Positions 1 through 64,000 of a DNA stretch of 64,000 nt are shown here, one piece after another. The DNA comes from Verrucomicrobiota bacterium. Its GTDB lineage: Bacteria; Verrucomicrobiota; Verrucomicrobiia; Chthoniobacterales; Terrimicrobiaceae. The stretch spans positions 1 through 64,000 of the forward strand of contig JAPLTG010000004.1 in NCBI GenBank assembly GCA_026398255.1. The letters are read 5' to 3'. The position numbers were made by a program, and so were the translations under genes. The notes under the pieces were generated by a model, which was given only the letters and a program-made list of their open reading frames with translations, searched no databases and was not told where the DNA came from. Numbering within the stretch: position 1 is the first letter of the stretch; each line of letters opens with the position of its first letter.

Positions 1-408
1 GGCCGGTTGCCTGTCAAAACCCGGCACGCCTTCACGCGAGGCAGGGCATTTCGGTTCTCCATTACTGTCGCACCTGGGATGCGCAGGCAGGCTGAGGTGA
101 ATATCCTCCCGAGCCAACGGGGTCAAGTCTATCAACTCGCCACTCGGCAAGTCCATCTGCAGGGAAAAGGGATCCACCACGATATCGCGCTCAAAATTTT
201 CCAAGCAGGACACGCATTCCATCCGAACGCGCACGGCCAACCGACCAGTGGCAAAAAGCCCTCCGTCACTCAAGCCAACATCGAGCGAGTAGCTTAGCGG
301 TGAGACGGCCGTGACGCCCGCCTCCTCGAGGCCGAGCGGTTCCGCATTTTCTTCTCCCTCCACATGCAGGGTCTCCCCTTCAGGAATCTGGCGCAGGTGA
401 ACTTTCAT
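1..408 (-). CDS. yceD: YceD/DUF177 family protein, partial at left edge
   Basis: Reading the minus strand from the ATG at 406-408 gives an open frame that runs off the left edge. The start reads MKVHLRQIPEGETLHVEGEE. A CVSCLE segment fits the first cysteine pair of the YceD/DUF177 family (usually CxxCLE), followed by a stretch rich in LIDLTPLAREDIHLSLP, which matches the family's conserved middle, and then PRCDSNGEPKCP as the second cysteine region. YceD proteins are linked to 23S rRNA accumulation and usually sit directly upstream of rpmF (ribosomal protein L32); rpmF would lie outside this window. The gene starts 52 nt downstream of the stop of the phosphatase-like gene and may be cotranscribed with it. 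Confidence 0.85.
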   Translation of the reverse strand, partial: MKVHLRQIPEGETLHVEGEENAEPLGLEEAGVTAVSPLSYSLDVGLSDGGLFATGRLAVRVRMECVSCLENFERDIVVDPFSLQMDLPSGELIDLTPLAREDIHLSLPAHPRCDSNGEPKCPASREGVPGFDRQPA

Positions 409-459
409 GATCAAAAATCTCTTCGATTCGTCTCCAATCTCAGCCAACGGCGACGGCGA

Positions 460-1707
460 TCAAAGACCTTTTTCGACGATCCTGAAAAGATCCGTGTTGT
501 CGAGAAAGCCATGGATTTTTTCGGAACCCGGTCCGGTGGCAACGACCACGGCGTCTTCGGCTGTGCCAATCGCAGCGGCGCGCTTGCTCGCGGCGGGTTC
601 GGTGGATACGGGCCCCTCTGGCGTGACGCGCGTGCCCGACTCGGGGCCGGTGGACCAGGTGATCGATGGCACACCTTGCGCGTTTGTTCCCAAAAGTCCG
701 GCGCCTTTGTCGTTTCGGAAGGGGTATCCATTTAGGCGAAGTCCCCCGACATTTCGCTTTCCGGCGACGATGATCAGCGCGTCTTCGCCCGCATAAGCTT
801 TGGCTTCCCGCACGGCATCATCAAGCGCGAGGAGTTCGCGCAGAGTCCGCTCGCCCTCGTTTTGAGTTCCCGATTTTCCAGCGAGGGCGGCATCGACGAC
901 CAACAAATATCCGCGCTGGTTGTATTGGAGCAATTGGATCGCGTGGCGGACCATCGTGGCGAGCGAAGGCTGGGTGGCGGCCGCCGCGACTTCATCGGCA
1001 AAAGCCAGATTTCCCATGGCGAAAAGGCCGAGAGTTTTTGGGCTGCGCCAGCGCGGGGTTTGCTCGAGTTCCGTCTGCGTCAGGGCCACATCGTAGCCTC
1101 GCTCCCGCATTTCTTGGAGGAGATCTCGTCCATCCTGGCGCCGGCCACCTTGGAGCGTCGGCAAAAAATCCGCCGCGCCACCGCCGAGAAGAATATCGAT
1201 GGTGGGATTCTCCGCGAGCTGCCTGGAGATCGTCATGTAGTCGAGGGGGTCGGAGGTGGAGGCGTAAAAGGCCGCCGGCGTGGCATCCGTGAGCGAGGCA
1301 TTGGAGACAAGGCCGGTAAGGCGACCGCACTGCGCCGCGATTTCCAGAAGATTTGGGAGTTTGGTGTTTCCACTCACCACGCCCAGAGAGCCGTTGTTGC
1401 CCTTGCGGCCTGTGCCGATTGAGGTCGCCGCGGCCGCCCCATCGCAAACAGCGAAATCATTCGCGTGGGTCCTGGCGAGAGCGAGGTAGGGAAAGGACTC
1501 GAGAGCGAGGCGGTGATCCGCGCCACCCTCGTAGTTCCGGGCCGGTGTGAGCACCGATGGAGTCAGGTTGTCCGCTAAAAAAAGAATCACGGCGAATGGC
1601 CGCTGAACGACCCATTTCACGTAAAACACACCTCCAAGTCCGAGAAAAACGAGTAGGCAAAAAAGAGCGAGCAGCCGGTTGCGAAATTTTTTGCTCATGG
1701 AAAACAT
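460..1707 (-). CDS. alkaline-phosphatase-fold membrane-anchored pseudoenzyme
   Basis: A 415-residue protein with a basic N-terminus and one membrane anchor (about residues 11-31), then a domain that aligns by eye with the alkaline phosphatase family. The first metal-binding Asp is kept in FLADN (D46), and DATPAAF (D141, T143) matches the family's DATPAA block. The catalytic Ser motif (normally DSA followed by ATA) reads DGAAAAT at 89-95, so the nucleophile is Gly. The block normally VEGxxIDxAxH reads VDAALAGKSGT (271-281), and the ADH block reads AGK (315-317), so the other metal ligands are absent. The LRLNGYP tail of that block is intact, which argues for true homology. The frame is intact, so it is probably a conserved non-catalytic relative. 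The start at 1707 has a GGGGGA stretch 5 nt upstream; an ATG at 1698 is the alternative. Confidence 0.75.
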   Translation of the reverse strand: MFSMSKKFRNRLLALFCLLVFLGLGGVFYVKWVVQRPFAVILFLADNLTPSVLTPARNYEGGADHRLALESFPYLALARTHANDFAVCDGAAAATSIGTGRKGNNGSLGVVSGNTKLPNLLEIAAQCGRLTGLVSNASLTDATPAAFYASTSDPLDYMTISRQLAENPTIDILLGGGAADFLPTLQGGRRQDGRDLLQEMRERGYDVALTQTELEQTPRWRSPKTLGLFAMGNLAFADEVAAAATQPSLATMVRHAIQLLQYNQRGYLLVVDAALAGKSGTQNEGERTLRELLALDDAVREAKAYAGEDALIIVAGKRNVGGLRLNGYPFRNDKGAGLLGTNAQGVPSITWSTGPESGTRVTPEGPVSTEPAASKRAAAIGTAEDAVVVATGPGSEKIHGFLDNTDLFRIVEKGL

Positions 1708-1747
1708 TTGCGTCCCCCGCGCGCCGTCGGCAATATGAATCTCCGTT

Positions 1748-1821
1748 TGCCCTGTGGTGTAATGGTAACACAGTGCCCTTTGGAGGCATTATTCATGGTT
1801 CGAGTCCATGCGGGGCAGCCA
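1748..1821 (+). tRNA. tRNA-Gln (anticodon UUG)
   Basis: A 74-nt cloverleaf with the CCA end encoded. The acceptor strand TGCCCTG (1748-1754) pairs with CGGGGCA (1811-1817). The anticodon stem GTGCC/GGCAT encloses the loop CTTTGGA, placing TTG at 1780-1782. The T arm carries GGTTCGAGTCC. It lies between divergently arranged genes, about 40 nt from the start of the phosphatase-like gene on the other strand. Confidence 0.97.
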
Positions 1822-1948
1822 CTCTTTTTGCAGTGGAGCGGGCCTGAATCAAAGTCAGACCCGTGGAAATCAAGGAGTGGTCATTGTCCACAGCGGGCAA
1901 TCGAGTCTTGAGCCCCGAGCGAAGTGGGGATTAGTTTTCGGTTCAACC

Positions 1949-2362
1949 ATGTCCCACCTCCCGAAAGATTGGCGATTTTTGCGTTCCGCTTGGCTTTTCG
2001 CGGCGATCTTGTCCGGCTCCTCGACGAAGGCCACGGCATTGCTGGATTCCGTCTTCGGCGAAATGATCTCACGCCACGATGTGGTGACCTCATGGCGGCG
2101 GAGACGGTTATTTTTTGCCAAGCTCCTGCGGGAATCGTCGGGCCTGCCGCGATTGGCTGAGGCCGATTTTACAGGGCCAGCCGGCCTGTTTCCTTTTCAC
2201 GAACTCCAAGAACCGGGTCGCAGCGCTCTCGTGCTTCTCTACTTCCGGTTTTTTGCCCCCGAGCAATTGGCCAATGTGATCGGTCGGGCCGAGAAAGATC
2301 TTCCCGGAATTCTAGCCAACGCCAGGGCGGAACTCGCCCAAAAGCTCCCTGCCTCCGCATGA
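1949..2362 (+). CDS. small sigma-factor-like protein (region 4-like C-terminus)
   Basis: A 137-residue protein. The N-terminal part is not recognisable. The C-terminal third (about residues 88-135) has the layout of sigma-70 region 4: an acidic segment, ALVLLYFRFFAPEQLANVIG as helix-turn-helix core, and an ending ILANARAELAQKL that resembles the last helix of ECF sigma factors. It overlaps the next gene by 4 nt (ATGA), and that gene has a cytoplasmic N-terminus and one membrane span, the usual form of an anti-sigma factor. The role as a very divergent ECF-type sigma factor is therefore an inference from sequence pattern plus context. The start at 1949 was chosen because longer in-frame versions would run into the tRNA gene. 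Confidence 0.5.
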   Translation: MSHLPKDWRFLRSAWLFAAILSGSSTKATALLDSVFGEMISRHDVVTSWRRRRLFFAKLLRESSGLPRLAEADFTGPAGLFPFHELQEPGRSALVLLYFRFFAPEQLANVIGRAEKDLPGILANARAELAQKLPASA

Positions 2363-3105
2363 ACCCCCGCACTGCCAGAGGGCTCCTTGCGTCTTACCTC
2401 GACGAGCCGAACGAAATCAAGTCGCCGCTGGTTCAAAAGGCCATGAAAGCGCTTGAACGCTCGCCCGAACTCCAGGCGGAGTTCGACGAACAAACCAACA
2501 TCGATGCTCGAGCGCGCAAGATTCTGGGAGCGGCGGGTGTTCCTTTCGAGGTCGAGGAATCCCTTGCCTCGAAAGTCTCCGCCCTGCCAGCCGGAAGGAT
2601 CAACCCTCGGGATCCCGCGATTTTGGCGGCGGGGATTGGATTTCTCCTGCTGGTGCTCGTGCTGACCTGGAATTTTCTAGGCCGTCCGGCGGCATTCCCC
2701 CCCGACGCCGCTGAGATCGCCGAGCGGGTTATTGAATTGGAAGACGAGCCATTGGACCCCGTTGGAGAGCCCTCCGGCGAGGTGGAGGATTGGTTTTTGA
2801 TGAAGGGATTTGATGGCTTCAAAGTCCCAGAACATCTCGCGGCCAATCTTGCCGAAAGCGGGGGAATCCTGAAAATCAACAACCAGCCGGTGGCCGTCGT
2901 TACCATTCCGCAACGCAATGCGCGCTTCCTTGTTTTCCCGGCCGAGCCATTCGGAATCGATCTTCCCGAGGGCGAATGGCGCTCGGCTCCGATCGATGAA
3001 TTGTATGCCGCCGCGATCCGCGAAATGGACGGCATGTGTTTCATGATCCTGCGTCGCGGCAGCCTCGCCTCGGTGCAAGACTTGATCGGCGCCGCGCCGC
3101 GCTGA
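2359..3105 (+). CDS. single-pass membrane protein, probable anti-sigma factor
   Basis: A 248-residue protein with an acidic soluble N-terminal segment of about 85 residues, one hydrophobic span (about 88-108, rich in Leu/Val/Ile) and a C-terminal region of about 140 residues outside the cytoplasm. It is translationally coupled to the sigma-like gene through an ATGA overlap. No zinc-binding ZAS motif (HxxxCxxC) is present. The extracytoplasmic part has no motif I recognise. The assignment rests on topology and on the coupled upstream gene, so it should be read as a candidate membrane anchor for that regulator. Confidence 0.5.
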   Translation: MNPRTARGLLASYLDEPNEIKSPLVQKAMKALERSPELQAEFDEQTNIDARARKILGAAGVPFEVEESLASKVSALPAGRINPRDPAILAAGIGFLLLVLVLTWNFLGRPAAFPPDAAEIAERVIELEDEPLDPVGEPSGEVEDWFLMKGFDGFKVPEHLAANLAESGGILKINNQPVAVVTIPQRNARFLVFPAEPFGIDLPEGEWRSAPIDELYAAAIREMDGMCFMILRRGSLASVQDLIGAAPR

Positions 3106-3122
3106 GAATTTTTTCGCGCTCG

Positions 3123-3644
3123 CTACTTGAGCGAATCCAGCGCGGCCTGAACCTCTGCGGCGTGCTTGGCGGTTTGAGCCGACTCGGCTTTCCATACGAT
3201 TTTGCCGTCTTTGATCAAAAACGACTGGCGTTTTGTGACCGGCAGCACGCCCAACATGGCAGGAACTCCAAACGCCTCGGCGACCTTCCCATCCGCGTCG
3301 GCGATGAGCGGGAAGGGGAGTTTGTAGTGTTCCTGGAATTTTTTTTGCGACTCCGCCGTGTCGCGGCTCACGCCGACGATTTGCAGATTTTTGGCCTGAA
3401 GACTCTCGAACGCGTCGCGCAACGAACAAGCCTGCGCCGTGCAACCGGGCGTGTCGGCTTTGGGATAGAAGAAAACCAAAGCCGGTCCCTTCGCGTAGGC
3501 ATCGGTGAATCGAAATTCCGCACCGTTTTCATCCAGGGCCGTGATGTCGGGAGCAGGCGAACCGACCTCCAAGGCTTTGACTTTGCCGATTAATCCGAAA
3601 AGACCCATAGTAAGAAAAACGCCGACAATTTTGTAAGTAGGCAT
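3123..3644 (-). CDS. peroxiredoxin, BCP/PrxQ type, exported
   Basis: A 173-residue protein with a hydrophobic N-terminal signal or anchor (about 5-24) followed by a complete thioredoxin-fold peroxiredoxin domain. The active site FYPKADTPGCTAQAC has the peroxidatic Cys68 and a resolving Cys73 five residues later, the arrangement of atypical 2-Cys PrxQ/BCP enzymes. These reduce hydrogen and alkyl peroxides with electrons from thioredoxin-like partners. The signal suggests a periplasmic or membrane-attached enzyme. It is transcribed towards the anti-sigma-like gene, ending 17 nt from it, and divergently from the TPR gene. Confidence 0.9.
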   Translation of the reverse strand: MPTYKIVGVFLTMGLFGLIGKVKALEVGSPAPDITALDENGAEFRFTDAYAKGPALVFFYPKADTPGCTAQACSLRDAFESLQAKNLQIVGVSRDTAESQKKFQEHYKLPFPLIADADGKVAEAFGVPAMLGVLPVTKRQSFLIKDGKIVWKAESAQTAKHAAEVQAALDSLK

Positions 3645-3672
3645 TGGAAACTCCTAGTCCTCCTCAATCTCG

Positions 3673-5043
3673 TTGGCAAACCGCCAGTCCCGATCCGAAG
3701 TGAAAAAGTTCGCCTTCCTTGCCCTCTGTCTTGCCGCTGCCATCGCCGCCGGATCGGGGAGTTTTTTCGACCACGCCGAAACCATGCAGCGCGCCGCCTC
3801 GGGATTCGCCGCGCGTCATGGGCTGGTCGAAGCGGGACTGCGCGACAAACTCGTGGCGCTCGCCTACGAGTCGGGCGGCTGGATGGCCGCTGATGTGCTC
3901 CGTGGCTTGGGAACGGCCGTGCCGGTTTTTCTCTCGTTGCTCCTCGCGTCCGCACTGGTCTTGCGGCTTCCATGGAATTTGGTTCGACGGGGTCGGCGTT
4001 TGCTTCCGCTGCTGGCGTTGGGAGTTTTTGCGTGGGGTGCGTGGAATGGTTTTTCGGTTTGGCGTCACAGAATCCACGATCCGCGCCTGCTCGTGCCGTC
4101 CGAGCTTTTGGGCAAGGCCTTAAAAATCCAGGGGCGCATTTTTTTCAGCCCGAACGCCCTTTTCCTCGCGCCACTTTTTGCGCCGGAAAAAATCGAACCC
4201 AAGTCCTCCCTTGCCGAATCCGCGCGCTTATCTGCTTTTCCCGCCGAGTGGCGCGCTGAAGATCGGAAGTCACCTTTTTCCGCCGTGGTTGTCTCCGGCC
4301 AACTCGCGCCAGCCAATCCGCTTTTGGAAATGCTCTCAGCCTTGCCTGGTTGGCGTCTTGCGGCTGCCGACAACCACGGGGTTCTTTTTGTGCGTGGCGG
4401 CAGTGCCATGGAGGAGCCAACCGTCGAGTCCGCCCAAATCCTCTTCCCGAATCCCGCCAATCAGGCCGTCTATCTCGCCCAGTCCGCGTTGATTCTTGAG
4501 GCCGTTCAGCGTTCCGAATCCCCCGGGAAACTCATGAGTCATGCGCTCGAACTCGATCCCGACAATCCGCATGTGCTTTTGTGTTCCGCCAGCCTGGCCA
4601 CGGGGGAGGGCCGATGGAGCGTCGCCCGCGAGGCAGCCAAGAAGGTCCTCAAACTCATGCCGCACTCCGCGACGGCATCCTATCTTCTCGCTCTGGCGAT
4701 GTTCGAATCCGGCGCGGTTTCCAAAGCCTCCGCCGAGATTGCCTCCCTCGCCGCGCTTCATCCGAACGATACCCAAATCCTCCGACTCCAAGCGCGCATT
4801 GCCAGCGCCGGCAACGACCCCTCCACCGAGGTCGAGGCTCTGGAAAAACTCCTCGCCCTCTCCAAAAAACGCCACCTGCCTTGCGGCAACCTCCACCTGC
4901 TCCTGGGTCAGGCTTGGTCGAAACTCGGCTTCCCCGATCAGGCGCTCGAAAATTACCAAGCCGCCCTTAAAGAAAATCCTCCCCCCGAATTAAAAATCCG
5001 GATCGAGGAGGCGATGGCGCTGATCCGCGAAAAGACTCGGTAG
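3673..5043 (+). CDS. membrane protein with C-terminal TPR repeats
   Basis: About 447-456 residues. The N-terminal half has hydrophobic segments (near residues 12-28, 80-96 and 107-122) typical of BatE- or oxygen-tolerance-like membrane proteins, and the C-terminal 190 residues form helical TPR-like repeats (for example HALELDPDNPHVLLCSASLA and the LALAMFESGAVSKASAEIA block). The initiation codon is unclear: TTG at 3673 or GTG at 3700 (giving MKKFAFLALCL), neither with a good ribosome site. The last 22 codons coincide with a 70-nt sequence repeated near 10.6 kb, so the natural C-terminus may have been altered by a repeat. It probably acts as a scaffold in the envelope; the precise function is unknown. 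Confidence 0.7.
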   Translation: MANRQSRSEVKKFAFLALCLAAAIAAGSGSFFDHAETMQRAASGFAARHGLVEAGLRDKLVALAYESGGWMAADVLRGLGTAVPVFLSLLLASALVLRLPWNLVRRGRRLLPLLALGVFAWGAWNGFSVWRHRIHDPRLLVPSELLGKALKIQGRIFFSPNALFLAPLFAPEKIEPKSSLAESARLSAFPAEWRAEDRKSPFSAVVVSGQLAPANPLLEMLSALPGWRLAAADNHGVLFVRGGSAMEEPTVESAQILFPNPANQAVYLAQSALILEAVQRSESPGKLMSHALELDPDNPHVLLCSASLATGEGRWSVAREAAKKVLKLMPHSATASYLLALAMFESGAVSKASAEIASLAALHPNDTQILRLQARIASAGNDPSTEVEALEKLLALSKKRHLPCGNLHLLLGQAWSKLGFPDQALENYQAALKENPPPELKIRIEEAMALIREKTR

Positions 5044-5044
5044 G
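4974..5044 (+). repeat. intergenic repeat, copy 1, fused into the TPR gene end
   Basis: This stretch matches 10561-10632 nearly base for base over about 70 nt, with three substitutions and one indel. Here it encodes the last residues of the TPR protein (PPPELKIRIEEAMALIREKT, then Arg and stop), while the other copy is non-coding. See the paired finding. Confidence 0.8.
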
Positions 5045-5061
5045 AAAAGAGGCCGCGGTCT

Positions 5062-6054
5062 TCAAAAAGACATCGGCACTGTCGTTCTTGTCTGGCGGTG
5101 AAGAGTCTCGGAGGGCGACTCGCCAAACATCTGGCGATAACGCACCGCGAAGCGCCCCAATTCGGTGAAGCCGAGATTCATGGCGATATCCGTCACTCGC
5201 CCCTCGCTGCGATCCGCTTCCAGCAGTGCCGTTCGGGCGCGGTTCAATCTTCGCCTCAGGAAAAATGTGTGTGGAGTAAGGGCGGTGATTTTCTTGAAGG
5301 AGAATTCCAAGGTGCTTTGGCTCACGCGCAGGAGATTGCACAGCCGGGCCACAGGGATTGGCTCCGGGGTGGCATCAGCGATCTCCGTGGCGCGCCGCAC
5401 CAGCACTGCGGCAGAAGGATGGCCACACGGCAAACTCTTCACATCCACAAGGGACAGGATTTCTCTGTAAACCAAGTCCTCCAGAGCCTCCCGATCCAGA
5501 TTCAAATGGCCCTTCGAGGCGGAGTGCAGGAGTCGCTGCGTTTTCGCGGTGAAGCCGGCCACCGAAGATGGTTTTGCCATCAACGGCATGGTCGAACGGC
5601 CCGGCTGCAGCGCCCGGAGAACATCCCTCGGCAGGCCGGCTTCACCTGCCATCTCAAGCAAACGGGATTGGTCCACCAAAACCACGATCTGCCGGAGGCC
5701 GCCGACGGCATGGACATCCATTTCCTCGCCGCTCATCGCCGAGGCCAGGCAATGCGTGTGCATTTCCTCGCCAGCAAACTTGATGGGAGGCCCGCCGATC
5801 GGCAGCGCCAGCCCGAAGCGTCCACCCAGCAACTCGCCCCGCAGGTGGGTGTGCAATGGGTATCGCTCATGGTAAAAAATCACCCCGCCCGCCGCGATGA
5901 AATCGATCTGCGTCTGCGAGTCCCCCGGCTCGAGTTGGACCGCATCAAGATCGAAAAACTGTCGCACGGTCAGGGCCATGCCCTCGATGCCTTCGCGTTT
6001 GATCACTCCGCTAAGGACCTGACCGGATGGGGAGGGGGATGAATTATTTCGCAT
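5062..6054 (-). CDS. AraC-family transcriptional regulator
   Basis: A 330-residue protein. Residues about 20-210 form a sensor-like N-terminal domain with no motif I can name. The C-terminal 100 residues hold the double helix-turn-helix of AraC/XylS regulators: PIPVARLCNLLRVSQSTLEFSF as the first and VTDIAMNLGFTELGRFAVRYRQMFGESPSETL as the second, ending in the usual FGxSPxE block. The overall form resembles regulators annotated as EutR- or OruR-like, but the ligand cannot be told. It is convergent with the TPR gene (18 nt apart) and divergent from the sulfatase gene, whose promoter could lie in the 136-bp gap. Confidence 0.85.
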   Translation of the reverse strand: MRNNSSPSPSGQVLSGVIKREGIEGMALTVRQFFDLDAVQLEPGDSQTQIDFIAAGGVIFYHERYPLHTHLRGELLGGRFGLALPIGGPPIKFAGEEMHTHCLASAMSGEEMDVHAVGGLRQIVVLVDQSRLLEMAGEAGLPRDVLRALQPGRSTMPLMAKPSSVAGFTAKTQRLLHSASKGHLNLDREALEDLVYREILSLVDVKSLPCGHPSAAVLVRRATEIADATPEPIPVARLCNLLRVSQSTLEFSFKKITALTPHTFFLRRRLNRARTALLEADRSEGRVTDIAMNLGFTELGRFAVRYRQMFGESPSETLHRQTRTTVPMSF

Positions 6055-6190
6055 ACCGGGTGGCCGCTTTTTTGTGGGTCGCTACGATGGTATCAAGGCT
6101 CGGTTCCTGCCCGCCAAGCAAATCCACGATTTCTGCATAGCTCGTGGGAGAGCAGCCCGCTATTGAGCTCGATTCGCCTTTTCCTTTCAC

Positions 6191-7456
6191 ATGAAAATCC
6201 CATCCCGACTCCTCCTCGCCGCCTTGGCGATCTTCACACCGCTTGCATCCCAGGCGGCCGACAAAAAACCAAACATCCTCGTCATTTGGGGCGACGACAT
6301 CGGCCAGTTCGGAAAAAACCACCTCGGCGACCGCGACGACATGCTCCCGACCAACCACGGCTTCGACGAATTTTTCGGCAATCTCTATCACCTCAACGCC
6401 GAGGAGGAACCCGAGAATCCCGACTACCCGAAGGACCCCGAGTTCAAAAAGAAATTCGGCCCCCGCGGCGTCATCCACAGTTTTGCCGACGGTCGCATCG
6501 AGGACACCGGCCCGCTCACCAAGAAACGCATGGAGACCATCGACGAGGAAGTGAATGAAAAAGCCCTCGACTTCATGGAGCGCTCCGCCAAGGAGGAAAA
6601 ACCCTTCTTCCTTTGGTGGAATTCCACCCGCATGCACATCTTTACCCACCTCAAGGAGGAGTCCGATGGAAAAACCGGCCTCGGCATTTATGCCGATGGC
6701 ATGGTCGAGCATGACGGCCATGTCGGCCAAGTGCTCGCGAAACTCAAGGAACTCGGCCTCGATGAGAACACCATCGTCATGTATTCCTCCGACAACGGCG
6801 CCGAGGCTTTCACATGGCCCGATGGCGGCACTACCATGTTCCGTGGCGAGAAAAACACCCAATGGGAAGGCGGCTACCGCGTGCCCACCTTCATCCGCTG
6901 GCCCGGCGTGATCCAGCCCGGCACCGTGATCAACGACATCGGCGCGCACGAGGACATGCTGCCCACGCTCGTCGCCGCAGCCGGAAATCCCGACGCCAAA
7001 GACCAACTCCTCAAAGGCGCAAAAATTGGCGACCGCTCCTACAAAGTCCACATCGACGGCTACAATCTCCTCCCCGCGCTCCAAGGCGAAGCCGAGTGGC
7101 CCCGCCGCGAATTCATCTACTGGACCGATGACGGCAGTGTCGCCGCGCTCCGCTACGACCACTGGAAAATCACCTTCCTCAAACAAAATGCCCACGGAAT
7201 GCATGTCTGGCAGCAACCCTTCGAGGCACTCCGCGCGCCGATGGTCTCCAATCTTCGCATGGATCCCTTCGAGTTGGCCCAGGACATCGGGATGGGCTAT
7301 GACCGCTGGTATCTCGAGCACATGTTCGTCATCGCGCCAGCCGCCTCGTATGTCGGCAACTGGCTGCAAAGTTTCAAAGAATTCCCGCCCCGTCAGAAGC
7401 CCGGCAGCTTCAATCTCGACCGCGTGATGGAGTCGGTCACCAATTTATCCCAGTAG
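6191..7456 (+). CDS. arylsulfatase-family protein lacking the catalytic segment
   Basis: A 421-residue secreted protein with a signal peptide ending near AQAADKK. The start of the sulfatase fold is present (PNILVIWGDDIGQ, metal-binding Asp pair at 35-36) and so are later blocks (TGLGIYADGMVEHDGHVGQV, YSSDNGAEAFTWPDGG, WEGGYRVP). What is missing is everything between DDIGQ and QFGKNHLGDRD: in full-length relatives roughly 80-90 residues here contain the C/S-x-P-x-R sulfatase signature whose Cys or Ser becomes formylglycine. The reading frame is kept, so the product would fold only in part and should not hydrolyse sulfate esters. GGCCAG at the join (about 6300-6305) could be the microhomology used. 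The divergent AraC gene is a possible regulator. Confidence 0.8.
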   Translation: MKIPSRLLLAALAIFTPLASQAADKKPNILVIWGDDIGQFGKNHLGDRDDMLPTNHGFDEFFGNLYHLNAEEEPENPDYPKDPEFKKKFGPRGVIHSFADGRIEDTGPLTKKRMETIDEEVNEKALDFMERSAKEEKPFFLWWNSTRMHIFTHLKEESDGKTGLGIYADGMVEHDGHVGQVLAKLKELGLDENTIVMYSSDNGAEAFTWPDGGTTMFRGEKNTQWEGGYRVPTFIRWPGVIQPGTVINDIGAHEDMLPTLVAAAGNPDAKDQLLKGAKIGDRSYKVHIDGYNLLPALQGEAEWPRREFIYWTDDGSVAALRYDHWKITFLKQNAHGMHVWQQPFEALRAPMVSNLRMDPFELAQDIGMGYDRWYLEHMFVIAPAASYVGNWLQSFKEFPPRQKPGSFNLDRVMESVTNLSQ

Positions 7457-7507
7457 AGAAAAACCCCGAAAAATCACCCGCCGTTTCATCAACTCTCCTC
7501 AACCATC

Positions 7508-8368
7508 ATGCCAACAAACGCTCTTTCATCCTCCGCTCAGGAAAATCTCACCGCAGCCCAAGAAATACTCGCCTCCGCCACTGCCTGGGTATCAACAAAT
7601 GGAATCAAGTTCGCCCTCTCCCTGCTCGGCGCCATCGCCATCTATGTCGTAGGCACCTGGGTAGCGGGTCTGATCCGCTCGGCTCTCATCAACTCGCTGA
7701 ACCGCCGGGGCACCGATCAAACCGTCAATACCTACATCGCCAATATCCTCCACGGCCTCATTCTCGTGATGGTGATCGTGACCGCGCTCGGGCAGATTGG
7801 CATTCCGACGGCCCAGTTCGCCGCTCTCATCGCCGCCGCGGGCTTGGCCATCGGCTTGGCGCTTCAAGGCAACCTCTCGAACTTCGCCTCCGGGTTCCTG
7901 TTGGTATTCTTTCGCCCATTCAAACGCGGCGACTACATCTCCGCCGGCGGCACCGAAGGCACCGTGGAAGACATCGGCATTTTCACCTCCACGCTGGCCT
8001 CCCTCGACAACAAGAAAATCGTCGTGCCCAACTCAGCCATCACCGGCGCGAACATCACAAACTTCAGCGCCCATCCGAAACGGGCGGTCATCGTTCCTTG
8101 CACGGTCGGTGGAACCAACGCCCCGGAAAAAGTCCGCGCCACGCTGCTCGGCATCACAGCAGGCAATCCCCATGTCCTCCCCGAACCCGCGCCGGTCGCC
8201 GTTCTCACCACCCTTGGCGAAAATAAATACACGATGGAACTCCGCGCCTGGTGCAAGCCCGAGAACTTCTGGGCCGCCCAATTCACCCTCAACGAGGCTG
8301 CAAAAAAAGCCCTCGATGAGGCAGGCGTCACCGGACCTCTGCCAGCCATGCGAGTGATCCAAAGCTGA
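7508..8368 (+). CDS. mscS: small-conductance mechanosensitive channel, MscS family
   Basis: 286 residues, close to the length of the E. coli channel. Three membrane segments lie at about 33-55, 76-98 and 103-125; the third is the Gly/Ala-rich pore helix (QFAALIAAAGLAIGLALQG). Then come FASGFLLVFFRPFKRGDYI and the beta domain containing VEDIGIFTSTLASLDNKKIVVPNS, which is the standard MscS signature. The C-terminal domain is complete. The channel opens under membrane tension and releases osmolytes during hypo-osmotic shock. It lies 51 nt after the sulfatase gene on the same strand. Confidence 0.93.
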   Translation: MPTNALSSSAQENLTAAQEILASATAWVSTNGIKFALSLLGAIAIYVVGTWVAGLIRSALINSLNRRGTDQTVNTYIANILHGLILVMVIVTALGQIGIPTAQFAALIAAAGLAIGLALQGNLSNFASGFLLVFFRPFKRGDYISAGGTEGTVEDIGIFTSTLASLDNKKIVVPNSAITGANITNFSAHPKRAVIVPCTVGGTNAPEKVRATLLGITAGNPHVLPEPAPVAVLTTLGENKYTMELRAWCKPENFWAAQFTLNEAAKKALDEAGVTGPLPAMRVIQS

Positions 8369-8388
8369 AGAGTCCCTGCGCTGAGCTT

Positions 8389-9630
8389 ATGATCAAAGCC
8401 TTCCTTCTTCTCCTGCTGCCCGCTGCGCTGGCCACTGCTTTCGGCGCGGAAGTCTCGAACTACGACACGCCCGGTTTCGTTCCCGCTGCGGAACTTCTCC
8501 CACCGGCATGGATTCAAAACAGCCCATGCAAAATCGGCGCAAATGCCAATGCCGACGGCCTCCATACGACCTACGAACTTTTCAACGGCACCGCCCGCGA
8601 AGAGATCACGGGAACTCAACTCCTCGCTAACCGCGTCCGCGAACTCCAGGCCATCGCCTCGCTCCGCGAAATGAACAAATCTGCCGAGTTCGGCAAGGCG
8701 CTTCTGAAATCCGGAGGCGAAAAAATCCAAAGCGTCGGAGCTGCTGTAAAAGATCCCGTCGGCACCGCGAAAAACCTGCCGCAGGGGGCCTCCAAATTTT
8801 TCGGTCGGATCGGAAATACCGTCAAAAGCATGGGCGAAGGAAATGTCGGCGCGACTCAGGCGCTGGAGGGAGCCCTCGGCGTGCATCGCGCGAAAGCCGA
8901 ACTCGCCCTCAAACTCGGCGTGAGCCCGTTCACTTCCGATTCCGTTTTGCAGGCCGAACTCGACAAGGCCGCCCGCGCCATGGCGGCCGGGGCGACGCTG
9001 ATGAACTTCTCCGGCCTGCTCGTCGGCGGCGGAGTCGGCACCGCGATCTCGGCAGTGAACATGAACCAAACCTTTCAACGAGCCCTCGTCGAATCGTCTC
9101 CTGCCGAACTCGAATCAAAAAACCGCGCCGCCCTCCAAGCCCTTGGCGCGTCTCCCGCAAATATCTCCTCCTTTCTCTCCAACCCCTCGTTCAACCCCTC
9201 GTTCAACCCCTGGCAAAAAGCCGCCATCGTCGCCACCCTTGCCGCCATCGGCCAAAACCCCGATCCGGTCCTCGCGCAAGCCTCCCAAGCCACATCCCTC
9301 GAGGATGCCGTTTATTTTGTCCAAATGACCCGCCTCTTTGAAAAACACCACCAGGACCGCGCGCCGATCACGGAATTCCGCACCATGAACGGCATTCCCT
9401 GCGCCATCGACCGCGACGGAATGCTCGTCGTGGCCGTCGGCGCCGACCTCATTCTTTGGACCCCGAATCTCGAATCCCGCGCCAACGAATTTCTGGAGAT
9501 GAAAAAAACCAACCCCAATCTCCAATCCCTCCTGCTCGTCACCGACGGGTCCCTCTCCCCCCGCGCCCTCGAAGCGCTCGCGGCAAAAGACATCCAAGCC
9601 ACCCCGCAAGCCCTTGGCCCTATCCAATGA
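8389..9630 (+). CDS. secreted protein of unknown function
   Basis: 413 residues with a signal peptide (hydrophobic residues 5-19, AFGAE cleavage region). I recognise no family. Visible features: a central Ala/Gly-rich segment around residues 200-222 (MNFSGLLVGGGVGTAISAV) that could enter a membrane, and a helical region rich in Ala and Lys before it. The C-terminal 120 residues have an alternating beta/alpha feel (GMLVVAVGADLILWTPN, LQSLLLVTDGSLSPRALEAL). A short in-frame tandem repeat at about 9180-9212 gives NPSFNPSFNP. It is coupled by an ATGA overlap to the HAD-like gene, suggesting a shared transcript. Confidence 0.6.
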   Translation: MIKAFLLLLLPAALATAFGAEVSNYDTPGFVPAAELLPPAWIQNSPCKIGANANADGLHTTYELFNGTAREEITGTQLLANRVRELQAIASLREMNKSAEFGKALLKSGGEKIQSVGAAVKDPVGTAKNLPQGASKFFGRIGNTVKSMGEGNVGATQALEGALGVHRAKAELALKLGVSPFTSDSVLQAELDKAARAMAAGATLMNFSGLLVGGGVGTAISAVNMNQTFQRALVESSPAELESKNRAALQALGASPANISSFLSNPSFNPSFNPWQKAAIVATLAAIGQNPDPVLAQASQATSLEDAVYFVQMTRLFEKHHQDRAPITEFRTMNGIPCAIDRDGMLVVAVGADLILWTPNLESRANEFLEMKKTNPNLQSLLLVTDGSLSPRALEALAAKDIQATPQALGPIQ

Positions 9631-10560
9631 AAAAAATGTCCTGTGTTTTTTTCCTGCTGCTGGCCTGCGCGCTTATTTCCGAAGCCGCTGCCGATCCGCT
9701 TCCCTCCTGGAACTCCGGCCCGGCCAAGCAAGCCATTCTCGACTTCGTCGCCAAAGTCACCGACCCCGACTCCAAGGGGTTCGTTCCAGCTTCCGAGCGC
9801 CTCGCCGTTTTTGACAACGACGGCACGCTCTGGCCTGAGAACCCCATGCCGTTTCAGCTCTCCTTCGCGCTCGACGAATTGAAACGCCGCCTGCCCGACG
9901 AACCCGCATGGAAAGACGATCCGATGGTGCAAGCCGCCCTCGCTGGCGACCTCCCCACGCTCCTCGCCGACCACTACAAAGGCCTCTTCCACATCATCGA
10001 CCTCACCGGCTCTGGCATGACCACCGAAGAATTCGCCGACCGCGTCCGCGCCTGGTTCGCCAACGCCAAGCACCCTCGCTTTGACCGCCCCTACGACCAA
10101 CTCGCCTACCAGCCCATGCTCGAGGTGTTGGAATTTCTCCGCGCCAATGGATTCAGAGCGCGTTTACGGCATCCCGCCCGAGCAAGTCATTGGCTCAAAC
10201 ACCCGCACCGTCTTTGAACTCCGCGACTCCGGTCCCGTGTTGGTGAAAACCATGAACGACCTTTTCATCGACGACAAATCCGGGAAGCCAGTCGCCATCC
10301 ACCAATTCCTCGGACGCCGCCCCATCGCTTGTTTCGGAAACAGTGACGGCGACAAAGCCATGTTGGAATACACGACCATCAACAACCCGCATCCGTCCTT
10401 CGGCCTCATCGTCCACCACACCGACGCCGACCGCGAATACGCCTACGATTCCAGCCCCAAAAGCAGCGGCAAACTCGTCGAAGCCCTCGCCGACGCCCCC
10501 AAACGCGGGTGGATCGTCGTGGACATGAAAACCGACTGGAAAAAAATCTTCGCCCCCTGA
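9627..10560 (+). pseudogene. exported HAD-superfamily phosphatase, frameshifted
   Basis: It starts at the ATG overlapping the previous stop, with a signal peptide (MKKMSCVFFLLLACALI). HAD motif I is clear (VFDNDGTLW, nucleophile Asp63). The frame is good to EVLEFLRANGF near 10152 and then changes: the rest of the family (ERVYGIPPEQVIGSNT, then GRRPIACFGNSDGDKAMLEY with motif IV, ending WKKIFAP) continues in another frame from about 10155 to 10560. The block normally between them, which holds motif II (an S/T in IVSGG), is absent. So a deletion of roughly 15-20 codons with a frame change, not a simple base slip, explains the break. The intact form would be a periplasmic phosphomonoesterase of the phosphoserine-phosphatase-like branch. 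Confidence 0.8.
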
Positions 10561-10632
10561 AAACCTCCCCCCCGAATTAAAAACCCGGATCGAGGAGGCG
10601 ATGGCGCTGATCCGCGAAAAGACCCGGTAGGG
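10561..10632 (+). repeat. intergenic repeat, copy 2
   Basis: Directly after the HAD stop codon lies a near-identical copy of 4974-5044, including the in-frame-looking end CGGTAGG. Here it is not part of any gene. It contains a poly-C run and the block CGAGGAGGCGATGGCGCTGA. Confidence 0.8.
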
Positions 10633-10730
10633 GAGGGGGGAACATTGTCCCGCTGAGGCGCCGGAACGCGGAGATCCAGAGTTGCAAAGGGGGTCTTGGA
10701 TAACACTTTTGTGGCGATTTGCGATTTTTT

Positions 10731-10826
10731 GTAGGGCGGGCGTCCCGCCTGCCATCGAACAATTTCCGCCCGCAGGCGGGACGCCTACACTTCACAAGTC
10801 CAAATGAAAGCGGCCTTTGGTATTAA
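10731..10826. repeat. GTAG...CTAC palindromic element with tail
   Basis: The segment starts with GTAGGGCGGGCGTCCCGCCT and ends CAGGCGGGACGCCTAC at 10788, so the two ends are inverted complements around a short AT-richer centre. The following tail (to the GGTATTAA at 10819-10826) matches, in inverted orientation, the tail of a second copy at 58713-58814. It is likely a non-autonomous repeat of the REP or MITE kind; no transposase is near. Confidence 0.7.
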
Positions 10827-10846
10827 AATTTCGGGCAAATACGGTT

Positions 10847-10942
10847 CTACTCGGTTCGCAATTCTTCTTGGTAACTCAACCCATCGATACCTTTTTTCCA
10901 GATGCCAATGGCGGCATCGGCAGTGGTCTCCTGAATCAAGGC
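10847..10942 (-). pseudogene. antitoxin C-terminal remnant
   Basis: On the minus strand the frame ending with TAG at 10847-10849 reads ALIQETTADAAIGIWKKGID followed by GLSYQEELRTE and stop. This matches the C-terminal end of the intact antitoxin at 31688-31924 (AAFGIWKSRKMDGLEYQNEL), so it is the tail of a related ribbon-helix-helix antitoxin gene. No N-terminal DNA-binding part or partner toxin is visible here. The remaining bases to 11077 show only a short inverted repeat (GAGCGCTGGCTC) and nothing else I can name. Confidence 0.6.
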
Positions 10943-11077
10943 TGACCCAGAGCGCTGGCTCTGGCCTCTGATCCACTGCGGGGACGCGACGGTCGCGTCG
11001 GGAATATCAATATCCGCTCACTGGGGATTACCTTTCTTCACAGCAACGCATTGCCTTATCGGCAAAGGAATTTTAGC

Positions 11078-12220
11078 TCAAGCCGCCTGCGGCGTGGGCA
11101 GAACCTGCCAGGTATCGAGCCAGGCGCGCAGGGATTTGCGGAATTCCCCGGCGGCCTCTTGCACTTGCTTCTGGAGTTCAGCCATTTCGCGGCGGGATAC
11201 TTCCTTTTGGCCGGCCACGACGGCGCGGTATTCGACCAGCAATTCCTCCCAGCTGAGCAACGCCTCGTTCATTTGAGCGCGGGCGGATTCGACCATCGCA
11301 TGGAATGAGTCGGCCACAGGCGTGGCTTGCAATTTCGCCTCGAGCTGGCGTTCGTGCTCGCGCACCTCGGCTTTGATGATTTTTTCCTCCGGCACAGTGC
11401 GAAGTCCATGCACGAGGCCGACTTTTTCGAGGAGCCAGATCGTCCATTTGGTGGGGTCGAACTGCCAGGGCTTCACGCCATTGCGATAATCGTGCTGAAA
11501 TTCGTGGTGGAAGTTGTGGTAGCCCTCGCCAAACGTGAAAATCGCCATGAGCAGGCTGTCGCGTGCCGAGACATTGCTGGAATACGGGCGCTTGCCGATC
11601 CAGTGGCAGAGGGAATTGATGCAGAATGTCATGTGATGCACGAACACGACCCGAGCCACGCCGGCGATGAGGAAGGCTCCGAGTGCCGCAGTGGGTCCAC
11701 CATAGACCCAACCGATGGCCGTTGGCAGAACAAAACTCATAAACATCGCGATCGGCACATAATATTCATGCTGGAGCCAGGCGAGTTTGTCTTTTTGCAA
11801 ATCCCTCACCCAAGTGAGCGGCGATTCGGGGCCGCGACGGAAGAGCAGCCAGCCGATGTGAGCGTGGAAAAGACCCCGGTTGATGTCGTAGGGATCCTCC
11901 TCGTGATCCACATGTTTGTGGTGTCGGCGATGGTCCGCGCACCAACCAAGAGCGGAACCTTCGAAGGCCGCCGCGCCGAAAAGCAGCGTGTAGAGCCTCA
12001 CGATCCGGCTTGCTTGGAAGGTGAGGTGGGAAAAAAGCCGATGATAGCCCAGCGTGATGCTCATCGCCGTGGAGATAGCGAAGAAAAGGAATAGCGCGAT
12101 CTGGAAGAGATCCAGCCCGTAGGTCCAGAGATAATACGGCACCGCCGTGCAAGTGGTGGCAAAGGTTCCAATAAGAAACACACTGTTAGTAACCCGGATT
12201 TTGCGGAGTAGTTTTTTCAT
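11078..12220 (-). CDS. acyl-CoA/fatty-acid desaturase with C-terminal coiled coil
   Basis: 380 residues. The three histidine boxes of membrane di-iron desaturases are in place: GYHRLFSH (HX4H, about 58-65), HRRHHKHVDHEEDP (HXXHH, about 97) and EGYHNFHHEFQHDYR (HXXHH, about 235), with four hydrophobic spans between them. This is the delta-9 stearoyl-CoA type, which puts a double bond in saturated acyl chains and adjusts membrane fluidity. After the catalytic part the last 100 residues are charged and helical, rich in Glu, Arg and Gln (EVREHERQLEAKLQA, then MAELQKQVQEAAGEFRK), an extension most bacterial homologues lack and probably a coiled coil. It is divergent from the phosphoglucomutase gene across about 184 bp. 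Confidence 0.92.
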   Translation of the reverse strand: MKKLLRKIRVTNSVFLIGTFATTCTAVPYYLWTYGLDLFQIALFLFFAISTAMSITLGYHRLFSHLTFQASRIVRLYTLLFGAAAFEGSALGWCADHRRHHKHVDHEEDPYDINRGLFHAHIGWLLFRRGPESPLTWVRDLQKDKLAWLQHEYYVPIAMFMSFVLPTAIGWVYGGPTAALGAFLIAGVARVVFVHHMTFCINSLCHWIGKRPYSSNVSARDSLLMAIFTFGEGYHNFHHEFQHDYRNGVKPWQFDPTKWTIWLLEKVGLVHGLRTVPEEKIIKAEVREHERQLEAKLQATPVADSFHAMVESARAQMNEALLSWEELLVEYRAVVAGQKEVSRREMAELQKQVQEAAGEFRKSLRAWLDTWQVLPTPQAA

Positions 12221-12404
12221 GAAACAATAGGAGAGGTGCTGATGGGCTTGAAAACGAACGAGCTCAAATCATCGCTGATCCCCTAGGTAATGCAAGCCTG
12301 AGGGTAGGGGAATGCCCCAGAAATCCGAAAGTCTCGCCTCGCGCGGGGACTCGGATCAACCCACGCATGGACAATTTCGCGCGGGGCGTGGTATTCCAGA
12401 CGGC

Positions 12405-14366
12405 ATGAGCACGTTCGAAGCCTCGATCCAGCAAGCCGTCACGGACGGAAAACTTCTCCCCGAGTCCGCTAAATACATCCACGGACTTCTCGCCAAAAGC
12501 TCCTCGCCGATCGATCGCGCCTCGATCGAGGAATTGGCCGACGTCGGGAACTGGGCGGAGCTGAACAACCGCTTTTTCCGCACCCTCGCCTTCGGCACCG
12601 GCGGCTTGCGGGGCAAAACGATCGGCGCCGTCGTCACGAAAGCCGAGCAGGGTCAACCCCAGCCACTCGGCCGTCCCGAGTTCGCCTGCGTGGGCACGAA
12701 CGCAATGAATCCCTACAACATCAGCCGCGCCACCCAGGGGCTCGTGTATTATGTGAAGGAGCATTTCGCCAAGCAGGGCCGCTCCGGCAAACCCGCCGTC
12801 TGCCTCTGCCACGACACCCGGTTTTTCTCCCGCGAATTCGCCGAACTCGCCGCCAAAGTCATCACCGACCTCGGCTGCGACGCCTATCTTTTCGAAGGCC
12901 CGCGCTCCACGCCCGAGCTGTCCTTTGCCGTGCGCCATGTGAAGGCCCAGGCGGGCATCAACCTCACCGCCAGCCACAACCCACCCGAATACAACGGCTA
13001 CAAAGTTTACTTCGAGGACGGCTGCCAGGTCACCGAGCCCCACGCCACCGCGATCATTGAAAAGGTCAACGCCGTCGAGAGCGAAAATTTCCCGCCGGTT
13101 CCCGAGGCCCAGCGCGGCCGGGTGATTCCGATGGGCGTCGAGATCGACGAGGCCTACATGGCCCGCCTCGCCACTCTGCCGATTGATCCCGAACTCATCC
13201 GCCGAGAAAATTCCCTCAAAATCGTCTACACCCCGCTCCACGGCGTCGGCGGCGTGATCATCAAGCCGATGCTCGCGCGCTTGGGCTTCCAGTGCGACGC
13301 CGTCGCCGAGCAGGAAATTCCCGACGGCCGGTTCCCCACTGTGAAATCCCCGAACCCCGAGAACGCCGAGGCGCTTTCCATGGCCATCGCGCAAGCCAAC
13401 CGCACCGGTGCGGATCTCGTCATCGCCACCGATCCCGACGACGACCGCATGGGCATCGCCGCCCGCAACGCCGCCGGGGAAATGGAACTCCTCACCGGCA
13501 ACCAGATCGGCTCGATTCTCGCGTGGTATCGCGCGTCGCGGTTTTTCGAGAAAGGCATCCTCAACGACTCCAACCGCTCGCGCGGCGTGATCATCAAGAC
13601 CTTCGTCACCACCGATCTTCAAAAAGCCATCGCCGAAAAATTCGGCCTCCGCTGCGTCGAGACCCTTACTGGTTTCAAATACATCGGCGAAAAGCTCGGG
13701 AAATACGAATCCGCCATCCCGGCCAACCTCCGCGCCGATTACACCTCGCTATCCGAGGAAACCACCCGCCGCCTGCGCCTTGAGCACTCGAGCTTTTATG
13801 TCTTCGGTGGCGAGGAGAGCTATGGCTACAGCGCCTCCGACTTTGTGCGCGACAAGGATGGTAACTCTGCCGCCGTCCTCATCGCCGAGGCCGCCGCCTA
13901 CGCGAAATCCCAAAACCTCACGCTCGTCGGCCTGCTCGACCGCATCTTCGCAGAGTTCGGCGTTTACCTCGAACGCGGCGAATCCCTCACGATGGACGGT
14001 GCCGCCGGAGCCGCGCAGATCAAAAAACTCGTCGATTCCTACGCGGCCAACCCCCCGACCGAGATCGACGGCGCCAAGGTCGTCGAAATGCTCAACTTCG
14101 CCACCGACACGATCCACGATGTCGAGGGCGACCGCATTCCCGCCGAGGCGATGTTGATGGTCACGCTCGCCGACCGCCGCCGCGTGGCGATCCGCCCGTC
14201 CGGCACCGAGCCGAAAATCAAATACTACATGTTCGGAGCGAAAGTCCCCGGAGCTGGAAAATCCTTCACGCCCGCCGAGGTCGCCGAGGCCCGCGAGTCG
14301 GTCAAATCCTCCCTCGCGCGCCTGTGGGAAAACCTCTCCGCGGACGCGAAGACGCGGCTGGGGTAG
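12405..14366 (+). CDS. phosphoglucomutase/phosphomannomutase family protein
   Basis: 653 residues from the ATG at 12405 (MSTFEASIQQAV). All four signature blocks of alpha-D-phosphohexomutases are visible: the phosphoserine loop TASHNPPEYNGYK (about residue 190), the metal loop ATDPDDDRMG (about 345), the sugar loop GGEESYG (about 468) and the phosphate-binding RPSGTEPKIKYYMF (about 597). The N-terminal FGTGGLRGKTIGAV is typical of the PgcA/YbbT-like branch. It interconverts glucose-1-phosphate and glucose-6-phosphate (or the mannose pair), feeding glycogen and cell-surface sugar synthesis. It converges with cheB, ending 15 nt from it. Confidence 0.93.
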   Translation: MSTFEASIQQAVTDGKLLPESAKYIHGLLAKSSSPIDRASIEELADVGNWAELNNRFFRTLAFGTGGLRGKTIGAVVTKAEQGQPQPLGRPEFACVGTNAMNPYNISRATQGLVYYVKEHFAKQGRSGKPAVCLCHDTRFFSREFAELAAKVITDLGCDAYLFEGPRSTPELSFAVRHVKAQAGINLTASHNPPEYNGYKVYFEDGCQVTEPHATAIIEKVNAVESENFPPVPEAQRGRVIPMGVEIDEAYMARLATLPIDPELIRRENSLKIVYTPLHGVGGVIIKPMLARLGFQCDAVAEQEIPDGRFPTVKSPNPENAEALSMAIAQANRTGADLVIATDPDDDRMGIAARNAAGEMELLTGNQIGSILAWYRASRFFEKGILNDSNRSRGVIIKTFVTTDLQKAIAEKFGLRCVETLTGFKYIGEKLGKYESAIPANLRADYTSLSEETTRRLRLEHSSFYVFGGEESYGYSASDFVRDKDGNSAAVLIAEAAAYAKSQNLTLVGLLDRIFAEFGVYLERGESLTMDGAAGAAQIKKLVDSYAANPPTEIDGAKVVEMLNFATDTIHDVEGDRIPAEAMLMVTLADRRRVAIRPSGTEPKIKYYMFGAKVPGAGKSFTPAEVAEARESVKSSLARLWENLSADAKTRLG

Positions 14367-14381
14367 GTCGGTCGAGAAGCC

Positions 14382-15440
14382 TCAGCGCGCTTGCGCTGCG
14401 GTGCCGGCCACGCATTTCACGATGTGCGTGGCGATGTCGCCGAGGGCGACTTGCTTTTGCACGCCGCCGGCTTCGAAGGCCTTTCGGGGCATGCCGTAAA
14501 CGACGCAGGTTTTTTCATCCTGGGCGAAAGTTTTCGAACCCGCATTCCGCAAGGCCAGCAGGCCCCGCGCGCCGTCCTCGCCCATGCCGGTGAGGATTCC
14601 CGCGACGGCCTTGTTGCCGACAAGAGGCGTGGCGGACTCGAAGAGCACATCGACGGAGGGGCGGCATTGGTTGACTTTCGGGCCTTGCTTGAGTCGAACG
14701 CCGTAGCCATCCGCGCCGCGCTTCACGAGCACCATGTGCAAATCGCCGGGCGCGATGAGGACCTTGCCGCGCTCGAGCGGTTCGCCATCCACGGCCTCGC
14801 GGACCTCGAGTTTGGAAAGTTCATTGAGCCGCTTGGCAAGCGCGGCACTGTAGCCGGCGGGGATGTGTTGAACGATGCAGATGGGCGGAAGGTTCGGCGG
14901 CAGGACGGGGAGGATGTCCTTGAGCGCCTCGGTGCCGCCTGTGGAGGAGCCGATGAGAATGATCTGGCCGGGGCGGGAGTTGTTGATGGCGGAAGCGTAG
15001 ACGCCAAGCGGGGAGGGAGGCGCCGGGCGGGCGATGCGGGTCGAACCGGCGGCGGCTTTGACTTTCGAGATGAGTTCGCGCGCGAGGTCGGCGCTGAAGG
15101 TTCCCCCCGAGGGTTTGGCGAGAACATCCACCGCGCCGGCCTCGAGGGCCTGCAGGGCGTATTGAGACCCCTGCGCGCTCAGGGAGCTGAAAACCACGGC
15201 CGGCACGGGGTGCTGAGTGGAGAGGATTTTCAGGAAGGTGATGCCATCCATTTTCGGCATCTCAATATCGAGGGTCAGGACATTCGGCTTGAGCTGGAGG
15301 ATCATGTCCCGGGCTTCGTAGGGGTCGGCAGCGGCGCCAACCACTTCGATCGCGGGATCGGTCGCGAGAGTATTCGAAATAAAACGCCGGAAAATCGCGG
15401 AGTCATCCACAACCAAAACGCGCGTTTTCCCAAAGCTCAT
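14382..15440 (-). CDS. cheB: chemotaxis protein-glutamate methylesterase CheB (copy 1)
   Basis: 352 residues: a receiver domain (Asp58 in TLDIEMPKMDG as phosphoacceptor, Lys109 in AKPSGG) joined by a Ser/Pro-rich linker to the methylesterase domain. The catalytic triad is present: Ser166 in IGSSTGG, His192 in QHIPAG and Asp289 in TGMGEDG. It removes methyl groups from receptors when phosphorylated by CheA. It is the last gene of the chemotaxis cluster on this strand and lies 39 nt after the cheW remnant. A second cheB sits about 5 kb away. Confidence 0.95.
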   Translation of the reverse strand: MSFGKTRVLVVDDSAIFRRFISNTLATDPAIEVVGAAADPYEARDMILQLKPNVLTLDIEMPKMDGITFLKILSTQHPVPAVVFSSLSAQGSQYALQALEAGAVDVLAKPSGGTFSADLARELISKVKAAAGSTRIARPAPPSPLGVYASAINNSRPGQIILIGSSTGGTEALKDILPVLPPNLPPICIVQHIPAGYSAALAKRLNELSKLEVREAVDGEPLERGKVLIAPGDLHMVLVKRGADGYGVRLKQGPKVNQCRPSVDVLFESATPLVGNKAVAGILTGMGEDGARGLLALRNAGSKTFAQDEKTCVVYGMPRKAFEAGGVQKQVALGDIATHIVKCVAGTAAQAR

Positions 15441-15479
15441 GTGAAAAATTTTAAACGATCAACCCCACAGGCCCCGATG

Positions 15480-15713
15480 TCAGGTGGCCTGATCCGAGGG
15501 AATCTTGATCACATCGTCGGCAATGACCTTTTCGATATCCAAGAGGCTCTTCACGACGCCCTTCACCTTGGCCATGCCGAGGAGGTATTCCACTCCGACA
15601 GCTCCGCCGAAATCCGGCGGGGGCTCGATATCCTCGGTGGCCACATTGGCGACTTCTTCGACGGCATCGACAATCAAGCCGATGTTGCGAAGTTCTCCTC
15701 CTGGAAGGGAGAA
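15480..15713 (-). pseudogene. cheW: CheW C-terminal fragment, 5' part lost
   Basis: The minus strand encodes 77 residues ending at a TGA: ELRNIGLIVDAVEEVANVAT, then EDIEPPPDFGGAVGVEYLLG and VKSLLDIEKVI. This is the second half of a CheW coupling protein. The first ~85-95 residues of a normal CheW are absent, no start codon lies at a suitable place, and upstream the frame becomes non-CheW sequence that merges into the leader of the opposite-strand antiporter gene at 15787. A rearrangement that brought in that gene probably removed the front of cheW. An intact cheW is present at 26192-26722. Confidence 0.75.
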
Positions 15714-15786
15714 TGGCTGGGAGGAGGCAGGGACCAGAAGACCTGACTTGATGGGGAGGCCTGAAGCAGAGATTAAAAAGGGTGGG

Positions 15787-17496
15787 ATGATTTTCGGGAA
15801 TACAATCGCGCCGATGGTGGCGGCAGGGGCTCCGGCGATGTTTTCGCTGCTCGCGCTCATGTTTGTCGGCGTGGTGGTGGCGTCGCTGGTGCTGTTAAAA
15901 CTCCGGCAGTCGTTGCTGGTGGCGTATTTTTTATGCGGGTTGGCGATAGCCAATTCCGGGTTGCTCGAGATGGTCGCTGGTGCCGAGGCGCGGGAGGCGG
16001 TGGCGACGATGTCCGAGGTGGGCGTGATGTTACTCTTGTTCGTGCTGGGGATGGAATTTTCGCTCGGGGAGTTGAGGCATCTGCGGCGGTATGCGTTTCT
16101 TGGTGGTGCGGCGCAGATGCTGGTGACGATGGCGGCGGCGGGTGCGGCTTCGCACTGGCTGTTGGGGTTGGATCTCGCGCTATCGGTCGTGGTGGCGGTG
16201 GCGTGTGCGCTGAGTTCCACGGCGATAAGCGTGAAGCTCTACCAAGACATGGGCGTCTCGGCGAGTTCCGGCGCAAGGATGGCGCTGGGGGTGGCGATTT
16301 TTCAGGATATTTTCATCATCGTTTTTCTAGTGCTGCTGCCGGGGCTCTTTCTGGGCCGAGGGGAAAATGGCTTGGGGCCGATGCTTGCGATCACGCTTGG
16401 CAAAGGGGTGGCTTTTGTGGCGATCGCGATCGCTTTGGCGCGATATGTCATTCCCCGGCTCCTGCACGCGGTGGCTGCGACGAGGAGCCGGGAGCTCTTC
16501 ACCCTCACGGTGGTGGGGCTATGCCTCGGGGTCGCGTTTCTCGCGGCGCTGATGGATTTGAGCCTGGTGCTGGGAGCTTTCGTCGCGGGCCTGGCAGTCA
16601 GCGAGTGTATCTACAAGCACCGCATCCTCTCGGATATCGCTCCGTTAAAGGATTTGTTTCTTACCATTTTCTTTGTTTCGGTCGGGTTGGGCATCGATCT
16701 CGGCGTGGCGGTGCAGGAATGGCAACTCATCCTTGTGATTGCTACGGGCCTGATCGTTGGCAAGGCCCTCCTGATCGGGGGCATCGCGAGGTTCATGGGG
16801 CTCTCCTGGCGTGCGGCGACGATCGCCGCGATCGGGCTCGGCAGCGCGGGCGAATTCTCTCTCGTGCTTTTGGCGAAAACCCCCGAGGCGGCGGTTTGGC
16901 CTGATGGAACTCGACAGGCCCTCATGGCCGCGATGGCCCTCTCGATGGCCGCTGTGCCGGTGCTCATTCGTTTCGCCAAACCCGTGGGCGGATGGCTTGA
17001 GAGCCACACCCAAAAGTGGATGGGTGTGCCATCCGTGGCAGCCATTCCTTCCCAGCGAGTGAAGGAACTCGAAAACCACGCGATTATTTGCGGCTACGGC
17101 CCGGTCGGTCGCGACTTGGCCTCTGCGCTGGCGGATCATGGCATCCCCTCCCTCGTGATCGAATTGAATGCCGATACGGTGCATCAACTCCACGAGGAGA
17201 AGCAGCCGGCGCTCTTTGCCGACTCCCGTCAGCAGGAAGTGTGGGACCTCGCGGGGGTGCAGCGAGCGCGGCTTGTGGCGTTCACCTTTCCCGCCACGAT
17301 GGAAATCGCCCCCGCGATCCAGTTCGTAAGGGAGAGAAACCCCTCCATCGCGATTCTGGTGCGCACGAAGTTCAGCTCCGAGGCAGACAAACTCGTTTCC
17401 ATGGGCGCGGACTTGGCGATTCTCGACGAAGCGGAGAGCGGTCGCGCTGTGGTGCGCCAAGCTCTCGGCGCTTTTAATATGACCAACGAAATTTAA
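15787..17496 (+). CDS. KefB-type monovalent cation:proton antiporter (CPA2) with TrkA-N domain
   Basis: 569 residues from the ATG at 15787, preceded by GGGTGGG. The first ~390 residues form about 12 hydrophobic segments with the CPA2 features (VMLLLFVLGMEFSLGELR, LSSTAISVKLYQDMG, DLSLVLGAFVAGLAVSECIY). From about residue 425 comes a Rossmann TrkA-N/RCK domain (IICGYGPVGRDLASALADHG, then VIELNADTV). Such proteins export K+ or Na+ in exchange for protons under control of a nucleotide ligand. It is the only plus-strand gene within the chemotaxis cluster, between cheY and the cheW fragment, so it looks like an insertion into that cluster. It ends 15 nt from the stop of cheY. Confidence 0.88.
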   Translation: MIFGNTIAPMVAAGAPAMFSLLALMFVGVVVASLVLLKLRQSLLVAYFLCGLAIANSGLLEMVAGAEAREAVATMSEVGVMLLLFVLGMEFSLGELRHLRRYAFLGGAAQMLVTMAAAGAASHWLLGLDLALSVVVAVACALSSTAISVKLYQDMGVSASSGARMALGVAIFQDIFIIVFLVLLPGLFLGRGENGLGPMLAITLGKGVAFVAIAIALARYVIPRLLHAVAATRSRELFTLTVVGLCLGVAFLAALMDLSLVLGAFVAGLAVSECIYKHRILSDIAPLKDLFLTIFFVSVGLGIDLGVAVQEWQLILVIATGLIVGKALLIGGIARFMGLSWRAATIAAIGLGSAGEFSLVLLAKTPEAAVWPDGTRQALMAAMALSMAAVPVLIRFAKPVGGWLESHTQKWMGVPSVAAIPSQRVKELENHAIICGYGPVGRDLASALADHGIPSLVIELNADTVHQLHEEKQPALFADSRQQEVWDLAGVQRARLVAFTFPATMEIAPAIQFVRERNPSIAILVRTKFSSEADKLVSMGADLAILDEAESGRAVVRQALGAFNMTNEI

Positions 17497-17511
17497 AAAA
17501 GGGTCTGGAGA

Positions 17512-17889
17512 TTATTCGAATCCGAGACCAAGGCAGTCGAGCAAGCGGGTCTGGAGGTCTTTTTCGATGAAGGGCTTTGTCATGTAAGCCGTGGCGCCGG
17601 CTTTGATGGCCGTGATGATCGCCAGATGGCTGCCCTCGGTGGTGAGCATCAGAACGGGGAGGTGCTTGAGCTCCTCGGTGGAGCGGATTTTTCGCAGGAG
17701 ATCGAGGCCATTCATGTTCGGCATATTCCAATCGAGAACGACGAGATTGTATGCCGTAGGTTCCTTTTCGAGTATTCCTAGGGCGACGAGGCCGTCCTCT
17801 GCGCCGTCACATTCCGCACCAAATGCCGAGGCTGCTGAGGCGACTATGCGGCGAATCATCATGGAATCATCAACGGCGAGGATTTTCAT
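17512..17889 (-). CDS. cheY: CheY-like response regulator
   Basis: 125 residues, a stand-alone receiver domain. The acidic pocket is VDDS (6-9), the phosphoacceptor is Asp53 in VLDWNMPNMNG, Thr at the LTTEG position and Lys at TKPFIE complete the active site. The sequence resembles CheY of chemotaxis systems rather than a transcription regulator, as no output domain follows. It is 52 nt downstream of the soluble receptor-like gene and in line with the che cluster. Confidence 0.92.
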   Translation of the reverse strand: MKILAVDDSMMIRRIVASAASAFGAECDGAEDGLVALGILEKEPTAYNLVVLDWNMPNMNGLDLLRKIRSTEELKHLPVLMLTTEGSHLAIITAIKAGATAYMTKPFIEKDLQTRLLDCLGLGFE

Positions 17890-17941
17890 AAAATTCAGGA
17901 GGGGTTTTAAAAACTACATCTGCCGAGTTGGTGGATCAATC

Positions 17942-19036
17942 TCAAGAGTTGAGAGTTTGAATAATGATGGAATGCCACCCTGTCGAGTAGGTCTCGTATC
18001 CAGGAGCGGTCGCGATGGCGAAGAGTGTGGGGATGCCGTGGAGTTCCGCGTTGGTGAAGCCCTTTCCTTGGAGAATCAGGGATTCGAGGTGGGAAATGTT
18101 GAGGCGCTCCTTGAGGATCGCATTTTTGGTATCGGCGAGGATCATTCCCGTGTTGTCGATAATGCAGACGCGGGTGTTTTCCTTTTCGGCGGGAGAGAGC
18201 GGTGTGCGGTTGACGATGGTTTGAGCGAGGGCTTCCCAGTTGAACAGGATTCCAAGCACGCCGATGAGTTCGCCATTGGCCTGGCCATCGCGGCGGACAC
18301 CGCAGGAGTAGGCGAGAATGTGCTGACCTTGGACGAGGGGGGAGGCGTGCACGGTTTCGAAGCCGAAATCGTCACCGCTAGCCGAGGTGCGGGCTTTGCG
18401 GAACCACTCGTTGGCGGCCACATTCATGCCGATGGATTTGTATTTTGCGGAGCGGCCGTTGGCGATGACGGTGCCGTTCAGGTCGCAGAGGACGATGTCG
18501 TAGTAGACGGTGTAGGCATTCAGGATCACGCCCAGGCGCTCGCAGGCGTGGCGGGAGGACTCCGGACCGGGCTTGGTCAGCGCATCCACGGCGCTCGAGT
18601 CGGTGGCCCACCAGCGGACATCGCAGGAGCGCTCGTAGAGGTTGCGGTCGATGAGGTCGATATTGGTGAGGGCGAGATCGACGAGGCGGCTGCCGCGCAC
18701 GACGGTGTCGAGGCGGCTGCTGATTTCGGAGAGTTGGGTGATGTCGTGTTTGGTCTCTTCGGCGAGGCCCTCGGCGACTTGGGCGGTATTGGTCGAGAGG
18801 TTGCCGATCTCGTTCGCGACGACGGCAAAGGTGCGGCCCGCATCGCCCGCTTTGGCCGCCTGAATCTGGGCGTTGAAGGAAAGGAGACGCACCCGCATGT
18901 TGATGTCGTCGATTTGCCGGAGCGAGTTGTTCATCTTGGACGAGATGCTCTTGGAGAGGTGCTGGATATTTTCGATCCAATTATCGAACGAATCGTTTTT
19001 CGTGTTGGCGGCAGGTGGGAGTTGTGGAGTGGCCAT
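17942..19036 (-). CDS. soluble methyl-accepting chemotaxis-like protein with C-terminal sensor
   Basis: 364 residues without signal or membrane segment. Residues about 15-110 are helical and include the receptor hairpin tip in shortened form (RVRLLSFNAQIQAAKAGDAG, then FAVVANEIGNLS), the part that contacts CheA and CheW in chemoreceptors. Residues about 130-364 look like a Cache/PAS-like ligand-binding domain (VLCDLNGTVIANGRSAKYKS, NEWFRKA, GELIGVLGILFNWEAL, VCIIDNTGMILAD). So the usual order sensor-then-signalling is reversed and the signalling helix is short. It probably senses a cytoplasmic signal inside the chemotaxis array. It sits between cheR and cheY. Confidence 0.75.
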   Translation of the reverse strand: MATPQLPPAANTKNDSFDNWIENIQHLSKSISSKMNNSLRQIDDINMRVRLLSFNAQIQAAKAGDAGRTFAVVANEIGNLSTNTAQVAEGLAEETKHDITQLSEISSRLDTVVRGSRLVDLALTNIDLIDRNLYERSCDVRWWATDSSAVDALTKPGPESSRHACERLGVILNAYTVYYDIVLCDLNGTVIANGRSAKYKSIGMNVAANEWFRKARTSASGDDFGFETVHASPLVQGQHILAYSCGVRRDGQANGELIGVLGILFNWEALAQTIVNRTPLSPAEKENTRVCIIDNTGMILADTKNAILKERLNISHLESLILQGKGFTNAELHGIPTLFAIATAPGYETYSTGWHSIIIQTLNS

Positions 19037-19069
19037 AAGGTTTGAGAAGTGGCTGATGGGATTCGGGAG

Positions 19070-19924
19070 TTAGATTTTTTTCCTGTAAAAAAATGAGCCG
19101 ACGATTTGTTCAGCCTGGAAGAGGTTTTGGTGGGAGAGTAGCGATTCGGTTCCGCCAAGCATGAGGAGGCCGTCTTTGAAGATGACTTGTGCGAGCCGAT
19201 TGAAGAGATCGTGTTTGAAATGATCCTCGAAGTAAATCGCCACATTCCTGCAGAGCACGAGATCGAAAACACCGAGGCTAGTGAAGTCGTCCTGCAGGTT
19301 CCTCCGCTTGAAACTCACCATCGAGCGCACGGGGGCTTTTAGGGTCCATGTATTCGAGGGGGTGGAGTCGAAGTAGCTATTCTTCCAGAAATCGGGGAGA
19401 CCGCGGGAGATTTCGAGTTGGCTGTAGCGACCGGCGGAGGCGAGGAACAGCGTGCCCGGCGAGATGTCGAAGGCGGTGATCTCAAAGGCGGAGAGGTTCA
19501 CGCCCTCGAGAAGTCCATCAGCTTTAAGTTTATGAAGGAGGAGCGCGATGGAGTAGGGTTCCTGCCCGCTGGAGCAGGCGGCGCTGAGGATGCGGATGCG
19601 GTGTTTTTCTCCACGGCGGAGAAGGTTTCCGAATTCGGGGAGGATCGACTTTTCGAGGGCCTCCCACGGGCGGGTATCGCGGAACCAATAGGTCTCGTGG
19701 GTGGTCATGGAGTCGATGATCTTGTCGCGGAGGCGGCCGGTGGCGTCGGCCTTCGCCTTGGCGATGAATTCCGGGATGTCCATGGCACCGCTCTCCGAGA
19801 TGATCGTGCCGAGGCGGGCTTCGAAGAGGTAGCGTTTCTCCTCGCCGAGATGGATGCAGCAGGCCTCGGCCACATAGCGGGAGAGCAGCGGGAGATGGCC
19901 GGGATTTTTAGAGAAATCAAACAT
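19070..19924 (-). CDS. cheR: chemotaxis receptor methyltransferase CheR
   Basis: 284 residues. The N-terminal all-helical domain (1-80, ending in MTTHETYWFRD) and the SAM-binding domain (ILSAACSSGQEPYSIAL as motif I, EITAFDIS, then DLVLCRNVAIYF) are those of CheR. It methylates glutamates on chemoreceptors using S-adenosylmethionine. Its start lies 29 nt after cheB copy 2; the order cheB-cheR is common in such clusters. No pentapeptide tether site is seen on the receptor of this cluster. Confidence 0.94.
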   Translation of the reverse strand: MFDFSKNPGHLPLLSRYVAEACCIHLGEEKRYLFEARLGTIISESGAMDIPEFIAKAKADATGRLRDKIIDSMTTHETYWFRDTRPWEALEKSILPEFGNLLRRGEKHRIRILSAACSSGQEPYSIALLLHKLKADGLLEGVNLSAFEITAFDISPGTLFLASAGRYSQLEISRGLPDFWKNSYFDSTPSNTWTLKAPVRSMVSFKRRNLQDDFTSLGVFDLVLCRNVAIYFEDHFKHDLFNRLAQVIFKDGLLMLGGTESLLSHQNLFQAEQIVGSFFYRKKI

Positions 19925-19953
19925 GTGCCCCGTGTGTGTCGCCCCTTCTTTCC

Positions 19954-21006
19954 TTAAAGCCTGAAGATTTTGTTGATACGGGGGCCGATTTCCTGAAGGG
20001 GCAGGATTTCATCGTGCAAATCGCGTTGCGCCACCGCTTGGGGCATTCCGTAAACCGTGGAGGTAGCGGCGTCCTGCGCGATGCACCAAGTCGGGCAGGC
20101 GGCTTTGAGGCTGGCCACACCATCGGCGCCATCCGAGCCCATGCCGGTGAGGATGACGGCGATCGCTCCGCGCAGGTCGCATTTCCCAGCGGAGTCGAAA
20201 AGGACATCCACCGAGGGGCGGCAGGAATGGACTGGCGGCGCGCTGGTGAGGTGAATGCGGAATTTCCCGGCCTCGTTGCGGTGGACCTCCATGTGGAAAC
20301 CACCCGGGGCGATGAGGATTTCACCCGGCAGGGGAAGATCGCCCTCGGCGGCTTCCTTGATCGCGAGTTCGCTGGATTTATCCAATTGCTCGGCGAGGGA
20401 CTTGGTGAAGCCCGCCGGCATGTGCTGCACGAGCAGAATGGGAACGGGGATTTTCGTGGAAAGGAGAGGGGTGATTTTGGAGAGAGCCAGCGGGCCGCCG
20501 GTGGAAACTCCCACAAGCAACAAGTCGGGAAATGGCGGAGGCTGGAGGCGTTTGAAGGCAACCGGCTGAGCGGGAGCCGCCGGGACGGGCGACGGCGGCG
20601 CGGCTGTGGTGCGGAGGAGTCTGGCAAGAGAGGCGGCCTTGCGAATGTCCGCTTTCAGGGTTTCCATTCCCTCCTCGAAGGAGGCGCCGTTTGGCTTGGC
20701 GATAAACTCGATGGCGCCCTTGGCGAGGCAACCCATGGTGATTTCGGCATCGCGGCCGGTGGCTCCGCTCACCATCACGACCGGCAGCTTTGGGTAGGAG
20801 GCTTTGATTTTCTCCAGGACCTCCGCCCCGTTCATGCCCTCCATGAAAAGATCAAGGAGGACGAGGTCGAACTTCTCGGCTTCGAGGCGCCTGAGTGCGA
20901 ACTCGCCGCTCGAAACGGCCACGGCCTCCGCTTCGGGAAGGCTCGAGGCGGCCTCCGTGAGGAGCTTCCGATACAGGGCTGAGTCGTCAACGACGAGGAT
21001 TCGCAT
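19954..21006 (-). CDS. cheB: chemotaxis protein-glutamate methylesterase CheB (copy 2)
   Basis: 350 residues with the same two-domain layout as copy 1: receiver (Asp52 in VLLDLFMEGMNG, Lys in AKPNGA) and methylesterase domain with VGVSTGG, QHMPAG and LTGMGSDG as Ser-His-Asp triad. The linker is rich in Pro and Ala. The two CheB copies differ widely by eye, so this is not a recent duplication; they may serve different receptor sets or different steps. Located between the receptor gene and cheR. Confidence 0.95.
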   Translation of the reverse strand: MRILVVDDSALYRKLLTEAASSLPEAEAVAVSSGEFALRRLEAEKFDLVLLDLFMEGMNGAEVLEKIKASYPKLPVVMVSGATGRDAEITMGCLAKGAIEFIAKPNGASFEEGMETLKADIRKAASLARLLRTTAAPPSPVPAAPAQPVAFKRLQPPPFPDLLLVGVSTGGPLALSKITPLLSTKIPVPILLVQHMPAGFTKSLAEQLDKSSELAIKEAAEGDLPLPGEILIAPGGFHMEVHRNEAGKFRIHLTSAPPVHSCRPSVDVLFDSAGKCDLRGAIAVILTGMGSDGADGVASLKAACPTWCIAQDAATSTVYGMPQAVAQRDLHDEILPLQEIGPRINKIFRL

Positions 21007-21023
21007 GCAAAGGTGCGGGCGGC

Positions 21024-23108
21024 TTACAGTTTGAATTTGTTGACCAACTGGCCGAGAGATCCGGCGAGGTGGCTGAGTTCCCCGGCGCTCTTGCTGATCC
21101 GGGAAGCCCCCTTGGCCGCATCGCTGGCGGCTTGGGAAACGCCATGGATGTTGCGGGAAACCTCATCCGCTCCTGCCGAGGCGTTTTTGACATTCTCGGA
21201 GAGGTTTTTGGTGGAGGAGGTCACATTGTGGAGCGAGCGGACGATTTCCGAGGTCGTGGCGGATTGTTCCTCCACGGCGGCGGCGATGCTCGAGGAGATC
21301 TGGCTGACTTGCTCGATGACCTTGGCGACATCATCGATCGCCTCCATGGAGTTCGAGGTGTTTTCCTGAATGAGGCTCACTTGGAGCCGGATGTCTTGCG
21401 TGGCTGCAGCCGATTGGCGGGCGAGTTCCTTGACCTCGTTCGCAACAACGGCAAATCCTCGGCCTGCTTCGCCGGCGCTGGCGGCCTCGATGGTGGCGTT
21501 GAGCGCGAGGAGGTTGGTTTGCTCCGCGATCTGGTTGATGAGTTCCACGATCTTCCCGATCTGGCGTGCGGACTCTTCGAGTTTGCCCATGAGTTCGCGC
21601 GTTTGGCGCGCCTGCGCATCGGCCTTACGGGCGATTTCGGACTCCTGCGTGCAGTTGCGGGCGACCTCTTGGATGGAGGAGGACATTTCCTCCACGGCGG
21701 CGGCGACGGTGGTCGAGGATTGGCTGATCTCTCCGGCGGCGACCGTCATGGATTTCGAATTGATGGCGAGTTCTTCGCCGGCGGCGGCCACGGTGTGGGC
21801 TTGAACATTGGTTTCCTCGGCTCCGGCGGCTTGCGAATTCGCGGTCTCTGTGAGAACCGAGGCGGATTCGGTGAGAGCCTCGGAAGTGCTGGTGATTTCC
21901 TGAACCATCTTGCGGAGATTATCGATGCAGGCATTCACCGAATCGGCGAGTGTGCCCAACTCGTCATTTCGCTTGAAATTCACACTTCCTGTCAGGTCGC
22001 CGTTGGCGAGTTTTTGAACCGCGTTCGAGCAGGCGACGATCGGGCGGCTGATCGAACGGCCGATAAAGAACGCCGATACCAACAAAATCAAAACGGCGGC
22101 TACCCCCATCCCATAGGCGATCTCATGCACATAATTGAGCAAATCCTGCTCGGTCACGCTGACTGTCATGATCCAACCCAGGCCTGGATAGCCAAGCGCG
22201 CCTTGGGATTTGGTGAATCCGCTGATCTGCCGGACATTTTTGTCAGGACAAATTTCCTTGATAGATCCTGATTTGCCTTGTGCGGCCAGCTGGATGGAGT
22301 CGGTGGCAATGTCCTCTTTGGTCTTTTGGAGAACGCCGCTTTTCGAGCGGTTGAAATCCAATGTGCCGTTCAGCACGGGTTCGAGGAAAGCGAGCAAAGT
22401 GCCTTGTTTATTGGCGAGGGTGATTTCGCCGGATTTGATACCCCGTTTTTCCAAGGAGCTGTATGTCGCTTTGATAATGTCCTCCACGAGAGTGAAATCA
22501 GCGAGGTTTCTCCACACCCCGCGGAAATCTCCATTACTTCCAAGGATTGGCGCGGAATAGCCAATCGCGAGGGTTTCGGGGCCAAAAACGGTGATGGCAT
22601 CTGCGTCCTGGGAGACATCGCTCACAACTGTGCCGGAGAGAGTTTCGCTTGCTGTGAAGCGGCCGTCCTTGCTGGCCTTGAACCAATCGGCGTTTGAGAA
22701 GTCCTTGCCGATCAGGAACGCGGTATCGAGCGCCTTGTTTTTGGCATCGACGGTGTTGACCGCCACCACCCGACCGTCTTGATCGAGCACCATGCTGAGA
22801 GAGTAAATTCCGTAGAGGCGGACATAGTTGTTAATGGCTTCGACCAAGGTGGCGTTGACACTTGGATCCCTCCAATTCGGAGCCTGAACGATCTGGTTGG
22901 TTGCGAAGGCTTGGACATCGCCATAACGCTCGAAAAGATTCCGCTCGATGGTGTCCATACTGCTCTCGGCGAGGATGAGCATTTCCTCGGAGGCCATTTT
23001 GGAAATGGTGTTTGCCTCCTTGATAGCGAGCGCCACGAGGCCGAGCAACGGAATCAGGCCCGCAACGGCCATGCTGAGGATGATTCGGGTGGATAGGTTG
23101 ATTTTCAT
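21024..23108 (-). CDS. transmembrane methyl-accepting chemotaxis protein with Cache sensor
   Basis: 694 residues. TM1 (about 8-28) and TM2 (about 328-350) flank a periplasmic double-Cache-like domain of 290 residues. A HAMP segment follows ([20 protein letters not shown], about 355-405), then a long coiled coil with the hairpin tip [20 protein letters not shown] and [16 protein letters not shown]. The receptor ends [10 protein letters not shown] with no CheR-binding pentapeptide. The gene lies between cheA (7 nt upstream) and cheB, so the receptor is part of the same operon. The periplasmic ligand is unknown; a porin in the same cluster hints at sugars but does not prove it. Confidence 0.93.
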
Positions 23109-23115
23109 TTTGTTT

Positions 23116-25896
23116 TTAATGGGTGAGGCTGGCTTGTTCTCTGGCTGGTGGCAGGTGTTTCAGGTTTTGTGGTGCGTTGCTTGATTGTTGTTGAGCATTG
23201 GCTGTAAGCAAGAAATGTCCTTGGGCAAAGAGCGAGGGCTGATCCACTCCGTTGCCAAGCATTTCCGCGATAGCGTCCAAATCGAGAACCAGTGAGAGGC
23301 GGTCCGACAGCACGGCGCTGCCCAGGAGGCCCTTGGTTTGCAAGGTGGCTTGGTCGATTTGGTCATCCGAGAGATCCACGGAATCCACGATGCGCGAGGC
23401 AATGATGCCGATGCTGTCGAAAGGCGGGCGGGGGACGATGAGGAAAAAGTCTTTCTTGCGCTCGGCGGGAGGCCGGATCGGAAGGATCTCGGAAAGCTGG
23501 ACGAGGCGGAGGGTGGAATCGTGGTTTTTGCGCAAGCATTCCATCGGACCGATGCGTTCGATATCTTCCGCCGAGACAGACTCCACACGCATGACCCGGG
23601 TGAGGTGGATGGCGAGGTATTCGCCATCGCTTTCCTGGAAAATGAGCACGCGCCGGGTCGTGGAATCGGCCAGAACGGGTTCGGTGGTTTTGGAAGAGGC
23701 GAGAGCGATTTGGGAGGCCGAGATTTTGCCTTGGGCCATCGAATTCGGATCGAGGATCATGGCGATTTCGCCTTGGCCGAGAATCGTGGCGCCGGAGTAG
23801 TAGCCCACGGTGCGCAAGTGGCGGCCGAGGGGTTTCACCACGATTTCCTCGTTGCTGATGATCTCATTGACGATGAGGCCGTAGGTGAGGTGGTCCAAAC
23901 GAAGGACGACCACGAAAGTTTCGTGTTTCGCGGATTCCCTCGGGGGGTGCCCGAGGAGCTCGGAGAGATCGACGACGGGGAGGAGTTCCCCGCGAAGCTC
24001 GAGGACCTGTGCGCCACCCATGGTTTTGATCGGGTATTCCTCTCCAGGGTGAACGATCTCATCCACATTGATCTGGGGAAGCGCGTAGTTGATGCCACGG
24101 CAGCCCACGATGAGCGCGGGGACGATGGCGAGCGTGAGCGGAAGGCGAATGATGATGCGCGTGCCTTGGCCAAGCCGGCTGTCGAGTTCCACATGGCCGC
24201 CCAACTTTTCGATGTTGGTTTTGACGACATCCATTCCGACGCCGCGTCCGGAAATGTCGCTCACGGCAGCGGCCGTCGAAAAACCGGCCGCAAAGATGAG
24301 TTGGAGCGCGTCTGAATCGGTCATCCGCGACGCTTGGTCTGTGGTGATGACGCCTTTTTCGATGGCCTTGGATTTGAGCCGTTCGGGGTCCATGCCACCG
24401 CCGTCGTCGAGGACTTCGATTTGCACGCGGCCGGCGAGGTGGGCTGCCGAGAGTCGCACAGTTCCGCAGGATTTTTTGCCCTTGGCGATACGGTTCGCCG
24501 GCGACTCGATGCCGTGGTCCACGCTGTTGCGAACGAGGTGGGTCAGCGGGTCGGAAAGGCCCTCGAGGAGCGTGCGGTCAAGCTCCACATCATCACCGAA
24601 AATCTCGAGCTGGATTTCCTTTTCCAGCTTGTGGCTCAAGTCGCGGACGATGCGGGTGAATTTTCCGAAAAGCCCGCCGACCGGCTGCAAGCGGGCGCGC
24701 ATGATCGTGTCCTGCAGGTTCGAGGTCACAGAGCTGATCTCTTGGACTACGGACTGCATCTCGGAGTCGCCGGAGGCGGTCTCCGAGCGGCCGGCGATGC
24801 GGAGCAGGCGGTTTCGGCCGAGAACCATCTCGCCGGCGAGATTCATGAGGGAATCGAGCAGGCCGACATTGATGCGAATGGTCTCCTCGGGCTTGCGCCG
24901 TGCCGATGCCATTGGCTTCGGATCGATCGTGGTTGGCGCGGGGCCTGAGACGGCCGGCGAGCGCGGGGCCTGCGTCGCCACGGCGGATGGGGCGGGAACG
25001 AGGCTTTTGGTGTCGGGCTCGGGTTGGGATTTTGCGGCGATGACGGGCGCGGCCGGGCCTTTGGTGCGGGGCGGGTTGGTTTTCACCCATTCGCCAAGCT
25101 TGCTGGAATCTATCTCGCGAATGTTTTCTTCAGAGAGCCCCAACGCGCCGCATAGGATGAAAGGCTCAAGCGCGGTGACATAAAAGAAGCTCAGGGCCAC
25201 ATCCACGCCTTCGCAATCGGAAAGCCCGGTGTTTTCGGGCAGCGAGACGCGGGTGGAAACCAAGGTGCCGAGGGAAGCGGTTTCGGAAAGGAAATGCTCC
25301 AGCGTCTGGCCTTGGGATTCGATCTCGGCGGCGATGGCGGCTTTGACGATATAGAAATTTTGACCGTGCTTCAGGCCATCCACGATGCTCGAGGGGTCGA
25401 AGGCAAAATCCGCCAACCCTGCATCGGGGAGGTTGTCATCTTGTGTGACTGCAACAGGAGCCGCAGCGGCGCTTGGCTTGGCGGCGACGGAGGCGGGCGG
25501 TTTTTGTCCTTGGAGAGGGGTGCCATTGAGGATCGCTTGCAGGCCAGCGATCTCATCTTCGCACGGAATTTCCGCCGCCATGTCGGCCTGCGCGAGCATG
25601 AGATTGAGTTTGTCCGAGGTGGAAATGAGCAGACTCACCATCGCCTGATCTGCTACAAGCATCCCGTCCCTCAGGAGGGACATCACGCTTTCCATCACAT
25701 GCGCCAGCTTCACAATTGGATCGAAACCAAAAAAGCCGGAGGCTCCCTTGATGCTATGAACCGAGCGGAAAATGCTGTTCAGGAGCGCGCTGTCTTCGGG
25801 GTTCGACTCGAGCGCGATGAGATCAGTCTCGAGAGTTTGAAGATGTTCGCTCGATTCCTGCACGAAGAGGTCGAGCATTTCCTGATCGGCGTTCAT
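23116..25896 (-). CDS. cheA: chemotaxis histidine kinase CheA with extra CheW-like domain
   Basis: 926 residues. Order: HPt domain with phosphoacceptor His47 ([17 protein letters not shown]), a middle region with ~250 residues that includes a second, poorly recognisable domain and a Pro/Ala-rich linker, dimerisation helices ([20 protein letters not shown]), the ATPase domain ([15 protein letters not shown] as N box, [13 protein letters not shown] as G1) and a CheW-like domain starting at [14 protein letters not shown]. After it a further ~150 residues (from about 745, [20 protein letters not shown]) resemble a second CheW-like domain. It phosphorylates CheY and CheB in response to receptor state. 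Its start overlaps the STAS gene stop by 4 nt. Confidence 0.94.
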
Positions 25897-26195
25897 TCGG
25901 AAACCTCCCCGGTGTTCAAGGCGAGGTGTTGATCCATATAAAGGAGTCGCAGGAGTTCAGCGGTCTTGCCGGTGGCTCGCACGCCCGGGCTGAATCCGCG
26001 TTGACGGCAATCATTCGCCGCCGCGAGGAGAAATTTGATCGTTCCCGAGTCGGGCGCCTCCGTGGCGGTGAGGTCGATTTCGACGGAAGTGGATGCGCTG
26101 GCATTTTGGAGGCTCTCGAGCAATTCGATCGCGGACGCACCGAGGGAGGCCGCATTGACCGGTTGGGAGGGGGTGATTTGGTGGCTTTTCTTCAT
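25893..26195 (-). CDS. STAS-domain protein in chemotaxis operon
   Basis: 100 residues. The pattern SVEIDLTATEAPDSGTIKFL and AANDCRQRGFSPGVRATGKT with the final AELLRLLYMDQHL is that of a STAS domain (sulfate transporter and anti-anti-sigma type), with Asp-Ser-Gly at the site where anti-anti-sigma factors carry the phospho-Ser. It overlaps both neighbours by 4 nt (ATGA) between cheW and cheA, so it is translated in a fixed ratio with them. A role in linking CheA to another signal is plausible; the partner is not shown by the sequence. Confidence 0.75.
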   Translation of the reverse strand: MKKSHQITPSQPVNAASLGASAIELLESLQNASASTSVEIDLTATEAPDSGTIKFLLAAANDCRQRGFSPGVRATGKTAELLRLLYMDQHLALNTGEVSE

Positions 26196-26722
26196 GCCGC
26201 GTTTTTCTTCGGCTCGGAGATCGAGAGCAGATTGCCAATTTGCAGAACGGTGATGAGGCTTTCGCCGGAGCTGATGACTCCAGCAATGAAGCGGGTGTCG
26301 AGCCCGCTGAGCGCCTCGGGAGGGGCCGGAAGAACCCGTGTGTCGGGAGGCAGGATGTCACCGATGGCATCGACGAGTAGGCCCGTGCGATCGGAGTCGG
26401 CCATTTCGTGATTTTCGGGAGGTTGTGGCAGCCGAGCGAGGTCGTTGGCGGTTTTAAACACGATGCACCGGCTGGATGGGCGTGGCTCGTTGGAGGGATG
26501 GCCCAGTCGGTCTTCGAGATCGAGAGCGGTTAAAATCTGACCGCGCAGATGGACAACTCCCCGCACATACGATGCGGCTAGGCTGACAGGCGTCACTATG
26601 GGGTTGCGTAGAACTTCTTTGACCCACAAAAGATCGCAGGCGTATTGGCGACCGCAGGAGCTAAAGCCCAGAAGCTGGGAAGCACTCTGTGCGTGATGCG
26701 AAATGGCGAGACTTTGTGTCAT
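26192..26722 (-). CDS. cheW: CheW coupling protein
   Basis: 176 residues forming one CheW domain: GFSSCGRQYACDLLWVKEVL at the start, VRGVVHLRGQILTALDLEDRL in the middle, and TGLLVDAIGDILPPDTRVL toward the end, finishing with VLQIGNLLSIS. It bridges CheA and receptors in the signalling array. It is coupled to the STAS gene by a 4-nt overlap. It is the only complete cheW in the window; a fragment of another is at 15480-15713. Confidence 0.9.
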   Translation of the reverse strand: MTQSLAISHHAQSASQLLGFSSCGRQYACDLLWVKEVLRNPIVTPVSLAASYVRGVVHLRGQILTALDLEDRLGHPSNEPRPSSRCIVFKTANDLARLPQPPENHEMADSDRTGLLVDAIGDILPPDTRVLPAPPEALSGLDTRFIAGVISSGESLITVLQIGNLLSISEPKKNAA

Positions 26723-26798
26723 GAGGTTCAGCGGAGCGGTGTTTTAGAAACGAGCCAGCGACAGGCGTCAAACCAAAAGGTGTTTTCTGGGTGAAATC

Positions 26799-28088
26799 TC
26801 AAAATACGACAGAAAATCGGGCGCCGAGCACGAGGGCGTTTGCGTAGGCCGTCGTAGCGCCGGGGTTGATGATGTATTGAATGTCCGGCTGAACAAAAAA
26901 GCACGGCGCGAGGACGCATTGGTAGGTGGCTTCCAAAACCATTTCGGCGTCCTGCGGGGTGAGACCTTCCTCACGCAATGCCCCGTCGGCCCCGTTGCTC
27001 AGGCTTGCCAGACCGCACGAGATACCGCAGGTGTCCGCTTCGCGACCGGGCAGCAGGCCTTTGTAGGTAAGGCCGGCGTTTAAGTAGAAATCCACCACAT
27101 TGCGGTTCGGCGGCGTGAAGCCGATCCCCGCGAAGCTGCCCAGCCCCTCGTCGCCAATGGATCCGTCCTCGTGGCGCTCCGGGATCAACAACTGATCGGC
27201 CAGCAGGTAAAAACCCGTGTTTGGCAGATTACTCGAGGGATTGAGCGCATTCGCCTCGGCACCGGTCTGGAGCCACATTCCGGCTTTCACAAAACCAGGC
27301 AGAACCCCGCATTTTTCATCCGTGCCGTGGGAAAAGCAGACCTCGTTCATCCAAGTGACGGCTTGTTTGGCATTCAAATCCCACCGGAAGCCCGCGCGGT
27401 TGATGTTTTGCGGGATCAGATTCGTCAAAAACACGCCGGAGCGAAATCCCAGCCAGTCCGTCGGCTGCAGTTCAACGCGCGCTCCGAGTCCGCCGGTCGG
27501 GTAAGCCGCGCCGCCGCCGGGCATGTTCATGGAGGCCAAGGCGGGCCAGCCGAATTCGGCGTTGATGAAAAGCCCGCCGAAATCGGAGACGAGGAATTCC
27601 GAATCGGCCGTGATGTTTCCGAGGCGGAGTGAGATTTTGTCCTCCAGGAAATTCTGCTGGAACCACAGCTCCATCATCCGAAGCGTGTTGAAGCCCGCGA
27701 TGTTCGAGATGGTCAGGAAATTGCCGACCAAATCCTCACTGGCGTCGCGGCCGGAAAGCCAGAGCCAGCTGGTTCCGACCGAACCACCGCTCCAGTCGAC
27801 GAGTTTTTCCAAATCCACCTCGGCGCCGAACTCCAATAGGCCGGTGTAGACCGAGCCGGTTTTCAAGCCGCCAGTGGTGTTTCCCCAAACCTCGCAGGTG
27901 TAGCTGCCGAACAAACTCACGCCCCGATCCTCAAGGAGCGGCCTGCCTCCGAGCCATTCGCCGGTCATGGTCTCCCGCTCAAAAAGCGCGCTCTCGAGCA
28001 GCGTGCCTTGGCTGGAATCCTGTGACCACGCAGAGCTGACCAACGACAAGGCCGCGAGCGGGGCGAGGCCGAGCTTTCGGAGCATCAA
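26799..28088 (-). CDS. OprB-family carbohydrate-selective porin
   Basis: 429 residues with a signal peptide (MMLRKLGLAPLAALSLVSSA, cleaved near AWSQ). The sequence has the outer-membrane features of OprB (GVSLFGSYTCEVWGNTTGG near the start of the barrel, alternating aromatic/polar strands, and a final YANALVLGARFSVVF with terminal Phe). Such porins let sugars cross the outer membrane. It lies inside the chemotaxis cluster, 3 nt after the REC-REC-STAS gene and 76 nt before cheW, so it may be co-expressed with the sensory genes. Confidence 0.85.
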   Translation of the reverse strand: MMLRKLGLAPLAALSLVSSAWSQDSSQGTLLESALFERETMTGEWLGGRPLLEDRGVSLFGSYTCEVWGNTTGGLKTGSVYTGLLEFGAEVDLEKLVDWSGGSVGTSWLWLSGRDASEDLVGNFLTISNIAGFNTLRMMELWFQQNFLEDKISLRLGNITADSEFLVSDFGGLFINAEFGWPALASMNMPGGGAAYPTGGLGARVELQPTDWLGFRSGVFLTNLIPQNINRAGFRWDLNAKQAVTWMNEVCFSHGTDEKCGVLPGFVKAGMWLQTGAEANALNPSSNLPNTGFYLLADQLLIPERHEDGSIGDEGLGSFAGIGFTPPNRNVVDFYLNAGLTYKGLLPGREADTCGISCGLASLSNGADGALREEGLTPQDAEMVLEATYQCVLAPCFFVQPDIQYIINPGATTAYANALVLGARFSVVF

Positions 28089-28091
28089 GCC

Positions 28092-29321
28092 TTAAAACGA
28101 GCCGATGGCTGCGTCGAGGCTCGGGTGGAGGTTGAGTTGGTTTTTGCCTTTGAAGGGATTCGGCAAATCCTTCAAGGTGGCGACCTTCTTGTTTGTTTCG
28201 AGGATGGTCGGGAAGTGCAGCAGGTTGCCCGTGTCGGAGCCCACTATGCGCCATTTGATGCCAATTTTATCGCACTCGTGAACAATCGACGCCACAGCGC
28301 GGATGATCGGAATCTCGACCTTCATGACGTCGCTGAGATCGAGGAGGAGTTTGCCGTAGCCAGCATTCACGAAGTCGGCGATTTTGCCGCGTGAGTGACG
28401 CGAGAGTTCGATTGAGCCGACTTCTGAGAGGTCATGCGGGATGGTGACGACTTGGACATCGCCCTCGGCGCTGTAATAAAACGGCGTGTTATCGAGTTCC
28501 ATCGCGCGGGCGATGCGGTCGGGGATTTCGGCGGCGTCGAGGGGTTTCGTGATACAACCCGCGAAGCCGCTGTCTTTCGCGTCATTCTGCTCGAAGGTGG
28601 CTGTTTTGACACACAGGCCGAGGAACGGGATGTGCGTCAGAGCCGGATGCGCGTGTGCAATGGGAAGAAATTTCAGGCCGGCCTTGTTCGGGAAGGCGAG
28701 GCTGATGAGAACAATGTCGGGAGTCTCCTCGGCGGCGATGTTCGCGGCGAAATGGCCTTTGGCGGCATCCGGGCTGGCAGCGCCGACGACCTTCCAGCCG
28801 TGCTTGGCGACCGCTTTTTGGATCGACTCGATGATGGCCGGGTGCTCGTCCACCACAAGAATTTTGATCGCGTCGGTGACAACGCGGGGCTTCTTGTTCG
28901 CAACGGGGGCGGCTGGGGCTGCGGCTGGAGCCGGTGCACCGGATTTTGGTTTGAGCGTCACGATGCGGCTCACGCGGTCGATCACGGCGCCTTCGACGAA
29001 TGGCTTCACGATGTAATCCCTCACGCCCATTTTCGCGATCTTGAGCACATTTTCTTTGCCGGCTTCGGCGGTGAGCATGATGACCGGGATGTCTTTCAGC
29101 GAAGGGGTGGCCTTGAGCTTGGTGAGACACTCGATTCCATCCATGACGGGCATCGTGACATCCAGCAGGATGACATCGGGCTTCTCGCGCTCGGCGACCT
29201 CGAGACCCTCGGCGCCATTGCTGGCAAAGACCATTTGAACATCGTGCGCCGCGAAGGCTTTGTTAATCAGGGTGTGGATCATTCGACTGTCATCCACGCT
29301 AAGAATTTTGGGTTGGCTCAT
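28092..29321 (-). CDS. double receiver/STAS-like response regulator
   Basis: 409 residues. REC1 (1-120) is complete: DDS at 10-12, phospho-Asp54 in ILLDVTMPVMDG, Thr in LTAEAG, Lys in VKPFVE. A Pro/Ala linker follows, then REC2 (about 150-270) that keeps the fold but reads DIVLISLAF where the phosphoacceptor should be, so it has Ser for Asp; its later Lys (ITKPLD) remains. The final 120 residues (VVTIPHDLSEVGSIELSRHS, then FVNAGYGKLLLDLSDVMKVE) resemble a STAS domain. So it may take a phosphate on REC1 and pass a conformational signal through a non-phosphorylated REC2 to a STAS output. It follows cheX by 11 nt. Confidence 0.82.
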   Translation of the reverse strand: MSQPKILSVDDSRMIHTLINKAFAAHDVQMVFASNGAEGLEVAEREKPDVILLDVTMPVMDGIECLTKLKATPSLKDIPVIMLTAEAGKENVLKIAKMGVRDYIVKPFVEGAVIDRVSRIVTLKPKSGAPAPAAAPAAPVANKKPRVVTDAIKILVVDEHPAIIESIQKAVAKHGWKVVGAASPDAAKGHFAANIAAEETPDIVLISLAFPNKAGLKFLPIAHAHPALTHIPFLGLCVKTATFEQNDAKDSGFAGCITKPLDAAEIPDRIARAMELDNTPFYYSAEGDVQVVTIPHDLSEVGSIELSRHSRGKIADFVNAGYGKLLLDLSDVMKVEIPIIRAVASIVHECDKIGIKWRIVGSDTGNLLHFPTILETNKKVATLKDLPNPFKGKNQLNLHPSLDAAIGSF

Positions 29322-29332
29322 GGCTAGTTTAT

Positions 29333-29818
29333 TTAATTTTCGATGACCGCGAAGACATGAACGATCAGGGGATCGGGGCAGCCTTCGACGGCAAAAGAGT
29401 TGGTAACGCTGATGGTGGCGGATTTTGCGGAGATGGTGATCTTTTCGCCGCGAACCACGCTGGGGATCGAGAGGGTGCAGTTGTGGCCTTGGTCGCAGAG
29501 CATCGTCTTAAGATTTCCGGTGAACATGTTGGTGAGTTCCGCCACGACATCATTCACATCTTGCTCGCCTGCGGACCCGAAGATTTTTTCGGCAACCATT
29601 TGGCCGAGATCCGGGCTGAAGGCCGTGTAGACAACGCCGTGAACATGGCCGCTTAGCCCGATCGATCCAGAGATTCCCCGGAGAATGGTGGGTTGCGAGG
29701 CGCTTGGATTTCCCTTGCCGACAACGGCGGTGAGACCCGCCATGGTCGATAAGACTTCTGGAACGAAATGGTTGATGACCTCGAGGAACATCGCGCTGTC
29801 GGGCTTGGAATTGCTCAT
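29333..29818 (-). CDS. cheX: CheX-like CheY phosphatase
   Basis: 161 residues from the ATG at 29818 (MSNSKPDSAMFLEVINHFVP). The active-site pattern of the CheC/CheX/FliY phosphatases, Glu-x2-Asn on one helix, reads VVAELTNMFTGNLKTML. There is one such motif, fitting CheX, and the strand SGSIGLSGHVHGVVYTAFS before it is typical of the fold. CheX removes phosphate from CheY and shortens the signal. It is the first gene of the cluster on this strand, downstream of a promoter at 29896-29924. Longer in-frame starts exist but would overlap that promoter. Confidence 0.85.
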   Translation of the reverse strand: MSNSKPDSAMFLEVINHFVPEVLSTMAGLTAVVGKGNPSASQPTILRGISGSIGLSGHVHGVVYTAFSPDLGQMVAEKIFGSAGEQDVNDVVAELTNMFTGNLKTMLCDQGHNCTLSIPSVVRGEKITISAKSATISVTNSFAVEGCPDPLIVHVFAVIEN

Positions 29819-29895
29819 TGGAAAGAAATGGAATGGTTCGGGGCGAATGCGGAGCATGCTACCCGTCCGATGGTTTTTAAAATCGGAGTTCGGGG

Positions 29896-29924
29896 TGTAT
29901 ATCAAAGCCCTCGCCCTAGGCAAA
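29896..29924 (-). promoter_or_regulatory. candidate sigma-70 promoter of the chemotaxis cluster
   Basis: On the minus strand a -35 box TTTGCC and a -10 box TATACA are spaced 17 nt, about 78 nt upstream of the cheX start. This is the first gene of a row of closely spaced minus-strand che genes, so this site may drive the cluster down to cheY. It is a pattern match only. Confidence 0.45.
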
Positions 29925-29955
29925 CTTTTTGAAATTTTCCGCGCAGGCGGTGTTG

Positions 29956-31242
29956 TTAGCTGATCTTAAAGGCCTCGCGGAGTTCCTGAATCACAGAGTC
30001 GGACATTTTGCTGACCTGCCCGATTGCGGTGGCGTTGATCACCGCCTCGGCCGTGGATTCCAGCACCTCGAGACGGTCGAACACATCCAACACACTCCCG
30101 CCTGTCACCAGCACGCCGTCGTTTTCCAGAATCGCGGCGGGCGAGGCGGCGGTGATGTGATCCGCGATGCGATCGTCGGTGCCGTATTGCAGGCCGTGCG
30201 GCACGCGGCCGACCTCGCGCAGGAAGACATAGCTCTCCGGGATTGTGCGGCTGTCGAATTCCGAATCGGTGATGCTGAACGCCGTGGCATTCACCGGGTG
30301 GCTCATCACGATGGCCTGCACATGCGGGTGTTTGCGGTAGATCGCGCGGTGCGCGGGCAGCACGCGGCTGGGAAATTTCCCCGCCTCCGCCTCGCCGTCC
30401 TTCACCAGCACGAAATCCTCGATGCCGAGCAATTCGCGGTCGCGCCCGGTCGGCGTGATCAAGATCGAGTCGCCATCCACCCGCGCCGAAAAGCTCCCCT
30501 CGGTGCTGATGAAAAGCCGCTGACGACACCCGCGCCGCAGGAAAAGCTGGAGCTGGCGACGCAATTCCTGTTCCCGCCCGCACGCGTCGCCGGGCTGGTA
30601 TTTTCCACAGGCGGTTTTCCGGTTTTGCGTAAGCGCGAGCTGCTCCGCCGAGAGCGTCCGGATTTTTCCGATCTGGTTCCCCTTGATGATGGTTTTCGCC
30701 GCAAACTCAAACGCCTCGAAACGCTGGAACGCCTGCGAGAGCGAGGCGCCGCCGACCACCACGCCGTGGTTCTCGAGGATCACGCTGTCGTGGCCCTGCT
30801 CAAACGCCGCCGCGATTTTTTCGCCGAGGTGCACACTGCCCGGCAGCGCGTAGGGAGCGAACCCCGTCCGACCACAAACAGAGTGCGCTTGATGGAACAC
30901 CCGTGTGTCCGGCACCTCGCGGCAAATACTGAACGCCACCAACGCCACCGGATGCGCATGCACGATCGCGCGAATGTCCGGCCGCACCGCATAGACCGCC
31001 TTGTGAAACGGAAACTCCGACGACGGCGGATGCGGCCCGTCCACCGAGCCATCAGTCTTGACTCGCACGATGTCATTGCGCGTGAGGCTGCCCTTATCCA
31101 CCCGCGCGGGAGTGATCCAAATATCGCCACCGGGCTCACGAATCGAAAGGTTCCCGCCCGAAGTGGTCGTCATCCGGTAGCGGTAAATCCGCTCCATCGT
31201 CGCCATAATTTCGTCGCGGGGGTGGGTGAGTTGTCGGTTCAT
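29956..31242 (-). CDS. tandem class II aldolase/adducin domain protein
   Basis: 428 residues made of two similar halves. The first (1-215) has the class II aldolase elements: [20 protein letters not shown], the zinc ligands in VHAHP and a later His in LENHG. The second half (about 225-428) repeats the layout but is degraded: SSEFPFH becomes [12 protein letters not shown] becomes MSHP, and ENHG becomes ENDG, so two zinc ligands are lost. Class II aldolases split phosphorylated sugars such as fuculose-1-phosphate. Whether both halves act is doubtful; the second may be structural. The substrate cannot be told. Confidence 0.82.
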
Positions 31243-31325
31243 GGGTGAGGTTAGAATAGACCGCCGACAAACAAGAAGGCGGGTGCGGAAATGTCAATCT
31301 CCCCCCGCCGTTCAGCTCGGGATTT

Positions 31326-31691
31326 TTACAACTGATAGGGAATCCTGATGTCGGGCCACTCCTGTTTCAGCTCCTTGCTGTTGCGCGAAACCAGGATGCA
31401 GCCTTGGGTGCGGGCGGTGGCGTAGACTATTGCGTCGGGAATTTTCAGGCTGTGTTTCTTTCGGATTTCGATGGTCTGATTGGCGATCTCTGCGGAGAGA
31501 TTCAGGATTTCAAAAGTGCCGAGAAACCCCCGGATCGCATTCTCCTCGTCGCCGTTTTTGGCCCCAACCAAAACCTCGATGAAGGAAATGACGCTTATCT
31601 GCCGGGTGCTGTATTGGGCGAGTTCGATCTTCGCGGCCTCGCTGCCATTCAGGTAATCGATGAGAATATTTGTATCGAAAACGGCCTTCAT
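31326..31691 (-). CDS. vapC: PIN-domain toxin, VapC type
   Basis: 121 residues from the ATG at 31691, which overlaps the antitoxin stop (ATGA). The PIN acidic residues are in place: Asp in AVFDTNILIDYL, Glu in FIEVLVGA, and Asp in KIPDAIVYATA. PIN toxins are RNases that cut tRNA or rRNA and arrest growth when the antitoxin is lost. A longer version starting MGGP at 31703 is possible but would overlap the antitoxin more. Partner of the upstream ribbon-helix-helix gene. Confidence 0.9.
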   Translation of the reverse strand: MKAVFDTNILIDYLNGSEAAKIELAQYSTRQISVISFIEVLVGAKNGDEENAIRGFLGTFEILNLSAEIANQTIEIRKKHSLKIPDAIVYATARTQGCILVSRNSKELKQEWPDIRIPYQL

Positions 31692-31924
31692 CGGCCCTCC
31701 CATTCCTCGCGCAGCTCGTTCTGATACTCGAGTCCATCCATTTTTCTACTTTTCCAAATCCCGAAAGCAGCCTCCGAGGGCGGGAGGGATTTCACCTTTA
31801 AAAAATCTGCAATCGCCTCGCGGATAAGAGCTGCTCGAGATTGGTGGTTTGTGGTTCCGAGCCGGTCCAGGGATTCAATGAACTGGTCGGGGATATCAAC
31901 GATGGTTCGCACAGGCGATATCAT
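31688..31924 (-). CDS. vapB: ribbon-helix-helix antitoxin, VapB-like
   Basis: 78 residues. The start PVRTIVDIPDQFIESLDRLG and SRAALIREAIADFLK form a ribbon-helix-helix DNA-binding domain. The C-terminal tail ends AAFGIWKSRKMDGLEYQNEL and REEWEGR, the type of segment that wraps and inhibits the toxin. A relic of the same tail lies at 10847-10942. The antitoxin is likely to repress its own operon at a GATATC-containing site over its start. Confidence 0.85.
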   Translation of the reverse strand: MISPVRTIVDIPDQFIESLDRLGTTNHQSRAALIREAIADFLKVKSLPPSEAAFGIWKSRKMDGLEYQNELREEWEGR

Positions 31925-31935
31925 ACATCGATATC
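31917..31935. promoter_or_regulatory. candidate vapBC operator (paired GATATC)
   Basis: Two GATATC hexamers separated by 7 nt overlap and follow the antitoxin start codon (ATG at 31922-31924). Ribbon-helix-helix antitoxins usually bind paired short palindromes at such a position. A third GATATC is found at about 32045. This is a pattern-based call. Confidence 0.4.
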
Positions 31936-31965
31936 ACTTATCGGCAACCTAGTTTTTTGGGGGGG

Positions 31966-32130
31966 TTGACCACAGAGGACACAGAGAACACGGAGGGGGA
32001 GCTTTTTATGAGTGTGATTTCTTTTTTACTGTCTTTCAACGACATGATATCGCATGAGCGTTGGCCGCGATTCATTCCAGCGGGTCCTTGCCTGCTCCTC
32101 CTCTGTGCTCTCTGTGTCCTCTGTGGTCAA
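31966..32130. repeat. inverted-repeat element with CACAGAGGACACAG ends
   Basis: Two arms of about 34 nt, TTGACCACAGAGGACACAGA... at 31966-32000 and its near-perfect complement ...TCTGTGTCCTCTGTGGTCAA at 32096-32130, flank about 95 bp without a gene. A related pair is at 49055-49196. The first outer bases of the two copies differ (TTGACC against TTAACC), so these are diverged members of one family. Confidence 0.7.
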
Positions 32131-32136
32131 TAAAGT

Positions 32137-34917
32137 CTATTTGATTTTTTGCTTTACGACGGGAAGGAGACCGGTGCCATCGGTGAGGTCGCCGGAGAGT
32201 TCCCAGATCATCGCGCCACGGAATTTCTGCGCGTTGATGTAATCGCATTTCGCACCGATCGATTGGCGGTCGTCGTAGCTGATAAAGAAACCTCCTTGGC
32301 TCGTTGAGGCATAGACCCAGGGCACTTGGGCGGTGGCATCCCAGAAGCGGCGGTAGACTGTGGGTTGGGAGGCGAGGCGTTTCTCGACATCCCAATAATC
32401 CAGCATGCCGGTGTCGTCCCAGGTGCCTTGAGCTGCGCCGGTGGAGGATTGTTTGTAGCCGTTGTTGATATTTGGCACGCCTTTCCAACTGCGTCCGTAG
32501 AATGGCAGGCCGACGACGAGTTTGTCGCGCGGCACTCCACCCGTGAGGTAGGCGTTCATCGCTGCCGCTGTGGTGAGCGGGTCGCCGGGAGCTCCGTAGA
32601 GTGCGGCTTGATGGTCGGTCGTGGATTCCCAAGCGCCGTGGAGGTCGTAGGTCATGACATTGATCCAATCCAAAACCGCCGCGATTTTTGCGGGTTCGAT
32701 ATTGGCGATTTTGTCAGGCCCTGCGGGGGCGGCGATCGAGAGGTAGTAGCGGCGGTTGTCTTGCTGGCCGGCGGCATCGAGTTGGCGGCGTAACTCGGTG
32801 AGGAGCGCAGTGAAGTTTTGTTTGTCCTCGGGACGCGAGACATTGGTTTCGAGCCCGCCGCCGCCGGGGTATTCCCAATCGATATCCACGCCGTCGAAGC
32901 CGTATTTGCGAATGAACGCGACGGCGGAGGCCGCGAATTTGCTACGCGAGGCGGTCGTAAGCGCAGCATCCGAGAACCGGCTCGAGAGCGTCCAGCCGCC
33001 AACCGAGATCATGGTGATGAGGTGGGGATTCTGGGCTTTGAGTTTTTTGAGCTGGTTGAAATTCCCGCGCAACGGTTGGTCCCATGTGTCGCCCGGGTAG
33101 GCTTTTTCCACCGCAGCATAGGAATCGAACAAGACCACCTCGCCGCCCGTGGAGATGTCCGCGAAGGCGTAGTTGATCACATTCAGGTTTTTCGCGGGGA
33201 TGTCATAGACATGGTAGTCGCGCTGGTAGATGCCCCATTCGACGAAATAGCCGACGATGACCTTGCTCAAATCCGGCTGGCCGGCGACCGGGGTGGGCGA
33301 TGGAGTCGGCGTTGGCGTGATGACGGGTGTGGGGGATGGTTTCGGGGTCGCGATCGGAGTGGGTGAGGGGGTCGGAGTTGGAGTTGCCGTGGGCTTCGGC
33401 GTGGGAGCTGGAGTTGGGGTGACGCCGGAGGCCGGGAGGACGACGAGCTTTTGCAAGGTGGCGGAAAGATTCGCCGGGTTGGCGGTGAATCCGATCGTGA
33501 CCGACTGGCCGGCGGGGATCGTGGAGTTCCAGGATTTCGGAGTGACCTTGTAGCGCGGCGAGGAGGTTTGCGTGGCGAGGGTTCCCTCCCACAGCGAGGA
33601 AATCGTCGAGGGATAGTCGAAGGCGAGCGACCAATTCGAAACAGCAGCGGAGCCAGTGTTTTTCAAGATCACTTGCACCTCCATGCCGCTGCCCCAGGAA
33701 TTCACGATCGAATGCGTCACGCTTAAAGCACCGGTTACAGGGGCCGGGGTCGGCGTGGGAGTAGGAGCTGGTGTCGGAGTAGGCGAGGGTTTTGGAGTGG
33801 AGGTTGGTGTCGGAGCAGGCGTTGGAGTGGGAGTGGGAGTGGGTGCGGTGGAGCCGCTGGACAGGACCGAGAGATTTTGCAGAGCCGTGGCGCTGCCACC
33901 GGGTTGAACGATGTAACCGATATCCACAACTCCTCCGGCGGGGATGGTGGAGTTCCATGCCTCAGGCGTCAGCGTGTTGACCGGCGAGGTGCCGGAAGTG
34001 GAGAGCTTGGCGTTCCAAAAGCTCGTGATTTTTCCTGTGGAATCGAAGCGCACACTCCAATTCGAAACCGGAGCGGAGCTGGTGTTTTTGAGGGTCACTT
34101 GAACCTGCGCGCCGGAGCCCCAGTCGCTCACGACCTTGGTGGAAACAGTGAGGGCGCTGGGCGCGGGAGTGGCCGCTGGAGTTGGTGAAGGGCTGGGAGT
34201 TGGCGTGGGTGATGCGGTGGGTTTTTCACAGGTGCAGCCGGTGCCGCAGCCGTTCGGGATGCTGGCTTTTATCGGGGCGGGAGGAACGGTGGGTTGCAGG
34301 GCGGGATCGAAATTGAAGCCGCCGAAATCGAGATCGCTCGTGGAGAAAAACGCCTCGCCTGCGGGATCGTTGCGTTGCCAGATCACATAGAGAATATGCC
34401 GCCCGACGCGCTGCGGCATGTTGACGGAAAACCGGTAGGTGTTGCCGTCCAGAACCGGTGTGGCGAGCAGGGGCAGTGGCTCGAGATCGGCCCATTTGAG
34501 GGGCTTTGCGGGGTCGTAGGTGCTTTTGGTGATGAACGCCTGGAAGCTGCTGGGCTCATGCGGCGTGGGCGCGGAGAAGCAACAATCGTAGCGGCCCGCT
34601 TGCACCTTGGTCGCCGGCCAATCCAGCCGCACGAGATCGAGCCCGGCATACTTTGTGCGGCCCGCGCTCGCGAGTTGGCCGTCGGGGATGAGTTGGGAGT
34701 AATTGCGCTGCGGAGTGAGCAGGCTCACCTCGTGCCAATCATAAAACGCCTGGGTTCCCGCGACCGCCACCGCGGCTTTGCCAGCCTCGCTGGTTGGGGT
34801 CATTGGATTTTCTAAAAAGACCTCATAGACTCGGCTGATCGGATTCGCCATGGAACCGTGGGCGAAGCAGGAGAGGGTGGAAGCGGCGAGCAAGCAGAGC
34901 GTGAGCAGAGATTTCAT
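32137..34917 (-). CDS. secreted AA10 LPMO-CBM2-CBM2-GH18 chitinase
   Basis: 926 residues. Signal peptide (1-19) ends just before His20, which becomes the N-terminal His of an AA10 lytic polysaccharide monooxygenase ([10 protein letters not shown]); the second His is His120 in TPHEPSSFQ and an FGGFNFD segment closes the domain near residue 205. Pro/Thr linkers then join two CBM2 carbohydrate-binding modules (about 255-355 and 397-497; both end with SWNSTIPAG-type blocks and Trp-rich faces). From about 560 a GH18 chitinase domain carries the catalytic DxxDxDxE motif in [13 protein letters not shown]. The oxidative and hydrolytic activities on one chain should attack crystalline chitin together. 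Fusions of this kind are known but rare. Confidence 0.92.
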
Positions 34918-34993
34918 GATTCGGTTTTCGTGCGTGGATGTCGTTAGACACGCCGCCGCGCAGGCCGTTCAGAACTCGGTAAAAAAACCTCGG

Positions 34994-35641
34994 CTACTGG
35001 AGGTCTGCCGTCTCCACCGGCGAGACAGAGCCGTTGAAAAACCACGCGAGCCGTTTTTTGTGGATCGGCTGGGCAGGCGTGTTCGCGGCCCACGAGGCGC
35101 CAGCGACGCGAGGATGCTGGCGGTCGGCATCCGAAAATCCCCACGCATTCGCGGGGATCGATCCCAAGCGCAACGGGACGGAGCCGTCGTTGGCGGCGCG
35201 CGAACCCCAGGGATTGATCGTCGCATTGCCGCTCGTAACTTTCATGTTCATCACGAAAGTGCGTGAGGTGGAAAGCGCGGCGGGGGCGGTGACTTTGCGA
35301 TAGGCGGGCGGCAAGAAAAGCTCGATCAGCTCTGGCTTCGCGGGCGTTTCGATTCCCATATACGGAGCGAGTTCACGGGCGAGGCGACCCTCTATGGTTG
35401 GATCGAGTTCAGCAATTTGACCGGGCCAAAGCGAACCCGGGAGCAAGCTATCCTTGTCAGCAGCATAGAGGCCGATGGCGCTCCCGATTTGGCGCATGTT
35501 CGAGATGGCTTTGGCTCGATCTCCTTGCGTCCGCGCGGCGCCCGTGGCTGTCAGGGCCAGTGCCGCGAGAATGGCGACAATCGCGATGGTGACCAGCAAC
35601 TCGATGAGAGTGAAACCTGCGCGCCCGGTGTGTTGTTTCAT
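34994..35641 (-). CDS. type II/IV pseudopilin-like protein
   Basis: 215 residues from the ATG at 35641, overlapping the stop of the upstream gene (ATGA). The prepilin cleavage motif is GFTLIELLVTIAIVAILAAL, with cleavage after Gly9 and Glu at position +5 of the mature protein. A long extracellular part follows, ending with AWFFNGSVSPVETADLQ, which is the DG/WFFNG tail frequent in Verrucomicrobiota and Planctomycetota prepilins of the DUF1559-like type. It is likely exported by a type II or pilus-like system. Co-transcribed with the cytochrome/dehydrogenase gene. Confidence 0.85.
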   Translation of the reverse strand: MKQHTGRAGFTLIELLVTIAIVAILAALALTATGAARTQGDRAKAISNMRQIGSAIGLYAADKDSLLPGSLWPGQIAELDPTIEGRLARELAPYMGIETPAKPELIELFLPPAYRKVTAPAALSTSRTFVMNMKVTSGNATINPWGSRAANDGSVPLRLGSIPANAWGFSDADRQHPRVAGASWAANTPAQPIHKKRLAWFFNGSVSPVETADLQ

Positions 35642-37074
35642 TTCTTCCCGCCGCTCTCCGCGCCCGCAGGAACAAGCCGCACGATCCTGTCGGGGTTGTT
35701 CAGAACGACATAAATAAACCCATCGGGTCCACAACGCACATCTCTCACTCGGCCCATGCCTTCAAACACCACCTCGTCCTCGATGACCTTCCCATCCCTC
35801 ATCCGCAGGCGGTGAACCGTGCCCTGAAGGCCACCTGCAAAGAAGTCGTTTTTCCATTCGGGGAACTTGTCGCCGTTGTAAAAAGCCAACCCGCAGGTCG
35901 CGATCGAGGGCGTCCAGTGATGGAGCGGCGGTTCGAAGCCTTCTTTTTCCGTGAGCGCCGTGAGCGGCGTGCCATTGTAGTTCATGCCGAAGGACGCCAC
36001 CGGCCAACCGTAGTTCGCGCCCTTGCGGATTCGGTTGAACTCATCGCCCCCGCGCGGGCCGTGTTCTGTCTCGTAAATCTCATGGTCGCGGGGGTCCACC
36101 ACCAGACCCTGAGGGTTCCGGTGGCCGTAGCTCCACACCGCCGCGAGCGCGTCCGTGCGGTCGGCGAAGGGATTGTCGGCGGGAATTTTTCCGTCGGGCA
36201 GAAGGCGGTAGATTTTCCCATTGGGGAGTCCGATGTCTTGAGCTTTGTCTTTTTCGCCGCGGTCTCCGATCGAAAAAAATACATGCCCGCGATCGAAAAC
36301 TATGCGCGACCCAAAGTGCACACTGCTCTTTGTGTAGTGCTTCGGATCCGCTTCGAAGATCGTTTCCTCATTGATCCACTTGTTGTTTGCGATCCGCCCG
36401 CGCGAGATTTTCGTCATCGAGGATTTGGCGTCGCCCGGAGCCGGCGCGGAATACGAGAGGTAAATCCAACCGCTCTTTTCGAAATCCGGGGCGTGGGCAA
36501 CATCCAGCAACCCTCCTTGACTCGAAACCACCACCGGTGGCGTGTCGGCAACGGCCTCGGGTTGGAGCTTCCAGTTTTCATCGAGCACCCTGAGGCGCCC
36601 TGGTTTTTCGGTCACCAACTTCCGGCCATCCGGCAGAAACGCCAGCGCCCATGGCGTCTCCAGCCCCGAGGCCACGACCGACTCGACGATGTAGCTGGCG
36701 TGCTCGGTTCGCACGGGTTCACCGGGTAGCATTTTGGGTTTCGGAGCACTGGATTTTTGCGCGGCGTTTTCCTTTTCACGGATATAGACCACCAAGGCGC
36801 GGATCGACTCCGCGGGGAGAGCTTTTTCAAATGCCGGCATGCCTGCATCGGGAATTCCAGCCGAGATCGAGGCGGCGATTTCGGCATCGGACGCGCCATA
36901 TTTCCAGATGCCTTCGTTCAGTGCGCCTCCACTCCCACCATCCATTTCCGCCCCGTGGCACGACGCGCAGTTCTCGCGATAAACATCCTCCGCCTTCGCC
37001 TGTGCCATAGCCCGACCACCTCCGAAGAGAACTCCGAAGGCCAAAAAACCAAAAATCGTGCGGCGAGCCATCAT
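35638..37074 (-). CDS. secreted cytochrome c-sorbosone/aldose dehydrogenase fusion
   Basis: 478 residues from the ATG at 37074 (MMARRTIFGFLAFG signal peptide). Residues about 28-100 hold one class I cytochrome c with the heme motif CASCH and a later Met ligand (GMPAF). From about 125 on comes a six-bladed beta-propeller of the PQQ-dependent aldose-sugar dehydrogenase (GSDH) type: GLETPWALAFLPDGR, SYGHRNPQGLVVDP, TEHGPRGGDEFNRI and GGLQGTVHRLRMRDG. Such enzymes oxidise sugars in the periplasm and pass electrons to cytochrome c. An upstream Met at 37125 would lie inside the tmRNA gene and was rejected. Confidence 0.88.
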   Translation of the reverse strand: MMARRTIFGFLAFGVLFGGGRAMAQAKAEDVYRENCASCHGAEMDGGSGGALNEGIWKYGASDAEIAASISAGIPDAGMPAFEKALPAESIRALVVYIREKENAAQKSSAPKPKMLPGEPVRTEHASYIVESVVASGLETPWALAFLPDGRKLVTEKPGRLRVLDENWKLQPEAVADTPPVVVSSQGGLLDVAHAPDFEKSGWIYLSYSAPAPGDAKSSMTKISRGRIANNKWINEETIFEADPKHYTKSSVHFGSRIVFDRGHVFFSIGDRGEKDKAQDIGLPNGKIYRLLPDGKIPADNPFADRTDALAAVWSYGHRNPQGLVVDPRDHEIYETEHGPRGGDEFNRIRKGANYGWPVASFGMNYNGTPLTALTEKEGFEPPLHHWTPSIATCGLAFYNGDKFPEWKNDFFAGGLQGTVHRLRMRDGKVIEDEVVFEGMGRVRDVRCGPDGFIYVVLNNPDRIVRLVPAGAESGGKK

Positions 37075-37082
37075 GAAAAAAC

Positions 37083-37435
37083 TGGAGGCGACGGGAGTCG
37101 AACCCGTGTCCTTCAAACGATCCACACAACCTTCTACATGTTTAGACGGTCTTTAATCTCGGAGAAGGCGGGCGAACCGTCACGCTTCCTTCTCCAGAGC
37201 GTCCACGAAATCGATTCATCCGGGGTAGCGGTCGCTCCATCCCAGACCAGCCTGCTGTCGTCGCATTCCGGACCAGCAGGCGTCATCCGGGATGCGTCGC
37301 AGCTCAATTAGGCCGCGAGAGCGAGATCTTCGTAATCTGCATTTATTTGTTTGATCCGATTTTTTACGAGGCCAACGAATCATCCTCGACATGCAGGCCG
37401 GGCTTCACACTCAAAGTCGAAACCATTACGCCCCC
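37083..37435 (-). ncRNA. ssrA: transfer-messenger RNA
   Basis: Minus strand, 353 nt. The 5' end reads GGGGGCGTAATGGTTTCGAC, and the 3' end GGACACGGGTTCGACTCCCG, then TCGCCTCCA; the outer 7 bp pair (GGGGGCG with CGCCTCC) with a discriminator A. The gene does not encode CCA. A tag reading frame at 37308-37340 codes ADYEDLALAA before TAA. tmRNA rescues stalled ribosomes and tags nascent chains for proteolysis. It lies between the sugar dehydrogenase and yqgE genes, and its likely promoter is in the 67 nt before yqgE's stop (TTGCAT and TAGTTT pattern, weak). Confidence 0.95.
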
Positions 37436-37502
37436 TTATTTGGGTGAGAGGAAACTAAGCCGCTTCTTGAGAAATGCAAGCCGACCTCCACAGGGTGGCT
37501 TG

Positions 37503-38033
37503 TCAATTCTGGCGGGGGTCTTCGGGCGCGTCCGAGAGGAGATGAAAAAATGGCCCCGAGGCGCGCATGATATTTTTCCACGCCGTGTCGGGGTTTTTCA
37601 TTTCGATCAGCTCCCGCGTGGGGGTCAGAAGCAGCCAGGCATTCTGCTCGAGTTCCTGCTCGAGTTGACCGACGGACCAGCCCGAGTAGCCGGTGAAAAG
37701 GCGAAGCCCATCCTCCCAACCGCGTCGCGACTCATCTTCCTCGCCGCCGTTGAACGCGCGGAATGCCACCATGCTCGGGTTTTCGCGCCATTGCAGGCTC
37801 GTGAGCAGCATTTTTCCCGCTTCCACCGGACCACCAAAATACGCCGGAGCTTTTGGCCCCCCATCCGCCTCGAACGGGATCGGGCGGTTCAGCACAAATC
37901 CCGTCGCGCCTTCCTCCGGGATATGTTGGGACAAAAAAATAATCGTCCTGCGGAAATTGGGGTCCCGCAGGTCGGGATGCGCCACGAGGAGCGACCCCGT
38001 CAAATTCTCGCCGACTTTCATGATCCGACCCAT
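37503..38033 (-). CDS. YqgE/AlgH family protein
   Basis: 176 residues from ATG 38033 (ATG 38021 is the alternative, giving MKVGENLTGSLLVAHPDL). The conserved family blocks are TGSLLVAHPDLRDPNFRRTI, TGFVLNRP and FGGPVEAG, and then GYSGWSVGQLEQELEQNAWL. The function of YqgE/AlgH is not settled; in several species it lies next to the Holliday-junction resolvase YqgF, which is not here. Its 3' end is 67 nt from the tmRNA gene. Confidence 0.9.
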   Translation of the reverse strand: MGRIMKVGENLTGSLLVAHPDLRDPNFRRTIIFLSQHIPEEGATGFVLNRPIPFEADGGPKAPAYFGGPVEAGKMLLTSLQWRENPSMVAFRAFNGGEEDESRRGWEDGLRLFTGYSGWSVGQLEQELEQNAWLLLTPTRELIEMKNPDTAWKNIMRASGPFFHLLSDAPEDPRQN

Positions 38034-38071
38034 AGCACAAACCTCATCCGGATGTGGCGAGAGAATTCGGT

Positions 38072-39211
38072 TCAAGAATACAGCGCGCGGACGAGGGACT
38101 GGCACCGTTCGTGGGGAAGCACGCCGAGTTCCATTTGGTTCATCACATACGCGAAGCCGAGGCGGCGGGTGGGGTCCGCGAAGGCAAGGCTTCCGCCCGC
38201 CCCCGCATGGCCGAACGCCGAGGTCGAGGGCCCCAGCATCGAGCGGATTTTTCTGCCGTCGGCATCGATCGGATCGCGGGTGAAGCCCGCCGAAAATGCC
38301 ATTTCGCGCTGAAGCACGGGGTCGAATCCCTGCGCGGCGGGGGCGGCGATCCAGCCGAGGATTTCGGGAGCCAAAATCTCCCTGCCCTGCCATGTGCCGC
38401 CATTCGCCAGCATCGCAAAAAATTTCGCCAACGCCCGCGCTGAGCCAATTCCTCCCATCGCGGGGAGTGAGGCGGAGCGGACTTGCGGGGCATTCATCGC
38501 CGAGGCTGCCGCGAGGCCAGCGGGGCTCGCGAAGGCGCGACGCGTGGGAGAGCTGGGATCGGCGAAGGCTTTGATAAAAAGCTCATCGGCTTTCGCGGGG
38601 GGGCCTGGCTTGGGAGCCAGCATGGTCGCCACGCGGTGGTGCTCGCTTTCGGGAAGCCCGATCCAGAAATCCAGCCCGAGCGGTTCGGCAAAAACTCTCC
38701 GCCAGCGCGCCCCCAGGGATTCCCCGCCAGCCAGGCGCCGGACGATTTCGTCGAGGAGAAAACCAAAAACCCTCGGGGCGTAGGCTGGGCCAGCGTTCGG
38801 TGGAATTTGCGGGCGCTGGAGCTCGATGGCCCGAACCACACTTTCGCGGTCGAGCAGACTGGCCGAGGGATCGTCCAAAGCGAAAAGCCCCGCGCGGTGC
38901 GTCATCACTTGCTCGAGCGTGAGGTGTTCCTTCCCGGATTGTGCGAACTCCGGCCAAAACTCCGCGACCGTCGTTTCCAAATCCAATCCTGCGGCATGAA
39001 TCGCGTGGAGCGCGCAGGCACTGGCCGGGGCTTTCGTTGCGGACCAGACCAGAACGAGAGTCGAACCATCCCAAGGTTCGCTTCGTGCGGCATCGCGAAA
39101 ACCGCCCTGGAGCGAAAGAACCTCCTCGCCGTCCTCGAAAACACACACCGCTGCACCAACCTCGCGGCCCTCCTCGAAATTTCGGCGGAACGCCTCCTCG
39201 AAGCCTCTCAC
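38072..39211 (-). CDS. serine hydrolase, beta-lactamase/class C fold
   Basis: 379 residues from a GTG at 39211 that overlaps the TPR gene stop. The SxxK catalytic motif is WSATKAP (Ser57, Lys60). Family blocks such as LEQVMTHRAGL, YAPRVFGFLLDEIVRRLAG and the end FGHAGAGGSLAFADP (HxG type) fit EstB-type esterases and penicillin-binding-like hydrolases. No signal peptide is evident, so it is probably cytoplasmic. The substrate is not known; related proteins split esters or D-amino-acid peptides. Confidence 0.87.
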   Translation of the reverse strand: MRGFEEAFRRNFEEGREVGAAVCVFEDGEEVLSLQGGFRDAARSEPWDGSTLVLVWSATKAPASACALHAIHAAGLDLETTVAEFWPEFAQSGKEHLTLEQVMTHRAGLFALDDPSASLLDRESVVRAIELQRPQIPPNAGPAYAPRVFGFLLDEIVRRLAGGESLGARWRRVFAEPLGLDFWIGLPESEHHRVATMLAPKPGPPAKADELFIKAFADPSSPTRRAFASPAGLAAASAMNAPQVRSASLPAMGGIGSARALAKFFAMLANGGTWQGREILAPEILGWIAAPAAQGFDPVLQREMAFSAGFTRDPIDADGRKIRSMLGPSTSAFGHAGAGGSLAFADPTRRLGFAYVMNQMELGVLPHERCQSLVRALYS

Positions 39212-39675
39212 AGCTCCTTGTGCAGCGAGAGGAGGTCCGGGTCGAGTCTCGCGATCTCGCGGAATTTCTCGTCCATCGCGAAGCTCGTCTGCGCATAGTC
39301 GCGCGCGGCGTTGATATCGCCTAGCACGGCGGAGTAGCAGGCGAGGTTGTAGAAATAAGTCGCCTCGTCCTCGAGGATCGCCGGGGCGCTGAGAAGCAGG
39401 TCGCGCGCCTCGGCGGTGCGGCCATTCTCGTGGAGGCAAAATGCCCCGTGGATGTAGCCAGCCACGCCATCGGGATACAATTCGCGCAACCTCCGGCACA
39501 ACGCCAGCGCGTCATCCCACGCGCGGGTTTTCATCAAAATAAAAAGCCGCATTTGGAGCACAGGCTCGACCTCGCAATACTCTGGGCCCAGGGCGTCCAA
39601 CTCTGCCAGGGCGTCCACAGGCATATCGAGTTCGATGTAGCCTTGGGCTGCAAGCAGAGTCCGGTCGAGTGACAT
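39208..39675 (-). CDS. TPR-repeat protein
   Basis: 155 residues (MSLDRTLLAAQGYIELDMPV...). Three to four helical TPR-like repeats are visible (EPVLQMRLFILMKTRAWDDA, GVAGYIHGAFCLHENGRTAE, ATYFYNLACYSAVLGDINAA). No signal peptide. Coupled by a GTGA overlap to the serine-hydrolase gene downstream, so the two are likely one transcription unit. It is divergent from the HlyD gene. Confidence 0.75.
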   Translation of the reverse strand: MSLDRTLLAAQGYIELDMPVDALAELDALGPEYCEVEPVLQMRLFILMKTRAWDDALALCRRLRELYPDGVAGYIHGAFCLHENGRTAEARDLLLSAPAILEDEATYFYNLACYSAVLGDINAARDYAQTSFAMDEKFREIARLDPDLLSLHKEL

Positions 39676-39774
39676 GGGGCGGAAAATACCGGTCGTGGCT
39701 TGTTTTTCAACCGCCATGTTCTGACCTCCGCGAGCTTCTTGCCAGCGGCGAGGCAAGAGGTAAGTTCGGCGGCC

Positions 39775-40791
39775 ATGATGTTGACCAGCCGGGCCAAACG
39801 CATCGCCCCCGGAGCCGCAGCCCTCGTGCTGTTTCTCATGGCGTTTCTTGGAGTGCGTCACGAACGCCAGCGCCCCGCTCCCACGGCCGATCAGGAGATT
39901 CTCCCCGCCCCGGTTTCTGTGGAGGTGGGATACGATCGACTCGCACGGATCAAAAAATATCCCGCCGAAATTCAGGCATGGATCGATGCGGAGATCCGTT
40001 GCAGCGTGGCCGGATTGGTGTTGGAAAAATTGGTCGAGCCAGGAGCCCTGGTGAAAAAAGGTGTCCCGTTGATTCGCATGGATGAGACCAGCGCGCGTAA
40101 TGCGGCGGATGCCGAACTGGCCCGGCATAGCGAGGCTTCGGGTTTGTTGGTGGAAACCGAGCGGCTAGAAAAAACCGGCACTGTCGGCCCAACGGCCCTC
40201 GAGGCTTCCCTGGCGGAAGTGCGCGGGAGTCGCGGCCGGCTGGACCGGGCGAGGGAGCTTTTGGCCCGACACACGGTTCGCGCCCCAATCAGCGGCGTCT
40301 TAACCATCCTAAGCGCCAAGGCGGGGGACACCGTGGAGTTGAATCAACTGATCGGCGTCGTGGCGGATGTCGAAAAACTTCGGGTTTTCATTCATGTCCC
40401 CGTGGCCGAGGTTGGCTTTTTCAAGCCGGGCGAACGATTTCTCCTCCGCATGGGCCGCGAGACGTATCGCCCCGAAATCCTCTTCGTCCACCCCGCCGCA
40501 GACCCGCAAACCGGCCTCATCAAAATCGAAGCCGTCCTCAACAACCCCAACCGCGATGTTTCCGCCAAAACTCCAGCCACAGTGGAAATTGAAACCGAGG
40601 CTTTCCCCGCCGGCCCGGTCGTCCCCGCGCGGGCGGTGCGGTTTTCCGAAAATGGAACGATCGTCCTCCGCGAGGAAATGGGAAAACCCGTGCCGATCCC
40701 CGTGCGGGTGGGCTCCGAGATCGACGGTTGGTATCCCGTTCTAGAAGGGCTCCAAGCCGGCGAGCGGGTTTTTATCGAAGGGCTGCCGTAG
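39775..40791 (+). CDS. HlyD-family periplasmic adaptor protein
   Basis: 338 residues from ATG 39775 (39778 is another possible start), with AAGAGG about 11 nt upstream. A single membrane anchor (about 9-24) is followed by a biotinyl-lipoyl-like domain (SVAGLVLEKLVEPGALVKKG), a coiled-coil hairpin, and the beta-barrel region (FIHVPVAEVGFFKPGERFLL and IPVRVGSEIDGWYPVLEGL). This is a membrane fusion protein of RND- or ABC-type efflux systems. The inner-membrane pump that normally follows is missing: the next gene is on the other strand. Confidence 0.82.
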   Translation: MMLTSRAKRIAPGAAALVLFLMAFLGVRHERQRPAPTADQEILPAPVSVEVGYDRLARIKKYPAEIQAWIDAEIRCSVAGLVLEKLVEPGALVKKGVPLIRMDETSARNAADAELARHSEASGLLVETERLEKTGTVGPTALEASLAEVRGSRGRLDRARELLARHTVRAPISGVLTILSAKAGDTVELNQLIGVVADVEKLRVFIHVPVAEVGFFKPGERFLLRMGRETYRPEILFVHPAADPQTGLIKIEAVLNNPNRDVSAKTPATVEIETEAFPAGPVVPARAVRFSENGTIVLREEMGKPVPIPVRVGSEIDGWYPVLEGLQAGERVFIEGLP

Positions 40792-40849
40792 AAACGGCCT
40801 GCTCAAAAACGAGACCCGGCCACCATATTTTTCCCACGGATTTTGGGGA

Positions 40850-41389
40850 TTACTCGCTCGGAGTGAATTGCGTGATTTTTGTGCCTTGGATTCCAATGCC
40901 TGCCATCAACCCCTGCTGGCTGAAGAAAAACACATAGATCCCCTTGTGTGTCGTGGTCGTGGAGATCGAGTTCGCAAATCCCGAGTCGGCGACCACCAAA
41001 GAAGGCGCGGCACCGAGTTCGAACCCCTCGGATTTTTTAAGATAATTCAGGGATTTTTCATCCATGAAGAACAGGGCATAGGAAAACTTCTGGATTCCCG
41101 CCTGAAGGCCGTAGGAGGCCGCCGTGGTGTTGAAGTAGCCAGCCACCGCGCCGTCCTTGAAAAGAACTCCGTCTCCACGCTGGGCCCCAAAAATAAAGCC
41201 CGCCTTATAGATTTCGGGAAAAACCAAAACAGCCAGAGACTTTTCCCCGATCGCCTGAGCGCCAGGATTGGTGCGGTAAAGATGCCGGAGAGCGGTTTCC
41301 GACTTCTCCTTCAAAACTTGCGCAGGTTCCGCCAACGAGGTTCCGGTCAGCGCGATCAAAGCAAGCATGGGGACGAGAATTTTGTTCAT
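40850..41389 (-). CDS. SYLF/Ysc84-domain lipid-binding protein, exported
   Basis: 179 residues with a signal peptide (MNKILVPMLALIALTGTSLA). Family blocks are ALRHLYRTNPGAQAIGEKSL, AVLVFPEIYKAGFIFGAQRG, GVLFKDGAVAGYFNTTAASYGLQAG and the ending GLMAGIGIQGTKITQF, typical of SYLF domains that bind phospholipids, including phosphoinositides in eukaryotes. In bacteria the role is unclear. The chosen ATG matches the natural signal-peptide start; the in-frame upstream extension lacks homology. Confidence 0.85.
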   Translation of the reverse strand: MNKILVPMLALIALTGTSLAEPAQVLKEKSETALRHLYRTNPGAQAIGEKSLAVLVFPEIYKAGFIFGAQRGDGVLFKDGAVAGYFNTTAASYGLQAGIQKFSYALFFMDEKSLNYLKKSEGFELGAAPSLVVADSGFANSISTTTTHKGIYVFFFSQQGLMAGIGIQGTKITQFTPSE

Positions 41390-41491
41390 AGCTCCGTCAA
41401 ACCAAACCACCTTCCCTGCGTCAAGCTTGTTAGGGTGCCCTGGGCGCAAGGCTCGCGAACTTTTGCTGAGCTTTTTTCGCAGCGATTCCGG

Positions 41492-41950
41492 CTAAGGCAG
41501 AAGCCGAGCCAACACGCTAATTGGCACATCCTGCAGCATCGTGCTCTCCAGCATTTCAAAACCGCAGCGCTGAAAGAGCTTCTCTCCGGACTCCGTGAAA
41601 ACATGCAACCGCTTCGCTCCCGCAGCAGCCGCAAGTTCGATAGCAGCTTGCACCAGCTCCAAGCCGTGTCCCAGCCCCCGCCTCTGCGGAACAACATAAA
41701 GACTTGCAAGCCACGGATCCAAATCCAGCCGCGCCGGACAGTCGCCGAAAACCACACTCACAGATCCCAGCAACTCCATCCCCTCATGCAAAACGAGCGT
41801 CGCAGGCAGGGATCCATCCGCTTTTTGATTCAAAAACTCTGCCAGAGCATTCTGCACATCCCAATCCGCGTAAAGATGTTTCCACTCCGCAGCGTGCAAA
41901 GCCGCCAGCTCATCACGAAAAAATGGAACATCCGCAAGGTGCGAAATCAT
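41492..41950 (-). CDS. GNAT-family N-acetyltransferase
   Basis: 152 residues. The acetyl-CoA-binding loop is VVPQRRGLGHGLELVQAAIE, and the beta-strand before it is DPWLASLY. A further core segment reads KLFQRCGFEMLESTML. The substrate is not shown. It lies 103 nt after the SYLF gene start and next to the toxin remnant. Confidence 0.85.
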   Translation of the reverse strand: MISHLADVPFFRDELAALHAAEWKHLYADWDVQNALAEFLNQKADGSLPATLVLHEGMELLGSVSVVFGDCPARLDLDPWLASLYVVPQRRGLGHGLELVQAAIELAAAAGAKRLHVFTESGEKLFQRCGFEMLESTMLQDVPISVLARLLP

Positions 41951-41975
41951 AAATTGTAGCGCTGCAAAATTTGTT

Positions 41976-42107
41976 TCACGCCAAAGGATTTACAACCTCG
42001 AGAAAGCCGAATTTTTTGAAATCGGTATCGACCGTATAAAACCCTCTCACACCATGTTGTATCGGGATCGTGGCAATGTGTGACCCCTTTTCTACGAATG
42101 GAAGTGA
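41976..42107 (-). pseudogene. PIN-domain toxin C-terminal remnant
   Basis: The minus strand between a TAA at 42108-42110 and a TGA at 41976-41978 codes 43 residues: SLPFVEKGSHIATIPIQHGV, then RGFYTVDTDFKKFGFLEVVN and PLA. This is the end of a VapC-like PIN domain (usual form DAHIAAxAxxH...TxDxDFxxFxxLxxxNP). The front, including the first acidic residues, is absent and the DAH Asp is Gly here. It borders the type I R-M operon. Confidence 0.6.
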
Positions 42108-42125
42108 TTAGGAAGCAATCGTGGG

Positions 42126-44507
42126 TTACATTATCTTTTCCGCGTAGAGATACTTCTGGAAACCGGAAAATGTCTTCCCGATTTCTTCCGGATGCCCGAG
42201 GTCGGAAACAGCGTCTTGAATGGTCCCGTATTTAAGCCGTAGCAAGGGCGTCAACTTTTGCTGATCGAGTTCTTCCACACCGACGCTGATATAGTGGGAG
42301 AGAACGAATTCGAGAAACGCTCGTTGCTTGGCGTTGAATGTGGAATTGATATAGACGCGGGCATGGTCTGCGCGTTCCTCGCGCGGCACGGGTGGCAGGT
42401 TGTAGGCTACATAGGCCAGCACATCAAAAAGGTCGCTGTTTTCCGCGCCAATGATCTTTTGCATCTCCACTAGTGAGGCGTGGCCAAAATCCTTCTCCTC
42501 TAGCGCAGCGAGCAACTTGGCTCGCGTGTCCGGGGCGCTCCAAAGCTTGCGCAATTCTTCCTCGCTCTGGAAGAAGTCGGGTAGCTTGCCGAAGAGCAGT
42601 TCCATGAATTGCTGTGCGGACATCGGCGTGCCATCGGGATGCCAGAAGGTCGTCATCATCATGTGCTGGATGGTGCGCTCCTTGCCATCGGCCAGTTTCA
42701 CCTTCACCCGGCGCTTCTTGTTGCACACGCAGCGGACCTGGCCGCAAACCGGGCACGGCTCTTTCGGACATTGGCACGGCGATTTGCCGCAAACCTCGCA
42801 CGGTTTGGGCGGCTTCACCTCGCAGGCGCACGGGCGCTGGCCGCACTTTGGGCACGGATCTTCCTCCTGCGGCGGGCCATCCCATTCTGGGTCTTGGAAG
42901 TTGAGGTGCGCTTTCACGAAGTCATAGATCGTGAAGTAATCCTTCCCGTCGAAGAGTCGGGTGCCACGCCCGATGATCTGCTTGAACTCGATCATTGAGT
43001 TGATGGGCCGCATCAGGACGATGTTGCGGATGTTCCGAGCATCGACGCCGGTAGAGAGCTTCTGCGAGGTGGTGAGGATGGTGGGAATGCTTTTCTCGTT
43101 GTCTTGAAAGTCCCGCAACCATTGCTCGCCGATACCGCCGTCATCCGCCGTGACCCGGTGGCAATAGTTCACATCGCTGCTCGTCTTGAGCTGGTTGATG
43201 AGGTCGCGCACGAGCAGCGCGTGAGCCTGGTTGGCACAGAAGACCAGCGTCTTTTCGTTCTGGTTGATCTGCGACAGAAAGATTTCCACGCGCTTTTTCT
43301 CCCGCTCGCGAATCTCGATGCTGCGGTTGAAGTCCGCTTCCTCATAGAGTTTGCCCGCTTCAATTTCGCCCTCCACCACGGCGTCATCCGAGGTCCAAAC
43401 ATAGTAATCAATCGTCGTCTGAATCTGCTTCACGCGGAAGGGCGTGAGGAAGCCGTCGTTGATGCCTTCCTTGAGCGAGTAGATGAACGCCGGCTCGCCG
43501 AAGTAGGCGTAGGTGTCCACATTGTCCTTACGCTTGGGCGTGGCGGTGAGGCCGAGTTGCACCGCGGGCGCGAAGTAGTCGAGGATGTCGCGCCAGTTGC
43601 TTTCGTCGTTCGCCCCGCCGCGATGGCACTCGTCAATGACAATGAAATCGAAGAAGTCGGGCGGATACTCGCCGAAGTAGGGCGAGGGCTGACCATCCTT
43701 CGGCGGGCCGCTCATGAAGGTCTGGAAGATGGTGAAGAACAGGCTGCCGTTCTTTGGCACTTTGCCCTTCTTGCGGATGTCCGCCGGCTCGATGCGCACC
43801 AGCGCGTCCTCCGGAAACGCCGAGAACGCATTGTAAGCCTGATTCGCCAGAATGTTCCGGTCGGCGAGGAACAAGATGCGTGGGCGGCGCGACGGTTCGC
43901 GGCTCAAGTTCCAGCGGGAGTGGAATAATTTCCATGCGATTTGAAACGCGATGAAGGTCTTGCCCGTGCCCGTGGCGAGCGTGAGCAGGATGCGTTGGCG
44001 GTCCTCGGCGATGGCCTGCATCACACGCTCGATGGCGATGTCCTGATAATAGCGCCCCGGATGCGAACCGCCCTTGTCTTCGTAGGGCACGGCGGCGAAG
44101 CGGTCGCGCCACGCATTTGCCTCGGCGAAGGTCATTGCCCAGAGCTCCTCTGGCGTCGGGTAGGTGGCGATTTCGCCTTCCGCGCCGGTCTGCATGTCGA
44201 TGGCATAAATGCCGCGTCCGTTGGTGGAATAGGTATGGCGCACCGCCAGCTTGCCCGCATAATCCTTCGCCTGAGCCACGCCCTCGGTCAGTTCCTCGAC
44301 TTCCGCCTTGGCCTCCACCACGGCGAGCTTGGTGTTGCGGTATTCGAGCACGATGTCCGCCTTGAGCGCCTTGCCGCGCTTGCCGTGGCCCTCGATGCGG
44401 CCGGGCGCGATGGGATACTCGCGCCGGATGCGACAACCCTCCGCACCCCAGCCCGCCGCTTTCAAGGCGGGTAGGATGTAGGCGTCTATCGTTTCGGCTT
44501 CGTTCAT
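42126..44507 (-). CDS. hsdR: type I restriction enzyme R subunit
   Basis: 793 residues from ATG 44507, which overlaps the Bro-N gene stop (ATGA). N-terminal nuclease domain: ADIVLEYRNTKLAVVEAKAE gives the Asp...Glu-x-Lys motif. Helicase: Walker A LATGTGKTFIAFQ, DECHRGG as DEAD-like box, then LGLTATPKR and IGRGTRLFDG. It belongs to the EcoEI-like branch. At residues about 551-596 an insertion has three cysteine-rich repeats of the form CPxCGxxxCxC (CPKCGQRPCAC, CEVCGKSPCQC, CPVCGQVRCVC), a probable zinc-binding module, followed by the C-terminal HsdM/HsdS-contact domain. It cuts unmodified DNA at random sites after ATP-driven translocation. Confidence 0.93.
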   Translation of the reverse strand: MNEAETIDAYILPALKAAGWGAEGCRIRREYPIAPGRIEGHGKRGKALKADIVLEYRNTKLAVVEAKAEVEELTEGVAQAKDYAGKLAVRHTYSTNGRGIYAIDMQTGAEGEIATYPTPEELWAMTFAEANAWRDRFAAVPYEDKGGSHPGRYYQDIAIERVMQAIAEDRQRILLTLATGTGKTFIAFQIAWKLFHSRWNLSREPSRRPRILFLADRNILANQAYNAFSAFPEDALVRIEPADIRKKGKVPKNGSLFFTIFQTFMSGPPKDGQPSPYFGEYPPDFFDFIVIDECHRGGANDESNWRDILDYFAPAVQLGLTATPKRKDNVDTYAYFGEPAFIYSLKEGINDGFLTPFRVKQIQTTIDYYVWTSDDAVVEGEIEAGKLYEEADFNRSIEIREREKKRVEIFLSQINQNEKTLVFCANQAHALLVRDLINQLKTSSDVNYCHRVTADDGGIGEQWLRDFQDNEKSIPTILTTSQKLSTGVDARNIRNIVLMRPINSMIEFKQIIGRGTRLFDGKDYFTIYDFVKAHLNFQDPEWDGPPQEEDPCPKCGQRPCACEVKPPKPCEVCGKSPCQCPKEPCPVCGQVRCVCNKKRRVKVKLADGKERTIQHMMMTTFWHPDGTPMSAQQFMELLFGKLPDFFQSEEELRKLWSAPDTRAKLLAALEEKDFGHASLVEMQKIIGAENSDLFDVLAYVAYNLPPVPREERADHARVYINSTFNAKQRAFLEFVLSHYISVGVEELDQQKLTPLLRLKYGTIQDAVSDLGHPEEIGKTFSGFQKYLYAEKIM

Positions 44508-45340
44508 TTGATCTGTTTGGCGGCCTTGGACGGAGGCAGATAATTCTCGCGCGTAACCACCTTCCGGCCAGTTTTGGCCTCCAATTCGAGTCGCGCTTTT
44601 TTGGCGATGCGCCCGCCCGTCTTGGCGGCAGCCTTGTTTTCCACCAGGCCGGTGGCCGCCACGCTCTCGGCGATCTGACGGGTGGACAACTCGGCCAGCG
44701 CGGTGAAAATCAATTCCGCCTCGCTCATGTGATCTCGCAGGTTCTCCGTCTTGAGGCCCTTCAGATTCTTGTGCGCCGTCACGCCCACGCCCGACCATTC
44801 CTGATGGATGATGTTCGTGAGGATGGCAAACTCATCGCCCTTTTTGATTTCGTGCCCGGCCCAGTAATCCGTGAGCTTGTTGCGCGTTTCCTGACCGGTC
44901 ATGCGCTGCTCGATCCATTTGGTGCTGCGGCCCTGCTTCTGCCATATTTCGCGGGCGCGGGCGAGCGAACGGGCGGGGTCGGCCATTTCCTGCATCCGCT
45001 CGTAGCCGACCTTGGCCAGCCAGAGTTTGATCGGCTCGGCCTTGGGGCTGGGGACACTTTGGACGAGGCGCAGCAAAGTCTCGGCGGTGGCGACATCGGT
45101 GAGGCGTTGCTTGCCGTCACCCGCCGCCATTTTCAACTGGTGACAGTTCGTCACCAGTTGACTCCCCTCCTTGCCCAGCCGCTCTTTCAGCTTGTTCCAA
45201 TACTTTCTGGCCGTCTGATAATCCGGCTGTTGCGTGAGCACCTGCACGATGTCCACTACGGAAAACCACCACGTCTCCGTCTGCTCGTCATAGTGGCGGC
45301 GGATTTCGTGGCCTTCAAAAACAGCGAGGTCTTTTTTCAT
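44504..45340 (-). CDS. Bro-N/DinD-like protein within the R-M operon
   Basis: 278 residues from ATG 45340 (MKKDLAVFEGHEIRRHYDEQ). The N-terminal domain has BRO-N features (WWFSVVDIVQVLTQQPDYQT, ARKYWNKLKERL). A middle block QLVTNCHQLKMAAGDGKQRL and SPKAEPIKLWLAKVGYERMQE is typical of DinD/RhuM-type proteins, and the C-terminal half is helical and basic. Such genes occur often between the subunit genes of type I systems; their role is not proven, and a DNA-binding or antirepressor-like function is plausible. The 27-nt stretch encoding QLVTNCHQL is a perfect hairpin (see 45134-45160), and the same hairpin family lies just upstream of this gene. Confidence 0.82.
   Translation of the reverse strand: MKKDLAVFEGHEIRRHYDEQTETWWFSVVDIVQVLTQQPDYQTARKYWNKLKERLGKEGSQLVTNCHQLKMAAGDGKQRLTDVATAETLLRLVQSVPSPKAEPIKLWLAKVGYERMQEMADPARSLARAREIWQKQGRSTKWIEQRMTGQETRNKLTDYWAGHEIKKGDEFAILTNIIHQEWSGVGVTAHKNLKGLKTENLRDHMSEAELIFTALAELSTRQIAESVAATGLVENKAAAKTGGRIAKKARLELEAKTGRKVVTRENYLPPSKAAKQIK
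45134..45160. repeat. 27-nt hairpin, copy inside the Bro-N gene
   Basis: Two 11-nt arms, CAACTGGTGAC and GTCACCAGTTG, are perfectly complementary around the loop AGTTC. On the coding strand it specifies QLVTNCHQL and is followed by AAA. The sequence and design match three hairpins at 45379-45507. Confidence 0.85.
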
Positions 45341-45378
45341 GGCGGCGGGATGAGGTTGCGTGGGTTTGGAGAAGTTTT

Positions 45379-45507
45379 CAACCGGTAACAGTTTGTTACC
45401 GGTTGGGTGATGAAGACGCCGCCGGTTTTCAGTCGGTGACAATTTGTCACCGACTGACGGACGGAGCGAACGCCGGATTTCAGTTGGTTACAAACTGTAA
45501 CCAACTG
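45379..45507. repeat. array of three 27-nt compensated hairpins, 51-nt period
   Basis: Three perfect hairpins with 11-bp stems and 5-nt loops: 45379-45405 (arms CAACCGGTAAC/GTTACCGGTTG, loop AGTTT), 45430-45456 (CAGTCGGTGAC/GTCACCGACTG, loop AATTT) and 45481-45507 (CAGTTGGTTAC/GTAACCAACTG, loop AAACT). Starts are exactly 51 nt apart, with 24-nt spacers that share CGCCGG.TTT. Every base that changes in one arm is matched in the other arm. Consensus stem CARYYGGTRAC. All three lie in the 335 bp between hsdS and the Bro-N gene; on the minus strand each is followed by AAA, and they keep phase with each other (17 codons) but not with the gene. Confidence 0.9.
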
Positions 45508-45515
45508 GCGGCTTT

Positions 45516-45653
45516 CCGGAGCGCGGCTGTGTCCCGCTCGGCGCGGGATCAGCCGCAGCAGCTTCGTAACGCGTGACGGCTGGCGGACAACTGAACCCGC
45601 CCGGGTATTTCCACGCGCTGCGGCTGGTCGAGGACGACACAGCCGCGCTCCGG
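45516..45653. mobile_element. 138-bp MITE-like element with 18-bp perfect inverted ends
   Basis: The ends CCGGAGCGCGGCTGTGTC (45516-45533) and GACACAGCCGCGCTCCGG (45636-45653) are exact inverted complements. The 102 bp between have no open frame of note and further short inverted parts (CAGCCGCAGC against GCTGCGGCTG). It lies between hsdS and the hairpin array. No transposase is nearby, so movement would need help from elsewhere. Confidence 0.75.
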
Positions 45654-45675
45654 GGGATTGGGAATGGCGCGTTCA

Positions 45676-46884
45676 TCACAGTTCTCCGGTGAAGGCTTGG
45701 TGCAGCAGCGACTTCTTCAACGCCTCCAGCGCGGCGAGCTTCCGGGAGTAAAGGCGGGCGAGGCGTTGGGTTTCTTCGTGGAGGTCGCCGAGCTTGCTGA
45801 CAATCTCTTCTTGGGTGGCGAGCGACTTCGGAAATGAAATCTCAATCAGTTTAAGAAGACTCGCCTTGATGCCTTGCACGGTCGCGCCCGTTCCTTTGGT
45901 GCGGATGCGTTGCTGCACGGGCTGGGAAAGCAGGAGGTATTTCAAGAACGTGCTGTCGAGCCTCGCCGCGTTGGGCTGCATGATGATGATGCGCTGGGCG
46001 AAGGCCACCTTCTCGTCCGTGTCGAGCTGCGCCACGTTCGCGAGCGGCGCTTCGGTGGTGAATAGCACATCACCCTTCTGCGGAATCCCGCGAGTCATCC
46101 AGCCTTTGTAACTCGCGGCAGCGATGAACTCCATTGGCGACTCTTGGAGGTAGCCCATCTTTACGTTCTTGGCCGTAATCAACCGGACGCCGCTCGAGGT
46201 TTTCACCGGCGTCTTACCGCGATAGTCGATGAACTTGATTTCCGCTCCGATGGTCGTCTCCACCCACCCCTTCCCGCGCTGGGTGAAGACGGATTGGAGG
46301 TGGCTTTCGAAGAGGGCGCGGGCGTTTTGGAGGTTCTTTTCGGCGTTGGCTTTGGCGGTGGCGAGGCCCTCAAACGCTTCGTCCAGCAGGCCGACGATCC
46401 GCTGCTGTTCGGCCAGCGGGGGGACGGGAATCGGGTAGTCCTCGATGAACTCTTTGGACACGCGCTTGTGTCCAACAGCACCCGTCATCCGCGCCGCGCC
46501 TTCAATCCGAAACGTCTCACGTGAGAAGAAGTAGTAGAGCCATTCTTTGCTGACCGTAGCATCGGGGCGGAACACGAAGTATTCGCTCGAACCGAACCCG
46601 ATCCCGTTCCTCAGCCCATCGGCGATTCCGAGTTTCCCGTTTTCAAAGCAAGGCGTGATTTTCGCGAGGAGGACGTCGCCGTCGGCGAAGTAGGTGTAGC
46701 TACCGACGACTGCAGATAGAGGCTTCGTTTGGGTCGCCTGCACAAACTTTACGTCAATTCCTAGGTCTTCCATCGGCACGAACGAAACCGGCGAGGAAGC
46801 TGGAACCTTTTCACGAGCTTCGCTTTTCGGCGGCTTAATCTGGCATACCTCAGCGAGCGTTTTCGTTGGCCACCCCTTCTTCAT
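45676..46884 (-). CDS. hsdS: type I restriction enzyme specificity subunit
   Basis: 402 residues with the expected double layout: target-recognition domain 1 (about 5-150), a helical spacer with PIPVPPLAEQQRIVGLLDEAF, target-recognition domain 2 (about 210-340) and a final helix block (SKLGDLHEETQRLARLYSRKLA, LHQAFTGEL). The pair of TRDs reads the two halves of a bipartite DNA target. Its start overlaps the hsdM stop by 4 nt. A target sequence cannot be predicted from this alone. Confidence 0.92.
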   Translation of the reverse strand: MKKGWPTKTLAEVCQIKPPKSEAREKVPASSPVSFVPMEDLGIDVKFVQATQTKPLSAVVGSYTYFADGDVLLAKITPCFENGKLGIADGLRNGIGFGSSEYFVFRPDATVSKEWLYYFFSRETFRIEGAARMTGAVGHKRVSKEFIEDYPIPVPPLAEQQRIVGLLDEAFEGLATAKANAEKNLQNARALFESHLQSVFTQRGKGWVETTIGAEIKFIDYRGKTPVKTSSGVRLITAKNVKMGYLQESPMEFIAAASYKGWMTRGIPQKGDVLFTTEAPLANVAQLDTDEKVAFAQRIIIMQPNAARLDSTFLKYLLLSQPVQQRIRTKGTGATVQGIKASLLKLIEISFPKSLATQEEIVSKLGDLHEETQRLARLYSRKLAALEALKKSLLHQAFTGEL

Positions 46885-48338
46885 AGCAGCGCCTTGATGT
46901 TGCCCAGCACTTCCGCGCTCTCGGCGTCCAGCGCGGCGATTTCGTCCATGATTTCCTGCGGGCTGCGGTGCGCGATCTCCTCGCCGCCGTTGGGGTTCTT
47001 CACGGACAAATCAAAGGTCTTCGGGTCGATGTCCGCCACGTCCACGCTCCAGCTTTTGGGCGAGTCAGCTTTGGTCTTTTGCAGCGCGATGAACTCGGCG
47101 AGGTCGGCGTCGTTGAGCGGGTTGGTCTTGCCCATGTTGCGGCCGGGGTCGAGCTGGTAGAACCAGACTTTGCGCGTCTTCGTGCCTTTCTCAAAGAAGA
47201 GCACCACGGTCTTCACGCCCGCGCCGATGAACGTGCCGCCGGGGCAGTCGAGCACGGTGTGGAGGTTGCATTCTTCGAGGAGTTTCTGGCGCAGGCTGAC
47301 GGAGGCGTTGTCGGTGTTGGAGAGGAAGGTGTTCTTGATGACGATGCCGGCGCGGCCTCCGGCCTTGAGGATTTTAATGAAGTGCTGGAGGAAGAGGAAC
47401 GCGGTCTCGCCGGTGCGGATGGGGAAGTTTTGCTGCACTTCCTTGCGCTCCTTGCCGCCGAAGGGCGGATTGGCGACGATGATGTCGAAGCGGTCCTTTT
47501 CCTGCACGTCGGCGAGGTTCTCGGCGAGCGTGTTGGTGTGGATGATATTGGGCGCTTCGATGCCGTGCAGGATCATGTTCATGATCGCGATGACGTAGGC
47601 GAGGGACTTCTTCTCCTTCCCGTAGAAGGTGCGCTCTTGCAGGGCGCGGTCCTGGGCGGTGGTGCGCTGGGGGTTCTGGGCGCGGAGGTAATCGAAGGCC
47701 TCACAGAGGAAGCCGGCCGAGCCGACGGCGGGGTCGCAGATCGTCTCGCCGAGCTGGGGCCCTGTGACGGCGACGATGGCTCGAATGAGCGGGCGCGGGG
47801 TGTAATACTCGCCGCCATTGCGCCCGGCGTTGCCCATGTTTTTGATCTTTGCCTCGTAGAGGTGGGAAAGCTCGTGCTTTTGGGTCTGGGACTGGAAGCG
47901 GAGTTCGTCGATGTGGTCGATGATCTCGCGCAGGTTGTAGCCACTCTGGATGCGGTTCTTTATCTCGCCGAAGATTTCGCCGATCTTGTATTCAATGGTG
48001 TTCGGGCCGGTGGCCTTGGCCTTGAAGCCGTGCAGGTAGGGGAAGAGCTTGGCGTTGACGAAGGCGATGAGGTCATCGCCGGTGAGGGTGGAGTTGTGAT
48101 CGATCTTGCCGTCATGGCCTTTGGGCGCGGCCCACGATTCCCAGCGATACGGAGCATCGAGGATGTGGGTGTATTTCTTGCCGTCGAGGGCGGCTTCGGT
48201 GGCCTTGTCGTGATCCAGGGCATCGAGGTATTTGAGAAAGAGGAGCCAAGAGGTCTGCTCGGTGTAATCGAGTTCGCTGGTGCAACCGGCGTCTTTATAA
48301 AGGACATCGTCGATGTTTTTGAAGGCTTGTTCGAACAT
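46881..48338 (-). CDS. hsdM: type I restriction-modification methylase subunit
   Basis: 485 residues. N-terminal helical HsdM domain (MFEQAFKNIDDVLYKDAGCT...), then the methylase core with motif I DPAVGSAGFLCEAF (normally GSGGFL) and motif IV ANPPFGG, marking an N6-adenine methyltransferase. With HsdS it protects the host sites, and with HsdR it forms the restriction complex. First gene of the R-M operon on this strand; about 132 bp separate it from trpG. Confidence 0.95.
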   Translation of the reverse strand: MFEQAFKNIDDVLYKDAGCTSELDYTEQTSWLLFLKYLDALDHDKATEAALDGKKYTHILDAPYRWESWAAPKGHDGKIDHNSTLTGDDLIAFVNAKLFPYLHGFKAKATGPNTIEYKIGEIFGEIKNRIQSGYNLREIIDHIDELRFQSQTQKHELSHLYEAKIKNMGNAGRNGGEYYTPRPLIRAIVAVTGPQLGETICDPAVGSAGFLCEAFDYLRAQNPQRTTAQDRALQERTFYGKEKKSLAYVIAIMNMILHGIEAPNIIHTNTLAENLADVQEKDRFDIIVANPPFGGKERKEVQQNFPIRTGETAFLFLQHFIKILKAGGRAGIVIKNTFLSNTDNASVSLRQKLLEECNLHTVLDCPGGTFIGAGVKTVVLFFEKGTKTRKVWFYQLDPGRNMGKTNPLNDADLAEFIALQKTKADSPKSWSVDVADIDPKTFDLSVKNPNGGEEIAHRSPQEIMDEIAALDAESAEVLGNIKALL

Positions 48339-48470
48339 AGGGTGTTAACTTGGAAAATTCCGGCGGCTTCCCGCAAATCGCTTGGCGAGAGGGGACCGGC
48401 TAGCTTTGTTTTTAATAATGGCGCAAACAACGGAAATCATGTTGAGGAGCCATTCGATAGTCAGAGCCCG

Positions 48471-49034
48471 CTACGACTCCAAAAAATTCTTCAGCATTTG
48501 CTTCCCGTGTTGGGTGAGGATGGATTCGGGGTGGAATTGGACGCCGTAGACGGGGAGGTCGCGGTGGGCAAGGCCCATGATTTCGCCTTCGGCGGTTTCG
48601 GCGGTGATTTTGAGGCAGGGGGGGAGGGTTTCGCGTTTGACGATGAGCGAATGGTAGCGGGTGGCTTCGAAGGGACTGGGCAGGCCGGCGAAGACATTCT
48701 CGCCGGTGTGGAGGATGGGCGAGGTTTTGCCGTGCATGAGGCGCGGGGCGCGGATGACTTCGCCGCCGAAGACTTGGCCGATGCTCTGGTGGCCGAGGCA
48801 GACTCCGAGGATGGGGATTTTTCCGCTGAACTCGCGGATGGTGTCGCAACTGATGCCTGCCTCGGTGGGTGAGCAGGGGCCGGGGGAGACGATGATTTTT
48901 TCGGGCGCGAGCTTGGCGATGTCGGTGGTGGAGATCTCGTCGTTGCGCTTCACGAGCAGGTCGGCACCGAGCTCGCCGAAATACTGGACGAGGTTGTAGG
49001 TAAAGGAATCGTAGTTATCGATGACGAGGATCAT
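48471..49034 (-). CDS. trpG: anthranilate synthase, glutamine amidotransferase component
   Basis: 187 residues, class I amidotransferase. Nucleophile Cys79 in [16 protein letters not shown], with His and Glu in [11 protein letters not shown]. It supplies ammonia from glutamine to TrpE for anthranilate formation, the first step of tryptophan synthesis; it could also serve PabB. It lies downstream of trpE but an inverted-repeat element of about 140 bp stands between them. Confidence 0.93.
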
Positions 49035-49054
49035 GCGAGCGGGGACAAAAGAGG

Positions 49055-49196
49055 TTTAACCACGGAGGACACGGAGAACACGGAGAGGAAGAAGAGTTTT
49101 TGGGAAGGATCAGAATTTAGGGGCTGCTTTTTCAGAAAGAATTCCACCCCTGCTTCTCTTTTCATGTCTCCGTGCTCTCTGTGCTCTCCGTGGTGA
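49055..49196. repeat. inverted-repeat element with CACGGAGGACACGGAG ends
   Basis: Arms at about 49055-49095 (TTTAACCACGGAGGACACGG...) and 49152-49196 (...CTCTGTGCTCTCCGTGGTG) are near-complementary and flank about 56 bp. Same family as 31966-32130. It fills most of the gap between trpE and trpG. Confidence 0.7.
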
Positions 49197-49206
49197 AAAA
49201 TCTTCT

Positions 49207-50697
49207 TCATTTTGATTTTCTGGCGCGGTCGATGGCGCGCATGCCGGCCATGGCTTTGTTGACGGTCTCTTGGTATTCGCCCTCGGGAGTGGAGTCGGCG
49301 ACGACGCCGCCACCGGATTGGACGAAGGCTTTGCCGTCCTTGAGCAGGACGGTGCGGAGGGCGATGCAGGAGTCGTGGTTGCCGTCGAAGCCGAAGTAGC
49401 CGACGGCCCCCGAGTAGGAGCAGCGCTTGCTTTTTTCGAGTTCGTTGAGGATTTGCATGGCGCGGACCTTGGGCGCTCCGGAGACGGTTCCGGCAGGGAA
49501 TGTGGCGCGCATGACATCGAACGCGCTGCGGCCTCCGGCGAGTTTTCCCGAGACATGTGAGACGATGTGCATGACATGGCTGTAGCGCTCAATGGTCATG
49601 AAGTCGGTGACTTTCACGGAGCCGTATTCCGCGATGCGGCCGACATCGTTGCGGGCGAGGTCGACGAGCATGAGGTGTTCGGCGCGCTCTTTGGGATCGG
49701 CCATGAGATCGTCGGCGTTGGCATTGTCCTCCTCGACCGTCGCTCCCCGTCGGCGGGTGCCAGCGATGGGGCGGATCTCGACGAGGTCGCCGGTGAGGCG
49801 CACATGGACTTCGGGCGAACTGCCGACGAGCGAGTATCCGCCGGGACAGCGGAGGCAGAACATGTAGGGCGAGGGATTAACGAACCGCAGGGAGCGGTAG
49901 AGGTCGAGCGCGTCGCCGGTAAAATCCGTCTCGAACCGCTGCGCGAGCACGATTTGGAAGATGTCACCAGCACGGATGTATTCCTGCGCGCGGTGGACCA
50001 TGGCGTGGTATTCCTCGCGGGTGGTGTTCGACGCGGCGGGCGCGGTGGGGGCTGTGGTTTCGGTGAAAATGGGATCGAAAGCGAGCGGTCGGCGGAGGTT
50101 TTCCAGGATGCCTTGAATCCTCGCAGCGGCTGTGTCATAGGCCGCGCCGGGATCGCCCTCGTTAGGGAAAACATTCGCGACAATTCGAATTCGGCGGCGG
50201 CGGTGGTCGAAGACGATGACCGTCTCGGTGACCATGAAAAACATGTCAGGGATGCCGAGTTCGTCCTTTGGCGGAGCGGCAATGGTTGGCTCGAACCAGC
50301 GGATGCAATCGTAACCAAGGTAGCCCACGGCGCCGCCCAGGAACGGGGCGATCGCGGGATCGGACGCCACGCGATAGGGCGCCATCCATTTCTCCAATTC
50401 ATCGAGAGGATCGCGCGCGGCTTCGAACGAACGGTTCGCGCCGCCTTCGCTGATGGTGATGTTTTTTCCCGTGGCGGTGAAGGTGGCCTTCGCGCCGAAG
50501 CCGAGGAACGAGTAGCGGCCGACTTGGTCGCTCTGCTCGGCGGACTCGAGGAGGAACGACGGGGCCTCGCCGCAGAGTTTAGCGAAGGCTGAGACCGGCG
50601 TGTCGGAATCGGCGACGATCTCGCAGGAGACCGGAAGCACGCGGGCTGAGGCCGCCTTTTCCAGAAACGCCGCCCGGGGCGGATCCAGCGGAATCAT
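49207..50697 (-). CDS. trpE: anthranilate synthase component I
   Basis: 496 residues, normal length. The feedback motif LLES is present near residue 50 and the catalytic chorismate-binding domain carries IAGTRRRGATVEEDNANADD, PAGTVSGAPKVRAMQIL and GGVVADSTPEGEYQETVNKA. It makes anthranilate from chorismate with TrpG. The start overlaps the stop of lemA by 4 nt, so lemA and trpE are coupled. Confidence 0.95.
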   Translation of the reverse strand: MIPLDPPRAAFLEKAASARVLPVSCEIVADSDTPVSAFAKLCGEAPSFLLESAEQSDQVGRYSFLGFGAKATFTATGKNITISEGGANRSFEAARDPLDELEKWMAPYRVASDPAIAPFLGGAVGYLGYDCIRWFEPTIAAPPKDELGIPDMFFMVTETVIVFDHRRRRIRIVANVFPNEGDPGAAYDTAAARIQGILENLRRPLAFDPIFTETTAPTAPAASNTTREEYHAMVHRAQEYIRAGDIFQIVLAQRFETDFTGDALDLYRSLRFVNPSPYMFCLRCPGGYSLVGSSPEVHVRLTGDLVEIRPIAGTRRRGATVEEDNANADDLMADPKERAEHLMLVDLARNDVGRIAEYGSVKVTDFMTIERYSHVMHIVSHVSGKLAGGRSAFDVMRATFPAGTVSGAPKVRAMQILNELEKSKRCSYSGAVGYFGFDGNHDSCIALRTVLLKDGKAFVQSGGGVVADSTPEGEYQETVNKAMAGMRAIDRARKSK

Positions 50698-51296
50698 GAA
50701 AACGAAACCTTGGGGGCTTGGCGCTCGGCGGCGTTATCGACTTGGAACAATTCGGCGGCGGCGAAGTTGAAAATGCCTGCGATGATGTTGGTCGGGAAAA
50801 CCTCGCGCTTCGTGTTGTAGGCCATCACGGAGTCGTTGTAGGCCTGCCGCGCGAAGGCAACCTTGTTTTCCGTCGAGGTCAGCTCCTCGGTGAGCTGCAT
50901 CATATTTTGATTCGCCTTGAGGTCGGGGTAATTCTCGGCGACGGCGAGCAAGCGGCCGAGCGCGCCGGTGAGACCCGCCTCGGCACCGGTGAGTTCGCGC
51001 ATCGCGGCGGGATCGCCCGGATTCGCGGCGGCGCGGCCACCGGCGGATTGGGCGAGGTTGCGGGCCTGTGTGACGGCTTCGAGCGTTTTGCTCTCATGCT
51101 GCATGTAGGCTTTTGCGGTCTCGACGAGGTTCGGGATGAGATCGTGGCGGCGTTTCAGCTGAACATCGATCTGCGAGAAGGCGTTTTTGAAGCGGTTCCG
51201 CAGGACGACGAGCGCGTTGTATTGGCCGACGACAAAAACCAGCGCCAGCACCGCGATGGCGGCGAGGACAATAAGAAAGATAATCAAGGCACCCAT
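50694..51296 (-). CDS. lemA: LemA family membrane protein
   Basis: 200 residues: short N-terminal membrane segment (about 3-24), then a helical cytoplasmic or periplasmic domain with YNALVVLRNRFKNAFSQIDV and RRHDLIPNLVETAKAYMQHE, the LemA signature. The ending RQAYNDSVMAYNTKREVFPT also fits. LemA proteins are common in many bacteria but their function is poorly known. Linked by overlap to trpE, an unusual partner. Confidence 0.92.
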   Translation of the reverse strand: MGALIIFLIVLAAIAVLALVFVVGQYNALVVLRNRFKNAFSQIDVQLKRRHDLIPNLVETAKAYMQHESKTLEAVTQARNLAQSAGGRAAANPGDPAAMRELTGAEAGLTGALGRLLAVAENYPDLKANQNMMQLTEELTSTENKVAFARQAYNDSVMAYNTKREVFPTNIIAGIFNFAAAELFQVDNAAERQAPKVSFS

Positions 51297-51380
51297 GGGG
51301 CCGGACTTTCTCCCCCGGCATGGTGGCGCGCAACCCCAAAAAACCGATTGGCGCGCCCACCGAGCGGAGGGGCGGACAGA

Positions 51381-51977
51381 TCAGTTCGCGTATTTCACCG
51401 AGCAACCGTAGGGATCGGTCTTCGCGGTCGAGACGGGCTTTCCGGCCAAAACCTCGTCCAGCGCGGCGGCGACATAGTTTTTCGCGCCTGCGATATCACC
51501 GGGGTTGGTGGATTTTTTGTCGTCGATCGCGCCGTGGTAAACCAGCACGCCCTTGGCATCGATCACATACATCTCGGGGGTGACTTTGGCGCCGTAGGTT
51601 TTGCCGACCTCGCCGGTTTCATCGAGGAGGTAGGCTGTGGCGGCGGACTGGGTCTCGGTGCATTTTTTTAGGGCTCCAGCGGCGGCGGCGTGGCCTTGCT
51701 TGCCGGGAGCGGAGGAGCAGATCGAAAGCCAGGTGACGCCTTTCGCGGTGGCGTCGGCTTGGAGTTTTTGCATGTTGCCGGAGCCGTAGTGCTTCGCGAC
51801 AAACGGGCAGTTGTGGTTCACCCACTCGAGCACGACGACTTTGCCTTTGAAGTCGGAGAGCGAGACTTTTTTCCCCGAGCAATCGGTAAGCGAGAAGTCG
51901 GGGGCGGGTTGGCCGATTTGGACGTCGGCTTGGGCGATGGTGACGGCGGCCAGTAATAAGAAGAGGGCTTTTTTCAT
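51381..51977 (-). CDS. exported thioredoxin-fold redoxin (AhpC/TSA-like)
   Basis: 198 residues with a signal peptide (MKKALFLLLAAVTIAQA). The family start QIGQPAPDFSLTDCSGKKVS and the active site WVNHNCPFVAKHYGSGNMQK put one Cys at the peroxidatic-like position, without a CxxC pair. Later KVTPEMYVIDAKGVLVYHGA is the cis-Pro region of thioredoxin folds. It may act in periplasmic peroxide or thiol chemistry. Lies between lemA and the GH26-like gene. Confidence 0.87.
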   Translation of the reverse strand: MKKALFLLLAAVTIAQADVQIGQPAPDFSLTDCSGKKVSLSDFKGKVVVLEWVNHNCPFVAKHYGSGNMQKLQADATAKGVTWLSICSSAPGKQGHAAAAGALKKCTETQSAATAYLLDETGEVGKTYGAKVTPEMYVIDAKGVLVYHGAIDDKKSTNPGDIAGAKNYVAAALDEVLAGKPVSTAKTDPYGCSVKYAN

Positions 51978-52043
51978 AGGCCACCATCAATGCACGGGCT
52001 CGTGTCGAGCGCAAGAGGGGTGAAGGAATTTTAGAAAAAACAC

Positions 52044-53066
52044 TCAAGGCCGTGGCGGAGCGGCAATCCATTCGGGCGCAGCGATGCCTTGGCGGAAGGC
52101 CTCGAGGGCGGCGGGGGAGGAATTGATGCGGAGGTTGCTGAAGGACCCGTCTTGGTTTTGCCAGCGTTCGTGCCAGATGACGGCGGCTTGGACGCGGGGC
52201 TGCTTCGGCAGAATGGCGAGTGCGTCGGCGAACCACTCGGCTTTGTTGCCGCTTTTTGGGAATTCCCCGACGCCGAATTCGGCGATCATGATCGGTTTTT
52301 TGGGATCCACGGCGGAGAGTTCCTTGAGGGGCCAGGCGATGAGATCCTGGAAAAAAGCCCACGCGCGGTCGTTGCGGAATTGCTGTCCATAGACGCTGAT
52401 GCCAAGCCAATCCACATAGCCTGGACCGGGGTAGTAGGAGGCCATCATGTTCCAGACATCGTTCTCGGCTGGAAAGGCATTCACATGAAAGACCCAGAGG
52501 ATGTTGTCGGCTCCTTTGGCACGAACGCGGTCGACGACATGACGCCAGGTTTTTTTGAAAATCTCGGGTCCGCCATCTCGCCCCCCGTAAAAGCAGCCCG
52601 ACCAGGGAAACCAGCATCCATTCATTTCGTTGCAGAAAGAAACGAAGATGGGTTTACCAAAATCCCGGGCGCCTTCGGCCCATCGGTCGATGTAGTCGTC
52701 CCACTTGCCGGCGAGGATTTCGGTGAGGCCGAAGCGATCGGGGCCTTTGTTTTGCTCGTAGGGTTTGTCCCACGGCGACCAGAAAATCAGGGGCGCCGCG
52801 CCGTGGCGGTCGATGAGTTGGAGGTTGGCGGAGGGGAAACTTTGCTCGCCCCAATAGCTGGACGAAGCGATCAGAGCGGGGCGTTTGCCGGCGAGCTTTT
52901 CGAATTTCTCGATGCCTTCGAGAGTCACGGCATCCTCGGTCTCGCCGAAATCCATGTAGGCGCCGAAACGGATTCCTTTTTCCCCGGGGTTCGGCCACGG
53001 ATCGGGGGCGGCGACGGCCACAGAGGTGCAATAAAACAAGGCGGCGATGGAAAGTCGGAGTCTCAT
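52044..53066 (-). CDS. secreted GH26-like glycoside hydrolase
   Basis: 340 residues with a signal peptide (MRLRLSIAALFYCTSVAVAA). The catalytic acid and nucleophile of a GH26-like fold appear to be Glu in FVSFCNEMNGCWFPWSG and Glu in IMIAEFGVGEFPKSG, with RWAEGARDFGKPIFV between. Substrate may be a beta-mannan, beta-glucan or an exopolysaccharide. It starts at ATG 53066, overlapping the stop of the upstream glycosyltransferase fusion by 4 nt, so a link to the polymer made by that protein is likely. Confidence 0.78.
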   Translation of the reverse strand: MRLRLSIAALFYCTSVAVAAPDPWPNPGEKGIRFGAYMDFGETEDAVTLEGIEKFEKLAGKRPALIASSSYWGEQSFPSANLQLIDRHGAAPLIFWSPWDKPYEQNKGPDRFGLTEILAGKWDDYIDRWAEGARDFGKPIFVSFCNEMNGCWFPWSGCFYGGRDGGPEIFKKTWRHVVDRVRAKGADNILWVFHVNAFPAENDVWNMMASYYPGPGYVDWLGISVYGQQFRNDRAWAFFQDLIAWPLKELSAVDPKKPIMIAEFGVGEFPKSGNKAEWFADALAILPKQPRVQAAVIWHERWQNQDGSFSNLRINSSPAALEAFRQGIAAPEWIAAPPRP

Positions 53067-56000
53067 GACGTGGCAGGAACAGCGGCGCTGCGGGGGAGTT
53101 TTCCCCAGCCCACCCACGCGCCGCGCATGGCTTGGAGGAGGGATTTCCAGATTACCCAACTCAACAGCGGGCGGTAGAGGAAGCGCTGCGGAATGATGCG
53201 CAGGGCGAGTCGCGCGGGCAGGCCCTCGAGCGAAACCGCAACGACGGCGAGTGCCACATCGCATAAAAGGAAACCGAGGAAATACGGCAGGATGTCGCTG
53301 CCGTGTCCCATCAGGAGGGATTGCAGGAAAAGCAGGTCGATCAGAGGAGCGAGGGCGACGAGGAGGACTTGAAAAAACCAGATGGATGGCAGGCTGAACC
53401 ACCCGAGGGCCCTGAAGCGTGGATTGAAAACCAAATCGTGATGTTTCCACACACATTGGATCGTGCCGAAGGCCCAGCGGAAGCGTTGGCGGGCGAGTTG
53501 GGAAAATGTCTCGGGTGCCTCGGTGAAAGCGACCGCTTGTGGCGCGTATTCGACTCGGTAGCCGGCGCGGTGGATGGCCAGTGTGAGGTCGGTATCCTCG
53601 GCGAGGGTATCGAGAGAAATCCCACCCGCGGCCTCGATCGCCTCGCGCTTGATGGCACTGATTGCGCCGGGAACGACCGTGATGCAGTTCCACGCCGCAT
53701 AGGCTCGGCGGTCGAGGTTGAAATTGCAGAGATACTCGATCTCCTGGCAGCGCGCGGCGAAGGTTCGAGGATTCCCCACGCGAGCCTGTCCGGAGACGGC
53801 ACCGGTCTTTTCATTCTCTAACGCCCCGACGAGGTATCGCAGGGCTTCGCGGTCGAATTGCGTATCGGCATCAGCAAAAATAAAAATCTCCGAGTTGGCG
53901 TGCGTGACGGCATTTTGCAGGGCGCGAGACTTGCCGAGGTTGGGCTGGCGGATCAACCGCACGCGGGCGTCGCTGAAGGCTTCGACGATTTCCGAGGTTC
54001 GGTCCGAGGAGCCGTCATCCACCACGAGGATTTCCATCGGCCCGGAGTAGTCGGAGGCGAGGAGAGATTGCAGCGTGCGAGAGATGACTTTTTCCTCATT
54101 GAAGGCGGGGATGAGAATGGACACCGCAAGTCGAGGGTCGGGTGTCGGACTCGACTGGGAGCGGTGTCGGATGGCGAGGATCAAAACGATCAGGGTTCGC
54201 AAAAGAACCAAAATACTGGCGGCGATGAGGAATCCAAAAAATATGGTCTGCAACACGCGCAGGAAGCTGAAGCCCGCCCCGCTGGCAAAAAACGCTACCG
54301 GGTTGGAATTCGAATGGACCGGTGGCATGATGCCGTCGCGGTCGATATCGACCAACTCACCGATCGGCACGACCTCGTCGCCGCGTTCTTTCAAGTAATC
54401 AAGGATCATGGGCAGAGCCGCCACAGTCGAACTCCGGTCGCCGCCGCTGTCGTGGAGAAGAATGATATTCCCCGAGGCACGTTGGTCTTTGATTCGCTGG
54501 AGCAGCTCCTCGGGTGGTGGCTCCTGCCAATCACAGGGATCGATGTTTTCCAATACCGTCATGTAGCCGAGGGACTGCGCCACGCGGATCGGCTCCAGGT
54601 CGCCGACATCGGAGGGGTGGGCGTCCGCGTTGAACGGTGGGCGAAAAAGGGCGGTGGAGCGGCCGATGAGAGACTCGATCAGGCGCTGGGTGGCGTTCAG
54701 CTCGAGTTTCACGAGGGATTCCGGGAGTTCGCGCAGGTTGGCGTGAGTGAACGAGTGGTTGCCGATTTCGTGGCCCTCGTCGGCGATGCGCCGGAGGAGG
54801 TCGGGATAAAGTTCGGCATTTTTACCCAGCACGAAAAAGACGGCCTTCACGCCGCGTTCCTTCAGAATATCGAGGATGGCGGGCGTCCAATCCGGATCTG
54901 GGCCATCGTCGAAGGTAATGCTCACGCGGTTCGGTTGGTGACCTCCCATGCGAAAAAGCGTCGGGTGCGCCGGGAACTCGACATAGCGGCTGGAAATCCT
55001 CCCTTCGGCATCTTGGGAAAAGGTGCGCCTCCCGGCGAAGGAGGTGGGGTCGAGATTCACGACTTCGCCTTCGCCGATCGAAGTCACCGCGTAGCCGCCC
55101 AAAACCTCGGTATCCAGCGCAACTGCGGAGTTTTTTTCGCCGGAGGCGATGATCTTCCAAATGCCGGGATCCTCGAAGCCGAGCCGGTTGAGGGCGATGC
55201 CGCCGAGTTTCGCGCTGCGGATGGCGTTCCATTGATTGGCGAAAGTGGCGGCATCCGGGAACCAGACTTCATGCGACTTGCCGGCGAAGTAGTAGGAAAA
55301 ATTGGCGTTGAAGGATGGCCCGGCGCTGCCGACTTCGTCGCTGCCAGCATTTCCCGCGCGGCTGACTGCATCCGCGAAGGAAATTTCCTGAGCCTCGATC
55401 TGGCCCTCGGTGCGGTCGTGGCCGTAAACTCCGATCCCGACAATCCACTTCGCGGGGCTCGCGGATTGTGCAATCACATCCAGCCAACTCTGGAACCAAT
55501 CGAGAGAAACGATGGCGCCGGCGGGGTCGGTCGATCCCGTTTCCTCGTGAAGAATCATGACGAAGCGGTCCACATGCGCGGCGAGATTTTGAAAATCCCA
55601 TTGGAGAAATGCGCCGTCGGGCACGATGCACAGCCAGGTCTGCAGCCCGCGCCGGCGGAGTTCGTCAGCCACGAACGAAACGAGTTTTCCCATCTCGTGA
55701 TCCGCACCTTGCTCGACCTCCTGCCAGTCGATGAGCACGCCGGCGGCTCCTGCGCTGGTGAGCTTTTCGGCGAGTTTTTCGACGAACGCACTGCGGCTTG
55801 AATCATCACCGAAAGCCAAGGCCTCGACAGCCTCGGGAACCCTCTCGTCGCCGCTGAGGTTCGAGAGCACGGGCATCAATTTCCATTTTCCCTCGGAAGC
55901 CAATTCCTCCAACGCCGAGTCCTCTTCCTTGGTGATGTCGCCGGAGGGGTCGGTGAGAGTGAGCCACTCGGGGCAAACATGGGTCAGGAGATGTTGGTTT

Positions 56001-56395
56001 TTCTTGAAGGATTCGAGGGAGGCCTTGTCATGCCCGGCGGTAAAGCCCGCCACGATCGGGGTTGCGAGTTTGGTGGTTGGGGGAGCGGGTTGTTTGTCGG
56101 CGCGCAGGCCAGCCCTGAGGCGGGAGAGAACCCGGTCGGCAGTCGCCATTGCCGGTGCGGGGTTTCTCGAGAATGCGTGGAGTTGCCCCCTCACGCCTTC
56201 GAAGGACACAGGTTGATCGATCGGCGGTGGGGCAAAAAGTGACCACAAAAAAACAAGCAGGGCGGCGGCCGTGAGCAGGCTTCCCAAAACGGCAAGACAC
56301 TTGAAAGCGGGCCAGCGTCGACCCCGGAGGTCGTGAAAAATGAAATTGTCCTCTTTCAGGGTGAGGGAAAAATTTGTGGGCCACAGAGTAGCCAT
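53063..56395 (-). CDS. membrane GH18-like/polysaccharide deacetylase/GT2 fusion
   Basis: 1110 residues. An N-terminal membrane anchor (about 33-54) leads to a GH18-like domain (about 110-440; GTGVLIDW-type segment reads AAGVLIDWQEVEQG with Gln in place of the catalytic Glu). A NodB deacetylase domain follows (about 480-690): TFDDGPDPDWTPAIL, GNHSFTHANL and LFRPPFN. After a second set of membrane segments (about 705-735) comes a GT2 glycosyltransferase (VSILIPAFNEEKVISRTLQS, VVDDGSSD, FADADTQF, LAEDTDL, RQRFRWAFG as the QxxRW site) with four more spans. The order suggests polymerising and deacetylating an exopolysaccharide, such as an N-acetylglucosamine polymer, in one enzyme. Confidence 0.87.
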   Translation of the reverse strand: MATLWPTNFSLTLKEDNFIFHDLRGRRWPAFKCLAVLGSLLTAAALLVFLWSLFAPPPIDQPVSFEGVRGQLHAFSRNPAPAMATADRVLSRLRAGLRADKQPAPPTTKLATPIVAGFTAGHDKASLESFKKNQHLLTHVCPEWLTLTDPSGDITKEEDSALEELASEGKWKLMPVLSNLSGDERVPEAVEALAFGDDSSRSAFVEKLAEKLTSAGAAGVLIDWQEVEQGADHEMGKLVSFVADELRRRGLQTWLCIVPDGAFLQWDFQNLAAHVDRFVMILHEETGSTDPAGAIVSLDWFQSWLDVIAQSASPAKWIVGIGVYGHDRTEGQIEAQEISFADAVSRAGNAGSDEVGSAGPSFNANFSYYFAGKSHEVWFPDAATFANQWNAIRSAKLGGIALNRLGFEDPGIWKIIASGEKNSAVALDTEVLGGYAVTSIGEGEVVNLDPTSFAGRRTFSQDAEGRISSRYVEFPAHPTLFRMGGHQPNRVSITFDDGPDPDWTPAILDILKERGVKAVFFVLGKNAELYPDLLRRIADEGHEIGNHSFTHANLRELPESLVKLELNATQRLIESLIGRSTALFRPPFNADAHPSDVGDLEPIRVAQSLGYMTVLENIDPCDWQEPPPEELLQRIKDQRASGNIILLHDSGGDRSSTVAALPMILDYLKERGDEVVPIGELVDIDRDGIMPPVHSNSNPVAFFASGAGFSFLRVLQTIFFGFLIAASILVLLRTLIVLILAIRHRSQSSPTPDPRLAVSILIPAFNEEKVISRTLQSLLASDYSGPMEILVVDDGSSDRTSEIVEAFSDARVRLIRQPNLGKSRALQNAVTHANSEIFIFADADTQFDREALRYLVGALENEKTGAVSGQARVGNPRTFAARCQEIEYLCNFNLDRRAYAAWNCITVVPGAISAIKREAIEAAGGISLDTLAEDTDLTLAIHRAGYRVEYAPQAVAFTEAPETFSQLARQRFRWAFGTIQCVWKHHDLVFNPRFRALGWFSLPSIWFFQVLLVALAPLIDLLFLQSLLMGHGSDILPYFLGFLLCDVALAVVAVSLEGLPARLALRIIPQRFLYRPLLSWVIWKSLLQAMRGAWVGWGKLPRSAAVPATS

Positions 56396-56487
56396 GGCTC
56401 TGGCGAAAAGCCAATGCGGAAGCGGATCGCGGAGCGCTCGAGCGGGTTTTGTTTGTCCAACACGGCTCCAATCCCGATGGTGGAGTC

Positions 56488-57486
56488 ATGGATTTGTATC
56501 ACTCGTTTTTGCGCCCGCTGCTTTTCTGCCTGCCTGCCGAGGCCGCCCACAACCTCGCGCTACTGGGCCTCCGCGCCACGCCGCGTCTTGTTTTAAAAGG
56601 TGCCTTTGGCTCCGTGCCTCAGGATCCGGTGCGGCTTTTTGGGTTGAATTTTCCAAATCGCGTCGGCCTTGGCGCCGGGATGGATAAAAATGCTTCCGCC
56701 CTCGGCGCGTGGGCGGCGATGGGGTTCGGCTTCATCGAGGCGGGAACGGTCACCGCGCTCGCCCAGCCGGGAAACCCCAAGCCGCGCTGTTTCCGCTTCC
56801 CCACGCAAAGCGCGTTGATCAATCGCATGGGCTTCAACAACGCCGGCGCCAGCGTGATCGCCAAGCGGCTCGCAAAACTCAAATCCTCCCGCCGCTGGCC
56901 CTCCGTGCCAGTGGGCATCAACATCGGCAAGTCGAAGGTGACACCGAACGACCAAGCGGCCTCCGACTATGCGACGAGCTTCCGGCTTCTTCTGCCCTTC
57001 GGTGATTACTTCACGATCAATGTCAGCTCGCCAAATACCCCCGAGCTCCGCGCCCTGCAGGAGCGCGACTCACTGGTTCGCATCATTCGCAGTCTGCGCG
57101 AGGTGAATGCCGCCAAGCCGGTGCTGGTAAAAATCGCGCCCGACCTCGATGAGGCCCAACTTGCCGAGATCGCCGATGTCGCCAACTCCGAAAACCTCGC
57201 CGGGCTTATAGCCACCAACACCACGCTCGACCAAAGCGCCGTCCCGCCCGAGGCGCGACAGCAGGGCGGACTCAGTGGCGCCCCGCTCACCCGCCGCTCG
57301 ACCGAGATTCTTAAAATCCTACGCCGCCACACCGCGCTCCCGATCATTGCTTCCGGCGGCGTGATGACTGGCGCGGATGCCCGCGAGAAAATCGATGCCG
57401 GCGCGAGCCTCGTTCAGCTTTATACGGGCTTCGTTTACTCAGGCCCCGCCTTGATCCGCGAGATCACTGCGTCGCTCGTCGCGTGA
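56488..57486 (+). CDS. pyrD: dihydroorotate dehydrogenase, quinone-linked class 2
   Basis: 332 residues from ATG 56488 (GGTGGAG just upstream as ribosome site). N-terminal amphipathic helix for membrane contact (MDLYHSFLRPLLFCLPAEAA), FMN-binding barrel, and the catalytic Ser in INVSSPNTPELRALQ; further blocks GLIATNTTLDQ and SGGVMTGADAREKI. Converts dihydroorotate to orotate with quinone as acceptor, the fourth step of pyrimidine synthesis. Divergent from the glycosyltransferase fusion. Confidence 0.95.
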   Translation: MDLYHSFLRPLLFCLPAEAAHNLALLGLRATPRLVLKGAFGSVPQDPVRLFGLNFPNRVGLGAGMDKNASALGAWAAMGFGFIEAGTVTALAQPGNPKPRCFRFPTQSALINRMGFNNAGASVIAKRLAKLKSSRRWPSVPVGINIGKSKVTPNDQAASDYATSFRLLLPFGDYFTINVSSPNTPELRALQERDSLVRIIRSLREVNAAKPVLVKIAPDLDEAQLAEIADVANSENLAGLIATNTTLDQSAVPPEARQQGGLSGAPLTRRSTEILKILRRHTALPIIASGGVMTGADAREKIDAGASLVQLYTGFVYSGPALIREITASLVA

Positions 57487-57514
57487 GTTTTTTTCGCATT
57501 TCGCAAAAACCTTC

Positions 57515-57542
57515 TTGCCTAAATAAGACGAATCCCTAACTT
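57515..57542 (+). promoter_or_regulatory. candidate promoter for rpsJ-rplC
   Basis: TTGCCT (57515-57520) and TAACTT (57537-57542) are 16 nt apart and about 58 nt upstream of the rpsJ start. A weak sigma-70 pattern match in the 114-bp gap after pyrD. No Shine-Dalgarno site is seen before the rpsJ ATG. Confidence 0.35.
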
Positions 57543-57600
57543 CCCACCTCCCGCCGAAAGTCGGGATTCCAAAAACAATCAACAGATCTTTTAACGAAAT

Positions 57601-57915
57601 ATGGCAGCACCTGCACAAAAAATTCGAATCCGCCTGAAGGCATTCGACTATCGCATTCTCGACGCCTCGGCCTCTGAGATTGTGGAAACCGCGAAGCGCA
57701 CCGGCTCGAAAGTCACGGGCCCAATCCCCCTTCCGACCCGCATCGAGCGTTTCACCGTCAACCGCTCCCCGCACGTTGACAAAAAATCCATGGATCAATT
57801 TGAGATCCGCACCCACAAGCGCCTCCTCGATATCGTCGAGCCCACTTCCAAAACCGTCGATGAACTCCGTAAGCTGAATCTCCCAGCCGGCGTCGACATC
57901 ACCATCAAAATCTAA
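57601..57915 (+). CDS. rpsJ: 30S ribosomal protein S10
   Basis: 104 residues, normal length. [20 protein letters not shown] and [20 protein letters not shown] are the standard S10 start and central blocks, and the ending [10 protein letters not shown] is typical. S10 is part of the 30S head and of the NusB antitermination complex. Followed after 5 nt by rplC. Confidence 0.97.
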
Positions 57916-57920
57916 CCGCC

Positions 57921-58562
57921 ATGAGCATCGGACTACTCGGAAAAAAAATCGGCATGACCCGTATCTACGACGATAAAGGTCGTGTGACACCCGCCACCGT
58001 CATCGAAGCCGGCGGAAATCGCATTCTTCAGGTCAAGGCGACCGATAAGGAGGGCTACTCGGCCGTTCAAGTCGGCTACGGCGACCAAAAGCCCCAGCGT
58101 GTGGGCAAGGCCATGACCGGCCATTTCGCCAAAACCTCATCCACTCCCAAGCGCTTCATCCGCGAGTTCCGTCTTGCCGACGGAGCCGCCGCGCCCGAGT
58201 CCGTCGACCTTCCCGTCACCGGCTTCGAGGTCGGCCAGTTCGTGGATGTCATCGGCCAATCGAAGGGCAAAGGCTTCCAAGGCACGATCAAGAGGCACAA
58301 TTTCCACGGTCAACCAATGACCCACGGTTCCACGATGCACCGCCGAAACGGCGCCATCGGCAACCGCTCCACTCCGGGCCGTGTTTGGAAAAACATGGGC
58401 ATGCCCGGCCACATGGGTGATGAGCGTGTCACAGTCCAAAACCTCCGCGTGCTTCAAGTGCGTGGGGAAGAAGGTGTGATCATCGTCGCGGGAGCGATCC
58501 CCGGCGCGAAAGGCACCTTCGTCGTAGTCCGTCCTTCCAAAAAGAAAACGGTCAAAAAGTAA
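57921..58562 (+). CDS. rplC: 50S ribosomal protein L3
   Basis: 213 residues, full length. Blocks: MSIGLLGKKIGMTRIYDDKG, GKGFQGTIKRHNFHGQPMTH, GSTMHRRNGAIGNRSTPGRV and MGMPGHMGDERVTVQNLRVL. L3 binds 23S rRNA near the peptidyl-transferase centre. The next genes of a normal S10 operon (rplD, rplW, rplB) are not found; a terminator follows 43 nt after the stop. Confidence 0.97.
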   Translation: MSIGLLGKKIGMTRIYDDKGRVTPATVIEAGGNRILQVKATDKEGYSAVQVGYGDQKPQRVGKAMTGHFAKTSSTPKRFIREFRLADGAAAPESVDLPVTGFEVGQFVDVIGQSKGKGFQGTIKRHNFHGQPMTHGSTMHRRNGAIGNRSTPGRVWKNMGMPGHMGDERVTVQNLRVLQVRGEEGVIIVAGAIPGAKGTFVVVRPSKKKTVKK

Positions 58563-58604
58563 TTTCTAAAATTTCCCGGCCAAGTGGTTGGGTGTTTTCA
58601 TAGC

Positions 58605-58638
58605 AAATGCCTGTGGGGGAAACCTCACAGGCATTTTT
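58605..58638 (+). terminator. rho-independent terminator after rplC
   Basis: The arms AAATGCCTGTG and CACAGGCATTT form a strong stem around a G-rich/GAAACCT loop, followed by TTTTT. It lies 43 nt after the rplC stop. Confidence 0.88.
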
Positions 58639-58712
58639 GCTGCGAAGTAGCCAAGGAAATCGACACGGATTGGCCCTAATGGCTCTGTGTTCAAAAACTT
58701 CTTCCTACCGCA

Positions 58713-58860
58713 CTTAATACCAAAATCCAACCGCTTTTGGACTTTTGGAATGTAGCGCAGGCGTCTCGCCTGCGTGGGTAAGTCATTCGATGTCAGGCGG
58801 GACGCCTGACCTACATAAGCGCCTTCGAAAATCCACAAACATTGAGACAATCGGTATAAG
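58713..58860. repeat. GTAG...CTAC palindromic element, second copy
   Basis: GTAGCGCAGGCGTCTCGCCT (from 58752) and CAGGCGGGACGCCTGACCTAC (to 58814) form an imperfect palindrome like the one at 10731. Its flank CTTAATACCAAAATCCAACC is the inverted match to the tail of that copy; at the right the sequence ends CGGTATAAG (about 58852-58860), a partial inverted match to CTTAATACC. No gene is present. Confidence 0.65.
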
Positions 58861-59033
58861 CCATGGCTTGGAAAATTCGGAGTCCGAAGCGTGGCAAGGT
58901 GATGGTGCCTTGGAGGGTTTGCGCGTCCCGTATCATTCGCCCAGCGGCTTGCCACTGGGCGAGTGCTGCCAAATACCCAGAGTTAATTTAAAAAATGTAA
59001 TCTGAGTGTGGCCCGCAATCGCTGCTTTTGAGG
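58861..59033. other. non-coding gap between the repeat element and gltD
   Basis: No convincing gene. A stem ATTCGCCCAGCGGC with GCCACTGGGCGAGT (58936-58963, loop TT) could form in RNA from either strand but has no T-run, so I do not call it a terminator. Just before the gltD stop the sequence is AT-rich (AGTTAATTTAAAAAATG). Confidence 0.4.
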
Positions 59034-60527
59034 CTACGGTAGCTGGGTGCTGCCCATCAAGTGGCGGTCCACTTCACGGGCGGCGCCTCGGCCTTCATTG
59101 ATCGCCCACACGACCAACGATTGTCCACGGCGGCAATCGCCAGCGGCGAAGACTTTCGGGATGTTCGTTGTGTATTTTTCGTGTTCGGCTTTGGCGTTGC
59201 TGCGGGCGTCGCGCTCGAGGCCTAGGGCTTCGAGGAGCGGTTGTTCAGGTCCGAGGAATCCCATGGCGAGCAGGACGAGGTCCGCAGGGACAACGCGCAG
59301 GCTGCCTTCGACATCCTTCGGCACGAATTGGCCTTGCTCGTTTTTCGCCCACTCGATGTTCACGATCTCGATGCCGGTGACTTCGCCGTTCGATCCCGTA
59401 ACGAAACGCTTGGCGGTGACTTCGTATTTGCGCGGATCCTCACCTTGGACGGCGGCGGCTTCCTCTTGGCCGTAATCCATCTTGTAAACCTTCGGCCATT
59501 CGGGCCAGGGGTTGTTCGCCGCGCGGGCGAGAGGTGGCTTGGGCAGGATTTCGAGTTGGGTCACGGACTTGCAGCCGTGGCGGAGCGAGGTGCCGACGCA
59601 ATCGGTGCCGGTGTCGCCACCGCCGATCACGACCACATTCTTGCCAATCGCATCGATTGGCGGGCGAACGCCATTCGGCGAGCCGTGAACGCGGAGGAAG
59701 CGGGTGTTTTCTGTGAGGAATTCCATCGCGAAATGGACTCCGGAGGACTCGCGGCCGGGGATCGGAAGGTCACGGGGCTTGGTGGCGCCGGTGCAGAGAA
59801 CGACGGCGTCAAAATCAGAGACGAGCTTTTCGGCGGGAAGGTTTTTTCCAACCTCAACGCCGGTTTTGAAAACGATGCCCTCGTCCTCGAGGATTTTCAC
59901 GCGGCGGTCGACGACCTTTTGCTTGTCGAGCTTCATGTTCGGGATGCCGTATTGGAGCAGGCCACCGATGCGGTCGGCGCGTTCGAGGACGGTGACATGA
60001 TGCCCGGCCTTGTTGAGCTGGGCGGCGCAGGCGAGACCGGCGGGGCCGGAGCCAACGACGGCGACTTTGCGGTTCGTGCGAACCTCGGGCGGCTCGGGCA
60101 CGACCCAACCTTCTTCAAAGCCCTTGTCGATGATCGCAGCTTCGATCGTTTTGATCGCCACGGGCGGCTCGATGATGCCGAGCGTGCAGGAGCCTTCGCA
60201 AGGAGCGGGGCAGACGCGGCCGGTGAACTCGGGGAAGTTGTTCGTCTTGTGAAGGCGGTCGAGCGCTTCTCGCCAGAGGCCGCGGTAGACGAGGTCGTTC
60301 CACTCGGGAATGAGGTTGTTGACCGGGCAGCCACTGGCCATGCCGGAGATCATTTTTCCGGTGTGGCAAAAGGGAATGCCGCAATCCATGCAGCGCGAGC
60401 CCTGGATTTTGAGTTTCTCCTCGGGCATGTGCTCGTGGAACTCGTCCCAGTTTTTGAGGCGCTGGCGTGGCGTGATGTCAGTGGCGACCTCGCGGTCGTA
60501 TTCGATGAATCCGGTTGGTTTTCCCAT
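59034..60527 (-). CDS. gltD: glutamate synthase small subunit
   Basis: 497 residues. N-terminal Fe-S region with [26 protein letters not shown] and [12 protein letters not shown]-binding [23 protein letters not shown]-binding [16 protein letters not shown]. With GltB it converts glutamine and 2-oxoglutarate to two glutamates, using NADPH. Its start is 3 nt after the gltB stop, so the two are co-transcribed. Confidence 0.96.
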
Positions 60528-60530
60528 GGC

Positions 60531-63500
60531 TTAGTTTCCTCCCACACGCGAAATATCGCGCGAATTGGCTTCGAAAGCAGCATCGATGGCTTCCTCGCTG
60601 TCCAGGCCATCGGCCTTGGCTTGGGCGAGTGCCTGAAGCACGCGTTTATAGTCGTGGGGGATGACCTTCACAAATTTCGGCAAAACATTTTTCCAGTCGG
60701 CGAGGATGGCCTTGCCGCGCTCGCTGCCGGTGTATTCGACATGGCGCTCGATGAGTTCGCGGAGTTCCTCGATCTCGGCGGGGTCTTCGAGTTTTTCGAG
60801 AGCCACCATCGCCTTGTTGCAACGCTCCGAAGCGAAGTTGCCGGCTTCGTCGAGAATGTAGGCGATGCCGCCTGACATTCCCGCTGCGAAGTTGCGTCCA
60901 GTATTTCCGAGAACGACCACGCGGCCGCCGGTCATGTATTCACAACCATGGTCGCCGAGACCTTCGACGACGGTATTCACGCCGGAATTGCGGACGCCAA
61001 AACGCTCGCCAGCCATGCCGCGCAGGAAAACCTCGCCGCGGGTGGCGCCGTAGAGGGCGACATTGCCGCAAATGATGTTTTCCTCGGCTTTGAAGGTGGA
61101 ACCTTTCGGCGGATAAAGAACGATGCGGCCGCCGCTAAGGCCCTTGCCGAGGTAGTCGTTCGTGTCGCCCTCGAGCTCGATCGTCATGCCGTGGGGCATG
61201 AACGCGCCGAGACTTTGGCCCGAGCTGCCTTGGAAGTGGAGATGGATCGTATCGGCGGGCAAACCGGCGGCGCCATGCTTGCGAGTGACCTCGTTGCCGA
61301 TAATCGTGCCGACGACGCGGTTGATGTTTTTCACCGGCAGGGTCGCACGGACTTTCTCGCCGCGTTCGAGGGCGGGCTTGCAGATTTCCATGAGCACCGT
61401 CATGTCGAGCGATTTGGCGATGCCGTGATCCTGCTCGAGTTGGCAGTAGCGGCCGACCTCGGGGCCGACGGGCGGCGAGTAGAGGAGCGGCGAGAGGTCG
61501 AGGCCACGGGCTTTCCAGTGGTCGACGGCCTTGCGGGATTCGAGTTTATCGACGCGGCCGACCATTTCCTGAACGGTGCGGAAGCCGAGTTCCGCCATGA
61601 TCTCGCGGAGTTCCTGCGCGATGAAGCGCATGAAGTTCACGGCATGGGCGGGATCGCCGGTGAAGTTTTTGCGGAGTTCGGGATTCTGCGTGGCCACGCC
61701 CACCGGGCAGGTGTTTTTGTGGCAAACGCGCATCATGATGCAACCGAGCGTGACGAGCGGCGCGGTGGCGAAACCGAATTCCTCGGCGCCTAGGAGCGCG
61801 GCGATGGCGACATCGCGGCCTGTCTTGAGCTGACCATCGGTCTCCACTGCGATACGGCTGCGAAGGTTGTTCAAAACCAGGGTTTGGTGGGTCTCGGCGA
61901 GACCGAGTTCCCACGGCATTCCCGCGTGCTTGATGCTCGAGAGCGGCGAGGCACCAGTTCCTCCGTCGAAACCGCTGATGAGAACCACATCCGCATGGGC
62001 CTTGGCAACGCCGGCCGCAATCGTGCCGACGCCAACTTCGGAGACGAGTTTCACCGAAATGCGTGCGGCGCGGTTGGCGTTTTTGAGGTCGTGTATGAGT
62101 TCCGCCAAGTCCTCGATCGAGTAGATGTCATGGTGCGGTGGCGGCGAAATGAGGCCGACGCCGGGTGTGGTGCCGCGGGTTTTGGCAATCGAAGGATTAA
62201 CCTTGTTTCCAGGGAGTTCACCGCCCTCGCCAGGCTTCGCACCCTGTGCCATCTTGATTTGGATTTCGCGGGCGTTGGTGAGGTAGTGGGAGGTGACACC
62301 GAAGCGGCCGGAGGCGACCTGCTTGATGGCGGAGTTCATCGAATCACCGTTTTCCGACCAAGTGAAACGCTCGGGGTCTTCGCCACCTTCGCCGGTGTTT
62401 GATTTTCCGCCGAGGCGGTTCATCGCGATGGCGAGCGCTTCGTGGGCTTCCTTCGAGATCGAGCCGTAGCTCATCGCGCCGGTTTTGAAACGGCGGACGA
62501 TTTGTTCCACAGTCTCCACCTCATCGATCGGGACGGGCGTTGTTTTTTTGAACTGAAGCATCCCGCGCAGGGTGAAGTGGTGTTTCTCCTGCTCGTTCAC
62601 CAGCGCCGAGTATTTCTTAAAAATCGCGAAGTCAGCGGTGCGGACGGCTTTTTGGAGTGAGTGGATCGTTTCGGGATTGAAAAGATGCTGCTCACCGTCG
62701 CTGCGCCACTGGTAGTCGCCGCCGGGGTCGAGCGTGGGGTTGACCACTTCGCCGATCGGGTAGGCGCGGCGGTGGCGGCGGAAAAGCTCCTCGCCGATCT
62801 CCTTGAGGCCGATACCCTCGACGCGGGACGGGGTCCAGCAGAAGTATTTGTCCACAACCGAGTGGTTGAGGCCGACGGCTTCGAAAATCTGCGCGCCGCG
62901 GTAGCTCTTGACCGTGGAAATTCCCATCTTGGCCATGGTCTTCACGACGCCTTTCACAGAAGCCTTGATGAAATTTTTGACCGCTTTTTTGTGATCCACG
63001 CCCTGGAGCATTCCCTGACGGATCATGTCGTCGAGCGATTCGAAGGCGAGGTAGGGGTTGATGGCGCTGATGCCGTAGCCGAGCAGGAGGGCGAAGTGGT
63101 GAACCTCGCGGGGTTCGCCGGACTCGAGCACGAAGCTGGCCTTCGTGCGGGTGCCGTTGCGGATGAGGTGGTGGTGCAGACCGGCCACCGCGAGAAGCGC
63201 GGGGATGGCGACATGGTCTTTATCCACGCCGCGATCGCTGAGGATGATGATGTTTTTTCCTTCCGCGAGGGCCTTGTCGGAATCGGCGAAAAGGGTTTCC
63301 AGCGCCTGCTCAAGCGCGCCCGGGCCGGCCGAGGCCTCGAAAAGAATCGGGATGGTGACGGGACGGAAATTCTTTGTGTCCACATGCCGGATTTGCTCAA
63401 GGGCGGAATTGTCGATGATCGGCTCGTCGAGCTTGATCATGCGGCAGCTCTCGGGCGTGGGGTCGAGGAGGTTGGCCTCGGAACCCAGCATCGTCGTGGT

Positions 63501-64000
63501 CGCGGTGACGATTTCCTCGCGGATCGGATCGATCGGCGGGTTGGTGACCTGCGCGAAGAGTTGCTTGAAGTAGTTATAGAGAAGAACCGGCTTGTCGGAT
63601 AGCACCGCAAGCGGGGTGTCGGTGCCCATCGAGCCGATGGGCTGAACGCCATCCCGGGCCATGGGGCCGAGGATCACGCGCTGGTCTTCAAAGGTGTAAC
63701 CAAACGCCTGCTGGCGCTGGAGGATCGTCTCGTGATCCGGCAGGTATTCGGCTGGCGGCTTGGGCAGGTCCGTGAGCAGGACATGGTTTTGATCGAGCCA
63801 CTGACGGTAGGGGTGCTCGTGGATGATTTCGTTTTTGATCTCCTCGTCGGAAATGATGCGGCCCTTCGAGGTATCGACCAGGAACATGCGGCCAGGCTGA
63901 ATCCGGCCTTTTTGCTCGATGCGCTCAGGAGCAATCGGGAGAACGCCGGTTTCAGAGGCCATGATGACGAGGCCGTCTTTTGTGACCCAATAACGCGAGG
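60531..64000 (-). CDS. gltB: glutamate synthase large subunit, 5' end cut by window
   Basis: About 1156 residues are visible; the frame stays open to the right edge. The bases before the first internal Met read [18 protein letters not shown], so the real start, with the glutamine-amidotransferase Cys, is beyond the window. Seen here: the end of the amidotransferase domain, the central domain ([18 protein letters not shown]), the FMN domain with [15 protein letters not shown] and [20 protein letters not shown], the 3Fe-4S ligands in [20 protein letters not shown], and the C-terminal GXGXG beta-helix. Ends directly before gltD. Confidence 0.96.

Follow-up and report, generated by a model that had tools for sequence, protein, structure and literature searches.

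Is a protein with a complete alkaline phosphatase domain, but with neither the nucleophile nor the zinc ligands, an altered enzyme, a relic in decay or a conserved protein with another role? This question is raised by an open reading frame of 415 aa on the minus strand (460-1707) of the window, as we call the whole analyzed stretch of 64,000 nucleotides of a verrucomicrobial contig. A preliminary description, made from the sequence alone, had noted that the full frame and the motifs of the fold are kept around a replaced catalytic site, and both observations hold: the ORF is open and of full length in the ORF list of the window, the Pfam profile PF00245 matches over the whole domain (ORF residues 40-413 aligned to profile positions 4-419 of 423; E 1.4e-55, 189.4 bits against a cut-off of 24.4), and the fold is predicted to be intact. 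A Met common to the relatives is the fourth residue of the ORF, so that translation likely starts at 1698 and yields a protein of 412 aa. Residue numbers are counted from this Met unless PhoA numbering is stated. The features of the locus are collected in Table 1.

Table 1. Features of the putative pseudophosphatase locus, in positions of the window; PhoA residues in E. coli numbering.
Feature	Position	Strand	Basis
yceD homologue (PF02620), next gene downstream on the same strand, cut at contig start	1..408	-	E 1.2e-8
Putative pseudo-alkaline-phosphatase CDS, 412 aa, stop included	460..1698	-	conserved Met of relatives; upstream-ATG ORF starts at 1707
G378, replaces His412	565..567	-	PhoA-column alignment
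K314 R315, replace Asp369 His370	754..759	-	PhoA-column alignment
Inside block VDAALAGKSGT: D269 (E322), G274 (D327), K275 (K328, kept), T278 (H331)	865..894	-	PhoA-column alignment
P151, replaces Arg166	1246..1248	-	PhoA-column alignment
G87, replaces nucleophile Ser102	1438..1440	-	PhoA-column alignment
D43, equals PhoA D51, kept	1570..1572	-	PhoA-column alignment
Predicted N-terminal transmembrane helix, residues 3-30	1609..1692	-	AlphaFold2 helix; conservation
tRNA-Gln (TTG), divergent, upstream of the pseudophosphatase gene	1748..1821	+	

In the columns of E. coli PhoA, the window protein has lost what we take to be the nucleophile (S102), the phosphate-binding Arg (R166) and five zinc ligands (D327G, H331T, D369K, H370R and H412G). 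The change of the Ser in the DSA motif to Gly and the replacement of the zinc-site blocks (VDAALAGKSGT, AGK) had been read correctly in the preliminary description, including the blocks quoted there. Retained are D51, D101 (D86), D153 (D138) and T155 (T140) as well as an acidic residue at position 322.

We then read the same columns in 89 distinct near-full-length rows without the canonical site, collected from the order and the class, with identical sequences counted once. The census left out 18 loci with a match of <330 model columns, among them fragments, the loci L137 and L140 of family f37 and a frame-broken copy in genome G056. Read separately, L137 and L140 also proved to be without the site and represent more degraded forms. 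In G056 (contig C33, a genome of family f12) the pseudophosphatase at L074 and its neighbors is split over several frames, which reflects either a broken copy or sequencing errors. Among the 89 rows R166 and H412 are never kept, D327 and H331 are kept in two rows each, H370 in 11, D369 in 16 and S102 in 17, the remaining 72 having no Ser102. None of the five zinc ligands is present in 58 rows and a single one in 31, never more. The rule that defined this class removes only sequences with the complete canonical set and a separate paralogue group; rows with two to four ligands were thus permitted, and their absence is the informative part of the census. What stands in place of the site varies by lineage: position 102 is A, S, Q, T, G or another residue in the relatives' alignment, and the D51 position is N or P in 15 of 19 rows from other orders. 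The pocket pattern remains stable inside a given family, as in the variants of EDQDTPDRKQDVN found in f8. Regarding the check proposed earlier, whether the substitutions are conserved in orthologues, at most one of the five zinc ligands is kept in 89 of 89 rows without a canonical site, but the exact substitutions are lineage-specific and not fixed.

Could the remodeled pocket still serve a purpose of its own? The column of PhoA D101 is invariant in the order, E322D is mostly kept, and D51/E51 and T155 are partly kept, so that the pocket is not free of constraint. Charged residues are moreover paired within the order: of 47 rows with D51, 44 have K or R at 369, and of 23 rows with E51, 17 have R327 (raw row counts, kinship among rows included), a pattern which suggests that basic residues stand in for the lost metals. 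A protein that binds a small anion, a lipid head group or a glycan in this pocket and signals through its membrane helix would account for the basic residues found in place of metal ligands in the window (K314 and R315, adjoining the kept K275), for the family-stable patterns if the ligand is specific to the lineage, and for the pairing, which charge compensation explains equally well. However, the pocket columns vary strongly across the order (entropy of 2.0-2.7 bits at positions 102, 166, 327, 328, 331, 369, 370 and 412); a common ligand cannot be deduced from them, and the mean conservation rank of the 16 columns that once formed the active site is 0.56 (on a scale from 0 for the most to 1 for the least conserved, with 0.5 as average), which speaks against one ligand bound there family-wide; we consider such a sensor rather unlikely. 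Still less probable is a residual or altered enzyme, either metal-free or with another metal, that would use D43, D86, D269, T140 and K275. The retention of D101 and the frequent retention of D51, T155 and an acidic residue at 322 would suit it, but it would have to work without R166 and H412 in every row and without Ser102 in most of them, and in other orders D51 itself has mostly been replaced.

Homologues are widespread in the order, where 169 of 197 searched genomes have a match (cut-off 1e-10); the matches take in a small number of canonical homologues as well as fragments at contig ends, and most matched genomes carry full-length open frames. No match was obtained in some near-complete genomes of the order (families f2 and f5, and the reduced genomes G007 and G017), and the pseudophosphatase is therefore not needed everywhere. 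Among the best 80 of 119 matches, the named relatives belong to Spartobacteria/Chthoniobacterales, including Udaeobacter, Chthoniobacter and Terrimicrobiaceae, the nearest being 99% identical. A family-profile search of the class gave matches of at least 380 bits that start at the membrane helix in 74 of 286 genomes, 42 belonging to the order and 32 to seven families elsewhere in the class; this count rests on score and helix start, the active sites having been read in only part of the genomes. Outside the class, the best score among 194 genomes of the phylum was 203.7 bits, and all 11 loci retrieved there have canonical sites.

In a tree rooted with PhoA, from which the catalytic columns and the N terminus had been removed, the 31 inactive rows form one clade (bootstrap/SH-aLRT 96/90), and a quick tree without the window row gave this clade a support of 93. 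It is nested among canonical enzymes, and its sister is an active subfamily (97/90 for the pair) found in genus g4 of family f1 and in families f3, f9 and f13. This topology agrees with one ancient loss and vertical descent thereafter; the supports are good, not absolute. Most simply, the site was lost once, before several orders diverged, and the gene has since evolved under purifying selection. The latter had been proposed as a check, and the comparison with the nearest relative (L005) indeed gave a dN of 0.008 and a dS of 0.186, corresponding to a ratio of 0.041 (Nei-Gojobori). Ratios range from 0.027 to 0.067 in nine close same-genus pairs, this one included (pS cut 0.6), and from 0.101 to 0.279 in five other pairs below pS 0.6; beyond this value dS is near saturation.

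Decay of this one copy was ruled out by the orthologues without the site, the purifying selection and the single clade. The situation named in advance as speaking against a pseudoenzyme, normal orthologues with decay only here, differs from what we found, as the canonical homologues from genus g4 of the window's family (L077-L079) form part of a separate active subfamily and fall outside the clade. That the family as a whole is a relic under decay or an assembly artefact, as the frame-broken copy in G056 and several genomes with contig-end fragments only might suggest, is highly improbable and already contradicted by open full-length frames in most genomes, dN/dS of about 0.04, the retained fold and independent assemblies, one of them named and 99% identical. 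With a probability of roughly 93%, judged from these alignments and trees, we consider the gene to encode a conserved pseudoenzyme. Since the site was lost long ago and the gene has nevertheless been kept intact in many lineages, its job is probably non-enzymatic. The pseudoenzyme with another role that had been suggested at the outset agrees with this in each part that could be tested, namely the shared loss, the purifying selection, the fold and the membrane helix.

The fold was examined in an AlphaFold2 model of a single chain (55 family members), which reached a mean pLDDT of 91.2 and a pTM of 0.89. Structural comparison gave a Z of 51.1 and an rmsd of 1.5 over 371 residues with the human placental enzyme (1zeb) and a Z of 45-48 with E. 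coli PhoA, in line with the intact alkaline phosphatase fold expected in the preliminary description. Even for L128, from a strongly degraded branch with the site PDASGADALGPYS, the fold is still predicted (pLDDT 82, Z about 43). Like the known PF00245 enzymes over the whole domain and in its predicted fold, the window protein differs from them in the lost site and in a predicted uncleaved membrane helix that is joined directly to the first strand. The nearest active relatives by tree, the EAGLPDKACH subfamily (L077-L079, L131, L139 and L142), occur in the same order and have a similar C-terminal region, but their canonical residues are complete (DDSGTREDKHDHH), and the N termini of L077-L079 look, as read from sequence, like cleavable signal peptides. 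In the model of the window protein the helix passes into the first strand at residue 36, which would leave no room for signal cleavage; the membrane attachment claimed earlier would accordingly be provided by the helix itself.

The start of this helix is positively charged (SKKFRNR), one of its faces is conserved, with N7, A11, C14, L15, F18, G22, F25 and W29, and its mean entropy is 1.31 bits compared with a median of 1.58 bits for the protein. As a control we used MreC, which also has one N-terminal helix, because MltG is absent from the searched genomes of the order: none of 57 genomes of this order has a match to MltG/YceG (PF02618), compared with 8 of 14 control genomes. MreC was searched in 57 genomes with 30 loci found, and the comparison was made in the 17 genomes whose MreC could be paired with a pseudophosphatase row, giving 121 distant pairs. 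Over these pairs the identity of the pseudophosphatase is 51% in the helix and 49% in the domain, compared with 23% and 53% for MreC, and the pseudophosphatase helix is the more similar one in 120 of the 121 pairs, which are not independent. The conserved positions lie on one face with a best period of 100 degrees; this signal is modest, as 807 of 20000 shuffles (about 4%) were as strong. Together, the conservation of the helix and its one-face pattern point to a helix-helix contact.

How might a protein of this kind act? On our reading, it belongs to a family of membrane pseudophosphatases with a single helix that is old and has been passed on vertically in the window's class of Verrucomicrobiota. 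The positively charged N terminus would be cytoplasmic and the single uncleaved helix would span the inner membrane. The dead domain would then lie on the periplasmic side, some five residues away from the bilayer, and the end of the sheet that once was catalytic would point away from the membrane. The protein would act by binding and not by catalysis, the alkaline phosphatase fold providing the stable body of a scaffold. Known alkaline phosphatases are dimeric. The conserved helix face may pair with itself or with another membrane protein, so that the protein would serve the cell envelope as a scaffold or adaptor. For this mechanism, a scaffold or adaptor that is tethered to the membrane and acts by way of its helix, we see about even odds.

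A works-like analogy, and only that, may be drawn to YejM/PbgA/LapC. In PMC9356133 it is described as a protein of the enterobacterial inner membrane whose periplasmic domain has a fold of the wider hydrolase class and which functions through binding to LapB; its inactivity is disputed, a Mg-dependent phosphatase activity being reported in a passage of PMC7576196. YejM/PbgA/LapC has five transmembrane helices and a sulfatase-type periplasmic domain and binds LapB and lipid A, whereas the window protein has one helix (3-30) in the model and belongs to PF00245, not PF00884. A further step would be to assign the class-wide, single-origin pseudophosphatase with its sequence-specific helix a core role as regulator or scaffold in the envelope of Verrucomicrobiota, similar to YejM in its way of working and evolved independently from a PhoA-type enzyme; at present we regard this as speculative and unlikely.

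The gene neighborhood was surveyed at 57 loci with readable neighbors, with eight loci of active homologues set aside and L039, L041, L043 and L058 left out as the gene was not called there. No universal neighbor was found among the 57. The gene gpmI, which we take to be another member of the alkaline phosphatase superfamily, is divergent and head to head with the pseudophosphatase in 14 loci (all 11 of f8, both of f4 and the only one of f3); these are all 14 readable loci of the three families (e.g. L061:2352-3902). In 11 of the 57 loci rsmA lies directly downstream on the same strand (f39, f44, f30 and f37; e.g. L123, L128, L129 and L137), and f44 and L123 have, on the upstream side, a protein that matches Ppx/GppA domain III or HD (Pfam was run for L123 and L129). 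The yceD gene and the tRNA pointed out earlier as neighbors are both present in the window, but neither is conserved beyond close relatives, L067 being the only other locus, of those read, with yceD downstream. We rejected an assignment of function from neighbors, as gpmI and rsmA are each confined to certain families and neither these two nor yceD and the Ppx/GppA-or-HD protein are general. Elsewhere in the window, a sulfatase-like protein (6191-7456, plus strand) matches PF00884 only from profile position 95 onward; in it WGDDIG is directly joined to QFGKNH, and a segment seems to be missing that is presumably the usual one with the catalytic Cys/Ser.

The genome of the window (estimated completeness 100%) contains two genes of PF00245; a canonical zinc site is present in neither, and PhoX and PhoD gave no match. 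The second gene (L002:1471-2739, contig C15) belongs to the same Pfam family and is also non-canonical, but it falls into a separate clade (100/100) together with L089, L091, L144, L155, L280 and L282-L290; L002 satisfied the class rule for a lacking site and was placed in the paralogue group by hand. This subfamily keeps Ser102, R166, D51, E322, D327 and D369 and has all three zinc His swapped (H331N, H370S, H412D), the same in every complete copy read; its members may be active enzymes whose metal site is free of histidine. Of the 26 genomes of the window's family, 25 contain a PF00245 match. The three genomes of g4 were the only ones in which a canonical site was seen, the other copies being of the pseudophosphatase or the paralogue type and a few of them partial.

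These findings bear on the way in which such genes are counted. Passages in two studies of freshwater Verrucomicrobia (PMC5615132, PMC5673642) infer phosphorus acquisition from alkaline phosphatase gene annotations; they are cited for annotation practice, leaving aside the kind of their PF00245 genes. As the family scores far above the Pfam cut-off, phoA counts credit bacteria with phosphatases they may lack, and proteins such as that of the window should, judging by their sites, not be counted as phosphatases. Members of the family occur widely among bacteria of soils and lakes (Chthoniobacterales, with Udaeobacter, among the best 80 of 119 matches), and a limited literature search returned no description of an inactive PF00245 lineage. 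Pseudoenzymes as such are already known; this family offers a clean case of a large enzyme fold retained after the loss of its catalytic site, and a testable subject for the role that a dead phosphatase may play in a cell envelope.
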